Shown: positions 1 through 45,477 of the stretch, piece by piece
How positions within the stretch are numbered: the stretch's first letter is position 1
Layout of the letters: the number at the start of each line of letters is the position of its first letter
Translations under genes and position numbers: made by a program
Assembly (NCBI GenBank): GCA_947379895.1
Contig: CANCPA010000010.1
Span: 1 to 45,477, forward strand
Direction of reading: 5' to 3'
From: Chitinophagaceae bacterium
GTDB taxonomy: Bacteria; Bacteroidota; Bacteroidia; Chitinophagales; Chitinophagaceae
Length of the DNA stretch: 45,477 nt
Notes under the pieces: generated by a model
Databases searched by the model: none
What the model saw: only the letters and a program-made list of their open reading frames with translations
What the model was told of the DNA's origin: nothing

Positions 1-139
1 GTATCTTTTGTAATGACGGGTTTCAATGGTAGTAGTATCGATAAATTGAGTGCGGCATTTGCGAGGCTAACCATTTCATAGAGAACATTCTTTGATTTTT
101 GTAGATACAATTTTTGAAGTTTATTTTTAAATAAAATAG

Positions 140-376
140 GCAGTAATTCCCCTTAATATTTATCCTAACCCCGCAAAGAATTCGATAACTGTAAAAATGA
201 ATCATATTAATTCAATAGAAGTAATAGATAATGCTGGGAAGGTGATTGATATGCTTTCATTTAAAGATGTAACAAACCCTACTATTAATATCAATCATTT
301 AAAGGGTGGAGTTTATCATTTAAGCGTTAAAACAATAGATGGTAAAACCCAAAACTCTCTTTTTATAAAAGAATAA
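140..376 (+). pseudogene. Orphan T9SS type A C-terminal sorting domain (gene remnant)
   Basis: An open frame begins just after a TAG at 137-139 and runs to TAA at 374-376. It encodes about 78 residues that begin AVIPLNIYPNPAKNSITV and end HLSVKTIDGKTQNSLFIKE. This is the layout of a complete Por_Secre_tail (type A CTD): the YPNP motif, a beta-rich core, a GGVYHL turn and a basic C-terminus. In intact proteins this domain sits at the end of a large secreted protein and targets it to T9SS. Here no passenger is attached, because stops fill all useful frames upstream within the window. The internal ATG at 197 would give only a 59-residue half domain. I read it as the surviving tail of a deleted adhesin or enzyme. 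A frameshifted passenger lying before position 1 cannot be excluded. Confidence 0.7.
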
Positions 377-477
377 GCAATACTCCTCCTACCCTTCTTT
401 AATGTCATGGGTAGCTATAAAAATGAAGACCAATCAATAATTGAAGTGCGGCACTTGTAAAGTATCGCACTTTTTTT
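376..477 (+). repeat. Tail element copy A (hairpin plus terminator)
   Basis: This copy is nearly identical to 1756-1857 over its first ~60 bases. It contains a small hairpin, CTACCC...GGGTAG, then a tiny frame reading M-K-T-N-Q-stop, then a terminator-like stem AAGTGCG (444-450) / CGCACTT (466-472) that runs into seven T. It starts at the stop codon of the orphan sorting domain, so it could be the 3' end of a transcript. The core is conserved, while the terminator loop differs from copy B. Confidence 0.6.
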
Positions 478-747
478 GTGCATAAATGAATACTAGAATT
501 ATGAATAACGGTTATTTAATTCCATGAATTAGATTTGACAACTTTTAGAAAGTTGTCAAATCTTGCAAAAGGCAGGTTTCAGGATAAATAATAAAAGGTT
601 CTTTGATAGATTGGTTTACACGTTTTAAAGATTAAGGGATTCTTTGGTGAGTCAGTAAGAAAAGTAAAGCCTAAATTAGCAGCTTTTAAGTTTTGAAAAA
701 AGATTTGAAGGTTTCTATGTAGATTTGAGCAAAATAAAACAGTTGTA
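377..747. other. Non-coding stretch with hairpin, upstream of toxin-antitoxin
   Basis: No credible gene is seen. After the tail element and the 531-563 hairpin, the remaining sequence is AT-rich. TAGATTTG at 720-727 matches the Bacteroidota -7 element TAnnTTTG and lies 20 nt before the antitoxin ATG. The nearest upstream TTTG (693-696) is 23 nt away, longer than the usual ~19, so the promoter is only tentative. Confidence 0.4.
531..563. repeat. Perfect inverted repeat, 15-bp arms, 3-nt loop
   Basis: AGATTTGACAACTTT, then TAG, then the exact reverse complement AAAGTTGTCAAATCT. There is no T-tract, so it is not a classical terminator. The form resembles short palindromes scattered through Bacteroidota intergenic regions. 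No transposase is nearby. Confidence 0.85.
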
Positions 748-963
748 ATGAATAACAATATTTATCAAATAGAAATAAAAAAGGAATATGCTGCTGCAAT
801 CATAGAAGACCTAAAACAGATGGATGCCATCGAGATTTTAGATACCCCTATCCCACGATGGCAACAAGAGGAATCATTGAAAAGGTTGTCAGCATATCAC
901 TCCAACCCATCTTTGGGAATGGATGAAGACACATTTTTTAAGGAATTAGAAAGAGAAGGATGA
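748..963 (+). CDS. Antitoxin-like small protein of a RelE/ParE-type module
   Basis: 71 residues. It is acidic and probably mostly helical, with a QQEESLKRL segment near the middle and a C-terminal FFKELEREG tail. I assign it as an antitoxin from size, charge and context: its stop overlaps the start of a RelE/ParE-fold toxin (ATGA at 960-963), the standard arrangement for translationally coupled toxin-antitoxin pairs. The sequence itself shows no recognisable DNA-binding motif and resembles the 'addiction module component' type of short antitoxin. Such antitoxins bind the toxin and usually repress their own promoter. A TAGATTTG -7-like box lies about 20 nt before the ATG. Identity as an antitoxin is likely; the exact family is not certain. 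Confidence 0.75.
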   Translation: MNNNIYQIEIKKEYAAAIIEDLKQMDAIEILDTPIPRWQQEESLKRLSAYHSNPSLGMDEDTFFKELEREG

Positions 964-1253
964 AAAACTTTAAAGTCATCCTACTATCAGAGGCTTTAAA
1001 TGATATGGAAGCATCAAGTAAGTGGTATGATGAACAACAAAATGGACTCGGAAAAAGGTTTGTGGCAGATGTGAGGTCAAGTATTTCTGAAATTAGACAA
1101 AATCCTTTTATAGGTTCTGTAAAGTATATGGAAATAAGAACTATTTCTTGTTCTAAGTTCCCTTATGCTATTCATTATTCAATAGATGAAGTAAAAGAGG
1201 AAGTAGTTATTACCTCCATATTTCATTTGCACAGAAACCCTTTTTGGGAATAA
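960..1253 (+). CDS. RelE/ParE family toxin
   Basis: 97 residues, the usual length for this fold. The N-terminal VILLSEALNDMEASSKWYDEQ is the characteristic beta strand plus helix (in ParE/RelE-like toxins often '...A..D...a..wY..q..gLG..F'), followed by GLGKRFVADV and the C-terminal strand pair ending FHLHRNPFW. These toxins act either as ribosome-dependent mRNA interferases (RelE) or gyrase poisons (ParE). The sequence alone does not tell which, although the WYDEQQNGLGKRF region and HRNP end are commonest in the ParE-like group. It is translationally coupled to the preceding antitoxin by a 4-nt overlap, and a terminator-like hairpin follows 33 nt downstream. The module lies among gene remnants, as is common for mobile toxin-antitoxin pairs. 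Confidence 0.85.
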   Translation: MKNFKVILLSEALNDMEASSKWYDEQQNGLGKRFVADVRSSISEIRQNPFIGSVKYMEIRTISCSKFPYAIHYSIDEVKEEVVITSIFHLHRNPFWE

Positions 1254-1285
1254 AGGACAATTTTTAATTTTCAATGAAAAATAAG

Positions 1286-1326
1286 GCGTGTAAATCAATT
1301 AGAAATAATGGGTTTGCACGCTTTTT
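1286..1326 (+). terminator. Rho-independent terminator after toxin gene
   Basis: Stem GCGTGTAAA (1286-1294) / TTTGCACGC (1313-1321) with one wobble pair, followed by five T. It lies just downstream of the toxin stop at 1253. Confidence 0.65.
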
Positions 1327-1343
1327 ATTTGTGTAAAGCCATA

Positions 1344-1376
1344 AACCCTTATAGGGTTTTGAACCCTGTAAGGGTT
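1344..1376. repeat. Double palindrome built from AACCCT/AGGGTT
   Basis: Two 15-bp units, AACCCTTATAGGGTT and AACCCTGTAAGGGTT, are separated by TTG. Each is itself palindromic, and the pair is also an inverted repeat with one mismatch. It resembles AACCCT-type short palindromes that are frequent in Bacteroidota intergenic DNA. Confidence 0.8.
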
Positions 1377-1487
1377 AGTATAAAAATTACAATTACAATA
1401 AAATTAATGGAATGAAAAAGTATTTATCAATCCTTTTGCTGCTATTAATAGAGGAGTCAACAAGGAATTAATCATATAATAAAAATA

Positions 1488-1749
1488 ATGAAAGCAATTA
1501 CGAATACACTAATACTGTAAATTTTAGGTTTAATAGTCATAATAATTATAATGACATCTAAAACAGTAAATGCACAGTCAATATAGGGAACCTGAAACAA
1601 ATGATAGCGATATTAATGGCAATGGCACTAATGGTACAACTTCTCCTGTTGTACCTTTTGATGGTGGAATGAGTTTAGTATTGCTTGTAAGTGGTATTGG
1701 CTATGGTGCAAAAAGGGGAATAAGAAAAATTAAACCTACTAAATCATAA
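1488..1749 (+). pseudogene. Broken small PID-CTERM-like secreted protein
   Basis: The first part reads MKAITNTLIL-stop-ILGLIVIIIIMTSKTVNAQS, a signal peptide interrupted by TAA at codon 11. The second part, in the next frame, reads EPETNDSDINGNG...TSPVVPFDGGMSLVLLVSGIGYGAKRG... to TAA at 1747-1749. The combination of signal peptide, short polar linker, PxDGGxSL motif, hydrophobic GIGYGAK segment and basic end matches the short 'PID-CTERM' sorting-signal proteins of Bacteroidota. The start is in frame 0 and the end in frame 1, so at least one frameshift plus one nonsense change separate the halves. It would have been about 85 residues. A separate short signal-peptide-like frame at 1412 (MKKYLSILLLLL...) stops after 19 codons and looks like further debris. 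Confidence 0.6.
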
Positions 1750-1755
1750 GAGAAT

Positions 1756-1857
1756 TAGCAATCTCCCTCCTACCCTTCTTTAATATCATGGGTAGCTATA
1801 AAAATGAAAACCAATCAAAGTTTACAATGCGGCACTACAATTAGTGTCGCATTTTTT
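1756..1857 (+). repeat. Tail element copy B (hairpin plus terminator)
   Basis: Second copy of the element at 376-477. It has the same CTACCC...GGGTAG hairpin and the same ATAAAAATGAARACCAATCAA stretch, then a stronger stem ATGCGGCACTA (1827-1837) / TAGTGTCGCAT (1842-1852) with one mismatch and a T-tract. It follows the stop of the broken PID-CTERM gene, and it ends about 35 nt from the convergent 3' end of the PKD gene, whose transcript it may also terminate. Confidence 0.6.
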
Positions 1858-1893
1858 ATATGCTTAAATCTCATAAACATTGTACTGCCAATA

Positions 1894-4800
1894 TTATCGT
1901 ATCAATACTATTGTCCCTTTACGTTCAAAATACTCTCCTGTATCACATTGTGCTTGAAGCATGTATACGTAAGTTCCCGGTGCAACCTGTTTCCCTTTAA
2001 AGGTACCATCCCACCCTCTATTCAAATCATTTGGCTGAAAATGTGTACTTTCAAAAATCAATTCTCCTCCCCTATTGTAAACTCTCAAGAAAAGTATTTC
2101 TTTCACCCCTACCCCTTGTGGAAAAAACTTATCATTGTTTTTATAGGTACTCGAAGGAATAAATGCAGAAGGTAAAAATAGAGATTCGGAACAAATCAAG
2201 TGAATGGAAATGGAATCTTTAACTGAACATCCATTTGCATTCGTCACATTCAAGGTATATACAATATCGTGCTTGGGTGAACAAATAGGAGTTGCCGAAA
2301 TTGAATCACTTAAATAGTCTGAAGGAGACCATTTATATGTCACAACATCAGGAGACACTGTAGCATTCAACTTGGCTTGATATCCTGTTAGCATTGTCAT
2401 TGTGTCACTAATCGAAATAGTTGGAAAAGGAACCTGTATTACCGTAATAGTATTGGTATCATGTTTACAAAGTCCATTCCAAGCATCAAACTGATAAATT
2501 GTGGTAGCTGCCACAGGTGTTGCAATTGGATTTGAGGAATTGTTGCTATAATTTATGAGAGTGGAACTATCCTTAAGCCATACATAATTGTCGGCACCTG
2601 ATACATTCAATTGAACGCTTAACCCTTTACAAACAATCGCATCTGGTGAAAAAACTAATGTCTTTTTTACCAAAGGAGTAACATTTATGGTTGCAGTATC
2701 ACTTTTTGAGCAACCATACACATTCGCAACCTTTACATAATAATTTGTATTTACAATTGGACTAACGGTGGGAGTTGATTGTGTTACGGGTACCTTATCG
2801 GGACTCCAAAAAAATTGGGTGCCATCAAATGCCGCTAGTTTGGCGGTATCCCCTTCACAAATCTGCTTTACTTTTGGTACGAGTCCAACTCTCGGATAAG
2901 GGTTTACTGTTAATGGAAACAGGGTGGTATCGTAACAATTATTGAGCATTGTTACTAATTGAATGGTATAATGACTAATAGAATCTTTTGCCGATGTGAA
3001 AACTTCTGCTTTCGGGTTTTGTATTAAAGAACTATCTCCATTATTAAATATCCAATGCCACAGTACATTTCCTGGGAAGGACTGAGTTGCAGTAAATGTT
3101 ATAGAATCGCCCTCGCAAGCCTTTGCTGGTGCTGTAATAATTCCTCTTGACGATGGTTTTACAAAAACAGAGTCTTCAAAACTAGCCGAACAACCATAAA
3201 CAGATGTAACAAATTGAGTTACAGGATAGCTGCCTATTGTATTGTATCTGAATGTTGGCGCAAGCACATTTGAAGTATCTTTTGGATTTCCTGTGCCAAA
3301 TGTCCAATGATAAGTAAGGGTTTTTTGTAAAGAGTCGGACGAAAAACTAACAATATGCGGTGTAAATAGAACGGTTCCTGTATCACAAACAGGGATTCTA
3401 TTCATTTTAAATGATGTATGCAGTGAATCAATAATTATTGGCTTAATTGCAGGGAATGAAGACTTACAACCATTTACATCAGTCAATAGAATATGTGGTG
3501 TATAAATTCCTGCAGTTACATACTCATGTGTAATAAATGAATCGGGACTATTTAAAATCACAGTGCCGTCGCCAAAATCCCAAGTGAAAGCAGTTGTATT
3601 AACCTGTGTGGATTTAAGACTTACCGTAGAATGAATACATCCCTGAGTTAGGTCGGAAGTTACGGTAGCATAAGCCCCCTTTACAGTGATGGTTTGAGAA
3701 GAAGAGTCGAGCAATAGACTGTTTTTATACGCATATAAAGTAACGACATATATACCTGGATCATTGTAAGTATGGCTAGCAAATGTATCGGTAGAGAGTG
3801 CTTTACCCGATCCATCACCAAAATCCCATTTTAAACGATCTGCATTAATTGAACGACTCGTAAATACTGCCTGCATTGGAGGACAGGTATTTCTATTGGA
3901 GTATTTAGTCTTTATAGTGAAAACTGCAAATACCCGTTTTATAGGAACTAAGTGATAGACGGAATCTCTACAACCATTCAATGGGTTAACTGCTATCAAC
4001 TGAACAGAATCTACTTCTGTTTTATTATATGTATGCGAGGTATTATAGGTATTGGCATGAGTTCCATCGCCAAAGAAGGTCCAAAAAAAGTCGACTAAGG
4101 TATTTCCATAGGCATTTGAGGTATTGATAAAGGAGGCTGTTGTTCCTGTTATAATATAATTTGGACTCCATCGGAAATTCACTTTTGGTCCACTTGGAAA
4201 GGCTGAATCGCTTTGTTTCGAAATATCGAAACAGCCATCACTATCCACCACTTTTAACTCAGTAGCAAATTTGCCAGGAAAGGGATACATGTGTGTCACA
4301 TTACTATTAGTTGTTAAAGTGTCGAAAGTATTATCCCCATAGTTCCATATCCACTTTGTAATTGGCACTCCAAAATTTGTTTTAGAGGTATCTATGAATG
4401 TAAGTGGCTTTTTAAAACAGTCTTTGGGTGAATTTATATAATAGCCCCCCACAGGTCCCTTTACTTTTAAATTAATAAAATTACTTGTATCTAAGCAGCC
4501 ATAATTTGCAGACTTAGTTATTACCCGAAGATCTGTCTTACCGGGTATCAACCCTTTTAACATCCCTAAATAAGAAAAATACCAATTAGGTTGTTCACTT
4601 AATCCTTGCGAGAAAACACTAGAATCGCCATATTGCCATGCATAAATACTATAATAAATACTATCATTCCAAACAGAAGGATTTCTTGCTAATGTGGAAG
4701 TATCAATCATCACTTTTAAAGAGTCATTAGCACATATTGAAGTTAAATTGGCTTTAAGGATTGGATGTTGTCTTAGGAGAACAGGTACCCATATTGTATC

Positions 4801-6915
4801 TTTTGGAGTACATCCTCCATTCGTAGTAGTAAGTACGACCCTATAATTGCCTGTGCCTGGAAATTGATGACTAATTGTACGGACTGTAGTATCTACTAAA
4901 ACAATTGGCGATCCATCTCCAAAATCCCAAGTACCAGAAACAACAGATTTATAGTAACCTGTAAATTTGACGGTGTTTCTTTCACCGGAACAAGGGAATT
5001 GTGTCGAATCAATTTGGCTAATAGGGGTTTTTATGTGGATATATTGAGTATTAGTTATAGAATCGGAACAGGTTCCATTCGTTGCAATAAGTTTAATGTC
5101 ATAATACCCTGTATCGAAATAAAAATGCTTTGGATTTTGTATGATACTTGTACTGTAAATACTATTTCCTCTTGTGTGTAAACTATCTCCAAAATACCAA
5201 AACCAACTCGTAACAGGCAATGGAGTCTTGTCAAAAAAACTAACAGATCCACCACATACATCCTGTGACATTACTGAGAAGGCAGGTTTGGGTTTTAAAA
5301 AAGTAGTAATATTTCGTAAATAAGCAGAGTCACTACAACCATCTAGCGAGGTGTATTTTAAAGTTACAGCAAAACTTCCTGTCGAATCATAGGTATGTGT
5401 GGGGCTTGAATCGGTTGAAATAGTAGCATAATCGCCAAACGTCCAAGCATAAGAAATTATATCAGTAGAAGGATTCGCATTAAATTTTACTTTTAGTCCT
5501 GGGCAGCCCGATGTATTACTTATTGGGTTATCGGAGGTAGAAGTAATGTAAACAGGTACATGCTTCACTTCAACATTTTGCACCACTTTGGCAGCACATC
5601 CTGCAGTATTCGTTGCCGAAAGAGAAATGTTATATGTACTATCATGAGTAAAGGTATAGCTCGCAGGATTTGTCAAAAGCGTTTCGGTTAATCCATCAAT
5701 ATTCCACGATGTAGTAAAACTGTTAGTGGTATCTGTGAGTGTTATCATTGTTTTCCCACCACATAAAGGTGCCGAACTAACAGAGAACCCACCTATCGAA
5801 TAGCTTGGCAGAACAGTAATAGTTTTAGAAATCGAATCAAGACAAGTACCATATAAATTAACAAGCTTAACTGTATAGGTTCCCGCCTTGTTGAATATTT
5901 TGGTCATATTTATCCCACTAATAGCAGATGATTGACTTGAAACATACCAATTAGCAACATCAGGAATCGGTGTACTTATATTGGTAAAATTGATACTACT
6001 CTCTGCACACATCCCCTTAGGAGTAATAAAATTCGTCATAAACGAAGCACTATAGATGGGAGTAGGAGAAAAGGAAGTATCGCTACACCCATTTGTATTT
6101 GTTACTATTAATGAATCGGCAAAAACACCTACATTGGAATAAGTGTGAGTAGGAGAAGAAGATGAAGAAGTAGCCGCATCACCGAATTTCCACAAATAAG
6201 TGGCGTTAGGTTCAACAATTGAATTATTTGTGAAGGAAACCGCATCACCTGCATTGCATAAATATGCTTTCGACCTTACATAATTAGCAGTAGGCTTAGT
6301 GAGGGCATTAATAAAGTTAGCCTTAGAAAGTAAAGTAGTAGCACAGCCTGTATTTGTTTTAACCTGTAATTTGATAGTATAATAACCTGGATTCTTGTAA
6401 TCGTGATTAACAAACTGCGAAGAGGAATCCCCATTAATAGTAGTGCCATCACCAAAATCCCAATAATAATAGCCTGTGTTGCCCGTTCCAAGCGACGATG
6501 TACTCTTAAAACTTACATTGAAGGGTGCACAACCTGTGCTAGCATCTACAGTAAATGAAGGCGCAGGATTTTTCAGAACAGTTATAATCATCGATTTTGT
6601 AGATGTGCTACCATTGTCTGTGACAGTTAATGTTACCGTATAGCTTTGTTCGATAGTATAGGTAGTTGCCGCATCTTTATTTGAAGAGGAATTACTATTA
6701 CCAAAATCCCATTTATACGTGGCCGAATTAGAAGTACCAGTAGTAGTATTTGTAAATGAAACAACAAGTGGACTACAACCTGATGTACTGCTTGGAATAA
6801 AATTCGCTTTAGGTTGGGCAAGGAGAATGCTATAAACATTTATAAAAAGGAATAGTAGACAATATTTTAGGTTTAAAATAAAAATAATCTTAAAGCTTGG
6901 CAATTTCTTTGACAT
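1894..6915 (-). CDS. Giant PKD-repeat surface protein with T9SS type B (CHU_C) sorting domain
   Basis: 1673 residues from the ATG at 6915. An upstream in-frame ATG at 6981 lies on or before the likely promoter and would put extra residues ahead of the signal peptide, so 6915 is preferred. A signal peptide covers residues 1-34, ending SILLAQ. About 15 PKD-like beta-sandwich repeats follow. The clearest carry WDFGNS, WDFGDG, WKFGD, WTFGD, WYFGD and WNYGD, while two or three are degenerate. Then come two or three Ig-like domains (FFWSPDK..., YVWLKDS..., YKWSPSDYL...) of the type found in gliding proteins. The last ~95 residues, starting CSESLFLPSAFIPSS and containing VYNRGGELIFES and GWDGTFKGK, form the type B CTD, which directs T9SS export. 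Likely role: surface adhesion or gliding (inference). A full-length paralogue lies inverted at 20317-25344. Confidence 0.88.
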   Translation of the reverse strand: MSKKLPSFKIIFILNLKYCLLFLFINVYSILLAQPKANFIPSSTSGCSPLVVSFTNTTTGTSNSATYKWDFGNSNSSSNKDAATTYTIEQSYTVTLTVTDNGSTSTKSMIITVLKNPAPSFTVDASTGCAPFNVSFKSTSSLGTGNTGYYYWDFGDGTTINGDSSSQFVNHDYKNPGYYTIKLQVKTNTGCATTLLSKANFINALTKPTANYVRSKAYLCNAGDAVSFTNNSIVEPNATYLWKFGDAATSSSSSPTHTYSNVGVFADSLIVTNTNGCSDTSFSPTPIYSASFMTNFITPKGMCAESSINFTNISTPIPDVANWYVSSQSSAISGINMTKIFNKAGTYTVKLVNLYGTCLDSISKTITVLPSYSIGGFSVSSAPLCGGKTMITLTDTTNSFTTSWNIDGLTETLLTNPASYTFTHDSTYNISLSATNTAGCAAKVVQNVEVKHVPVYITSTSDNPISNTSGCPGLKVKFNANPSTDIISYAWTFGDYATISTDSSPTHTYDSTGSFAVTLKYTSLDGCSDSAYLRNITTFLKPKPAFSVMSQDVCGGSVSFFDKTPLPVTSWFWYFGDSLHTRGNSIYSTSIIQNPKHFYFDTGYYDIKLIATNGTCSDSITNTQYIHIKTPISQIDSTQFPCSGERNTVKFTGYYKSVVSGTWDFGDGSPIVLVDTTVRTISHQFPGTGNYRVVLTTTNGGCTPKDTIWVPVLLRQHPILKANLTSICANDSLKVMIDTSTLARNPSVWNDSIYYSIYAWQYGDSSVFSQGLSEQPNWYFSYLGMLKGLIPGKTDLRVITKSANYGCLDTSNFINLKVKGPVGGYYINSPKDCFKKPLTFIDTSKTNFGVPITKWIWNYGDNTFDTLTTNSNVTHMYPFPGKFATELKVVDSDGCFDISKQSDSAFPSGPKVNFRWSPNYIITGTTASFINTSNAYGNTLVDFFWTFFGDGTHANTYNTSHTYNKTEVDSVQLIAVNPLNGCRDSVYHLVPIKRVFAVFTIKTKYSNRNTCPPMQAVFTSRSINADRLKWDFGDGSGKALSTDTFASHTYNDPGIYVVTLYAYKNSLLLDSSSQTITVKGAYATVTSDLTQGCIHSTVSLKSTQVNTTAFTWDFGDGTVILNSPDSFITHEYVTAGIYTPHILLTDVNGCKSSFPAIKPIIIDSLHTSFKMNRIPVCDTGTVLFTPHIVSFSSDSLQKTLTYHWTFGTGNPKDTSNVLAPTFRYNTIGSYPVTQFVTSVYGCSASFEDSVFVKPSSRGIITAPAKACEGDSITFTATQSFPGNVLWHWIFNNGDSSLIQNPKAEVFTSAKDSISHYTIQLVTMLNNCYDTTLFPLTVNPYPRVGLVPKVKQICEGDTAKLAAFDGTQFFWSPDKVPVTQSTPTVSPIVNTNYYVKVANVYGCSKSDTATINVTPLVKKTLVFSPDAIVCKGLSVQLNVSGADNYVWLKDSSTLINYSNNSSNPIATPVAATTIYQFDAWNGLCKHDTNTITVIQVPFPTISISDTMTMLTGYQAKLNATVSPDVVTYKWSPSDYLSDSISATPICSPKHDIVYTLNVTNANGCSVKDSISIHLICSESLFLPSAFIPSSTYKNNDKFFPQGVGVKEILFLRVYNRGGELIFESTHFQPNDLNRGWDGTFKGKQVAPGTYVYMLQAQCDTGEYFERKGTIVLIR

Positions 6916-6953
6916 AATTAAAGGGTAAATTAAAGATATTCTGAAAACTTTGT

Positions 6954-6982
6954 TAAACCTAGACTTGTTATATTGCACCAAA
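6954..6982 (-). promoter_or_regulatory. Probable promoter of the minus-strand PKD gene
   Basis: On the minus strand, TTTG (6982-6979), a 17-nt spacer, then TAGGTTTA (6961-6954). This matches the Bacteroidota pattern TTTG / TAnnTTTG at 11 of 12 informative or spacing-tolerant positions, with a spacer slightly shorter than 19. It would start a transcript near 6947, about 30 nt before the ATG at 6915, and this supports that start. Confidence 0.5.
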
Positions 6983-7064
6983 TTAAGGAATTTTATTTTA
7001 GTTAAATAAAAAAACTATGCCACAATTATATTTTATATAATTTTATCCACTTAAAAATAATAAA

Positions 7065-8051
7065 ATGAAAAAAATACCTTTAGTCATAGTACTAATAACA
7101 GTTTCGGTAATCATGACAGTTTTCAGCTGTAAAAAGAACGACAGCACTACAACAACTACAATTCCATCGACACCTGCAAACGAAGCGGCTTTACAAACAA
7201 CGCTTTCACAAAATGCAAATGATCAAACAACAATTCAAAATGATGAGGATTTCATAGAGAGTGATGTGCAGAAAGCGGTTTTAGCGGCTAATAATTATAG
7301 CGGCATTAACCCAACAAATAACATTGATTTTAATACATTGCCCAATGCAGTCATAGACATGAGTTCATTAAAATCAAGCAAACTAGTTAAAATTTTATAC
7401 AAGTCAGACGCAACAATTAATGGTATCACTAAAAGTGGTACTATTTCCATTCAACTAATTAATGGAACAAAATGGAGGGATCAAGGAGCTAAAATAGTGG
7501 AAACACTAGATAGTGTAAAGATTACTTATTTTGGAATTACTCGTATTTATCAAAGTACTAGATATATTACAAATGTGGGTGGAGGTTTGAGTTATTTGGT
7601 AAATTCTTCTTTTCCTTTCACTTATACAATTCATTCATACGGCACAGTGACATTTCAAGATAATACAGTTGCTTCCTATTGGATTGCTCGTAGAAATACA
7701 TTAAAAAACACTAGTGACACACTTACTATTCCAACAATCTTCAATAGTAATGGTGATACAACAGTTAATGGAGACAATTGCACTATGGGAGGTTCTTCTA
7801 GAACTAAAAAGACATTCAGAGTTAAAGATGCACAAACCTATGCTGCATCAATTGTATGTGGTTATCAAAAACCATACTTAGGTATCAGAACTTTCATTGC
7901 AGGCGATTCTGTAAACATCACATTTGGGGTTAATTCAAATGGGGTACAATCTGCTCAAGGGGCAGCGACGCCGTGCGATTCACTCTATGGATACAAAATA
8001 GAATGGACAAAATTAAATGGCACTCTTGGTTCGAAGGTTATTAGCTATTAA
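7065..8051 (+). CDS. Secreted lipoprotein of unknown function
   Basis: 328 residues. A hydrophobic signal peptide is followed by VFSCKKND. Cys22 is the predicted lipidation site, and the Lys-Lys after it is typical of Bacteroidota lipoproteins. A Ser/Thr-rich linker (residues ~28-40) leads to a beta-rich body with no motif I recognise. It has Cys residues in NCTMGG, IVCGY and TPCDSL, and a pattern (strands, polar loops, C-terminal YKIEWTKLNG) suggesting a single folded extracytoplasmic domain. The N-terminal part of the mature protein (~45-95) looks helical. It is transcribed divergently from the PKD giant; the two starts are 149 bp apart, so they may share control. A perfect hairpin follows the stop. 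No function can be assigned. Confidence 0.8.
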   Translation: MKKIPLVIVLITVSVIMTVFSCKKNDSTTTTTIPSTPANEAALQTTLSQNANDQTTIQNDEDFIESDVQKAVLAANNYSGINPTNNIDFNTLPNAVIDMSSLKSSKLVKILYKSDATINGITKSGTISIQLINGTKWRDQGAKIVETLDSVKITYFGITRIYQSTRYITNVGGGLSYLVNSSFPFTYTIHSYGTVTFQDNTVASYWIARRNTLKNTSDTLTIPTIFNSNGDTTVNGDNCTMGGSSRTKKTFRVKDAQTYAASIVCGYQKPYLGIRTFIAGDSVNITFGVNSNGVQSAQGAATPCDSLYGYKIEWTKLNGTLGSKVISY

Positions 8052-8058
8052 GAAGAGA

Positions 8059-8089
8059 ATTGAAGTACATTAACCACTAGTACTTCAAT
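8059..8089 (+). terminator. Hairpin after lipoprotein gene
   Basis: ATTGAAGTAC (8059-8068) and GTACTTCAAT (8080-8089) pair perfectly with an 11-nt loop, 8 nt after the stop codon. There is no T-tract on the plus strand, so termination is only probable. Confidence 0.45.
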
Positions 8090-8235
8090 GGAAAAAGAAG
8101 GAACAAGAAATAACTTTGGAAAATTTGAAGGAATAAAATGCACCTAATACCTTCTCAGCTAAAAAGGCTTGGCTATTGTGGTAGAAGCTTCTTAATGTTA
8201 GCGAATATTTGTTTTTCAAAATAATTGTTCAATTA

Positions 8236-8471
8236 CTCACCTTACGCAAGTCCAAAAATTTCTGAAAAATGGTTACCACATAGTCACATTAGGCACATAG
8301 AAAACAATTTCTAAGGCAAAAGCGTTTCACTTTAAGTTCACATAGACTCGAGTTTAAAAAAGTGAAACTTTTTTTCTATGTTTTCTTTTCTAGACTAGAA
8401 TAAAATACGATGTGACTATTGTGCCTTTTTGGTAAATCTTTATTAATTGTTTAAATGTTGCGTAACATGAG
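8236..8471. mobile_element. MITE-like element, CTCACCTTACGCA family, copy with divergent interior
   Basis: The left end CTCACCTTACGCAA (8236-8249) and the right end TTGCGTAACATGAG (8458-8471) are inverted repeats matching at 12 of 14 positions. The flanks TCAATTA (8229-8235) and TTGATTA (8472-8478) agree at 5 of 7, like a decayed 7-bp target duplication. The interior folds on itself: GTTTCACTTT pairs with AAAGTGAAAC, and outer segments around 'TAGTCACAT' and 'ATGTGACTA' are also complementary. There is no open reading frame. The interior is unrelated to the copies at 12014 and 25839, which share only the ends. Confidence 0.6.
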
Positions 8472-8482
8472 TTGATTAATAA

Positions 8483-8518
8483 TAAAGCCTGACAGATCAT
8501 GAAAACTGTCAGGCTTTA
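8483..8518 (-). terminator. Terminator of CPBP protease gene
   Basis: Perfect 13-bp stem TAAAGCCTGACAG (8483-8495) / CTGTCAGGCTTTA (8506-8518) with a 10-nt loop, directly after the minus-strand stop at 8527. It is symmetric enough to act from both sides. Confidence 0.8.
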
Positions 8519-8526
8519 CTATTAAC

Positions 8527-9567
8527 TTAAACTTCATTTTCCTTCAAAACAACTTCACTTGCCTTCTTAAATTGAAAAATTAAATAAACGAGTATTGCGG
8601 CACTAACCAATCCTAACACGATTGGAAAATGATCGTCTAATGCATCTTTAGGTGGTTTACCTTGCATCGAATAAACATAAAGGAGAGTAACCGCAATTGC
8701 ATTATTAAGAAAATGTGCCAAAATATTTAGCCATAGATTCTTGCTGTAATAAAACAATAAGCCTAAAACAATACCTAAACTTGCCCTTGTAAGAAATCCA
8801 TAATAACTGAAATGGATAGCACTAAAAATAATGCTTGTAAAAAGAATTGCTATCCAAGGATTGCCAAACCAACGTATGAAAAACTGTTGTAAAGTGCCTC
8901 TAAAGAAAGTCTCTTCAACAATTGCAGGTGTAAGTGCAATAATTATCAAAGCAATCAAATAATCTTTTAAATTATTCATTTTAGCAATTGCTAAGACTTG
9001 TTGATTATACGCTTCTTCTGCCTTTTTAAATGACTCTTGAAGATGCTTAGAAATTGGAATTCTTTCATTCAAATCACTCAAAACACCACCCGCTAAAATT
9101 GCCATACATGCAATTACTAATACTAATCCTATCTGTTGAAACGACACTTTGCAGTTAAATCCAATAAAGGAGAATGGCTTTTTTCTAATGATTAATGCAA
9201 ATAATACTGCAGGTAGAAAAAACATTAATATAGTAGATCCTAACTGCATAACTTTCATTGCTGTAACGTTTGCAGGATTGAATAATTCTTTTTCTAGATT
9301 AAACAATTTAACTTGAGGCATCATCAATTTTACGACTAGTAAAGAAAAGAAACTTGCTGCAACAAGCCCTACTCCCACCATGCACAATAATAACCAAAAT
9401 TGTGTCCAATGATTTTCAGTTCTCTCCGTATATAGAAAAGGACTTACTTCTTTTAAAGAATCAGGCTTTTCAGCTTCTGAATTTATATATTCTACAAACA
9501 CTTCTTGCACTTGTTCTTGTTTGGCTTCCAATTCAGGTAATATTTCTTTATTTTCTTGTTCTTGCAT
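8527..9567 (-). CDS. CPBP (Abi/CAAX-like) intramembrane metalloprotease
   Basis: 346 residues. A polar, Glu-rich N-terminal tail (1-50) precedes about eight hydrophobic segments. The family motifs are present: EETFFR (E218, E219, R223), FSAIHF (H252) and HFLNN (H285, N289), which form the metal-binding active site inside the membrane. Family members cleave prenylated or other membrane proteins, or act in bacteriocin self-protection or regulated proteolysis. The substrate here is unknown. The segment between about residues 165 and 200 (SDLNERIPISKHL...) is an extramembrane loop usual for Bacteroidota members. It stands alone with its own terminator. No phage or bacteriocin genes lie beside it, so a housekeeping membrane role is as likely as a defensive one. 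Confidence 0.88.
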   Translation of the reverse strand: MQEQENKEILPELEAKQEQVQEVFVEYINSEAEKPDSLKEVSPFLYTERTENHWTQFWLLLCMVGVGLVAASFFSLLVVKLMMPQVKLFNLEKELFNPANVTAMKVMQLGSTILMFFLPAVLFALIIRKKPFSFIGFNCKVSFQQIGLVLVIACMAILAGGVLSDLNERIPISKHLQESFKKAEEAYNQQVLAIAKMNNLKDYLIALIIIALTPAIVEETFFRGTLQQFFIRWFGNPWIAILFTSIIFSAIHFSYYGFLTRASLGIVLGLLFYYSKNLWLNILAHFLNNAIAVTLLYVYSMQGKPPKDALDDHFPIVLGLVSAAILVYLIFQFKKASEVVLKENEV

Positions 9568-9859
9568 AATATGGGTTGATATAATGACGCACTACTATTT
9601 GATTATATATGAATGATTCTAAAATCACAAAAACTACTTTAAATACTAATCAATCGGAAAAAGACTTCAAACAGTCTTATTTGTGACAACATTTGGTTGA
9701 CTCCAAAAAACAATAAGACTATCACCTTAATTATACTTCTACTCAACAAGTTTAAATTTCAGCTAAGTTATTCTTGCGGACAAATATATAGTAATGAGGA
9801 AACGAATACCTATTTCAACAATATGAAATGGTACATCTTAATCAAAATTCAATCCTTTC
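9568..9859. other. Gap between PolX-like and CPBP genes; nothing recognised
   Basis: AT-rich. No convincing gene, hairpin or consensus promoter was seen. Confidence 0.5.
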
Positions 9860-11533
9860 CTAACGTTTCTTCTTCTGTTGTTCTACAAATAATTCAAACT
9901 CTTGTAGAGAAAAACTACTTAAATTTTGCTTTGCTGTCAGACCTGCTTTTTGTGCAGCTAAAACACCATATTTACAATCTGCAAAACCATCGATGCTATG
10001 TGCATCAGGATTAATTGAGATAAGTATGTTTTTATCCAACGCTTTAGTTATCCATCGCCAATCAATATCTAATCTACGTGGATGCGCATTAAGTTCAATA
10101 ACTACATTGTTTGCAAAACATGCATCAATGATTTTTTGGTGATCTACAGGATAACCATTTCTACTCAATAATAAACGACCTGTCAAATGCCCAAGTATTG
10201 ATGTAAAAGGATTTTCAATGGCTGTCAATAAACGCATCATCGCCTTCTCTTCGCTCATTTTCAGATTTGAGTGTATAGATGCAATAACTACATCGAATTT
10301 ATTTAATATATCTGATTCATAATCGAGGTTGCCATCATTTAAGATATCACTTTCTATGCTTTTAAATATCTTAAAAGGAGTAAACTGCTCATTTAAATAA
10401 TCAATCTGTTCATGTTGTGCCAACACTTTTTCTACTGGAAGACCTTGTGCGTAAAATGCAGTCTTTGAGTGGTCACTAATCACTAAATATTCATATCCCT
10501 TTTCAATTGCAGCCCTAGTCATTTCTTCGAGGGTATTATTTCCATCACTCCATTTACTATGACTATGAATTATGCCCCTGATATCCATTACCTCAATTAC
10601 TTTTGGCAATTCACCTTCCTTTGCTTTACTAATAACTGAAGAGTCCTCTCGAAGAAAGGGAGGTATGAAGTGAACATTATTTGCAGAAAAAATTGCCGCT
10701 TCTGTAGGATAGTTCTTGTTTTTATCTGTGCCAATTTCTCTTTCCCAACTTTCTAAAAATACTGCACTACAACTAGTCTTGAATAGTTGAGTTTGTATAT
10801 TATTTTCCGCTACCGAATAGAATCCAAGTAGTACATTTTCTTGCCCCTTAAAGGAACTATAGTTGCCTTCATCAACAATTAGCTGATAGCCATTACTGGT
10901 AAAAAAAGTTGTTATTTCATTCTTAGTAGTAGTAGTAACCCAATCGAGTGTATCAATTACTTCAAGTTGTCTTTTGAATGTCCCTGTAATATAAAAATGT
11001 GGGTTCTTGAAAAATGACTTCAATTTTGCATCAACATTATAGGCAAAGTTTTCTATCTGTTGATATAAATAACTTCCTTGTGCCCCTAGGTAAAACTGTA
11101 TAGATTCTTTAATATTTTGCTGTGTTTTTTCTCCAAACCCCTTATACAACATCAGTCGATTTTCTTCGCATGCATAGAGTAGTTCACCAATTGTTTCTAT
11201 TGAAAGTTCTTTCCAAATTGTAGCAATTTTTTTTGGTCCAATCCCTTTAATAGATAACATTTCCAATATACCTTTTGGCGTATTAGTAATAAATTCTTCA
11301 AGTAATTGTAGTTTGCCTGTCAAAAGTTGTTCAGAAACTTTTTGAGCAATAGTATCTCCAATACCTCTAATGCTAGCTATTTTTTTGAGTTCCATTTCTG
11401 ATAACTCAGTAGGAAGTTTTTCTATAGTAAAGGCAGCAGTACCATAAGATTTACTCTTAAAACTATTTTCTCCATGAATGTCCATTAACTTTCCTAACAA
11501 TGAAAAATTATCAGCAATTTCAACATTTGTCAT
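9860..11533 (-). CDS. PolX-like protein: helix-hairpin-helix plus PHP phosphoesterase, polymerase site degenerate
   Basis: 557 residues from the ATG at 11533. An ATG 18 nt further upstream lies inside or at the edge of the promoter and is rejected. Order: an N-terminal helical 8-kDa-like domain with HhH motifs (IASIRGIGDTIAQKV and MLSIKGIGPKKIATI); a nucleotidyltransferase-like region around 180-260; and a C-terminal PHP domain from ~320 with HSHSKWSDG, VISDHSKTA, SIESDIL, ASIHSN, HLTGR and NPDAHS, all expected metal ligands. Bacterial PolX proteins are repair gap-filling polymerases with PHP 3'-5' exonuclease activity. Here the usual GSxRR...DxD polymerase signature reads GTFKR...DTLDW, so one catalytic Asp appears replaced. 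The protein may act mainly as a nuclease or phosphoesterase (inference). Confidence 0.85.
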   Translation of the reverse strand: MTNVEIADNFSLLGKLMDIHGENSFKSKSYGTAAFTIEKLPTELSEMELKKIASIRGIGDTIAQKVSEQLLTGKLQLLEEFITNTPKGILEMLSIKGIGPKKIATIWKELSIETIGELLYACEENRLMLYKGFGEKTQQNIKESIQFYLGAQGSYLYQQIENFAYNVDAKLKSFFKNPHFYITGTFKRQLEVIDTLDWVTTTTKNEITTFFTSNGYQLIVDEGNYSSFKGQENVLLGFYSVAENNIQTQLFKTSCSAVFLESWEREIGTDKNKNYPTEAAIFSANNVHFIPPFLREDSSVISKAKEGELPKVIEVMDIRGIIHSHSKWSDGNNTLEEMTRAAIEKGYEYLVISDHSKTAFYAQGLPVEKVLAQHEQIDYLNEQFTPFKIFKSIESDILNDGNLDYESDILNKFDVVIASIHSNLKMSEEKAMMRLLTAIENPFTSILGHLTGRLLLSRNGYPVDHQKIIDACFANNVVIELNAHPRRLDIDWRWITKALDKNILISINPDAHSIDGFADCKYGVLAAQKAGLTAKQNLSSFSLQEFELFVEQQKKKR

Positions 11534-11548
11534 AATGCCCGTTTTGCG

Positions 11549-11579
11549 CAAACTTATTGATAGAATGATTTTATTAAAA
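11549..11579 (-). promoter_or_regulatory. Promoter of the PolX-like gene
   Basis: On the minus strand, TTTT (11579-11576), exactly 19 nt, then TAAGTTTG (11556-11549), a perfect -7 element of the Bacteroidota type. Transcription would start near 11543-11545, about 10 nt before the chosen ATG and downstream of the alternative ATG at 11551. Confidence 0.6.
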
Positions 11580-12013
11580 GATAAACTTTTATAAAAATGG
11601 GAAAAAATATGTAGTACGGTTCAATTGTATAATTTGAGTAAACAAAACAGCTTCCATTATTTAATTTAAAAAAGTTAATATAATTATTTATTAGTAATAA
11701 CGATTATTCACACCAATAATGAATTTTATTGATAGGACAAATTGGGGGAATCTATTTATAAATTAGAAACTAAATCGTCACAAAAGAACCATTTGTCTAA
11801 TCAACTCACTATAAATGAAAAGATTAAAAAAACTATTAAATCGAATGTGAAACATCAGATTATAATTTCAATAAATATAAAGCTAAATTTAAAACAATAA
11901 ACTTCTGACAATTAAAAGCAGCGTTTATTGGTGAGTCTAATTAATATAAGTGATTGTAATAAATTGAATCTACTAAAATTAGTCTTAACATCTAGTGATG
12001 TTTCAATAACTAT
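11580..12013. other. AT-rich intergenic stretch before MITE; no gene
   Basis: No open frame of note. A pair of weakly complementary ends, near 11804 (CTCACTATAAATG) and 11935 (TTTATTGGTGAG), hints at a further, badly decayed member of the CTCACC element family. Confidence 0.4.
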
Positions 12014-12227
12014 CTCACCTCACACAACGATTAATAAAGGATATTAAGTCTAATTTATATTCTTCAACACAAAGACACAAATACTCAAAGTAGCTCAAAG
12101 AAAAAATGAAGTATTGATACTTATGAAGTGCTTTAAAGAACTTAGTGCCTTTGCGACTTAGTTTCTTTGTGGCAATAGAAATAAAAAAAGACAAAAAACA
12201 TTTGATTCAATCAAAGCGTAAAGTGAG
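12014..12227. mobile_element. 215-bp MITE, CTCACC family, copy 1
   Basis: Left end CTCACCTCACACA, right end AGCGTAAAGTGAG, flanked on both sides by TAACTAT (12007-12013 and 12228-12234), a perfect 7-bp duplication. The body is about 93 percent identical by eye to 25839-26053 and in the same orientation. It contains the CACAAAGACAC...TTTCTTTGTGG foldback seen in many Bacteroidota intergenic repeats. It has no coding capacity. Confidence 0.75.
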
Positions 12228-12234
12228 TAACTAT

Positions 12235-12705
12235 TTAAAACAATTCTCAGAAGCAAATTGCATAATTTTTCAAAGCAATTTTCAACATTTAATTTTATGA
12301 TTCAATCAACTTTTTAACTTTTTAATTTTATTTATTGAATTTACTCTTTACATTTGCCATAAATGTGTAAAAAATACACATTACATTTTGCTAAATGAAA
12401 AATTATACATATTGCTTGAATTGAATCATTTGATAAGTAACGATTGTGTTTTCTTTTACATGGTAAAAATAAATTAGTAAAGAAGTTGACAAATTATAAT
12501 TGCTGTTATGAACCTATTAATTAATGCATTAACTAATTACTATTAATTATCCTTTTGCTAAATAAAATTTATAATGAATTATAACTCTAATAAGCACAAC
12601 TTAAAATTTCGATGGCATAGTCGATATCTAACAATACAAAGCATAGTATTAAATGCTAAAAATTTTCTTTCAAATTCTTCCTTACTCAATAATAATACAC
12701 TCAAA
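12235..12705. other. Leader region of the giant adhesin; no gene or clear promoter
   Basis: Very AT-rich. An in-frame ATG at 12574 extends the adhesin frame by 44 residues, but those residues do not look like a signal peptide, so this part is treated as untranslated leader. I could not find a convincing TTTG-N19-TAnnTTTG pair. Confidence 0.4.
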
Positions 12706-15700
12706 ATGAAAAATTTAACACGTTCGATTTGTGCCACTATAGCAATGGTGCTATTACTATCTTCTTATTCTACACAACTTTTTGCAAATGGTGCATCAAA
12801 TGGAAATGCGGGCGTCATTCTAACCATAAACGGTGGATCAAAAACAATATACAAGGTATATGATGGAGGATGGGGAAGCGACGGAGGCACTAGTTGGTAT
12901 AATATTCAAGGTGCGACAACTTTTAGTGGCACTAACCTAGGCAATGTAAATACGTTGGCATTAAACGGAATGGCTATTGTAGGATGGACAGATAATGCAG
13001 ATTTTGTAGCCGGTGAAATCCAATATAAAATATGGTTAAACGGAACTTCTGAGCCAGGTTCTATTACTGGAACTTTTGATGTGGGTGGTTATGGTAGTGG
13101 TTGTTCAGTTCAAAACGTTCAATCTTCTAGTTCCAATAATAGAATGGTGGGTATAGACAACCAAAATGTAAATTTACTGAGTGGTCTTGCACCGGGTGTT
13201 TACAATATAAAAATTTACCCTTATGGTCAAATGCGATACAATTGTGGCTCTTACAATCAAGTAAATAATGCTGCCGTAACAGCAACATTCACAGTAAATC
13301 CTACTGTTACATTTAATGTAAATGGAGGTACAGGTTCCATGTCAACTCAATATGTCACTTATAATACAGCAACTGCATTAACAACTAACTCATTATCTAT
13401 TTCAGGAGGAAGTTTTTATGGTTGGAATACGGCAGCAAATGGTTCGGGTACTGCTTATGCCAATTCTGCAAACATTACTACCACTAGTAATCAAACATTA
13501 TATGCACAATGGTTGCCCACAATAACTGTGACAGTAGGTTCTTATACCTATAATGGTAGTGCACAAGGTCCGAGTGCTGTAACAGGCAATACAGGTGCAG
13601 GAACAGTAACTTGGAGTTATGTAGGAACTAGTGGAACAACATATGGCCCTAGTTCAACAAAACCAACTAATGCAGGAACATATACAGCCACTGCGAGTGT
13701 TACTGCGGGTGGTAACTTTATGGCAGCCACTTCAAGTGCCACAGCTTTCAGTATTGGCAAAGTAGCTTTGACAATTACTGCGGGCAACCAAACGGTATGT
13801 TATGGAACTGCAGCTGCTACTGTAACTAGTGCAGGTAGTTATACGCCCACAGGTTTTGTAAATAGTGAGACCGCTGCTGTAATTGGAGGTTCTGCTACCT
13901 ACAGCACTACCTATACTGCTTCTACTGCCGGAGGCACAACAGGTGTAACAATTACCCCGATTACAGGCAGCCTAACTGCCACTAACTATTCATTTAGTGC
14001 TGCAACTGGCACAATTACTATCAATGCTTTGCCGGCAATTTCCACTAGTCCCTCAGATCAGTCTGTAAGCGCAGGTGCAGGAACAGCAACATTTACAGTG
14101 ACTGCTACAGGTGCAGGATTAACCTATCAATGGCAGGAAAATACAGGTGGCGGCTTTGCCAACATAACTAATGGAGGTATTTATAGCGGTGCCACAACTG
14201 CCACCCTAACACTTACTAATCCTGCAAGTGGTTTGAATGGATATACTTATCGTTGTGTAGTTAGCGGTACATGTACACCTTCGGTCAATTCGAATTCGGC
14301 TACCTTAACTGTCACTTCAAATACAATTACAACTGGAACAATTGGTGGCGGAACAACTACTTATTGTGCGGGTACAACTAGCGTAAACGTACCATTCACC
14401 TATAGCCCTTCGGGTAATTTTCCTAGTGGTGGTTCTTGTACATTTACTGCTCAATTATCAGATGCAAGTGGAGGATGGAGTTCACCGGTAACTCTACAAA
14501 GTGTGGTATCTACGGCGAGTAGTCCTCAATCAATTTCTGTAACAATTCCTAGTGGAACTTCCACAGGAACAGGCTATAAAATCAGAGTGATGAGTAATTC
14601 CCCTGCTGTAACCGGTGCAGACAATGGAACAGCTTTGACCATCAATGCACTTCCTTCAGCTCCTACAGCCTCACCACAAAGTTTTTGCAGTGGCGCAAGT
14701 CCAACTGTTGCCAACTTAGTCGCAACAGGAAGTAGTATATTATGGTATACAGCATCAAGCGGAGGAAGTTCTTTATCGACAGGTACAGCCTTGAGTACGT
14801 CAAATTATTATGCAAGTCAAACAGTAAGTGGCTGTGAAAGTGGACGCACAGCTGCTGTTGCTATCACTGTTGATGCAGCTACTGTAGCAGGTTCGGCTGT
14901 AGCAACCACTTCTGCAATATGTACCGGAGGAACCACAACTGTCAATTTATCTGGAAATACAGGTAGCACTATTCAATGGCAACAATCTAGCGATAATTCA
15001 AGTTGGTCAACGGTAAGCGGTGGATCAGGAGGTACTACAAGTAGCTATACTACAGCCGCATTATCGTATGGATTATACTACCGGGCACAAGTAACTAATG
15101 GAATTTGTGCAGCTGCAAACACAAGTGGTGTATTAGTTTCAATTAATGAAAGCAATGATGCATCTAGCATCTACTCATCTAGTTGGACAAATGGTCAGAA
15201 TGACAATACAACTGGATTTGGTGCATGGGCATTAACATCGGCAGGATTAGGAGGTTTTTATTCGAGTGGTTCTTCAGGGGTAAACAATGGAGGAAGTCGT
15301 TCTTGGGGATTATATGCAGGTGGAACAGGAACAGGTAATAGGGCAAGTGCTGTGAGAACGGTTTCGTTGAGTACAGGCAACTCACTCTCTATCTCAATGG
15401 CTAATAGCTTTGTAACCACTTCTGATACAATTGGTTTCGCCTTACAAAATGCAAGTGGGCAAAATTTAATGCAGTTTTACTTCTTGGGCGGTGCTGCAAA
15501 CTATTCAATTGCAGATAATGCAGGGGCAGCTATTTCAACAGGGATTGGATACACTACAGCAGGAATGGACATTACAATTGCCTATACGGCAAGTAATACC
15601 TACACCATAAATGTTACGCCAAAGAGTGGCTCTCTGACAACACTAAGCAGTAGGACATTCTCTACTTGTGCGGGTGGTCAAGTACCTGCACAAATACGCT

Positions 15701-18700
15701 TGTTTACAACAGGAGCAGGAGGAAGTGGTTATGACTTATTCTTTAATAGCCTTTCTTTAAATAATCCTGTAATTTATACACATCCTACTACAACACCACA
15801 GGCTTATGGAGTAGGCGGATCCGCATCTGCATTAACAGTTGCGGTGAGTGGTTCAGTATGGGGCTATCAATGGTATAGTAACACGAGCAGTTCTAATAGT
15901 GGCGGGACCCTGATTGGTGGTGCAACTTCTGCTAGTTATACACCCTCTACAGCATCATCAGGAACTTTATATTATTATTGTGTGGTTACAGGAACATGTG
16001 CTTCTACTACAAGCAATGTTTCAGGGGCAGTTACCGTTACTCCTGCACCAATTATCACTAGTTTCTCCACTGCGAATAATAATGGAACCACCACATCAGG
16101 TTATGTTGGCACAACAGTGACAATTACAGGCTCTAACCTTGGTACAGCAACTGCTTTGACTGTGGGAGGAACAAGTGTATTTTCAAATATTGTTACAAAC
16201 AATGCAACTACAATCACCTTTACTACTATTTTAGGTTTAAATGGAACAATTACAGTAACAAATTCAAATGGCACTGGAACTAGCAGTAGTAGCTATGCCG
16301 ACCTTGGTTATATTTCAATATCAAATGGCAATTGGAGTTCCACTTCTACTTGGTTAAATAGTCTATTGCCTACCACTTATGCGGCGGTTACAATCAATAA
16401 CAATGTAACACTTGACCTTAGTACTGATACCGTTTCTTCGCTAACTATTAATTCAGGTAAAACATTTACCGCAAGTGATGGTTCTGCACGTACATTATAC
16501 ATAAATAGCAATACAGCAGGTAATGTAACAACACTGACAAATAATGGTACTTGGGCAAATGGCAGCGGTGGAAGTACTGTTGAGTTTATCGGCAAACCGA
16601 CTGTTACAGGCGATGCAATTCATGTAGTTGTAGGTGGCTCAAACGGTATCATCTTTAATAACGTTATCATCAGTAAATCGACAGGTAGTACTTACAATTT
16701 GGGTGTAAACTTCGGTTCATCAGGAACTTCTTTAGGCAGTGGCGGTAAGCTTACTATTGGGGCAGGTGGTTATGTATCTTCAAGCATTCCAAGTAACTTC
16801 TATACTGTAAATGGTAATAGCACCTTACAATTCAGTAATACGGGTGGATATGCAGTAACTGCTTCAGATTTGACTTGGCCAAGTTCAAATAGTCCTAGTG
16901 CTATTAATATAACTGCAGGAACAGTTGCGCTCAATTATACAAGAACTGCTACAGGTAGCCTAATTATTTCTGGTGGAGGATTAACATTAGGAGCTCCCTT
17001 GATTGTAAATGGAAGTTTCACACAGTCGGCCGGAACCTTTACGGCAAGTACTTATGGAGTGACAATGGGTGGTACAGGAACTATTTCTGTTACAAGTGGC
17101 AATAATTTTTACGACTTGACTATAAATGGAACAGTAACAGCAAGCACAGCTTTTACAGCTACACATTCCTTGACTATTGGCTCTGGAAATTCATTAATTG
17201 ATGGAGGAAATACCATTACTGTTTCAGGTGCAAGCGTTGTAAATAATGGTACACATTCTGGTGCAGGCGAAATTAAATTGACTGCTAGTGCTGATGTGAC
17301 GATAACTGGAACTGGTACTTTCCAAAACTTAGAAAATGCCTTAACTTCTGCGAATCTGATAGCAGGTTCTAACTTTAACATTGCAGGTAGCTTTACTAAT
17401 ACAAGTGGTGGGGTACGAGGTTTAAATCACTTAATTACGTTTACTGGTACTGGCACTTTAACAAATAACAGTACCATGTTTGGAGAATATTCAAGTGATA
17501 CACTCAGTTTGGCATTCAACGGCACAACAACATTAGCCGGCTCTACAGGGTATATTGATGCAAAAAACTATACAATTGGTACATCAGGCACTTTGATTTG
17601 TGGTACTATTGGCTTAAACTCAAATTCTTCAAGCCCTGCTAAAAGTGTAATCATTATTAATGGAACATTGAAAACCGCTAACAGTAATGGCTTATGGGAT
17701 GGTAGCACAAACAATACTTCAATCAGATATTCTGGTGGAAATATTCAAACTATCACATTGGGTGGGGCATCTACCATAGTTTACAATGCTTCGGGTGCAC
17801 AAACAATCAGTAAGGCAAGTGGTATTTTCAATGCCGCCTATTACAATTTAACATGTAGTAACACTAGTTACAAGGCGTTGCAATCGGATTTAACAATTGG
17901 AGGCACATTGAATTTGACAAGTGCTTCAGATTACTTATCAATTAATGGATATACACTTACCTTAAATGGTGCAGTTTCAGGAAGTGGTTCTATTGCAGGT
18001 TCATCTACCTCAGGATTGATTATTGGAGGTACAGCAGGAACTATCAACTTTACTGCAGCAAATGATACGCTCAAAACCTTTACGCTTAGTAGTGGTTCAA
18101 GTGCAACCCTAGGTTCACAGCTAAATATTGTTGCAGGAACTACACCAGGAACTGTTACAATTGGAAGTGGTGCAACTTTAACAACAGGTGGCTATTTAAC
18201 CTTATTATCTGATATTAATGGAACTGCAAGAGTGGATCAAGTTCTTGGTACAGTTTCAGGAAACGTTACAGCACAACGCTTTGTGACTGCAAAATCAGTA
18301 CGAAAATATAGTTTCTTAGGTAGTCCAGTCAGTTCAACTTTCCGTAATGGATGGCAACAACAAATTTACATTACCGGTGCAGGAACAGGAGGTGTAGTTT
18401 GCGGTGCAACAGGCGGTAATGGAGGAGTTACAGACAAATACAATAGCAATGGTTTTGATGCTACTCAAAATAGTGCGGCAAGTATATTCACATACAATGC
18501 AACATTGGTTAATGGAAGTCGATGGATTGGTATATCAAATACAGAATCTACTACTCAGATACCTGGTGTTGGATATCGAGTAAATGTTAGGGGCAATAGA
18601 AATAGTGGAACTGCAACCTGTGATAATCAACTTAATAGCACCTCTCCTTCTGCTCCAGAAGCAGTAACATTAATTGCTACAGGTACATTGGCTACAGGTA

Positions 18701-20004
18701 ATATATTAGTTTCATTGAATGATACTGCAGGTCAGAAATATACTTTAGTGGCCAATCCATATCCAAGTCAGATTAGCTATTCTGCTTTTCAGGCTTCTAA
18801 TTCTGGTATCAATAATAAAATGTGGACATTTAGTCCTTTCGGAAATGGTAATTATACCACTTACAATTCTGGGGTTATTGCAAATGGTGCAACAGGATAT
18901 GACAACACACATGGAGATTATATTGCAGTTGGTCAAGCATTCTTTGTTGAGGCTAATAAAAATGGTTCTGTAACATTCCAAGAATCTCAAAAAATAAGTA
19001 GTGCCATTCCTAATACACAATATTTTGGCACATTGAATAATAGTTTGATTAGGGTTGGACTAACATCAACTTCTAGTACTTTATTGGACGAAGTGGTTAT
19101 TCGCTTTAATCCTAACGGATCAAAAGCCTATACCCCTACTTTGGATGCAACTTCATTTAGTGCAGCTAGTCAGTCCCTTGCAATTGTAAAGGGTGATAGT
19201 CATTTGGCAATTGCAACACTTTCAAGAAACTTAAATGCAGACACCATACAATTAAATGTAGCAAGTTCAACTAAAGGAACATTCAGATTATTATTCAGCG
19301 ATTTTGAAGGGATTGATACGGCAACCTCTATAACCCTTAGAGATAATTATTTAAATACTACACAAGATATCAGAGCTACTAATAAATATGATTTCAATGT
19401 TACAGCCGACACTGCAAGTATTGGTACGAATCGCTTTAATGTATTAATAGCTAAGACTCCCAATATATTACCTGTAACTTTTACTAGTATAAATGCCTCT
19501 TTGAGTACTAAAGGAGTTGATATTGCTTGGAGAGTAGCTACTGAAGATGGCATTTCAAATTATAAAGTTGAACGCAGTATTGACGGCCATTCATTTACAG
19601 AAATCTCTACGGTAAAGGCAATTGGAGCAAATAATTATTCGATAGAAGATGTTAGTACTTTATTAAATACAACTTACTATCGTATCAAAGCAATTGGCGT
19701 TGATGGCATAATAGTTTATAGTAATGTAGTAGCAGTTACATTATCAAATGTCAATAATCAATATTCAATTTACCCTAACCCTGTTCAAGATAAATTGAAT
19801 ATTACATTTAACAATACAAACAATACAAGCTATAAATTGAGAGTATTGACTATTACAGGTATTGAAGTTATTTCAAAAACAGATGTTAGCGCAAACGGCA
19901 ATACTTTATCATTACCTGTAAATAAATTAGCTGCAGGGGTCTATTCTCTTGAGTTGACGGATGCATTAGGAAACAAACAAATGAAGAAATTTGTAAAGGA
20001 ATAG
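12706..20004 (+). CDS. Giant T9SS-secreted mosaic adhesin (type A sorting tail)
   Basis: 2432 residues starting at [20 protein letters not shown], a clean signal peptide; the ATG at 12574 would bury it. Approximate order of domains: ~200-270 an InlB/Listeria-Bacteroides repeat ([14 protein letters not shown] ... TLYAQW); ~270-445 MBG-like ([22 protein letters not shown]); ~445-800 Ig-like domains ([29 protein letters not shown]); ~820-1020 an unrecognised beta domain; ~1030-1115 Ig-like; ~1115-1200 IPT/TIG (PIITSFS...ITGSNLG); ~1200-1840 low-complexity beta-helix-like repeats rich in Thr/Ser/Gly; ~1840-2250 a T9SS-associated region; ~2250-2346 FN3-like ([20 protein letters not shown]); 2352-2432 type A CTD ([13 protein letters not shown]). 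The likely role is surface attachment or biofilm formation (inference). A strong terminator follows, so the next PKD gene is probably separately transcribed. Confidence 0.88.
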
Positions 20005-20028
20005 CATTTTTTAAATTGCTTATTTGAC

Positions 20029-20072
20029 AAACCGCTTTGAGACTAGTAAGTTTCAAAGCGGTTTTGTTTTGG
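20029..20072 (+). terminator. Terminator after the giant adhesin
   Basis: AAACCGCTTTGA (20029-20040) pairs with TCAAAGCGGTTT (20053-20064), followed by TTGTTTTG. It lies 25 nt after the stop codon. The rest of the ~310-bp gap to the next gene shows no clear element. Confidence 0.85.
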
Positions 20073-20316
20073 GTAATAGTTACCTACTCAATTTTAAATA
20101 TCACTTTCAGTGATTATTTTAATTTGAGTATACTTTCGCAAAATCAAAGCAACTAAAACCGGCAAAGTCATCTAATTCTTGTAGTACAATCGACGATTTT
20201 TAGGCAATATGATAGTTTCCTCTATTTCCTTAAACATAAAATACATAGCTTAGTGGTCAGGTATGTTACAGGCCGTTGAATTTGTAGAATTGGATTAACA
20301 ATTATTACCCTTAATT

Positions 20317-23300
20317 ATGTTACATGCTATTACATCGTTGCAGCTCAAACACAATTTCAATATAAAGTATTGCTTACTGTCTCTTACCCTTCTATTTTCA
20401 ATTGTATCAAATGCACAATTACAAGCCGACTTTATTGCTAGCAACACTTCAGGCTGTAGCCCTCTAGTAGTTTCCTTTACTAACACATCGAGAGGTATTT
20501 CAAACACTGCAAAATATCAATGGGATTTTGGAAATAGTAATTCTTCAACAAATAAAGATGCCGCTACAACTTACACAGCAGAACAATCTTTTATTGTGAC
20601 ACTTACTGTTACTGATAATAACGTTTCTTCTTCAAAATCAATGACGATCAATGTATTTAAAAGTCCTACACCTCAATTTTTTGTAAATAATACCACAGGC
20701 TGTCCGCCTTTTAATGCAACTTTCACAAGTACATCCTCTACTGGATCGGGTAATACAGTTTATTACTATTGGGATTTTGGAGATGGAAATACCATTAATG
20801 GAGATACAACATCACAAATAGTCAACCATAAATATACTTCAACAGGAATTTACACTGTAAAATTACAAGTGAAAACAAATACGGGTTGTGCTACAACATT
20901 AATGACTAAACCTAATTTGGTTAATGTTCAACCAAAACCTCTTGCTTCGTATGTACGTTCTAAAAACTTTTTGTGTAATAACTCAGGCGAAGCAATTACA
21001 TTTTCAAATAGTACTTCTGTAGATCAAGGAATTAAATATCTATGGAAATTTGGTGATGGCACTACTTCCAATGAAGTTTCTCCAACCCATCTTTACATTG
21101 GCAAGGGTACCTATTCTGATTCGTTGATTGCTACAAACTCGACTGGCTGTAGCGATACATTTCACTCCTCGACTCCTATTTTCAGTTCTACATTCAAATC
21201 AGATTTTGTGATTCCAAATTCTGGACTTTGCACAAACAATGACATCTTTTTCATAAATAATAGTAATACACTTCCCGATAACTCTAATTGGTATTTTCCT
21301 GGACAACCTACCCCAAACATTGGTATAAACACAAATAAATCATTTATTAAGGCAGGTATTTATAGTATTAAACTTGTGAATCAATTTGGGAATTGTATAG
21401 ATTCAATAACAAAAAAAGTTACCATTATACAAGGAATTACTTCTTTAGGCTTCACAATTAACCAAGTACCATTATGTGCCGGAAAAACATTAGTTACACT
21501 AAAAGATACTGCTGTACACAGTTCTACGTTATGGAATCTTCAAGGTAGTTCAGATACAATAAAATCAAATCCTGCACAATACACTTTCTCACATGATAGT
21601 ACACTTGTATTCTCACTTACTGTATCTAACTTAAACGGTTGTAAAGCAACCATACAAAAAACGATAGTAGTTAAACATACACCTGTTGTGATAAAATCAA
21701 AAACTATAGATCCTAGATACAATACTTCAGGATGTAAGGGACTAAAGGTTAAATTCTCTGCATTTCCTTCCGATAATATTGGCTCCTTTTTGTGGAGCTT
21801 TGGCGATTCAACATTTGCATCAGACTCTGCCCCCACTCACACATTTGATTCTGTTGGAAAATTTCCAGTCGAACTTAAATACACTACACTAGATGGATGT
21901 AATGATACGGCATGGCTTAAAAATATAGTTACCTATTCAAAACCTGCTCCTGCATTTACAGTTACCAATCAAGAAGTTTGCGGGGGTACTGCTCGTTTTA
22001 TTGATAAAACACCAAAGCCGGTATCAAGTTGGATGTGGTATTTTGGAGATAGCTCAAATACGCGAGGTTTTCGTAACTATAGTATCAGTGCTTCTCAAAA
22101 CCCAATACACTCTTATTTTGATACAGGCTATTACGACATCAAGTTTATTGCAACTAATGGCACATGTTCAGATTCTGTTACAGTTCAACGATATGTTCAC
22201 ATATTGGCTCCAATAGCAACTATCGACTCCATAAAATATACTTGTTCTGGCGCAAGAGACTCTGTTGTATTTTGGAATTATTACAAGAGTGTGGCTTCAG
22301 GAACATGGGATTTTGGCGATAATTCTGAGCTTTTGACTTTAGATACAACTATTCACTTTGTCACACATAAATATCCCAAAACAGGTACATACCGTGCAAT
22401 TCTAACCACTACATATGAAGGATGCACATCGAAAGACACTGCAACGGTTTATATACTTACCAAACAAAATCCTATTTTGTCTGCAAACTTAAGCGCTGTG
22501 TGTACAAACGATTCTATTAAAGTGATGATTGATACTTCTACCTTAGCTAAGAACCCTTCATCAATAAAAGATAGAAATTATTATAGTATTTTCGAATGGC
22601 AATATGGTGATTCTACCATTTTCACAAAGGGCTTAACTCAACAAACTAATTGGTACTATTCTTATCTTGGCATGCTTAAGGGGCTGATTCAAGGTAAGAC
22701 AAATCTGAGGGTAATTACCAAATCTCAAAACTTTGGCTGCTTAGATACTAGCAATTTCATTAATTTAAAGGTGAAAGGACCTTTCGCAGGATATTATATC
22801 AATACCCCTCAGGACTGTTTTAAACACCCACTTTCGTTCGTTGACACCTCAAAATTAAACTTCAATGTTGCAATCGATAAGTGGATATGGAACTTTGGAG
22901 ATGGCAACAATGATACCCTAACAACTAACGGCAATACAAGTCATAGCTTCAGCATTCCTGCTAAGTATCCTGTATCATTGAAAGTGATTGACAAAGACGG
23001 CTGTTTTGATGTTTCCAAAAAGGGAGATACTGCCATGCCAAGTGGACCAAAAGCAGATTTCAGTTGGTCACCCAATTCTATTCTTTCAGGTTCTACTGTT
23101 TCATTTATAAATAACACGAATACTTTTGAGAATAAGAAGGTTAATTATTCATGGACATTTTTTAGTGAAGGAATCAAGGATACTACTAGTTCTCCTCGCC
23201 ATATATATAACATGGTTGGAACAGACTCGGTGCAACTAATCGCTGTAAATCCTCAAAATGGCTGTAGCGATACTATTGCTAATTCTGTTGCCATTAAAAA

Positions 23301-25344
23301 AGTATTAGCAGCATTTTCCATCAAGTCTACTTACATTAATAATAATACTTGCCCTCCGATGCAAGCACTATTTACAAGCCGCTCCATCAATGCAGACAAA
23401 TTAAGTTGGAATTTTGGAGATGGTTCAGCAGGTAAATCTATTTCATCAGATACTTTTGCAAGCCATACTTACGATGAACCCGGTGTTTATAATGTAACCC
23501 TTTATACTTATAAAAATAATTTACCACTAGATTCTACTACTCAAATAATCGTTGTAAAGGGTGCTTATGCCTCTGTAACATCTGACCTAACGCATGGCTG
23601 TGTGCCTTCAACCATTAACATAAAAGCTTCTCTTGTAAATACAGCCACTGTTACTTGGGATTTTGGAGATGGAACTGTCATAGTCAATAGCCCCGATTCA
23701 ATGATTACCCATCAATATACATCCGTAGGAAATTACACTCCCCACATTTTGTTGACTGATATAAATGGTTGTAACTCTTCTTTCCCAACTCAGAAGCCTA
23801 TTTTTATTGATTCACTTCGTACTTCATTTTTAATTGACAAAGCTTCATTATGTGATACAGGTACCGTTAGTTTCATTCCATTTACAAATTGTTTCTCTGC
23901 TGATTCATTAAGAATGCCACTAAAAGTTCATTGGAGTTTTGGAACAGGCAATGAAGCGGATACTTCAAACGAATTAGCCCCTTCTTTCACTTACAAAGCA
24001 AATGGTCGGATGCCTGTAACTCAAACAATAACATCTGCTATTGGTTGTATTGCAACATTTAAAGATTTTGTAGAAATTAAACCATCTGCAAAAAGTATCA
24101 TTTCAGCCCCTTTGAATGTTTGTGAAGGCATGCCTGTAAATTTCTCTGCAACGCCCACTCACAATGGAAATATTCAATGGAATTGGAATTTTAATAACGG
24201 CAAAACATCTTCTTTACAAAACCCTTTACCCCAAATTTTTGTATCTGATAAAGATTCAATTAGTCATGATACTATTCAACTAATTACAACTCTAAATGAT
24301 TGTGTCGATACCACCTATTTTCGTCTTACAGTATATCCTAATCCACGAGTAAATCTTGTTCCAAAAACAAAAGCAATATGTAGTGGTGATACCGTAAAAT
24401 TAATTGCACATGGTGGTGCTATTTTTAAATGGAATCCTAGTATTTCATCAAATACTTTGGCAACTCCAATTGTCAGTCCCAAAAACACTACAACCTACAC
24501 TGTAGATGTAACTAATAAATATGGCTGTACTAGTAGTGATACAGCTTTCATTAAGGTCACACCTGGCATGAAAGAAACATTAACGTACCCAAAAGATACG
24601 TTTGTATGTCAAGGAATGAGCATACAATTGCCTGTTTCGGGTGCCGATAGTTATGTTTGGTTGAGTGATACTACTACACTTAGGAATTTCGCTAACAACT
24701 CATCAAGCCCAATTGCAACTCCTGTACATGCGACAACTACATATACGTTTATTGCAAGTGATAAAAATGGTTGTGCTGCAGAAACTGTGAATATTAATGT
24801 AACTACAGTACCATACCCTACACTTAAAACTGCAGATGCCATGACAATAGCAACAGGAAGTATTGTTTCGTTAAATGCTTCTGCTTCTTCGGATGTAGTT
24901 TCTTATCATTGGTCGCCTTCAGAATATTTAAGTAATCCTGATGCAGCAACACCAATTTGTTCTCCAAAAAACAACATGCTTTATTATGTTACTGTGGCAA
25001 ATCAATTTGGTTGTTCGGCTAAAGATTCAATCAGTATCCAACTTTCATGTTCTGAATCCCTCTTTGCACCCACAGGATTTCTTCCATCGAGTACATCAGG
25101 GAACGAAATTTTTTATCCAAAAGGACAGGGTGTAAGGGAAATAAAATTCCTAAGGATATATAATAGAAGCGGTGTGTTAATGTTTGAAAAGAACCATTTT
25201 CATCCAAATGAAAAAAATGATGGTTGGGATGGTACATACAGAGGGAATAAATGCCCTGCAGAAATTTATATTTATGTAATGGAAGCGATTTGCGATACCG
25301 GAGAAGTTTTTGAGAAAAAAGGCACTGTCGTATTAATCAGATAA
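20317..25344 (+). CDS. Giant PKD-repeat surface protein, paralogue of the 1894-6915 gene, T9SS type B sorting domain
   Basis: 1675 residues, with a signal peptide at 1-34 ending SNAQ, the same length as in the paralogue. The two proteins align from end to end without large gaps: both begin with SGCSPLVVSFTNT and WDFGNSNSS, share CPPFNATF/CAPFNVSF, RVITKS..GCLDTSNF and INLKVKGP, and end CSESLF...YNR.G...GWDGT.G.K...GTVVLIR/GTIVLIR. About 15 PKD-like repeats carry WDFGDG, WKFGDG, WSFGDS, WYFGDS, WNFGDG and variants, followed by Ig-like domains and the type B (CHU_C) CTD of ~95 residues. Predicted to be exported by T9SS and held at the cell surface or released. Identity to the paralogue looks like roughly 60-65 percent by eye, so this is an old duplication, not a recent one. 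Confidence 0.88.
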   Translation: MLHAITSLQLKHNFNIKYCLLSLTLLFSIVSNAQLQADFIASNTSGCSPLVVSFTNTSRGISNTAKYQWDFGNSNSSTNKDAATTYTAEQSFIVTLTVTDNNVSSSKSMTINVFKSPTPQFFVNNTTGCPPFNATFTSTSSTGSGNTVYYYWDFGDGNTINGDTTSQIVNHKYTSTGIYTVKLQVKTNTGCATTLMTKPNLVNVQPKPLASYVRSKNFLCNNSGEAITFSNSTSVDQGIKYLWKFGDGTTSNEVSPTHLYIGKGTYSDSLIATNSTGCSDTFHSSTPIFSSTFKSDFVIPNSGLCTNNDIFFINNSNTLPDNSNWYFPGQPTPNIGINTNKSFIKAGIYSIKLVNQFGNCIDSITKKVTIIQGITSLGFTINQVPLCAGKTLVTLKDTAVHSSTLWNLQGSSDTIKSNPAQYTFSHDSTLVFSLTVSNLNGCKATIQKTIVVKHTPVVIKSKTIDPRYNTSGCKGLKVKFSAFPSDNIGSFLWSFGDSTFASDSAPTHTFDSVGKFPVELKYTTLDGCNDTAWLKNIVTYSKPAPAFTVTNQEVCGGTARFIDKTPKPVSSWMWYFGDSSNTRGFRNYSISASQNPIHSYFDTGYYDIKFIATNGTCSDSVTVQRYVHILAPIATIDSIKYTCSGARDSVVFWNYYKSVASGTWDFGDNSELLTLDTTIHFVTHKYPKTGTYRAILTTTYEGCTSKDTATVYILTKQNPILSANLSAVCTNDSIKVMIDTSTLAKNPSSIKDRNYYSIFEWQYGDSTIFTKGLTQQTNWYYSYLGMLKGLIQGKTNLRVITKSQNFGCLDTSNFINLKVKGPFAGYYINTPQDCFKHPLSFVDTSKLNFNVAIDKWIWNFGDGNNDTLTTNGNTSHSFSIPAKYPVSLKVIDKDGCFDVSKKGDTAMPSGPKADFSWSPNSILSGSTVSFINNTNTFENKKVNYSWTFFSEGIKDTTSSPRHIYNMVGTDSVQLIAVNPQNGCSDTIANSVAIKKVLAAFSIKSTYINNNTCPPMQALFTSRSINADKLSWNFGDGSAGKSISSDTFASHTYDEPGVYNVTLYTYKNNLPLDSTTQIIVVKGAYASVTSDLTHGCVPSTINIKASLVNTATVTWDFGDGTVIVNSPDSMITHQYTSVGNYTPHILLTDINGCNSSFPTQKPIFIDSLRTSFLIDKASLCDTGTVSFIPFTNCFSADSLRMPLKVHWSFGTGNEADTSNELAPSFTYKANGRMPVTQTITSAIGCIATFKDFVEIKPSAKSIISAPLNVCEGMPVNFSATPTHNGNIQWNWNFNNGKTSSLQNPLPQIFVSDKDSISHDTIQLITTLNDCVDTTYFRLTVYPNPRVNLVPKTKAICSGDTVKLIAHGGAIFKWNPSISSNTLATPIVSPKNTTTYTVDVTNKYGCTSSDTAFIKVTPGMKETLTYPKDTFVCQGMSIQLPVSGADSYVWLSDTTTLRNFANNSSSPIATPVHATTTYTFIASDKNGCAAETVNINVTTVPYPTLKTADAMTIATGSIVSLNASASSDVVSYHWSPSEYLSNPDAATPICSPKNNMLYYVTVANQFGCSAKDSISIQLSCSESLFAPTGFLPSSTSGNEIFYPKGQGVREIKFLRIYNRSGVLMFEKNHFHPNEKNDGWDGTYRGNKCPAEIYIYVMEAICDTGEVFEKKGTVVLIR

Positions 25345-25556
25345 TTGATAGATAAAATAAAAATTAGGGAAGCAAATCAAAACTACTTCCTTATTAATTC
25401 AATGTTCCATTAAATTCAATAACTGACCAAATTATCTACAATATAAATAAGATACAAACTACAGACTAATCTCAAAAAACACCCTATGCAAATACTGATC
25501 ATTATCTATCTTTTGCTATTACCACTTATTTTTTAACCCATTAATACAAGTGCGGC

Positions 25557-25770
25557 AATCACTCAAGCACAATTTTTAACCACACAAGCACGTGCTTTAA
25601 CCACTCCCGTACTTACGGCAATCACTAAAGTACGTGCTGCAACCACTCCCGTACTTACGGCAACCACAAAAGAACGTGATTTAACCACTCCCATACTTAC
25701 GGCAATCACACAAGCACGTGCTTTAACCACTCAAGTACGTGCTGCAACCACACAAGCACGTGCTTGTGTG
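25557..25770. repeat. 21-bp tandem array with dyad-symmetric units (array 1)
   Basis: Ten consecutive 21-bp units without indels, 25557-25766. Two unit types are mixed: AACCACACAAGCACGTGCTTT-like (unit core AGCACGTGCT) and AACCACTCCC-GTACTTACGGC-like (core CCGTACTTACGG). In both types the dyad centre falls between unit positions 14 and 15. The last unit plus four bases forms a perfect 22-bp palindrome (25749-25770, halves CACACAAGCAC and GTGCTTGTGTG). A continuous reading frame of 7-codon repeats (TTPVLTA, ITKVRAA) crosses the array, but it has no start codon. Confidence 0.85.
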
Positions 25771-25838
25771 ACAAAAAAATCGAGTTTCAGAGTAAATTCA
25801 GTTTCAGAGATTGGTAATTTTAGTGCCTTTGTTAATAA

Positions 25839-26053
25839 CTCACCTTACGCAATAATTAATAAAGGTTATTAAGTCTAATTTATATTCTTCAACACAAAGA
25901 CACTAATACTCAAAGTAGCTCGAAGAAAAAATGAAGTATTGATACTTATGAAGTGCATTAAAGAACTTAGTGACTTTGCGACTTAGTTTCTTTGTGGCAA
26001 TAGAAATAAAAAAAGACAAAAAAACATTTGATTCAATCTATGCGTAAGGTGAG
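25839..26053. mobile_element. 215-bp MITE, CTCACC family, copy 2
   Basis: The ends CTCACCTTACGCA and TGCGTAAGGTGAG are perfect 13-bp inverted repeats. The flanks TTAATAA (25832-25838) and TGAATAA (26054-26060) match at 6 of 7. The body is nearly the same as copy 1 at 12014 and in the same orientation. The terminal repeats are better preserved than in copy 1. Confidence 0.8.
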
Positions 26054-26115
26054 TGAATAATTAAAAGCCATTAGTAAACTGTGTAATGAACACTTATAGA
26101 AAAATAAGATAGTAT

Positions 26116-26218
26116 GGGTGCATAAAAGTTTTTCAATGCATGTGGACACCGCTGTGAGGCAGACTGCCGTGGTTCGTGTTTCCACAAAAATCTTTAAGCT
26201 AAAAACTTTTATGCACCC
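26116..26218. mobile_element. 103-bp MITE-like element with 18-bp perfect terminal inverted repeats
   Basis: GGGTGCATAAAAGTTTTT (26116-26133) is the exact reverse complement of 26201-26218. The flanks GATAGTAT (26108-26115) and GATAGAAT (26219-26226) match at 7 of 8, consistent with an 8-bp target duplication. The interior is GC-richer than its surroundings and forms a second stem (TGTGGACAC near 26140, GTGTTTCCACA near 26177). It is unrelated to the CTCACC family. It lies 57 bp downstream of the glyS stop and could also act as its terminator. Confidence 0.75.
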
Positions 26219-26274
26219 GATAGAATTGAATGCATCAATTTTATGAAAAGAATTGTAGTACAAATTAATGTTTA

Positions 26275-27741
26275 CTAAAAAATCTCATTCAGTACTAAAT
26301 CCTTAACCTTATCCATAGAGATTCTTTCTTGAAGCATGCTATCTCGGTAACGGATAGTCACTGTTTTATCTTCTAAAGATTGATGATCGACTGTAACACA
26401 AAATGGAGTTCCAATTGCATCTTGACGGCGATATCGCTTTCCTATTGCATCTTTTTCTTCAAAGAAGCATTTAAAGTAAGGTTTACACTCGTCCATTAAT
26501 TCCCTTGCTAGTTCAGGTAAACCATCTTTTTTTGTTAATGGAAGAATAGCCAATTTATTAGGTGCGATCTTAGTAGGAATATGAAGTACCACACGACTAT
26601 CAGTTGTACCATCCTCCTTAGTGATTGTTTCTTCTTCGTATGAATTAGATAATATCAATAAGAACATACGATCCAAACCAATTGAAGTTTCAACGACATA
26701 AGGGATATAGTTGCCAAATGCCTTTCCTGTAGTTTCGTCAATATCATTATCAAAATACTGCATCTTCTTCTTGCTGTATAGTTGATGTTGTGTCAAATCG
26801 AAGTCACTACGCGAATGAATACCCTCTACTTCTTTGAAACCAAATGGAAATTCAAATTCAATATCGCATGCTTCTTTAGCATAGTGTGCCAACTTAACGT
26901 GGTCATGATAGCGATATTTCTCAGCATCAATACCCAAACTTAAATGCCATTGCAAACGTGCCTCTTTCCAGAATTTGTACCAAAATCCTTCTGTACCAGG
27001 ACGAACAAAAAACTGCATTTCCATTTGCTCAAATTCCCTCATACGAAAAATAAATTGACGAGCAACAATTTCATTTCTGAATGCCTTTCCTGTTTGTGCT
27101 ATACCAAAAGGAATTTTCATTCTTGCAGTCTTTTGAACATTCAAGAAGTTAACAAAGATTCCTTGTGCTGTTTCAGGACGCAGATAAATAGTATTTGCAT
27201 CTTCGGCTACTGAGCCAAGTTGCGTATCAAACATCAAATTAAACTGTCTAATTTCTGTCCAATTACTAGTTCCACTTACCGAACACACAATTTTATTATC
27301 TGCTAATAATTGTTTTAGAGAAACAAAATCTTCGGCAGCAAGAAGTATATCCATTTGTTTCAATAATGCTTCTGCTTCATCAGCTTTTCCTTCATTTGTA
27401 AGAATATCAGCTTTTGCTTCAATCAAATGATCCACACGGTAACGTTTCTTACTATCCTTGTTATCAATCATAGGATCACTAAAATTATCAACATGCCCAC
27501 TTGCCTTCCAAGTTGTCGGGTGCATAAAAATTGCAGCATCAATACCCACAATATTCTCATGCATCTGAGTCATGCTTTTCCACCAATAATCTCTGATATT
27601 CTTCTTTAATTCACTCCCATTTGGGCCATAATCATATACTGCACTTAGACCATCATAAATTTCACTTGATGGAAACACAAAGCCATATTCTTTGGCATGA
27701 GAAATAATTGACTGAAATATTTTATCTGATTGTACGCTCAT
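26275..27741 (-). CDS. glyS: Glycyl-tRNA synthetase (single-chain, eukaryote/archaea-like class IIa)
   Basis: 488 residues, the normal length for the homodimeric type. It charges tRNA-Gly with glycine in the cytoplasm. Class II signatures: motif 1 region GLSAVYDYGPNGSELKKNI near residue 28, motif 2 FRNEIVARQFIFRMREFEQ (~217-235) and motif 3 GLDRMFLLIL (~350). The C-terminal anticodon-binding domain begins near KIAPNKLAILPL (~390) and contains RYRRQDAIGTPFCVT. The ATG lies 10 nt after TATATTTG (minus strand), a perfect -7 box, but no -35-equivalent TTTG is placed 19 nt before it. Transcribed divergently from ridA; the gap is 197 bp. The alpha2 form, not the alpha2beta2 GlyQ/GlyS form, is standard in Bacteroidota. 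Confidence 0.96.
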   Translation of the reverse strand: MSVQSDKIFQSIISHAKEYGFVFPSSEIYDGLSAVYDYGPNGSELKKNIRDYWWKSMTQMHENIVGIDAAIFMHPTTWKASGHVDNFSDPMIDNKDSKKRYRVDHLIEAKADILTNEGKADEAEALLKQMDILLAAEDFVSLKQLLADNKIVCSVSGTSNWTEIRQFNLMFDTQLGSVAEDANTIYLRPETAQGIFVNFLNVQKTARMKIPFGIAQTGKAFRNEIVARQFIFRMREFEQMEMQFFVRPGTEGFWYKFWKEARLQWHLSLGIDAEKYRYHDHVKLAHYAKEACDIEFEFPFGFKEVEGIHSRSDFDLTQHQLYSKKKMQYFDNDIDETTGKAFGNYIPYVVETSIGLDRMFLLILSNSYEEETITKEDGTTDSRVVLHIPTKIAPNKLAILPLTKKDGLPELARELMDECKPYFKCFFEEKDAIGKRYRRQDAIGTPFCVTVDHQSLEDKTVTIRYRDSMLQERISMDKVKDLVLNEIF

Positions 27742-27938
27742 AAGGCTGCAAATATATAATAATGATTAAATGATTGGAGGGAAAGAAATGAATCATTTCA
27801 ACCAATGTTCAGTTCTCCGATCTTTTGAATAAAATACTTTGTGAATTTTAAGAAAAAGTTGACTAATCATTATATTTCTTCGAAGAAAACCACTAATGTT
27901 GCGACATAAAATAGCACTCACTTCAAAGATTATAGACT

Positions 27939-28325
27939 ATGCGAAAAACAATTATTAATACCCCCGATGCACCTAATCCAATTGGCCCTTATAGTCAGGC
28001 TGTACAAGCAGGTGATTGGCTTTTCATTAGTGGACAAATTGCTATAAATCCATCTTCAGGAGAACTTAATATTGCAACAATCCAAGCTGAAACTACTCAA
28101 GTAATGGAAAATCTAAAGGCAATACTTAAAGAAGCGAAATGCACATTTGAAAGTGTCGTTAAAACAACTATTTTTTTAAGTGATATGGAAATATTTGGAA
28201 CTGTTAATGAAATTTATGGCAGCTATTTTACCGGGGAATTTCCTGCTAGAGAAACCTTAGCAGTAAAAACTTTGCCTAAGAATGTAAATGTTGAAATCAG
28301 CATGGTAGCTATCAGCAGCAAGTGA
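27939..28325 (+). CDS. ridA: RidA family enamine/imine deaminase
   Basis: 128 residues, matching the family length of 125-130. RidA hydrolyses reactive 2-aminoacrylate and related enamines made by PLP enzymes such as threonine or serine dehydratase, releasing the keto acid and ammonia. Motifs seen: APNPIGPYSQAVQAGDWLFISGQ split over residues ~7-30 (GPYSQAV and ISGQI), and the C-terminal PARETLAVKTLPKNVNVEISM, where the Arg (about residue 104) contacts the substrate carboxylate and the Glu activates water. The protein acts as a cytoplasmic trimer. The gene stands alone between glyS (divergent) and galK (convergent), and no regulatory site is evident. Confidence 0.95.
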   Translation: MRKTIINTPDAPNPIGPYSQAVQAGDWLFISGQIAINPSSGELNIATIQAETTQVMENLKAILKEAKCTFESVVKTTIFLSDMEIFGTVNEIYGSYFTGEFPARETLAVKTLPKNVNVEISMVAISSK

Positions 28326-28414
28326 TGTGTGATGAGTAAAAAGCTATAAATTCTTAGTCATTTATGGTTTACAATCCTTACTAAACTCATAATTTATCAC
28401 TCATAGTTCATAAC

Positions 28415-29593
28415 TCAAGATAAGACTAACGGTATTTCCCTTGTACCGTCGGCTGTTTCTACCAAATACACTTCAGGAATAATATTGAAGGCCTTTTCAT
28501 AGGCAGATGCTATTTGTCCTATTACCTTATCTCTATTACTTTTATTAACCAAGTTAATAGTACAACCACCAAATCCTCCCCCCATCATTCTTGCACCAAT
28601 TACATCACTTTGAGAACGTGCTTCTTTTACCAAAAAATCCATCTCTTCACAACTAACCTCATACAACTCGCTCAATCCATGATGAGTCTGATACATTAAT
28701 TTTCCGAACTCAATTAAATTATTTTCTTTTAAATAAGTTGCGGCCTGCTTTGTACGTTCTATTTCTTGTGTAATATAAATACATCTATCATAAACCTCTT
28801 TACTAAAGTTTTCCATGAATTGTTCCACAACCTGCTTTTGAACATGCCTGAAAGAAGTTATCCTTTTGTTTAAAGATTGAAAAAAGCTCAACCCCTCCAT
28901 TGCCTCTTGATAGCGTTTATTATAACCACCATCGTTCAATTGATGATGAACTTTAGAATCTATTAATACCAATTCATAATCATTTGTTCCATCATTCAGC
29001 ATTAGGGGCAGGTACTCATAGTCGAGAGTGATACAATCCAAAAAAAGACAATGATCTTCTTTTCCATGTAAACTCGCAAACATATCCATGATCCCACATT
29101 TTGTACCTGCAAAACTGTGTTCGGCCTCCTGTGCAATTAATGCCAACTGTTTCTTTGACAAACCAATTTGAAAGATTTCATTCAAAGCGAAAACCAATCC
29201 TGCTTCTAAAGCAGCAGACGAAGATAGCCCCGCACCTTGTGGAATATTCCCTCCAAACAAGCAATTGAACCCACTAATTTCAAATTTTTGCTTTTTAAGT
29301 ATATGAAGAACACCTAACACATAATTTCTCCACCCCGATTGTTTGGTAATATTATTTAGTTCAACTGAGAAAGACTCTTCATTAATGTCGGCAGCCACAA
29401 AAGAGGCAGAATTCGTATGGTTTGGGGCAATAGCAAACCATATCCCCTTATTAATCGCAGCAGGCAGCACAAATCCTCCATTATAATCGACGTGTTCTCC
29501 TAACAAATTAACTCTTCCTGGAGAAAAGAACAATCTTGCTTCTTCAGGAAAATGTTGTTGATAATTTTGTAGTGCCTGTTGTGGAGTTTGCAT
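28415..29593 (-). CDS. galK: Galactokinase
   Basis: 392 residues, a usual length for GHMP galactokinases. It phosphorylates alpha-D-galactose to galactose-1-phosphate with ATP, the first committed step of the Leloir pathway. The galactokinase signature GRVNLLGEHVDYNGG is at 26-40. The GHMP ATP-binding motif PQGAGLSSSAALEAGL is near 115-130. AGTKCGIMDMFAS carries the catalytic Asp, and the C-terminal MGGGFGGCTINLV is near 345. Galactose mutarotase lies 218 bp upstream on the same strand, and the susCDE-like operon lies beyond it, also on the same strand, so the sugar genes form one functional group. No galT or galE is seen in the window. Confidence 0.95.
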   Translation of the reverse strand: MQTPQQALQNYQQHFPEEARLFFSPGRVNLLGEHVDYNGGFVLPAAINKGIWFAIAPNHTNSASFVAADINEESFSVELNNITKQSGWRNYVLGVLHILKKQKFEISGFNCLFGGNIPQGAGLSSSAALEAGLVFALNEIFQIGLSKKQLALIAQEAEHSFAGTKCGIMDMFASLHGKEDHCLFLDCITLDYEYLPLMLNDGTNDYELVLIDSKVHHQLNDGGYNKRYQEAMEGLSFFQSLNKRITSFRHVQKQVVEQFMENFSKEVYDRCIYITQEIERTKQAATYLKENNLIEFGKLMYQTHHGLSELYEVSCEEMDFLVKEARSQSDVIGARMMGGGFGGCTINLVNKSNRDKVIGQIASAYEKAFNIIPEVYLVETADGTREIPLVLS

Positions 29594-29811
29594 CTATTAA
29601 TTGTTGTTAAACTGTCATAATTAAAATTCAAAATATAGTTTCCAGAGTTTACAAGTTCTCTATTCCCAATTGATATTGAATTAAAAATGAAATGAGTTAT
29701 TCTATAAATACGCCTACTCATTTTAAAACCTTGATTAATAACCTATAAACACCTTTCGAATTAATTAATTCGCAAAACCTGTTAATTACCAAATCTAACT
29801 TATACAATCGT

Positions 29812-30759
29812 TTATTTTAAGACTGTTATTGTATATGTTGTAGAAAAATGAGCAGGCTTATTTGGTGGCAATGTTAATAATCCAAGTCCATTATTAAAGC
29901 AATCAGGGGCCCCACTTAAATTTTCAATGGCTATACTCTTTCTGTGTGGTGGAGTATAGACCTGTAAATAAGGATAGGAAGCATCAGGATTAATTGTCAG
30001 CTTTAATGCTTCATTTTGTAGCGTACAAGTTGCCCCTTCAGACTCAGTCAAGTGAAAACAATTATCAAGAAAAATATCTTTCAACAATATCCCTGACTTA
30101 AATCTACTATCTACAAAAGTTTTTCCGGTGGGAAGTAGAGTGTCATCAAATTCGACGTGCTTATCAGTAGTAAAACTGAAAACACAATCATCAACTGTTG
30201 CCCCCAATTTAAAATAGGGATGCCATCCTTGCGCATAAGGAATTGCGTGTTCATTGTCATGTTGAACTGTTGTGGCCACAGATAATTTATTTCCTTTTTC
30301 AAGTTTCCAAACTTGTACTATCGAATATCTAAATGGATATCCAATATCATCTCTATTATATTGATAGGAAAGTTGAACAGAAGCTGACTCTTCTGTAGAG
30401 ATTGCTTCATCAACAGTGAAAATTACATCAAATGTCAACCCGTGAATGGCATGATTTCCTAAGAAAGACTTTTCTACCTGATAATATTTTTGAGCAAACG
30501 CATACTTACCCTCATTCATTCTGCAAGTAAAAGGACTAAGAAAGGCACTCTTATATCCATTTCGAATGTCTTGTAAAGCCTCTTTTGGCGATTCAAATGC
30601 ATCTATTATGTTTACCAAATTCCCACTTTGCTTTACACTGAATTTATTTAGTAATGCACCAAAAGAAAAAATTTCTGCTTGAGTTCCTGACAAAGAATCT
30701 GCCAACGTAATAACAGGAAATAATCCTGAAGTATCAACAATCGTATTAAAAGCCATCAT
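29812..30759 (-). CDS. galM: Aldose 1-epimerase (galactose mutarotase) family protein
   Basis: 315 residues when started at the ATGATG pair (30759/30756). The longer frame to 30834 begins with residues that look unlike the family. The protein interconverts alpha and beta anomers of galactose or other aldoses so that galactokinase can use them. Family features: NHAIHG (first catalytic His), QGWHPYFKLG (second His, substrate and base pair), the IAIENLSGAPDCFNNG stretch with the catalytic Glu region, and a C-terminal LTLPPN close. A strong terminator hairpin at 30838-30870 separates it from the susE/F-like gene upstream, so it probably has its own promoter. TACATTTA (minus strand, about 20 nt before the start) matches the -7 box at 7 of 8. 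Substrate preference cannot be read from sequence. Confidence 0.85.
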   Translation of the reverse strand: MMAFNTIVDTSGLFPVITLADSLSGTQAEIFSFGALLNKFSVKQSGNLVNIIDAFESPKEALQDIRNGYKSAFLSPFTCRMNEGKYAFAQKYYQVEKSFLGNHAIHGLTFDVIFTVDEAISTEESASVQLSYQYNRDDIGYPFRYSIVQVWKLEKGNKLSVATTVQHDNEHAIPYAQGWHPYFKLGATVDDCVFSFTTDKHVEFDDTLLPTGKTFVDSRFKSGILLKDIFLDNCFHLTESEGATCTLQNEALKLTINPDASYPYLQVYTPPHRKSIAIENLSGAPDCFNNGLGLLTLPPNKPAHFSTTYTITVLK

Positions 30760-30837
30760 CGTAAAAATTTTAGGGGGTAAATGTAAACAATAAGTAGTAT
30801 ATCTTTTAACGTCATTAAGGAAAGCAAACAACAAAAT

Positions 30838-30870
30838 AAAGAGGTCTTCGAAATATTCGAAGACCTCTTT
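30838..30870 (-). terminator. Terminator of the susC-susD-susE/F-like operon
   Basis: AAAGAGGTCTTCGAA (30838-30852) and its exact complement at 30856-30870 form a 15-bp stem with a 3-nt loop. On the minus strand it runs into TTTATTTTGTTG. It sits 65 nt past the last gene of the operon. Confidence 0.85.
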
Positions 30871-30934
30871 AACCTAACCATCGAAATAACTCAATCTATT
30901 GTTATCCTAAATATAAGAAAATGGTTGAGTAACA

Positions 30935-32068
30935 TTAGTTAATTGATACATTAATATGTTTAACTACTTGTTTTAATTGATTCAAATTGCTGTTTTGAGC
31001 AACAAAAACCATGTCATAAGTCTTGCCTGACTTGAAAGTAGAATCTACTAAAAAATAATATTTGGCATAAACTCCATTTGCCTTGATATATTTCATTCCC
31101 TTTGTAGGTGTATTTACAAAATTTTTGATAACTGAAGTTGGGAAATCATGGCGCACAAGTTTCAAATTAACAGGAGAAGTAATTAACCAATCTTCATTAT
31201 CTGGGTTATTTTTCACAGTTGTCGGACCAGGATCGAAAGTGATAGGATAAGCAGATTGAATAGATACACCACTTGAATTACAAGGTTTATTATTTATTAC
31301 AAGTGGTGCGTTTATAGCATTGATACCAAAGTCGCCAATATTCCAAGCATTGTAATTAGTATTGATAAAACTGTAGTGAGGATTGTTTTTTATATTCACT
31401 TGCGACCATCCTACAAATTGGAAATAAGGAACCGTATCAGTCGTTAAACTCGTTGAAGAAGTAAAAGGAGCAGCAAAAAGAGGTGTAAATGTGCTATCAG
31501 AAAGGACATTGTTAAGAGTCAGGTTTTGAACTTGCCACTTTCTTTGCTGAGTAGCTGCATTTTGCTTACCTAATACTTGAAAGCCAATATAGACAGAATC
31601 TGAAGTATTAAACTTTGAGATATCAACTGAACCAGAATTCACAAAACCTGTTGTAGTTATTAAAGGCCATTTTGCTAAGCTTGTAAGATTCTCCCAATTA
31701 GCATTAGCAATGCCAATCGAATCATAACTCTTAAGATCTGTTGCAATTTTCAATAAAAGCGTATCTCCATAATTTGACGAGTTAGCTTGAGACAAGGAAG
31801 TTTGAAACTTCAAAATATTTGTTCCTTGTTCATTTGTTCTATTTATATGATTGTAATTAAACCCAGGTTTGCCTGAATAAAATAGAATCTCATCCACTTC
31901 TTTATTAATAGAAAAAACAATTGTATCGCCAATATTATAGCTTTGTTTATCCGTTTCTACATTAAAACCATCTGCGGACTTGGCATCTATCAACTTCTTA
32001 CAACTTGAATTGAAAAAAGTGACAAACGAAAGTAGGAGTGCTGTAATCGTTAATTTATATGTGTTCAT
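30935..32068 (-). CDS. SusE/SusF-like surface glycan-binding lipoprotein (DUF5017-like)
   Basis: 377 residues. The signal peptide ends FFNSSCKKL, with the lipid Cys followed by Lys-Lys. A first beta-sandwich domain (~35-125, VETDKQSYNIGDTIVFSINKEVDEILFYSGKPG) has the look of the DUF5017/Ig-like N-terminal domain found in third genes of Sus operons. The rest is beta-rich, with PYFQFVGWSQVNIK and a C-terminal GKTYDMVFVAQNSN segment. Such proteins sit on the cell surface and hold oligosaccharides near the SusCD transporter. Position supports this: it starts 17 bp after susD on the same strand, and a perfect terminator follows. The bound sugar cannot be deduced. Confidence 0.8.
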   Translation of the reverse strand: MNTYKLTITALLLSFVTFFNSSCKKLIDAKSADGFNVETDKQSYNIGDTIVFSINKEVDEILFYSGKPGFNYNHINRTNEQGTNILKFQTSLSQANSSNYGDTLLLKIATDLKSYDSIGIANANWENLTSLAKWPLITTTGFVNSGSVDISKFNTSDSVYIGFQVLGKQNAATQQRKWQVQNLTLNNVLSDSTFTPLFAAPFTSSTSLTTDTVPYFQFVGWSQVNIKNNPHYSFINTNYNAWNIGDFGINAINAPLVINNKPCNSSGVSIQSAYPITFDPGPTTVKNNPDNEDWLITSPVNLKLVRHDFPTSVIKNFVNTPTKGMKYIKANGVYAKYYFLVDSTFKSGKTYDMVFVAQNSNLNQLKQVVKHINVSIN

Positions 32069-32085
32069 AATTGTTTATTTGTTTG

Positions 32086-34032
32086 TTACCAACCAGGATT
32101 TTGACTCAATGCCCCTTCTAAAGCTAATTCAGCTGATGGGATGGGATATAAACTATATTTTTGTGGGTTAGATAAAAAGTTATTTACACCTAAAAGTGAA
32201 GATGTTAAAATTGATGAAGTAGGGGCATTTGAATTACCTATTGCGTCTTTCACCTTACTCATTTTATCAATCAAAACAGACAGTCCCCATCTCTTTAAAT
32301 CATTTCGGCGAACGCCTTCAAAACATAGTTCTCTTGAACGTTCTGCCATGACGCTATCTAAAGTAATGGATGGAGCATCGTGGCTATTATCATTATATGC
32401 CCTCCTTCTTACCTGATTAAAATAACCCAAACCTGTTGAAGACCCACCATTTACCATTAAATCAGCCTCGGCAGCCATTAACAACACATCAGCATAGCGA
32501 ATTATAGGGAAGTTTGAAGAAGTAACTGTCGTACTTTTTGTCATATTCATTTCATATTCCCTCCTCCACTTAGCAACAGGACGGTCAAAAGATGTCACAT
32601 AGCCCGTACCTTGTGTAACAACTGGAATCGTTAAAATTGCACCTGTAGATGGATTAATAGTTATAGTGCCTGCTTTATAATTTTTTCCAGGTGACGGAAA
32701 ACTTGTGGTTAAAGTAGGTGCAGGAGAACTTACATATCCACTACCTCCATTAGTAACCGTGAAACTAAGTATTGCACCCGTGTTAATATCAACATTAGCA
32801 ACAGCAGTTGCACCTGACCCATAATAAGTAGTGTCATAATTAATTTTGATTGGAACACCATCTTTAAAAATTGTATCCCTCACTTTTATAGTCCTGCCAG
32901 GAGTGATAGTCACTTTTGAACCTAATGGCAATTTATTTGAGTTAGAATCAAGCGTATATGCCGACAACACCCAATCTTTTCTTGTATCTCCAGTACCATA
33001 TAAATTTGATAATGTAGGAAAGGCACGATAGATACCCGTGGACCTTGACGTGGTAGAAGGACAAGTAATGCCCATAAGTACGCCTAGTTGTTGTGTAGCC
33101 AAATAGCCTAATCCAGCATAAGAACCGACTCCGTTCGAAAGAAATGCTGCATCCCACATCCCTTCTGTTAGATTTCTATCTACAAAATTATTCTGCATAT
33201 TATTGATGAATAGTCTTGCATAGGCAGGTGTATTAGGATATTGTGGATGAGGTGTATTATTCAAAGAATGTACATTTTGTTTAATCGCTTTTTCAGCCCA
33301 ATCCAAGGCTTTTTTATAATATTCTTGCCCCCCATTATTTGGGCTACCTGCTGCAGACAAACAGACTCTTGCCAATATTCCCTCAACAGCAGTTTGTGTT
33401 ATTGTAGTAGTAGTTTGTGCTTGATTAATAGTTTGGACAAGTGAATCAGCAGAAGTCATATCCTTAATGATGGAATCGTAAATGTTTTTGGTGGGTGTTT
33501 CCGGAATATCAAAGCTTGTTCCTAAATCTGAGGTCAAAGTGGTTTTATAGGGAACATCACCAAAATTATTTACCAATAAATAGAAATAATAGGCTCTTAA
33601 AAAAAGTGCCTGCCCCTTGATGTTAGCCCTCTTTGTCTCATTCATTATAGGTTGATTAATCACACTCAATAAAATATTAGCTCGCTCAACTCCTGCATAA
33701 AGTGCCTTCCATAGATTCAAATAACTAGCATCATCGCTTGAAGAACGAAAAGCTTCTGTTAATGCTTGAGTTGTGGTGTTTGTTACACTCAATCCTGAAT
33801 TGAATCCTTCATCATTTCCGGCAGCAAAGTATCCCCACATTCCCCAACCATATAATTGTTCTGCCTGTAAAGAACTGTAAATTCCTGCCAATTGATTAGT
33901 CAACTGAGCCTCATTTGTCTTATCTGTAGTTTGAAAGTTAAGCGGATCTAGGCTTATGTCCTTTTTACAGGCACACAATAAGCAGATAATTGAAAAAAAT
34001 AGTAATGCCGTTGTTTTATTTATATTTTTCAT
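32086..34032 (-). CDS. susD: SusD/RagB family nutrient-binding outer-membrane lipoprotein
   Basis: 648 residues from the ATG at 34032; the frame continues 57 codons upstream into the end of susC, but those residues carry no signal peptide. The signal peptide ends LLCACKKDI (lipid Cys). Helical TPR-like segments typical of SusD follow (RGQALFLRAYYFYLLVNNFGDVPY-type region split over ~145-170, and ILARVCLSAAGSP). The C-terminal signature RRNDLKRWG, preceded by ERSRELCFEGVRR, is nearly invariant in the family. SusD caps the SusC channel and delivers oligosaccharides. An unusual insertion of ~85 residues (about 395-480) carries two GSGYV/GTGYV modules. The gene starts 28 bp after susC and is followed by the SusE/F-like gene, so all three form one operon. 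Confidence 0.92.
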   Translation of the reverse strand: MKNINKTTALLFFSIICLLCACKKDISLDPLNFQTTDKTNEAQLTNQLAGIYSSLQAEQLYGWGMWGYFAAGNDEGFNSGLSVTNTTTQALTEAFRSSSDDASYLNLWKALYAGVERANILLSVINQPIMNETKRANIKGQALFLRAYYFYLLVNNFGDVPYKTTLTSDLGTSFDIPETPTKNIYDSIIKDMTSADSLVQTINQAQTTTTITQTAVEGILARVCLSAAGSPNNGGQEYYKKALDWAEKAIKQNVHSLNNTPHPQYPNTPAYARLFINNMQNNFVDRNLTEGMWDAAFLSNGVGSYAGLGYLATQQLGVLMGITCPSTTSRSTGIYRAFPTLSNLYGTGDTRKDWVLSAYTLDSNSNKLPLGSKVTITPGRTIKVRDTIFKDGVPIKINYDTTYYGSGATAVANVDINTGAILSFTVTNGGSGYVSSPAPTLTTSFPSPGKNYKAGTITINPSTGAILTIPVVTQGTGYVTSFDRPVAKWRREYEMNMTKSTTVTSSNFPIIRYADVLLMAAEADLMVNGGSSTGLGYFNQVRRRAYNDNSHDAPSITLDSVMAERSRELCFEGVRRNDLKRWGLSVLIDKMSKVKDAIGNSNAPTSSILTSSLLGVNNFLSNPQKYSLYPIPSAELALEGALSQNPGW

Positions 34033-34060
34033 AATACTTGAGTTTGATAGTGATGATGAA

Positions 34061-37000
34061 TTAAAAAAGAATATTTGCACCAATCGTATAGGTTTTATAG
34101 CGAGGGTAAGGCGTATAATCAAGTCCTTGTGCCAATGCAGCCGAGCCTGAACTAGGCTGAATATACAAATACCCGACACCTCCTGTTGCAGAAGAACCTG
34201 CAAAACCTCCTATTGGAGATGTGGCCGAATTAGCCCCTCTATATGTAGACACTTCTGGATCTAGCCCACTATATTTAGTCCAAGTAAATAAATTTTGAGC
34301 AGCAACAAATATTCTGAATTGATTGATTCCCATCTTACGAATGATATTTGATGGCAGGTTATATCCCAAGGTTACTGTTTTGAATCTTAAATAAGATGCA
34401 TCCTCTACTAAGCGAGATGACAACCTAACTTTTCCGTCCAAATCTGTACCACCCAAACGAGCATTTGCCCGTGGGATATCATTTGTTGGATTATTAGGAG
34501 TCCATCTATTGGCATAATCAGCAAATTGGTTTGAATTTGCATAGTAATTACCTCCGTTATTAAACACCATCGTGTTAGCATTTAGCACATCATTTCCATA
34601 ACTCCATTGAAAGAATATGTTCAAGCTAAATCCTTTGTACGAAAAGTTGTTGCTAAAACCTCCTGTATGAATGGGCAATGGGTTACCAATAATGGTGCGA
34701 TCATTATCATCTATAACGCCATCTCCATTCAAATCTTTGTATTTAGGGTCGCCCGGTTGTACTGAATTTGCAGTAGTACCATAGCTAGCAATACCGGGCT
34801 TAAGAATATATGTCCCGTTTGAAAGTTTATTGAAATCAGGATATTGATAAACTCCACCCCATTTATAGCCATAAAATTCAGTCATTGGATATCCAACTTT
34901 TGCAATCCAAGCAGTTGTGGAATTTAAATTCCATGCTGTTTGTCTAACATCTGTCCCATTGTAAAAACTTACAATCTTATTTTTATTAAAGGCTATATTG
35001 AAAGATGTTGTCCATGTGAAACCCTTTTTTTGAATGTTTGTGGTTGTCACAGAAAATTCAATACCACTATTTCTGATGTTTCCTGCATTTTGATATTGAG
35101 AATTAGTTCCATTAGCATAACCTGCAATGGCAGGCAACGGAACTGCCAAAAGACTGTTCTTAGTATCTTTCAAATAATAATCAAACTCAATGAGTACCTT
35201 GTCTCTAAAGAAACTAAGGCTAGTTCCCAAATCTAATTCATGCGTTGTTTCCCAAGTGATGTTTGGACTTCCATAAAAAAAGCCAATCATTCCAGGTGTA
35301 TTAACACCATTTATTGGGTAGCCATAATTTGTACTAAAACCCAATTGATATAGATAGGCAAAATCGCTCACCCTATTGTTACCTACTAAACCATAGCTTA
35401 CTCGAAGTTTACCATCTGTTAATACATTGGATATTTTTTTAGCAAAGTTTTCTTGGGTAAAACGCCAAGCAAATGCTCCTGAAGGGAAGAATCCCCATTG
35501 ATGTCCCGGTGCAAAACGTGATGAACCATCCTCACGACCCGTTACAGTAAAAATATATTTTTCAAATAAGGAATAATTTACACGACCTAAAAAAGAAATC
35601 AACCGATTATGGCTAGGAGAATACCCCGCTTTTGTTGCAGTACCCGCACCTAAACTTCCAATACCTAAAAATTCTAAGGCTTGTGGAATTTGAATAGAGG
35701 TATATCCATTTCCATTTGCCTTACCATAACTATAAGTAAAACCAGAAACGGCATCAATAATATGGTCTTTATCAAATCTTTTCCTATACGATAAAGTTGA
35801 TTCTGTGAGATAATTATTATTGTTATTGTTATTAACAAATCCATTTATCTGATTAATTGGATTATAAAGCACCCCATTACTATTCAATGCTAAGTTACCC
35901 TGTGATGTTTTTGAATTATAAAATGCCTCAGTCGTTAATTTGGTATTGGAGATACCACCTGTTATTTTAAACTTTAAATCTGTAGTAAGAGCATATTCTA
36001 AAAATGTATTTAGGGTAGTAGTACTTGTTATGCTTTTTCGATATTCGTTTAATGCCTGCTGTTTAGGGTTAACTAGATTATCAGGAGCAGTAGAAGATGT
36101 ATTAATGGCAGAACTATCAATGAAACCTGTTTCAAGATTAGAACCTCCAATAACATCGACTGGTCTAAATGCCCACATGTTAAATACAACTCCTCCTCCT
36201 GTACCCGCAGTTGGCATTGTACCATAACTTGAAGTATTAGAATAATTCAAGCTTCCACCAACCCTAACTTTATCAGATAGCTTCGTATCAAAATTGATTT
36301 TCCCATCATATTTCTTTAAACCAGTATTGATTATGACCCCTTTTTGATTAGTAATTGAACCACTCAAGGCGAAACGAGTATCTTTATTTCCTCCTGTAAT
36401 TCCAATATTATGAGTTTCAAGTCCACCTACCTGAATCAATAAGTTTTGCCAATTATAGGGTTTCACATGCTTATAGTAGTCAAGATCTATCCCATTCGCT
36501 AAATCAATATATCTTCTATTTCCAGTAAGTATAGTTGTAGTAGCTGTACTTTGAATACTATCTAATTCCAATTGAAGCTTTACAAACTCATAAGGGCTAA
36601 GCATATTCATACGTTTAGTAACATTTTGAATACCATCCGAAAACGCATAACTAATCTTTGTAGGTTCTGCTTTCCCTTTTTTAGTCGTAATCATGATAAC
36701 ACCGTTTGCACCTCTCGATCCAAAAATTGCAATTGACGAAGCGTCTTTCAATACTTCAATTGATTCAATATCATTTGTATTTATCGAGTTAATATCTAAG
36801 TTTTCAATCGCAAAGCCATCTACAACATATAAAGGAGAGGTTTCTTGACCAGCTGTACCTCCTCTTATTACAATTTGAGAACCGCCACCAGGTTGTCCAT
36901 CATTTGATGATACAGTTACACCCGCTATTCTACCCGATAGTGCTTGATCGAAAGATGTGACAGGAGCTTTTTTAACTTCGTCCATATTTACTTTACCAAC

Positions 37001-37396
37001 TACGCCCGAAAATTCTTTCTTTTTTAAACTTCCATAACCAATCACAATCACTTCATTCATGCTAGTATTAGCCTCCACTAACATCACTGAAACAGAGCTC
37101 TTGTTACCTACTTTAACTGATTGGGTAATGTAATTAATATAACTGACAATGATTGTATCTGAAGGGCTTGCGTATAAAGTGAAATTTCCATGGTCATCAG
37201 CTTTTGTTCCAACACTCCTTCCTTTAACCTTCACTGTAGCTCCAACAAGAGGAGTCTTGTCACTTCCCATTATATTCCCAGTTATTTTTTTGGACTGCTT
37301 CCCCATGTCATCGTCGTTCTGTGCGAGGAGACTTTTTGAAATAAATAATAAGGTGAAAAATAAGAAAATTCTAGAAACCCGTCTTAGGTTATTCAT
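34061..37396 (-). CDS. susC: SusC/RagA family TonB-dependent outer-membrane transporter
   Basis: 1111 residues from the ATG at 37396, which gives a compact signal peptide (MNNLRRVSRIFLFFTLLFIS...LLAQ). An ATG 30 nt upstream (37426) is possible. Order: an N-terminal carboxypeptidase-regulatory-like beta domain (~40-120, ITGNIMGSDKTPLVGATVKVKG), a TonB box region MNEVIVIGYGS, a plug domain (~130-250) with the SusC signature IAIFGSRGANGVIMITTKKG, then a 22-strand barrel ending YTIGANILF. It imports oligosaccharides across the outer membrane with energy from TonB-ExbBD. It is first in the operon with susD and the SusE/F-like gene, and divergent from a GH43 gene, which fits a polysaccharide utilisation locus. 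No regulator (HTCS, SusR or ECF sigma/anti-sigma pair) is seen nearby. Confidence 0.95.
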   Translation of the reverse strand: MNNLRRVSRIFLFFTLLFISKSLLAQNDDDMGKQSKKITGNIMGSDKTPLVGATVKVKGRSVGTKADDHGNFTLYASPSDTIIVSYINYITQSVKVGNKSSVSVMLVEANTSMNEVIVIGYGSLKKKEFSGVVGKVNMDEVKKAPVTSFDQALSGRIAGVTVSSNDGQPGGGSQIVIRGGTAGQETSPLYVVDGFAIENLDINSINTNDIESIEVLKDASSIAIFGSRGANGVIMITTKKGKAEPTKISYAFSDGIQNVTKRMNMLSPYEFVKLQLELDSIQSTATTTILTGNRRYIDLANGIDLDYYKHVKPYNWQNLLIQVGGLETHNIGITGGNKDTRFALSGSITNQKGVIINTGLKKYDGKINFDTKLSDKVRVGGSLNYSNTSSYGTMPTAGTGGGVVFNMWAFRPVDVIGGSNLETGFIDSSAINTSSTAPDNLVNPKQQALNEYRKSITSTTTLNTFLEYALTTDLKFKITGGISNTKLTTEAFYNSKTSQGNLALNSNGVLYNPINQINGFVNNNNNNNYLTESTLSYRKRFDKDHIIDAVSGFTYSYGKANGNGYTSIQIPQALEFLGIGSLGAGTATKAGYSPSHNRLISFLGRVNYSLFEKYIFTVTGREDGSSRFAPGHQWGFFPSGAFAWRFTQENFAKKISNVLTDGKLRVSYGLVGNNRVSDFAYLYQLGFSTNYGYPINGVNTPGMIGFFYGSPNITWETTHELDLGTSLSFFRDKVLIEFDYYLKDTKNSLLAVPLPAIAGYANGTNSQYQNAGNIRNSGIEFSVTTTNIQKKGFTWTTSFNIAFNKNKIVSFYNGTDVRQTAWNLNSTTAWIAKVGYPMTEFYGYKWGGVYQYPDFNKLSNGTYILKPGIASYGTTANSVQPGDPKYKDLNGDGVIDDNDRTIIGNPLPIHTGGFSNNFSYKGFSLNIFFQWSYGNDVLNANTMVFNNGGNYYANSNQFADYANRWTPNNPTNDIPRANARLGGTDLDGKVRLSSRLVEDASYLRFKTVTLGYNLPSNIIRKMGINQFRIFVAAQNLFTWTKYSGLDPEVSTYRGANSATSPIGGFAGSSATGGVGYLYIQPSSGSAALAQGLDYTPYPRYKTYTIGANILF

Positions 37397-37426
37397 GCCG
37401 CAACTCGTACTCAATATGCTATTCAT

Positions 37427-38365
37427 TTGGAAGCGTTTGTAATATCTATAAATAATGAAAAGCGAAAGTAAGATTTGTTGATAATAATCTGTCCACATTG
37501 TGTTGCAAATGATAGTTTCAATGTTGCAAAAGAGGCTATTCTATGCTACTAATAATATTTCAATCGATAAAAAAACAGCTAAGACCGAGGTTCTTATATA
37601 ATGTTTGAACTATAGTCAATCTTCAATTTAACCACTAACTATTAACTTAGAAAACATTTTGCAGTTCTCATTTTCCACTTCAATAAACTTAAACCCAGAT
37701 TACTCAATAGACACGTTATGAAATTCAGAAATACAAAAAGACAAGCTTTTATACAGTTTTTTTGACTGATGACATAATAAATCCCGTTGAAGTCAAACAA
37801 ATCAAGTAAAAGCCGTGTTTGAAGTTGTTGTGAATTGTAATAGTGTCCTTTTGTGTAATCTGGGTTATAAAGTAAGTTATTGGTTTTTACTACGAAAATC
37901 GGGCAAGGCTTTTACACTGAGTTTATCAAACTGCTACTCTAAAAGGCAGTCCTTTTCCTGACGGGTTGGAACATTTTTCTCATGAAGACAATGTTTCGCT
38001 TCACAGTAGCTTTTGACATTTTGTGCATGAAAAAAGAAATGTTGACAATTGATATGTCATTTAAAGCAACAAATATCGATTTGACTTGCAATGTTGAAAT
38101 TACAAATTTAGAATTCTACCCTAGTCTTTCTAAAATCCGATTCAGCATTGAATATTTGTTTTGCTGTGGAAATTTCTATATTTAAAATCACAATAAATCG
38201 ACCAATTTCTTATATTATATTCATCTTAACCACCATTATTTTCTATTATTAGGATAATAAAGTTTTATCAAATTACTTTGCGACATTAAACGTTTCAAAA
38301 TTATTGCTATCTCTAAGTTGAATGATAACAATAAAGTATATAATCAATAAACACACATTAGTTAA
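37427..38365. other. Divergent susC-GH43 intergenic region with foldback element
   Basis: About 940 bp without a credible gene. A 67-codon frame at 37982-38185 has no recognisable features and no neighbour logic. Apart from the foldback element (37692-37866), the region contains AT-rich sequence next to each start where the promoters must lie. On the minus strand TACTTTCG, about 65 nt before the susC ATG, is a 7 of 8 match to the -7 box. Before GH43, TTACTTTG near 38274 is a similar near match. Confidence 0.4.
37692..37866. mobile_element. 175-bp foldback (MITE-like) element
   Basis: AACCCAGATTAC (37692-37703) and GTAATCTGGGTT (37855-37866) are perfect 12-bp inverted repeats. Complementarity continues imperfectly for about 65 bases inward (GACAC/GTGTC, AAGCTTTTA/TAAAAGCC). 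The flanks ATAAACTTA and ATAAAGTAA agree at 7 of 9, a possible target duplication. There is no coding capacity. The ends are unrelated to the other two element families. Confidence 0.6.
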
Positions 38366-40087
38366 ATGAAAAAAATGTTCCCACTCTTGCTTTTGCCTTT
38401 AACAATTCAAATTGCAAGCGCACAACTGACAGTTAAGAAAGTAACAACACCTGCTAAATTAAATGAGGCAACCTATGTTTCTAAGGTTTGGGTAGCCGAT
38501 AATGGCGATGGTACTTACAAAAACCCAATCATTCATGCCGATTACTCCGATCCGGATGCCATTCGAGTGGGCGATGATTATTATTTAGTGGCTTCAAGTT
38601 TCAATTATGTTCCGGGATTGCCTATTCTTCATTCAAAAGATTTGGTGAATTGGACAATTGTTGCCAATGTATTTACGCAACAACCTCCCTATTCTCGCTT
38701 TGACAGTGTACAACATGGTGGTGGTGTTTGGGCTCCCGCAATCCGGTACCATAAAGGGGAATTCTATATTTATTACCCTGACCCTGATTTAGGCATTTAT
38801 GTAGTAAAAGCAAAGAATATTACGGGCCCTTGGAGTGTCCCATTATTAATTAAAAATTCAAAAGGATGGATTGATCCGTGTCCTTTTTGGGATGAAGATG
38901 GCAAAGCATATCTGATAAATGGCATGGCCGGAAGTAGGGCAGGCATCAAAAGTTGTTTGATATTGAATCGTATGTCGGAAGATGGCACAAAATTACTTGA
39001 TGAAGGTGCATTAGTATTTGATGGACATGGAAAGCATCCTACAATCGAAGGACCAAAGTTGTATAAACGAAATGGATACTACTATATTTTAGCACCTGCC
39101 GGAGGAGTGGGTACGGGTTGGCAATTAGCAATGCGTAGTAAAGATATTTATGGCCCTTACGAGGATAAAATAGTACTAGAAAAAGGTACCGCAATCACAA
39201 ACGGTCCTCATCAAGGGGCTTTAATAGAAACTCAGACAGGTGAAAATTGGTTTATTCACTTTCAAGACAAGGATGCTTATGGCCGTATTGCTCATCTAGA
39301 ACCTGTTAAATGGGTAAATGATTGGCCTTTAATGGGTGTTGACAAGGATGGCAATGGCGTTGGAGAACCTGTACTATCTTATAAGAAACCAAATGTTGGC
39401 CAAACATATCCTAAAAACACCCCTCAAGAATCGGATGAATTTAATGAGAGCAAACTTGGATTACAATGGCAATGGAATGCTAACCCTAAGAGCAATTTTT
39501 GTTTTCCTGCGGGAAAAAGCTATGGATTCCTTCGCTTGTACAATGTACCTGTACCTGAGAATACCACTAATTTTTGGAATGTGCCCAATTTATTAACTCA
39601 AAAGTTCCCTGCACCAGATTTTACGGCTACCACAAAATTCTCCTTTACACCAAGAACTGATGATGAGGAAACAGGCTTGATAATTTCTGGCATTGACTAT
39701 GCATATATTTCTGTAAAGAAAACTGCTAAAGGTTTGGTAGTATCGCACACTAAATGTATAAACGCTGAGAATGGTTCACCCGAGAAAAAAAGCAATGATG
39801 TAAGCGTAAAAAGTGAAACTCTTTATTTTAAAGTCACTGTCAAAAATATTCTGCCAAATACTAATGATTATACCACCTATAATATTGCTGAAAACAGTGC
39901 TTATGGAAATGCACTCTGTACTTTCAGTTATAGTGAAGATGGCAAATCGTTTACAGCAATTGGCGAGCCATTTGCAGCAAAAAAAGGAAAATGGGTGGGT
40001 TCTACAGTGGGTATCTTTGCTATTCGTCATGGCAAAACCTACGAGACAGGATATGCCGATTATGATTGGTTTAGGATTGATAAATAA
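38366..40087 (+). CDS. Glycoside hydrolase family 43 (beta-xylosidase / alpha-L-arabinofuranosidase type)
   Basis: 573 residues with a signal peptide (1-20, ending IASAQ), so it acts in the periplasm or outside. The five-bladed propeller domain (about 50-345) has the GH43 triad: Asp62 in DYSDPDAI (general base), Asp170 in GWIDPCPFWDEDG (pKa modulator) and Glu228 in IEGPKLYKRNGYYY (general acid). A C-terminal beta-sandwich (about 365-573, SDEFNESKLGLQWQWN...) is the accessory domain usual in two-domain family members. The family releases xylose or arabinose from xylan, arabinan or arabinoxylan. Substrate is not resolved by sequence. It is divergent from susC, so it probably belongs to the same utilisation locus. 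A strong terminator follows. Confidence 0.92.
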   Translation: MKKMFPLLLLPLTIQIASAQLTVKKVTTPAKLNEATYVSKVWVADNGDGTYKNPIIHADYSDPDAIRVGDDYYLVASSFNYVPGLPILHSKDLVNWTIVANVFTQQPPYSRFDSVQHGGGVWAPAIRYHKGEFYIYYPDPDLGIYVVKAKNITGPWSVPLLIKNSKGWIDPCPFWDEDGKAYLINGMAGSRAGIKSCLILNRMSEDGTKLLDEGALVFDGHGKHPTIEGPKLYKRNGYYYILAPAGGVGTGWQLAMRSKDIYGPYEDKIVLEKGTAITNGPHQGALIETQTGENWFIHFQDKDAYGRIAHLEPVKWVNDWPLMGVDKDGNGVGEPVLSYKKPNVGQTYPKNTPQESDEFNESKLGLQWQWNANPKSNFCFPAGKSYGFLRLYNVPVPENTTNFWNVPNLLTQKFPAPDFTATTKFSFTPRTDDEETGLIISGIDYAYISVKKTAKGLVVSHTKCINAENGSPEKKSNDVSVKSETLYFKVTVKNILPNTNDYTTYNIAENSAYGNALCTFSYSEDGKSFTAIGEPFAAKKGKWVGSTVGIFAIRHGKTYETGYADYDWFRIDK

Positions 40088-40100
40088 CTATAATGACATT

Positions 40101-40140
40101 AAAAACGCTATTAGGGTATCTATTCCTAATAGCGTTTTTA
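40101..40140 (+). terminator. Terminator after GH43 gene
   Basis: AAAAACGCTATTAGG (40101-40115) / CCTAATAGCGTTTTT (40125-40139): a perfect 15-bp stem with a 9-nt loop and terminal T-run, 13 nt after the stop. Confidence 0.9.
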
Positions 40141-40256
40141 AATTAACTATTTATAAAAACACATATCCATACTCTTTTCGGGCTTAACTAACATTTCCAA
40201 TATTCGCGGCTTGTTTGTATATTCGTCTACACTTACTTTTGACAAAACAACAAGCA

Positions 40257-41411
40257 ATGAATCATCTTAAAGATAAGTTTCTCATCAATCCCGATATACA
40301 CTTCCTCAACTTTGGTTCCTTTGGTGCCTGCCCAAAAGAGGTATTTGATAATTATCAGCAATGGCAACGACTACTAGAGTTTGAGTCTGTTCAATTTATC
40401 AATGTGAATGGGGCAGGTTATCTCGCTGACTCTCGTGCTGCATTAGCAAATTATGTTGGCGTAGAAGACAAAGACGACCTAGTCTATATCACGAACCCTA
40501 CTTTAGGAGTAAACATGATTGCTAAAAACCTAATTCTTTCTCCCGGCGATGAAATTCTCTCTACAGATATTGAATATGGTGCTTGTGATAGGACTTGGGA
40601 TTTATATGCCGAGAAAAATAATGCCATCTATAAAAGACAGAAAATCAATTTACCAATCACTACGAAAGAAGCCTTTATTGAAAACTTCTTCGAAGGGCTA
40701 ACAGATAAGACTAAAGTAGTGTTCATTAGCCATATCACTTCTTCTACAGGATTAATTTTACCTGTCAAAGAGATTGTGGAGATAGCTAAATCAAAAGGAA
40801 TATTGACAATAGTTGATGGTGCACATGTTCCCGGGCAGCTACCCTTGTCGATCAAGGATTTAGACCCCGACTTCTACACAGGTGCCTGCCACAAATGGAT
40901 GATGGCAGCTAAAGGATGCAGCTTTTTATATGCACACAAAAGAGTACAACACCTGCTAAGGGAACCCTTGATAGTCAGTTGGGGATATAAAAGCATCAAA
41001 CCTTCGGGTTCACAGTTCATAGATTACAATCAAATGATTGGCACAAGAGACTTTTCTGCATTCTTAACAGTACCTTCTTGCATACAATTTATGCAAGAAA
41101 ATAATTGGGAGAAAGTGGCAAAACAATGTCATGAGATGGTATTGAGTAATGCCCCAAGATTCTTTTCATTATTAAAAGCCTCTCCTATAAGCCCATTGAC
41201 AGATGAATGGATTGGACAAATGTTGAGTATTCCAATCAGAACGGAGAAACCTGAAGAAACACAACGCTTATTGTTTACAAAACACAATATTGAAGTCCCC
41301 TTATTTCGTCAAGGCAATCAGGTTTTGATTCGCTATTCCATCAATGGTTTTAATACACAAGAAGATTTAGATGCACTATTTGAGGCGTTAAAAGAATTAA
41401 TGGATAATTGA
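40257..41411 (+). CDS. Class V aminotransferase-fold PLP enzyme (isopenicillin N epimerase-like)
   Basis: 384 residues from the ATG at 40257. The frame opens at 40215, but its first 14 residues are unlike the family, and HFLNFGSFGACPKEV then falls at the expected N-terminus. A -7-like TACTTTTG at 40234-40241 supports the later start. PLP-site residues: the Asp187 region in IVDGAHVPGQLPL, and TGACHKWMMAAKG with Lys213 as the Schiff-base lysine. TSSTGLILPV is the typical loop of the isopenicillin-N-epimerase-like and cysteine desulfurase-like branch. No beta-lactam genes are nearby, and in this branch the annotated name rarely matches the reaction. The substrate is unknown. It stands alone; the next gene on the strand is 885 bp away. 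Confidence 0.85.
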   Translation: MNHLKDKFLINPDIHFLNFGSFGACPKEVFDNYQQWQRLLEFESVQFINVNGAGYLADSRAALANYVGVEDKDDLVYITNPTLGVNMIAKNLILSPGDEILSTDIEYGACDRTWDLYAEKNNAIYKRQKINLPITTKEAFIENFFEGLTDKTKVVFISHITSSTGLILPVKEIVEIAKSKGILTIVDGAHVPGQLPLSIKDLDPDFYTGACHKWMMAAKGCSFLYAHKRVQHLLREPLIVSWGYKSIKPSGSQFIDYNQMIGTRDFSAFLTVPSCIQFMQENNWEKVAKQCHEMVLSNAPRFFSLLKASPISPLTDEWIGQMLSIPIRTEKPEETQRLLFTKHNIEVPLFRQGNQVLIRYSINGFNTQEDLDALFEALKELMDN

Positions 41412-41471
41412 AAATGATATGGGGATTAAAGATTAAAAGAAATCATGCATCAATTGGGGTTATGTTTGTGA

Positions 41472-41666
41472 GAAATAAATTTATGTCATCAGTCGATTAC
41501 AATAAATAAAATTTCGCCTCACAATAAATTGCTAGAAAAACTTATTCAGGAAGGTGGTGTTCCTGCAAATAGAAAAGCATTAAAAGACTTACAATCATTT
41601 TTTATGAAAGAAACTCCTAAACCTGCTGTTGAACAATTAAGAGAACCTTCATGGAGAACGAATTAA
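41472..41666 (+). pseudogene. Start-less coding-like fragment, possible small antitoxin remnant
   Basis: Open frame of 64 codons from after a TGA to TAA at 41664-41666. It reads ...ITINKISPHNKLLEKLI, then QEGGVPANRKALKDLQSFF and MKETPKPAVEQLREPSWRTN. Composition and helix-like periodicity look protein-coding, but no ATG occurs before residue ~40. An ATG at 41483 sits in another frame and reads MSSVDYNK before a stop, so a frameshift near 41500 would explain the break. Size and charge recall small antitoxins, but no toxin gene follows. I do not recognise the family. Confidence 0.35.
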
Positions 41667-41917
41667 TTATTAATGCACTGATTTCCTAATTGAATACCTT
41701 TATAACAATATGAATGTTGTTACTTTCATTAACCTTCATTTCAACTTTCTGATTATAATTTTATTAAATATTTATTGTATAAAAAGGTTGCGAAACTAAT
41801 TTAATTAAGCAAAATTAAAATTTATCAATCTTAGATATGGAATCCATTTTAAGAAAACAACTCAGAGATTTTATAATTATTGCAACTGTGAATCTTTCTA
41901 AAATCACAAAATGAATA

Positions 41918-42148
41918 GAATTGCTACGTTTGTGGAAGGAATTGCTACATTTCAGAATGGAATTGCTACGTTCATGAACAGAATTGCTACGTTCGTGAAT
42001 GATTCAGGCATCTTCGTGCTTGGTTCAGCTACGTTTCAGAGTGGAATTGCTACGTTCGTGAATGGAATTGCTACGTTCGTGAATGGAATTGCTACGTTCC
42101 AATTTGTCTCCCTGACGTCAGGAATTTGTTCATTGACATCAGGAGATA
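41918..42148. repeat. 21-bp tandem array, GAATTGCTACGTTCGTGAATG-type units (array 2)
   Basis: Eleven units in exact 21-bp register from 41918 to 42148. Seven begin GAATTGCTAC; four (units 5, 6, 10, 11) are diverged. Units contain partial dyads such as GTTCATGAAC and CATTTCAGAATG, and unit 10 holds the perfect 12-mer CCTGACGTCAGG. The array lies in an open frame from ATG at 41911 that encodes seven-residue repeats (GIATFVN). Because the period is a multiple of three, the frame may be incidental. Confidence 0.85.
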
Positions 42149-42296
42149 ACAATTGAACTCAAAAAACTGCTTTCATCTTTCTTTCTCAAACCAATGTGCT
42201 TTTAGGTATAGAAATGATAATATTTATGCACCAATTAAATCTTTCTACAAACATTTGATTTTATTTCTGACTTTCGTAGCCTAAATATATAAGATT

Positions 42297-43370
42297 ATGC
42301 AGTTCCGTAATTTAAAAATGATTGGATATGTGGTTTATGGCAGGGGTAGCTTTAACCAACTTGATGAAATATTAGCTCCTCAACGCAAAGGGGATTCACC
42401 GATGATTTTCCTAGTAGATCATTTCTTCGAAGGAAAGGCTTTGCCAAATAAAATACCCCTTCGTGGAAAAGATAAAATTATTTATGCCGATGTAACCTTT
42501 GAACCCAAAACAAAACAAGTGGATGCACTTGCCAAAATATTGAAAGAGGAATTTGGAACAGTAAGTGGCATCATTGGAATTGGAGGTGGTAGCACACTCG
42601 ATTTGGCAAAAGCGGTAAGTCTGATGATGACAAATCCAGGTTCAAGTGCCGATTATCAAGGATGGGATTTAGTACAACTTGCGGGCGTATATAAAGTGGG
42701 TATTCCTACTTTGAGTGGTACAGGTGCAGAAGTATCTAGAACAACAGTATTGACAGGTCCTGAAAGAAAATTAGGAATGAATAGCGATTTTACTCCCTTC
42801 GACCAGATAGTTTTAGACCCAGATTTAATAAAAAATGCTCCTGCAAATCAGCGTTTCTATACGGGAATGGATTGCTATATTCATTGCATAGAAAGTTTGG
42901 AAGGAACCTTTTTAAATGAATTCAGTAAAAGCTTTGGTGAAAAAGCCTTACATCTTTGTCAGGAAATATTTTTGGGTAATCAAACATGGACTGAAGAACA
43001 CGACGAGAAACTAATGATGGCATCTTATGCAGGGGGAATGAGTATTGCTTACAGTCAAGTAGGTGTGGCACATGCAATCAGCTATGGATTAAGTTACTTG
43101 CTAGGTACCAAACATGGGGTAGGTAACTGTATTGTAATGAACCATATTGAAGAATATTATCCTGCAGGTGTTGCTGAATTTAAGAGAATGGTAGAAGAAA
43201 ACAATATTGATATTCCACAAGATATCTGTAGCGGATTGACTGACGAACAATTTGACAAGATGATTAATGTGAGTTTGGGTATGAAACCATTATGGGAAAA
43301 TGCTTTAGGCAAAAATTGGGAACAAATCATGACTAGAGAAAAACTAAGGGCTTTATATGAGAAATTCTAG
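42297..43370 (+). CDS. kdnB: Iron-containing alcohol dehydrogenase, KdnB-like (3-deoxy-D-manno-octulosonate 8-oxidase)
   Basis: 357 residues. The N-terminal Rossmann-like part carries VVYGRGSFNQLDEILAP and the nucleotide motif GIGGGSTLDLAKAV (~95-108). The C-terminal metal domain carries GTGAEVSRT, YTGMDCYIHCIESLEGTFLN (metal Asp/His), GVAHAISYG and TKHGVGNC, giving the expected Asp and three His ligands. This pattern matches my recollection of Shewanella KdnB, which oxidises the C8 hydroxyl of Kdo before KdnA aminates it to 8-amino-Kdo for lipopolysaccharide. The KdnB assignment is from recalled family resemblance and is less sure than the enzyme class. No DegT-type KdnA partner is in the window. 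A class V PLP enzyme lies upstream but is of a different fold subgroup. Confidence 0.75.
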   Translation: MQFRNLKMIGYVVYGRGSFNQLDEILAPQRKGDSPMIFLVDHFFEGKALPNKIPLRGKDKIIYADVTFEPKTKQVDALAKILKEEFGTVSGIIGIGGGSTLDLAKAVSLMMTNPGSSADYQGWDLVQLAGVYKVGIPTLSGTGAEVSRTTVLTGPERKLGMNSDFTPFDQIVLDPDLIKNAPANQRFYTGMDCYIHCIESLEGTFLNEFSKSFGEKALHLCQEIFLGNQTWTEEHDEKLMMASYAGGMSIAYSQVGVAHAISYGLSYLLGTKHGVGNCIVMNHIEEYYPAGVAEFKRMVEENNIDIPQDICSGLTDEQFDKMINVSLGMKPLWENALGKNWEQIMTREKLRALYEKF

Positions 43371-43419
43371 AAGAGTAGTTAGTGGTTAGTGGTTAGTGCA
43401 AAATTATTTATTTGTGATT

Positions 43420-43451
43420 AATAAGGTTCGAAAATTCGAACCTTATTTTTT
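43420..43451 (+). terminator. Terminator after kdnB-like gene
   Basis: AATAAGGTTCGAA (43420-43432) and TTCGAACCTTATT (43435-43447) form a perfect stem followed by a run of T to 43451, about 50 nt after the stop. Confidence 0.85.
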
Positions 43452-43560
43452 TACTAAGAATTAAAGCGAGTTTTTTACATAAAACGTATAACCTATAACT
43501 TACAACTTCCACCAATCACTCCAATCATTTCAAATCACTCTAATCAGTTATAAAAAACAA

Positions 43561-43590
43561 AAAGCCGTTTCAATAAATGAAACGGCTTTT
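43561..43590 (-). terminator. Terminator of small lipoprotein gene
   Basis: AAAGCCGTTTCA (43561-43572) / TGAAACGGCTTT (43578-43589) with a 5-nt loop; T-rich on both sides. It lies 22 nt past the minus-strand stop at 43612. Confidence 0.85.
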
Positions 43591-43611
43591 ATATTAAGTT
43601 AATACTACTAA

Positions 43612-43818
43612 TTATTTCTTAGCAGCAGAATCAACTTTAGCTTTTGCAGAATCAACTTTCTTAGTTGTGTCAGCAGCCATCTTAGCAGAATCAGCAGCAG
43701 CAGCAGCCTTGATAGAATCAGCAATTTTAACAGAATCAACAGCAGGAGCTTCAGTTTTACCACCACCACAAGCAGCAAATACAACTGCTAAAGAAAGAAC
43801 AGCAAATAATTTTTTCAT
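43612..43818 (-). CDS. Small Ala/Lys/Asp-rich lipoprotein
   Basis: 68 residues. A signal peptide ends VVFAACGGG with a lipidation Cys at residue 17. The mature part is almost entirely Ala, Lys, Asp and Ser, with repeated DSAK/DSIK/DTTK blocks (ADSAKMAAD, KVDSAKAKVDSAAKK), probably one long amphipathic or extended helix. It has no enzymatic motif. It may act like a small, abundant outer-membrane lipoprotein tethering or spacing the envelope (inference). It has the best promoter in the window and its own terminator, which together suggest a strongly expressed single-gene unit. Similar short proteins are common in the Chitinophagaceae. Confidence 0.85.
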   Translation of the reverse strand: MKKLFAVLSLAVVFAACGGGKTEAPAVDSVKIADSIKAAAAADSAKMAADTTKKVDSAKAKVDSAAKK

Positions 43819-43850
43819 GTAATTTATTTTTTTAATTAATTAATTAGGTG

Positions 43851-43881
43851 CAAATATATAATTGAAAATTGAATAGACAAA
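43851..43881 (-). promoter_or_regulatory. Consensus Bacteroidota promoter of the small lipoprotein gene
   Basis: On the minus strand TTTG (43881-43878), exactly 19 nt, then TATATTTG (43858-43851): a full match to TTTG-N19-TAnnTTTG. The transcript should start near 43846, leaving a leader of about 28 nt before the ATG at 43818. It lies between the der stop (43898) and the lipoprotein. Confidence 0.85.
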
Positions 43882-43897
43882 TTTTTTATTAACATTT

Positions 43898-45217
43898 TTA
43901 TTTCTTTCTAAAGAATATCCGTATCGGAACCCCTTTAAAATTAAAATTCTGACGCAATTGATTCTCCAAATAGTTCTTATATGACAACTTAATATCCTCT
44001 GGATAGTTGGTAAAGAATGCAAATGAAGGAACGTGAGTCGGAATCTGTGTTACATATTTAATCTTTACCAAATTTCCCCTTACCACAGGAGACTGATAAG
44101 ATTCTATCGCCTTCAACATCACTTCATTTAATTTAGAAGTGGCAATCCTACGTTTCTTACTTTCACAGACTTCCAAAGCAACTTCAATTACCTTAAATAT
44201 TCTTGTCTTTTCTTTCGCAGAAATGAAAATGACAGGCACATCTGTAAAGGGAGCAATTCTTTCCTTCAATAATTTCTCATAATCGCGGGCAGTATTTGTT
44301 TGCTTATTCTCTACTAAATCCCATTTATTCACTACCACTACAATCCCCTTGCCCTTACGTGTAGCCAAGCTAAAAATATTCACATCCTGAGCTGTAATCC
44401 CATTCACTGCATCAATCACCAATAAACAAACATCCGCTTCATCCATTGCACGAATAGCACGGATAACTGAATAAAATTCAAGGTCTTCTTTTTCCTTTGT
44501 TTTCTTACGCAATCCTGCTGTATCAATCAGGATAAATTCCTTCTGAAATAAATTATAGTGTGTGTGAATGGTATCTCTCGTAGTACCAGCAATATTACTT
44601 ACAATAGTACGGTCCTCCCCTACCATTGCATTCAACAAAGATGACTTTCCAACATTCGGCTGCCCCATGATAGCAATCTTAGGCAATTCCTCTACTGCCA
44701 TTGCAGCATTCACATCTTCAGGTGTAATTGGTTCTACAATCGCATCTAGCAATTCTCCCGTACCATTTCCACTAAGGCAACTAACGGTATAAATTGTATC
44801 GAAACCAAGGCTATAAAACTCGTTTGCATCCAAATGACGTTGACCATTATCAACCTTATTAACTACTAAATAGACAGGCTTCTTACTTCTACGTAATAAA
44901 TCTGCCATTGATTCGTCTAATTCGGTAATGCCATTCGTAACATCTACCATAAAGATGATGGCATTTGCCTCTTCAATAGCAATCTTAACTTGCTTACGAA
45001 TTTCCGTTTCAAATATATCTGAAGAATCAGGCACAAAACCTCCTGTGTCTATCAAATTAAACAACTTGCCATTCCAATCTGCTACCCCATATTGCCTATC
45101 TCTCGTCACTCCGCTAATATCGTCAACGATTGCTTTTCTTTGTTCCAATAACCGATTGAACAATGTACTTTTTCCCACATTTGGTCTGCCTGCTATTGCT
45201 ATTGTATATCCACCCAT
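43898..45217 (-). CDS. der: Ribosome biogenesis GTPase Der (EngA), two tandem G domains
   Basis: 439 residues, the family length. It binds and helps mature the 50S ribosomal subunit. First G domain: GRPNVGKST (9-17), DTGG (~58-61) and NKVD (~118). Second G domain: GQPNVGKSS (~185), DTAGLRKK (~231) and NKWD (~295). A C-terminal KH-like domain (~355-439) ends with NFKGVPIRIFFRKK, typical of Der. The switch after G1 in domain 2 (GTTRDT) is intact in both halves. Located just downstream of era on the same strand, an arrangement frequent in Bacteroidota; the gap of 98 bp consists of short direct repeats. Confidence 0.97.
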   Translation of the reverse strand: MGGYTIAIAGRPNVGKSTLFNRLLEQRKAIVDDISGVTRDRQYGVADWNGKLFNLIDTGGFVPDSSDIFETEIRKQVKIAIEEANAIIFMVDVTNGITELDESMADLLRRSKKPVYLVVNKVDNGQRHLDANEFYSLGFDTIYTVSCLSGNGTGELLDAIVEPITPEDVNAAMAVEELPKIAIMGQPNVGKSSLLNAMVGEDRTIVSNIAGTTRDTIHTHYNLFQKEFILIDTAGLRKKTKEKEDLEFYSVIRAIRAMDEADVCLLVIDAVNGITAQDVNIFSLATRKGKGIVVVVNKWDLVENKQTNTARDYEKLLKERIAPFTDVPVIFISAKEKTRIFKVIEVALEVCESKKRRIATSKLNEVMLKAIESYQSPVVRGNLVKIKYVTQIPTHVPSFAFFTNYPEDIKLSYKNYLENQLRQNFNFKGVPIRIFFRKK

Positions 45218-45220
45218 AAT

Positions 45221-45315
45221 TGTTAGTTGTTAGTTATTAGTTGTTAGTGATTTCCAACAATATTTATCACTATAAACTATTAACTCGTAATTCGTAATTG
45301 TATATTCGTAATTGA
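45221..45315. repeat. Short AT-rich direct repeats between era and der
   Basis: Units GTTAGTTGTTAGTTATTAGTT and CGTAATTCGTAATTG...CGTAATTG fill the gap. Similar TTAGTGGTTAGTGG runs occur after the kdnB-like gene (43377-43399). They look like replication-slippage repeats and show no open frame. Confidence 0.6.
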
Positions 45316-45477
45316 TTAGTGATATCCGAATTCTTTTAGTTTCAATTCGTTGTCACGCCATTTCGGTTTGACCTTTACGAATAACTCTAAGAATATTTTT
45401 TGTTGAATAAATGCTTCGATGTCCTGTCTTGCCGCAATACCAATCTTCTTAATCATATTCCCACGTTCTCCTATGAT
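45316..45477 (-). CDS. era: GTPase Era, C-terminal KH domain (partial, runs off the window)
   Basis: Only the last 53 residues are present, entering from the right edge. They include the KH-domain signature IIGERGNMIKKIGIAARQ followed by EAFIQQKIFLELFVKV and KPKWRDNELKLKEFGY, ending at TAA (45318-45316). Era is an essential GTPase that binds the 3' end of 16S rRNA during 30S assembly. The GTPase domain lies beyond position 45477. It directly precedes der on the same strand. Confidence 0.93.
   Translation of the reverse strand: MIGERGNMIKKIGIAARQDIEAFIQQKIFLELFVKVKPKWRDNELKLKEFGYH

Follow-up and report, generated by a model that had tools for sequence, protein, structure and literature searches.

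The array and its surroundings

The stretch of DNA analysed here (the window, 45,477 nucleotides) carries a tandem array of 21-bp units between two convergent genes, one encoding a protein with PKD repeats and the other a class II aminoacyl-tRNA synthetase that is probably a glycyl-tRNA synthetase (Table 1). The ten units follow one another without a single insertion or deletion, and nine of them carry a dyad whose axis falls between unit positions 14 and 15. This is the best axis in 9 of the 10 units (tied in one of them with position 12), the dyad having been lost from the first unit (25557-25577). The exact 21-bp register, the dyad centre common to nearly every unit and the perfect palindrome that closes the array had all been described in an earlier note on this DNA, and all three descriptions hold; the closing palindrome does not extend beyond 22 bp.

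Two types of palindrome occur in the window units, one resembling AAGYANNTRCTT and the other CCGYANNTRCGG, together with hybrids of the two. They amount to an AAG..CTT type and a CCG..CGG type, and the core of the family is GYANNTRC with AA/TT or CC/GG outside it. Because the two types partly alternate, TRF prefers a 42-bp period (score 257) to the 21-bp period (score 129). Elsewhere in the window, two large ORFs on opposite strands form an inverted paralogous pair with 65% DNA identity over 4.9 kb.

Table 1. Features of the window and of related loci; positions without a locus name are those of the window
Feature	Position	Strand	Basis or remark
Tandem array, ten 21-bp units	25557..25766	.	Sequence, TRF
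Perfect 22-bp palindrome at array end	25749..25770	.	Sequence; 100% minus-strand self match
Possible extra degenerate unit, register kept	25536..25556	.	Score 10.3 with a profile of the array's own units; weak
Right flank, about 40 bp weakly similar to the right flank of the C31 copy (L042)	25767..25810	+	By eye, weak
Left neighbour, large PKD-domain protein	20317..25344	+	CHU_C type IX secretion signal match, just below cut-off
Right neighbour, class II aminoacyl-tRNA synthetase with HGTP anticodon-binding domain	26275..27741	-	Pfam scan of flanking genes
Inverted paralogous ORFs	1991-6809 and 20423-25247	opposite	
Direct repeat, 231 bp	12011-12240 and 25836-26066		92.6% identical
Dispersed repeat, about 180 bp	37686-37867		Also in L040 and L041
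Second 21-bp array	41912-42099 (and 42101-42144)		TGAATGGAATTGCTACGTTCG
Heptamer array, TTGTTAG	45220-45252		
RAYT-like gene	L040 5881-6513		NF047646 match; own CCTGACAGG..CCTGTCAGG repeats
Gene for 230-248 aa protein	L040 7204-7950 and L045 4624-5316		Adjoins array in C53 and G009:C122
Degenerate 21-bp array (G005)	L473 3139-3306		Upstream of aminoacyl-tRNA synthetase gene

Symmetry and covariation

The earlier note had held that the symmetry would be chance if shuffled units showed the dyad as often. They do not: across the shared axis of the window array 46 of the 60 base pairs are matched, whereas 2000 shuffles within units averaged 19.6 and never exceeded 28, and column permutation, which retains the tandem structure, reached the observed symmetry in 0 of 200 and 0 of 400 trials. 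The symmetry is incomplete in that the central dinucleotide is free.

Covariation, a further check suggested in that note, was computed on 81 units from nine related arrays, with positions d1, d2 and so on counted from the dyad axis; 20-bp units, unit 3 of the C24 copy, which carries a deletion, and the last unit of G9b, truncated by a contig end, were excluded. An excess of Watson-Crick pairing across the axis is found only at d3-6 (244/324, against 191.7 ± 8.1 after shuffling, reached in 0 of 2000), with no excess at d1-2 (125/162 against 131.3) or at d7-10 (131/324 against 127.5), figures that are not probabilities, because the units share ancestry. The result is no different when the shuffling is done within arrays. 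When only same-numbered units are shuffled, the joint value for d3-6 is reached in 0 of 2000 and is carried by d5; singly, the observed values are reached in 1768 of 2000 shuffles at d3, 497 at d4 and 185 at d6.

The confinement of covariation in the window family to d3-6, with none at d1-2, is what one would expect if the array were transcribed as a string of short hairpins, each with a 4-bp stem and an ANNU loop at a 21-nt pitch, that titrate an RNA-binding protein. In a 26-row alignment of three-unit pieces, 81.4% of the cells are paired in this hairpin structure, compared with 69.1% after shuffling and at most 48.7% in slid versions. A 20-bp unit found in seven copies would form the same stem with a 3-nt loop (by eye), and at d3 T.G exceeds C.A by 18 units to 4 in the window family, a count that is largely inherited and is dominated by inherited rather than independent units. 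The whole window gave zero Rfam matches at gathering scores.

A dispersed family

The search of the complete genome and of relatives that the earlier note had proposed returned further arrays in both. In the 5.3-Mb genome (401 contigs), six more related arrays lie on C2, C53, C4, C31, C24 and C54, and among 58 relatives matches are confined to two loci of one congener, G009, so that the family numbers seven arrays in this genome and two in G009. Several copies have about 420 to 560 bp in common, comprising the array and its flanks, with ragged limits; the C24, C54 and window copies have essentially the array alone in common. Over non-orthologous loci as a whole, the common stretch is about 200 to 560 bp, again with ragged limits. 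The flanking genes differ from locus to locus. The exceptions are C53 and G009:C122, which are orthologous, and G009:C270, which has part of the flank found at these two. A 20-bp unit around AAAGATTCTTTTTG occurs in seven of the nine arrays (AATGATTC in C24) and is missing from C54 and the window array; the C24 copy also has a 1-bp deletion. Pfam scans of the flanking genes across the loci revealed neither a common neighbour gene or operon role nor a transposase gene common to the family. None of the copies showed fixed ends, and no locus resolved as an empty site.

Other repeats and genes lie close to some of these arrays. One copy of a 231-bp direct repeat begins about 65 bp past the window array. 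The dispersed repeat of about 180 bp, which looks like a small insertion element, splits the left flank of the C4 array in L041. The 230-248 aa protein encoded beside the array in C53 and in G009:C122 has no Pfam or NCBIfam match and weak PHROG matches of unknown function alone, and the related locus L046 is without the segment that carries it.

The half-site core is held after dispersal

We compared seven homologous arrays unit by unit, counting changes from the unit consensus. There are 15 changes in 122 at d1, 0/122 at d2, 15/122 at d3, 4/122 at d4, 6/122 at d5 and 5/122 at d6. Taken together, the core (d2-6) has 30 changes in 610 and the spacer (d7-10) 68 in 488 (p = 2e-7), a core rate about one-third that of the spacer; d3 is as free as the spacer, yet covaries between units. 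The array has also diverged less than its own right flank in 10 of 10 pairs among C2, C53, C4, C31 and G9a (C24 was excluded, and G9b is without a right flank). Identities in array and flank are 199/215 and 113/132 for C53-G9a, 192/215 and 92/132 for C53-C4, and 183/215 and 87/132 for C2-C4, with no gaps across the 215 array columns in those pairs. Change in the spacer thus runs at roughly the pace of the flank, and it is the core that is conserved.

All 30 changed stem pairs are changed on one side: relative to the consensus, 15 became mismatches, 5 became G.T and 10 became Watson-Crick, and 14 of the 15 mismatch outcomes began as a Watson-Crick pair. Two-sided compensation is found in 0 of the 30, a test of limited power given how few changes there are. 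This pattern speaks against a constraint on pairing alone. The selection on symmetry proposed in the earlier note is thus upheld as far as the core sequence is conserved, and not in the matching of changes across the axis, since after dispersal one-sided change is the rule. The lack of compensation also tells against RNA hairpins. It is expected of the main rival explanation, in which the arrays are functionless repeats: a mutational process particular to the genus would duplicate 21-bp segments, preferably ones that fold back, template switching would keep the arms complementary, and recombination would spread copies that then decay. This explanation does not predict a d2 without change, a core that changes one-third as often as the spacer, or an array better conserved than its own flank.

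The same comparison bears on whether the array could encode a heptapeptide repeat, 21 nt being seven codons, as one reading frame stays open through the window array. With five copies compared in that frame (ten pairs, summed), changes at codon positions 1, 2 and 3 number 54/460, 91/460 and 64/460 in units 1-6, with no third-position excess; the corresponding counts are 40/210, 34/210 and 22/210 in units 8-10 and 71/290, 70/270 and 76/280 in the right flank. In that frame a stop comes straight after the core of the last unit in 6 of 9 copies, and in the seven copies that contain a 20-bp unit the frame is shifted by it. Over 42 arrays of the wider class described below, open frames average 2.29, against 2.09 in permuted controls, which is no clear excess. 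The window array does not look protein-coding, and we regard a heptapeptide repeat as scarcely credible.

21-bp arrays recur across the genus

The window array is one of many in its genus, which the earlier note had missed. We sampled about 925 kb in stretches from six genomes of the genus, including its own. Of the 82 TRF arrays outside ORFs, 60 repeat at 21 bp or a multiple of it, which gives a density of about 6.5 per 100 kb (60 in 925 kb) that may be somewhat high, because contigs were chosen for holding a hit or an array. For other genera, four genomes (400 kb) yielded two TRF arrays outside ORFs, one of them of period 21, and 19 further stretches (379 kb) yielded three period-21 rows, at least one of which is heptameric. 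Independently of TRF, the six top autocorrelation lags in the pooled non-ORF DNA of the genus are 21, 42, 84, 63, 105 and 126, with an identity at lag 21 of 0.321 against a median of 0.279. Lag 21 or 42 comes first in five of the six genomes, the order in G011 being 126, 105, 21. This series of multiples is absent from the pooled stretches of 23 genomes of other genera, where lag 21 is second (0.280 over 0.267), just under lag 6.

A three-unit covariance model recovered further 21-bp arrays of other sequence in congeners. In other genera, the covariance model R1 had weak matches in 30 genomes of 294 searched. Loci from 25 of the 30 were examined, and one carries a TRF array of the 21-bp type at the match. 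Among the most worn members is a very degenerate array in G005 (L473 in Table 1). Identity there is 0.517 at lag 21 and drops to 0.19-0.29 on either side (lags 17-20 and 22-25). The pitch is exact, and little is conserved besides GGCA and ACA islands.

Symmetry within this class was assessed by column permutation in 42 arrays that lie outside ORFs and repeat at 21 bp or a multiple of it. Nineteen of the 42 reach p < 0.05 and 11 reach p < 0.01. On reading, at least nine are members of the window family or hits of its model, and without those nine 14 of 33 are symmetric. Among non-family arrays with at least four units, 12 of 32 show no symmetry (p > 0.2). In the symmetric arrays, pairing usually runs from d2 outward and leaves a centre of 2 or 3 bp unpaired; 13 of the 15 even-axis arrays listed have d2 paired in 80% or more of their units, the exceptions being L393 and L403. 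In the 16 symmetric arrays outside the window family, units agree with one another most in the core (identity 0.816), less in the spacer (0.652) and least in the centre (0.505), values that are partly a consequence of picking the axis and the centre width by pairing. The families thus have one geometry in common, with 5-bp half-sites, a variable centre of 2-3 bp, a spacer of about 9 bp and a 21-bp pitch. The palindromes themselves vary by family (CTCANNTGAG, AAATGNNCATTT, CCAAGNNCTTGG and TGGTG..CACCA, for example), and arrays in G007 and G006 show CCAAG..CTTGG as opposed to CCGAG..CTCGG alongside a similar spacer.

These comparisons cost RNA hairpins further ground. Pairing at d2 would reduce the loop to 2 nt, and mismatch events in 20 symmetric arrays comprise 8 distinct G.T and 14 A.C, so that these arrays give no sign of selection on an RNA strand. 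A structured RNA, one of the options raised in the earlier note, fits worse than dyad sites for a dimeric protein, and we consider it improbable. Many unrelated palindromes at one pitch, and a centre that is free and often the most variable part of the unit, are what duplication of fold-back segments would produce.

The window holds a second 21-bp array, which lies within an ATG-started ORF of 81 aa. It is not palindromic (p = 0.45), and nothing else in the genome is strongly related to it (best match elsewhere, E = 0.05). A heptamer array also occurs in the window; arrays of 7 and 14 bp recur in the genus and contribute weakly to the 21-bp signal.

We also scanned viral and genome contigs of other phyla with a sequence pattern. 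Of 238 loci among the matches listed, 182 are coding-like by ORF length, 39 are between and 17 are non-coding-like, with no clear difference in outer symmetry among the three groups; because the pattern itself demands 21 bp and symmetry, such hits are no evidence for a wider class. Under that same requirement, 21-bp arrays around GTACGTAC palindromes in Planctomycetaceae and Verrucomicrobiales MAGs (L206, L222, L244, L226 and L268) are a lead only.

Gene context and turnover

By type of intergenic gap, 44 arrays are in tandem gaps, 9 in divergent and 9 in convergent gaps, against length shares of 64, 22 and 14%, a baseline that outside G007 covers stretches with a TRF row. Because this context is near neutral, classical promoter operators are not indicated, and we rejected a terminator or promoter role. 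Two other array families occur on many contigs in several species. At the CCAAG locus of G007, whose right flank is conserved in ten other genomes, 9 of the 10 are without a TRF array within 700 bp upstream, and the same locus in G002 has a different 42-bp array with a CTAAAACTCGAGTTTTAG palindrome of its own. Arrays therefore come and go, and they behave like mobile or fast-turnover repeats. Both this turnover at an orthologous locus and the near-neutral context are in keeping with functionless repeats, an explanation that we rate as somewhat unlikely overall.

Possible phased sites for a dimeric protein

The reading we favour, and hold tentatively as plausible rather than probable, is that the array presents phased, double-stranded dyad sites to a putative dimeric protein, within dispersed, mobile-like non-coding repeats. 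Each site would consist of two 5-bp half-sites flanking a free 2-bp centre, and sites exactly two turns of B-DNA apart would set the dimers next to each other along one face of the helix. The binder could be one protein or two close paralogues, the latter accounting for the two palindrome types and their hybrids. The window array belongs to a dispersed, mobile-like family, one of many in the genus that differ in their palindromes and agree in geometry. These families are probably read by related proteins, whose role would be to compact or silence intergenic DNA, or else to mobilise the arrays.

We infer binding, dimeric state and role from the anatomy of the arrays. A platform for a dimeric protein had been among the options of the earlier note, and two parts of that anatomy support it. 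The conserved core is symmetric, apart from d3, and the centre and spacer are unconstrained, as they are in 16 other arrays, these with some ascertainment. The helical phasing is kept without indels, apart from the 20-bp unit in seven of nine copies and the deletion in C24. The binder itself is putative.

Several observations sit less well with phased dyad sites. The variation of the half-sites is coupled across the axis (AA..TT or CC..GG), a coupling not needed if one protein reads two independent half-sites, and d3 covaries between units in spite of its freedom. Palindromes so numerous, at the density of 21-bp-type arrays given above, are many for an ordinary regulator; the gene context is near neutral; and more than a third of the non-family arrays with four or more units show no symmetry. 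The coupled half-sites and the recurrence of one geometry in many families suggest one of two sources, a group of related proteins or a mutational process that generates palindromes. The difference in rate between core and spacer favours related proteins; turnover, neutral context and the lack of compensation favour the mutational process. The bolder proposal, that dozens of families of mobile-like arrays across the genus, each a row of 12-bp interrupted palindromes at exactly 21 bp, are read by matching paralogous dimeric DNA-binding proteins, we consider unlikely.

If that proposal were true, the arrays would make up a visible share of the intergenic DNA and constitute a new kind of chromosome-organising or self-spreading element. 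As protein platforms, they would mean that much of the intergenic DNA of the genus is organised on one helical ruler with interchangeable palindromes, and would offer a natural test bed for the evolution of phased multi-site DNA binding, silencing or compaction. As products of mutation, they would reveal a process of replication or repair whose step is fixed at two turns and which generates palindromes as well. Under either reading, the 21-bp comb is strong and, in the sampled stretches, belongs to one genus only.

Comparison with known systems

Among the literature matches listed, none describes 21-bp palindromic arrays in Bacteroidota. Nor are these CRISPR arrays, in which the spacers would be unrelated; here the 9-bp spacers are related to one another. 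The Pfam scans of flanking genes gave no common neighbour beside the arrays, such as the toxin gene that type III toxin-antitoxin RNA repeats would have. BOX-like and dRS3/NIME composite repeats are modular, dispersed and non-coding, with internal tandem or paired short palindromes; the present arrays differ from them in their exact 21-bp pitch and in their many sequence families of one geometry. The ends of transposons such as Tn7 carry rows of transposase-binding sites of about 20 bp on a mobile element, whereas no fixed ends and no transposase gene common to the loci were seen here.

The copies might alternatively be REP/BIME-like elements moved by a REP-associated tyrosine transposase (RAYT), and a RAYT-like gene does lie about 300 bp from the C53 copy (NF047646, E = 5.7e-10, below the cut-off; HFH motif by eye). 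It is flanked, however, by repeats of its own that differ from the array palindrome (Table 1), so that no cognate RAYT flanked by that palindrome was found there, and the orthologous G009 locus has the array but not the segment that carries this gene. Y1 transposases occur in 42 of 58 genomes of other genera, sampled stretches of other genera lack the arrays, and the 65.9 kb near Y1 genes hold 6 arrays of the 21-bp type, one of them that of C53, which is close to the general density. With the gene missing at the orthologous locus, no enrichment of arrays near Y1 genes and Y1 genes common elsewhere, this origin is largely refuted, and we regard it as very improbable. A relative of the RAYT-like gene on G000:C130 (L048) lies among TTTGGTAACTTT..GTTGCCAAATC repeats.

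REP/BIME sequences, as described in PMC2817692 and PMC3733652, are small intergenic palindromic repeats that are dispersed in high copy and sometimes form regular groups. The array family is likewise small, intergenic, palindromic, multi-copy and dispersed. It differs from them in its head-to-tail runs of about ten 12-bp palindromes, in one orientation and at a fixed 21-bp pitch, and in that no cognate RAYT was found; the GTAG or CGTC tag at the palindrome foot, so named in PMC3733652, is absent by eye from the ten window units. The CopR-CopY operator, TACANNTGTA (PMC7253601), is an example of an operator site with a 2-bp centre. Ours differs in its core, GYANNTRC, in its ten sites in a row and in having no particular promoter location, and resembles that operator in being a short interrupted palindrome around a free 2-bp centre.
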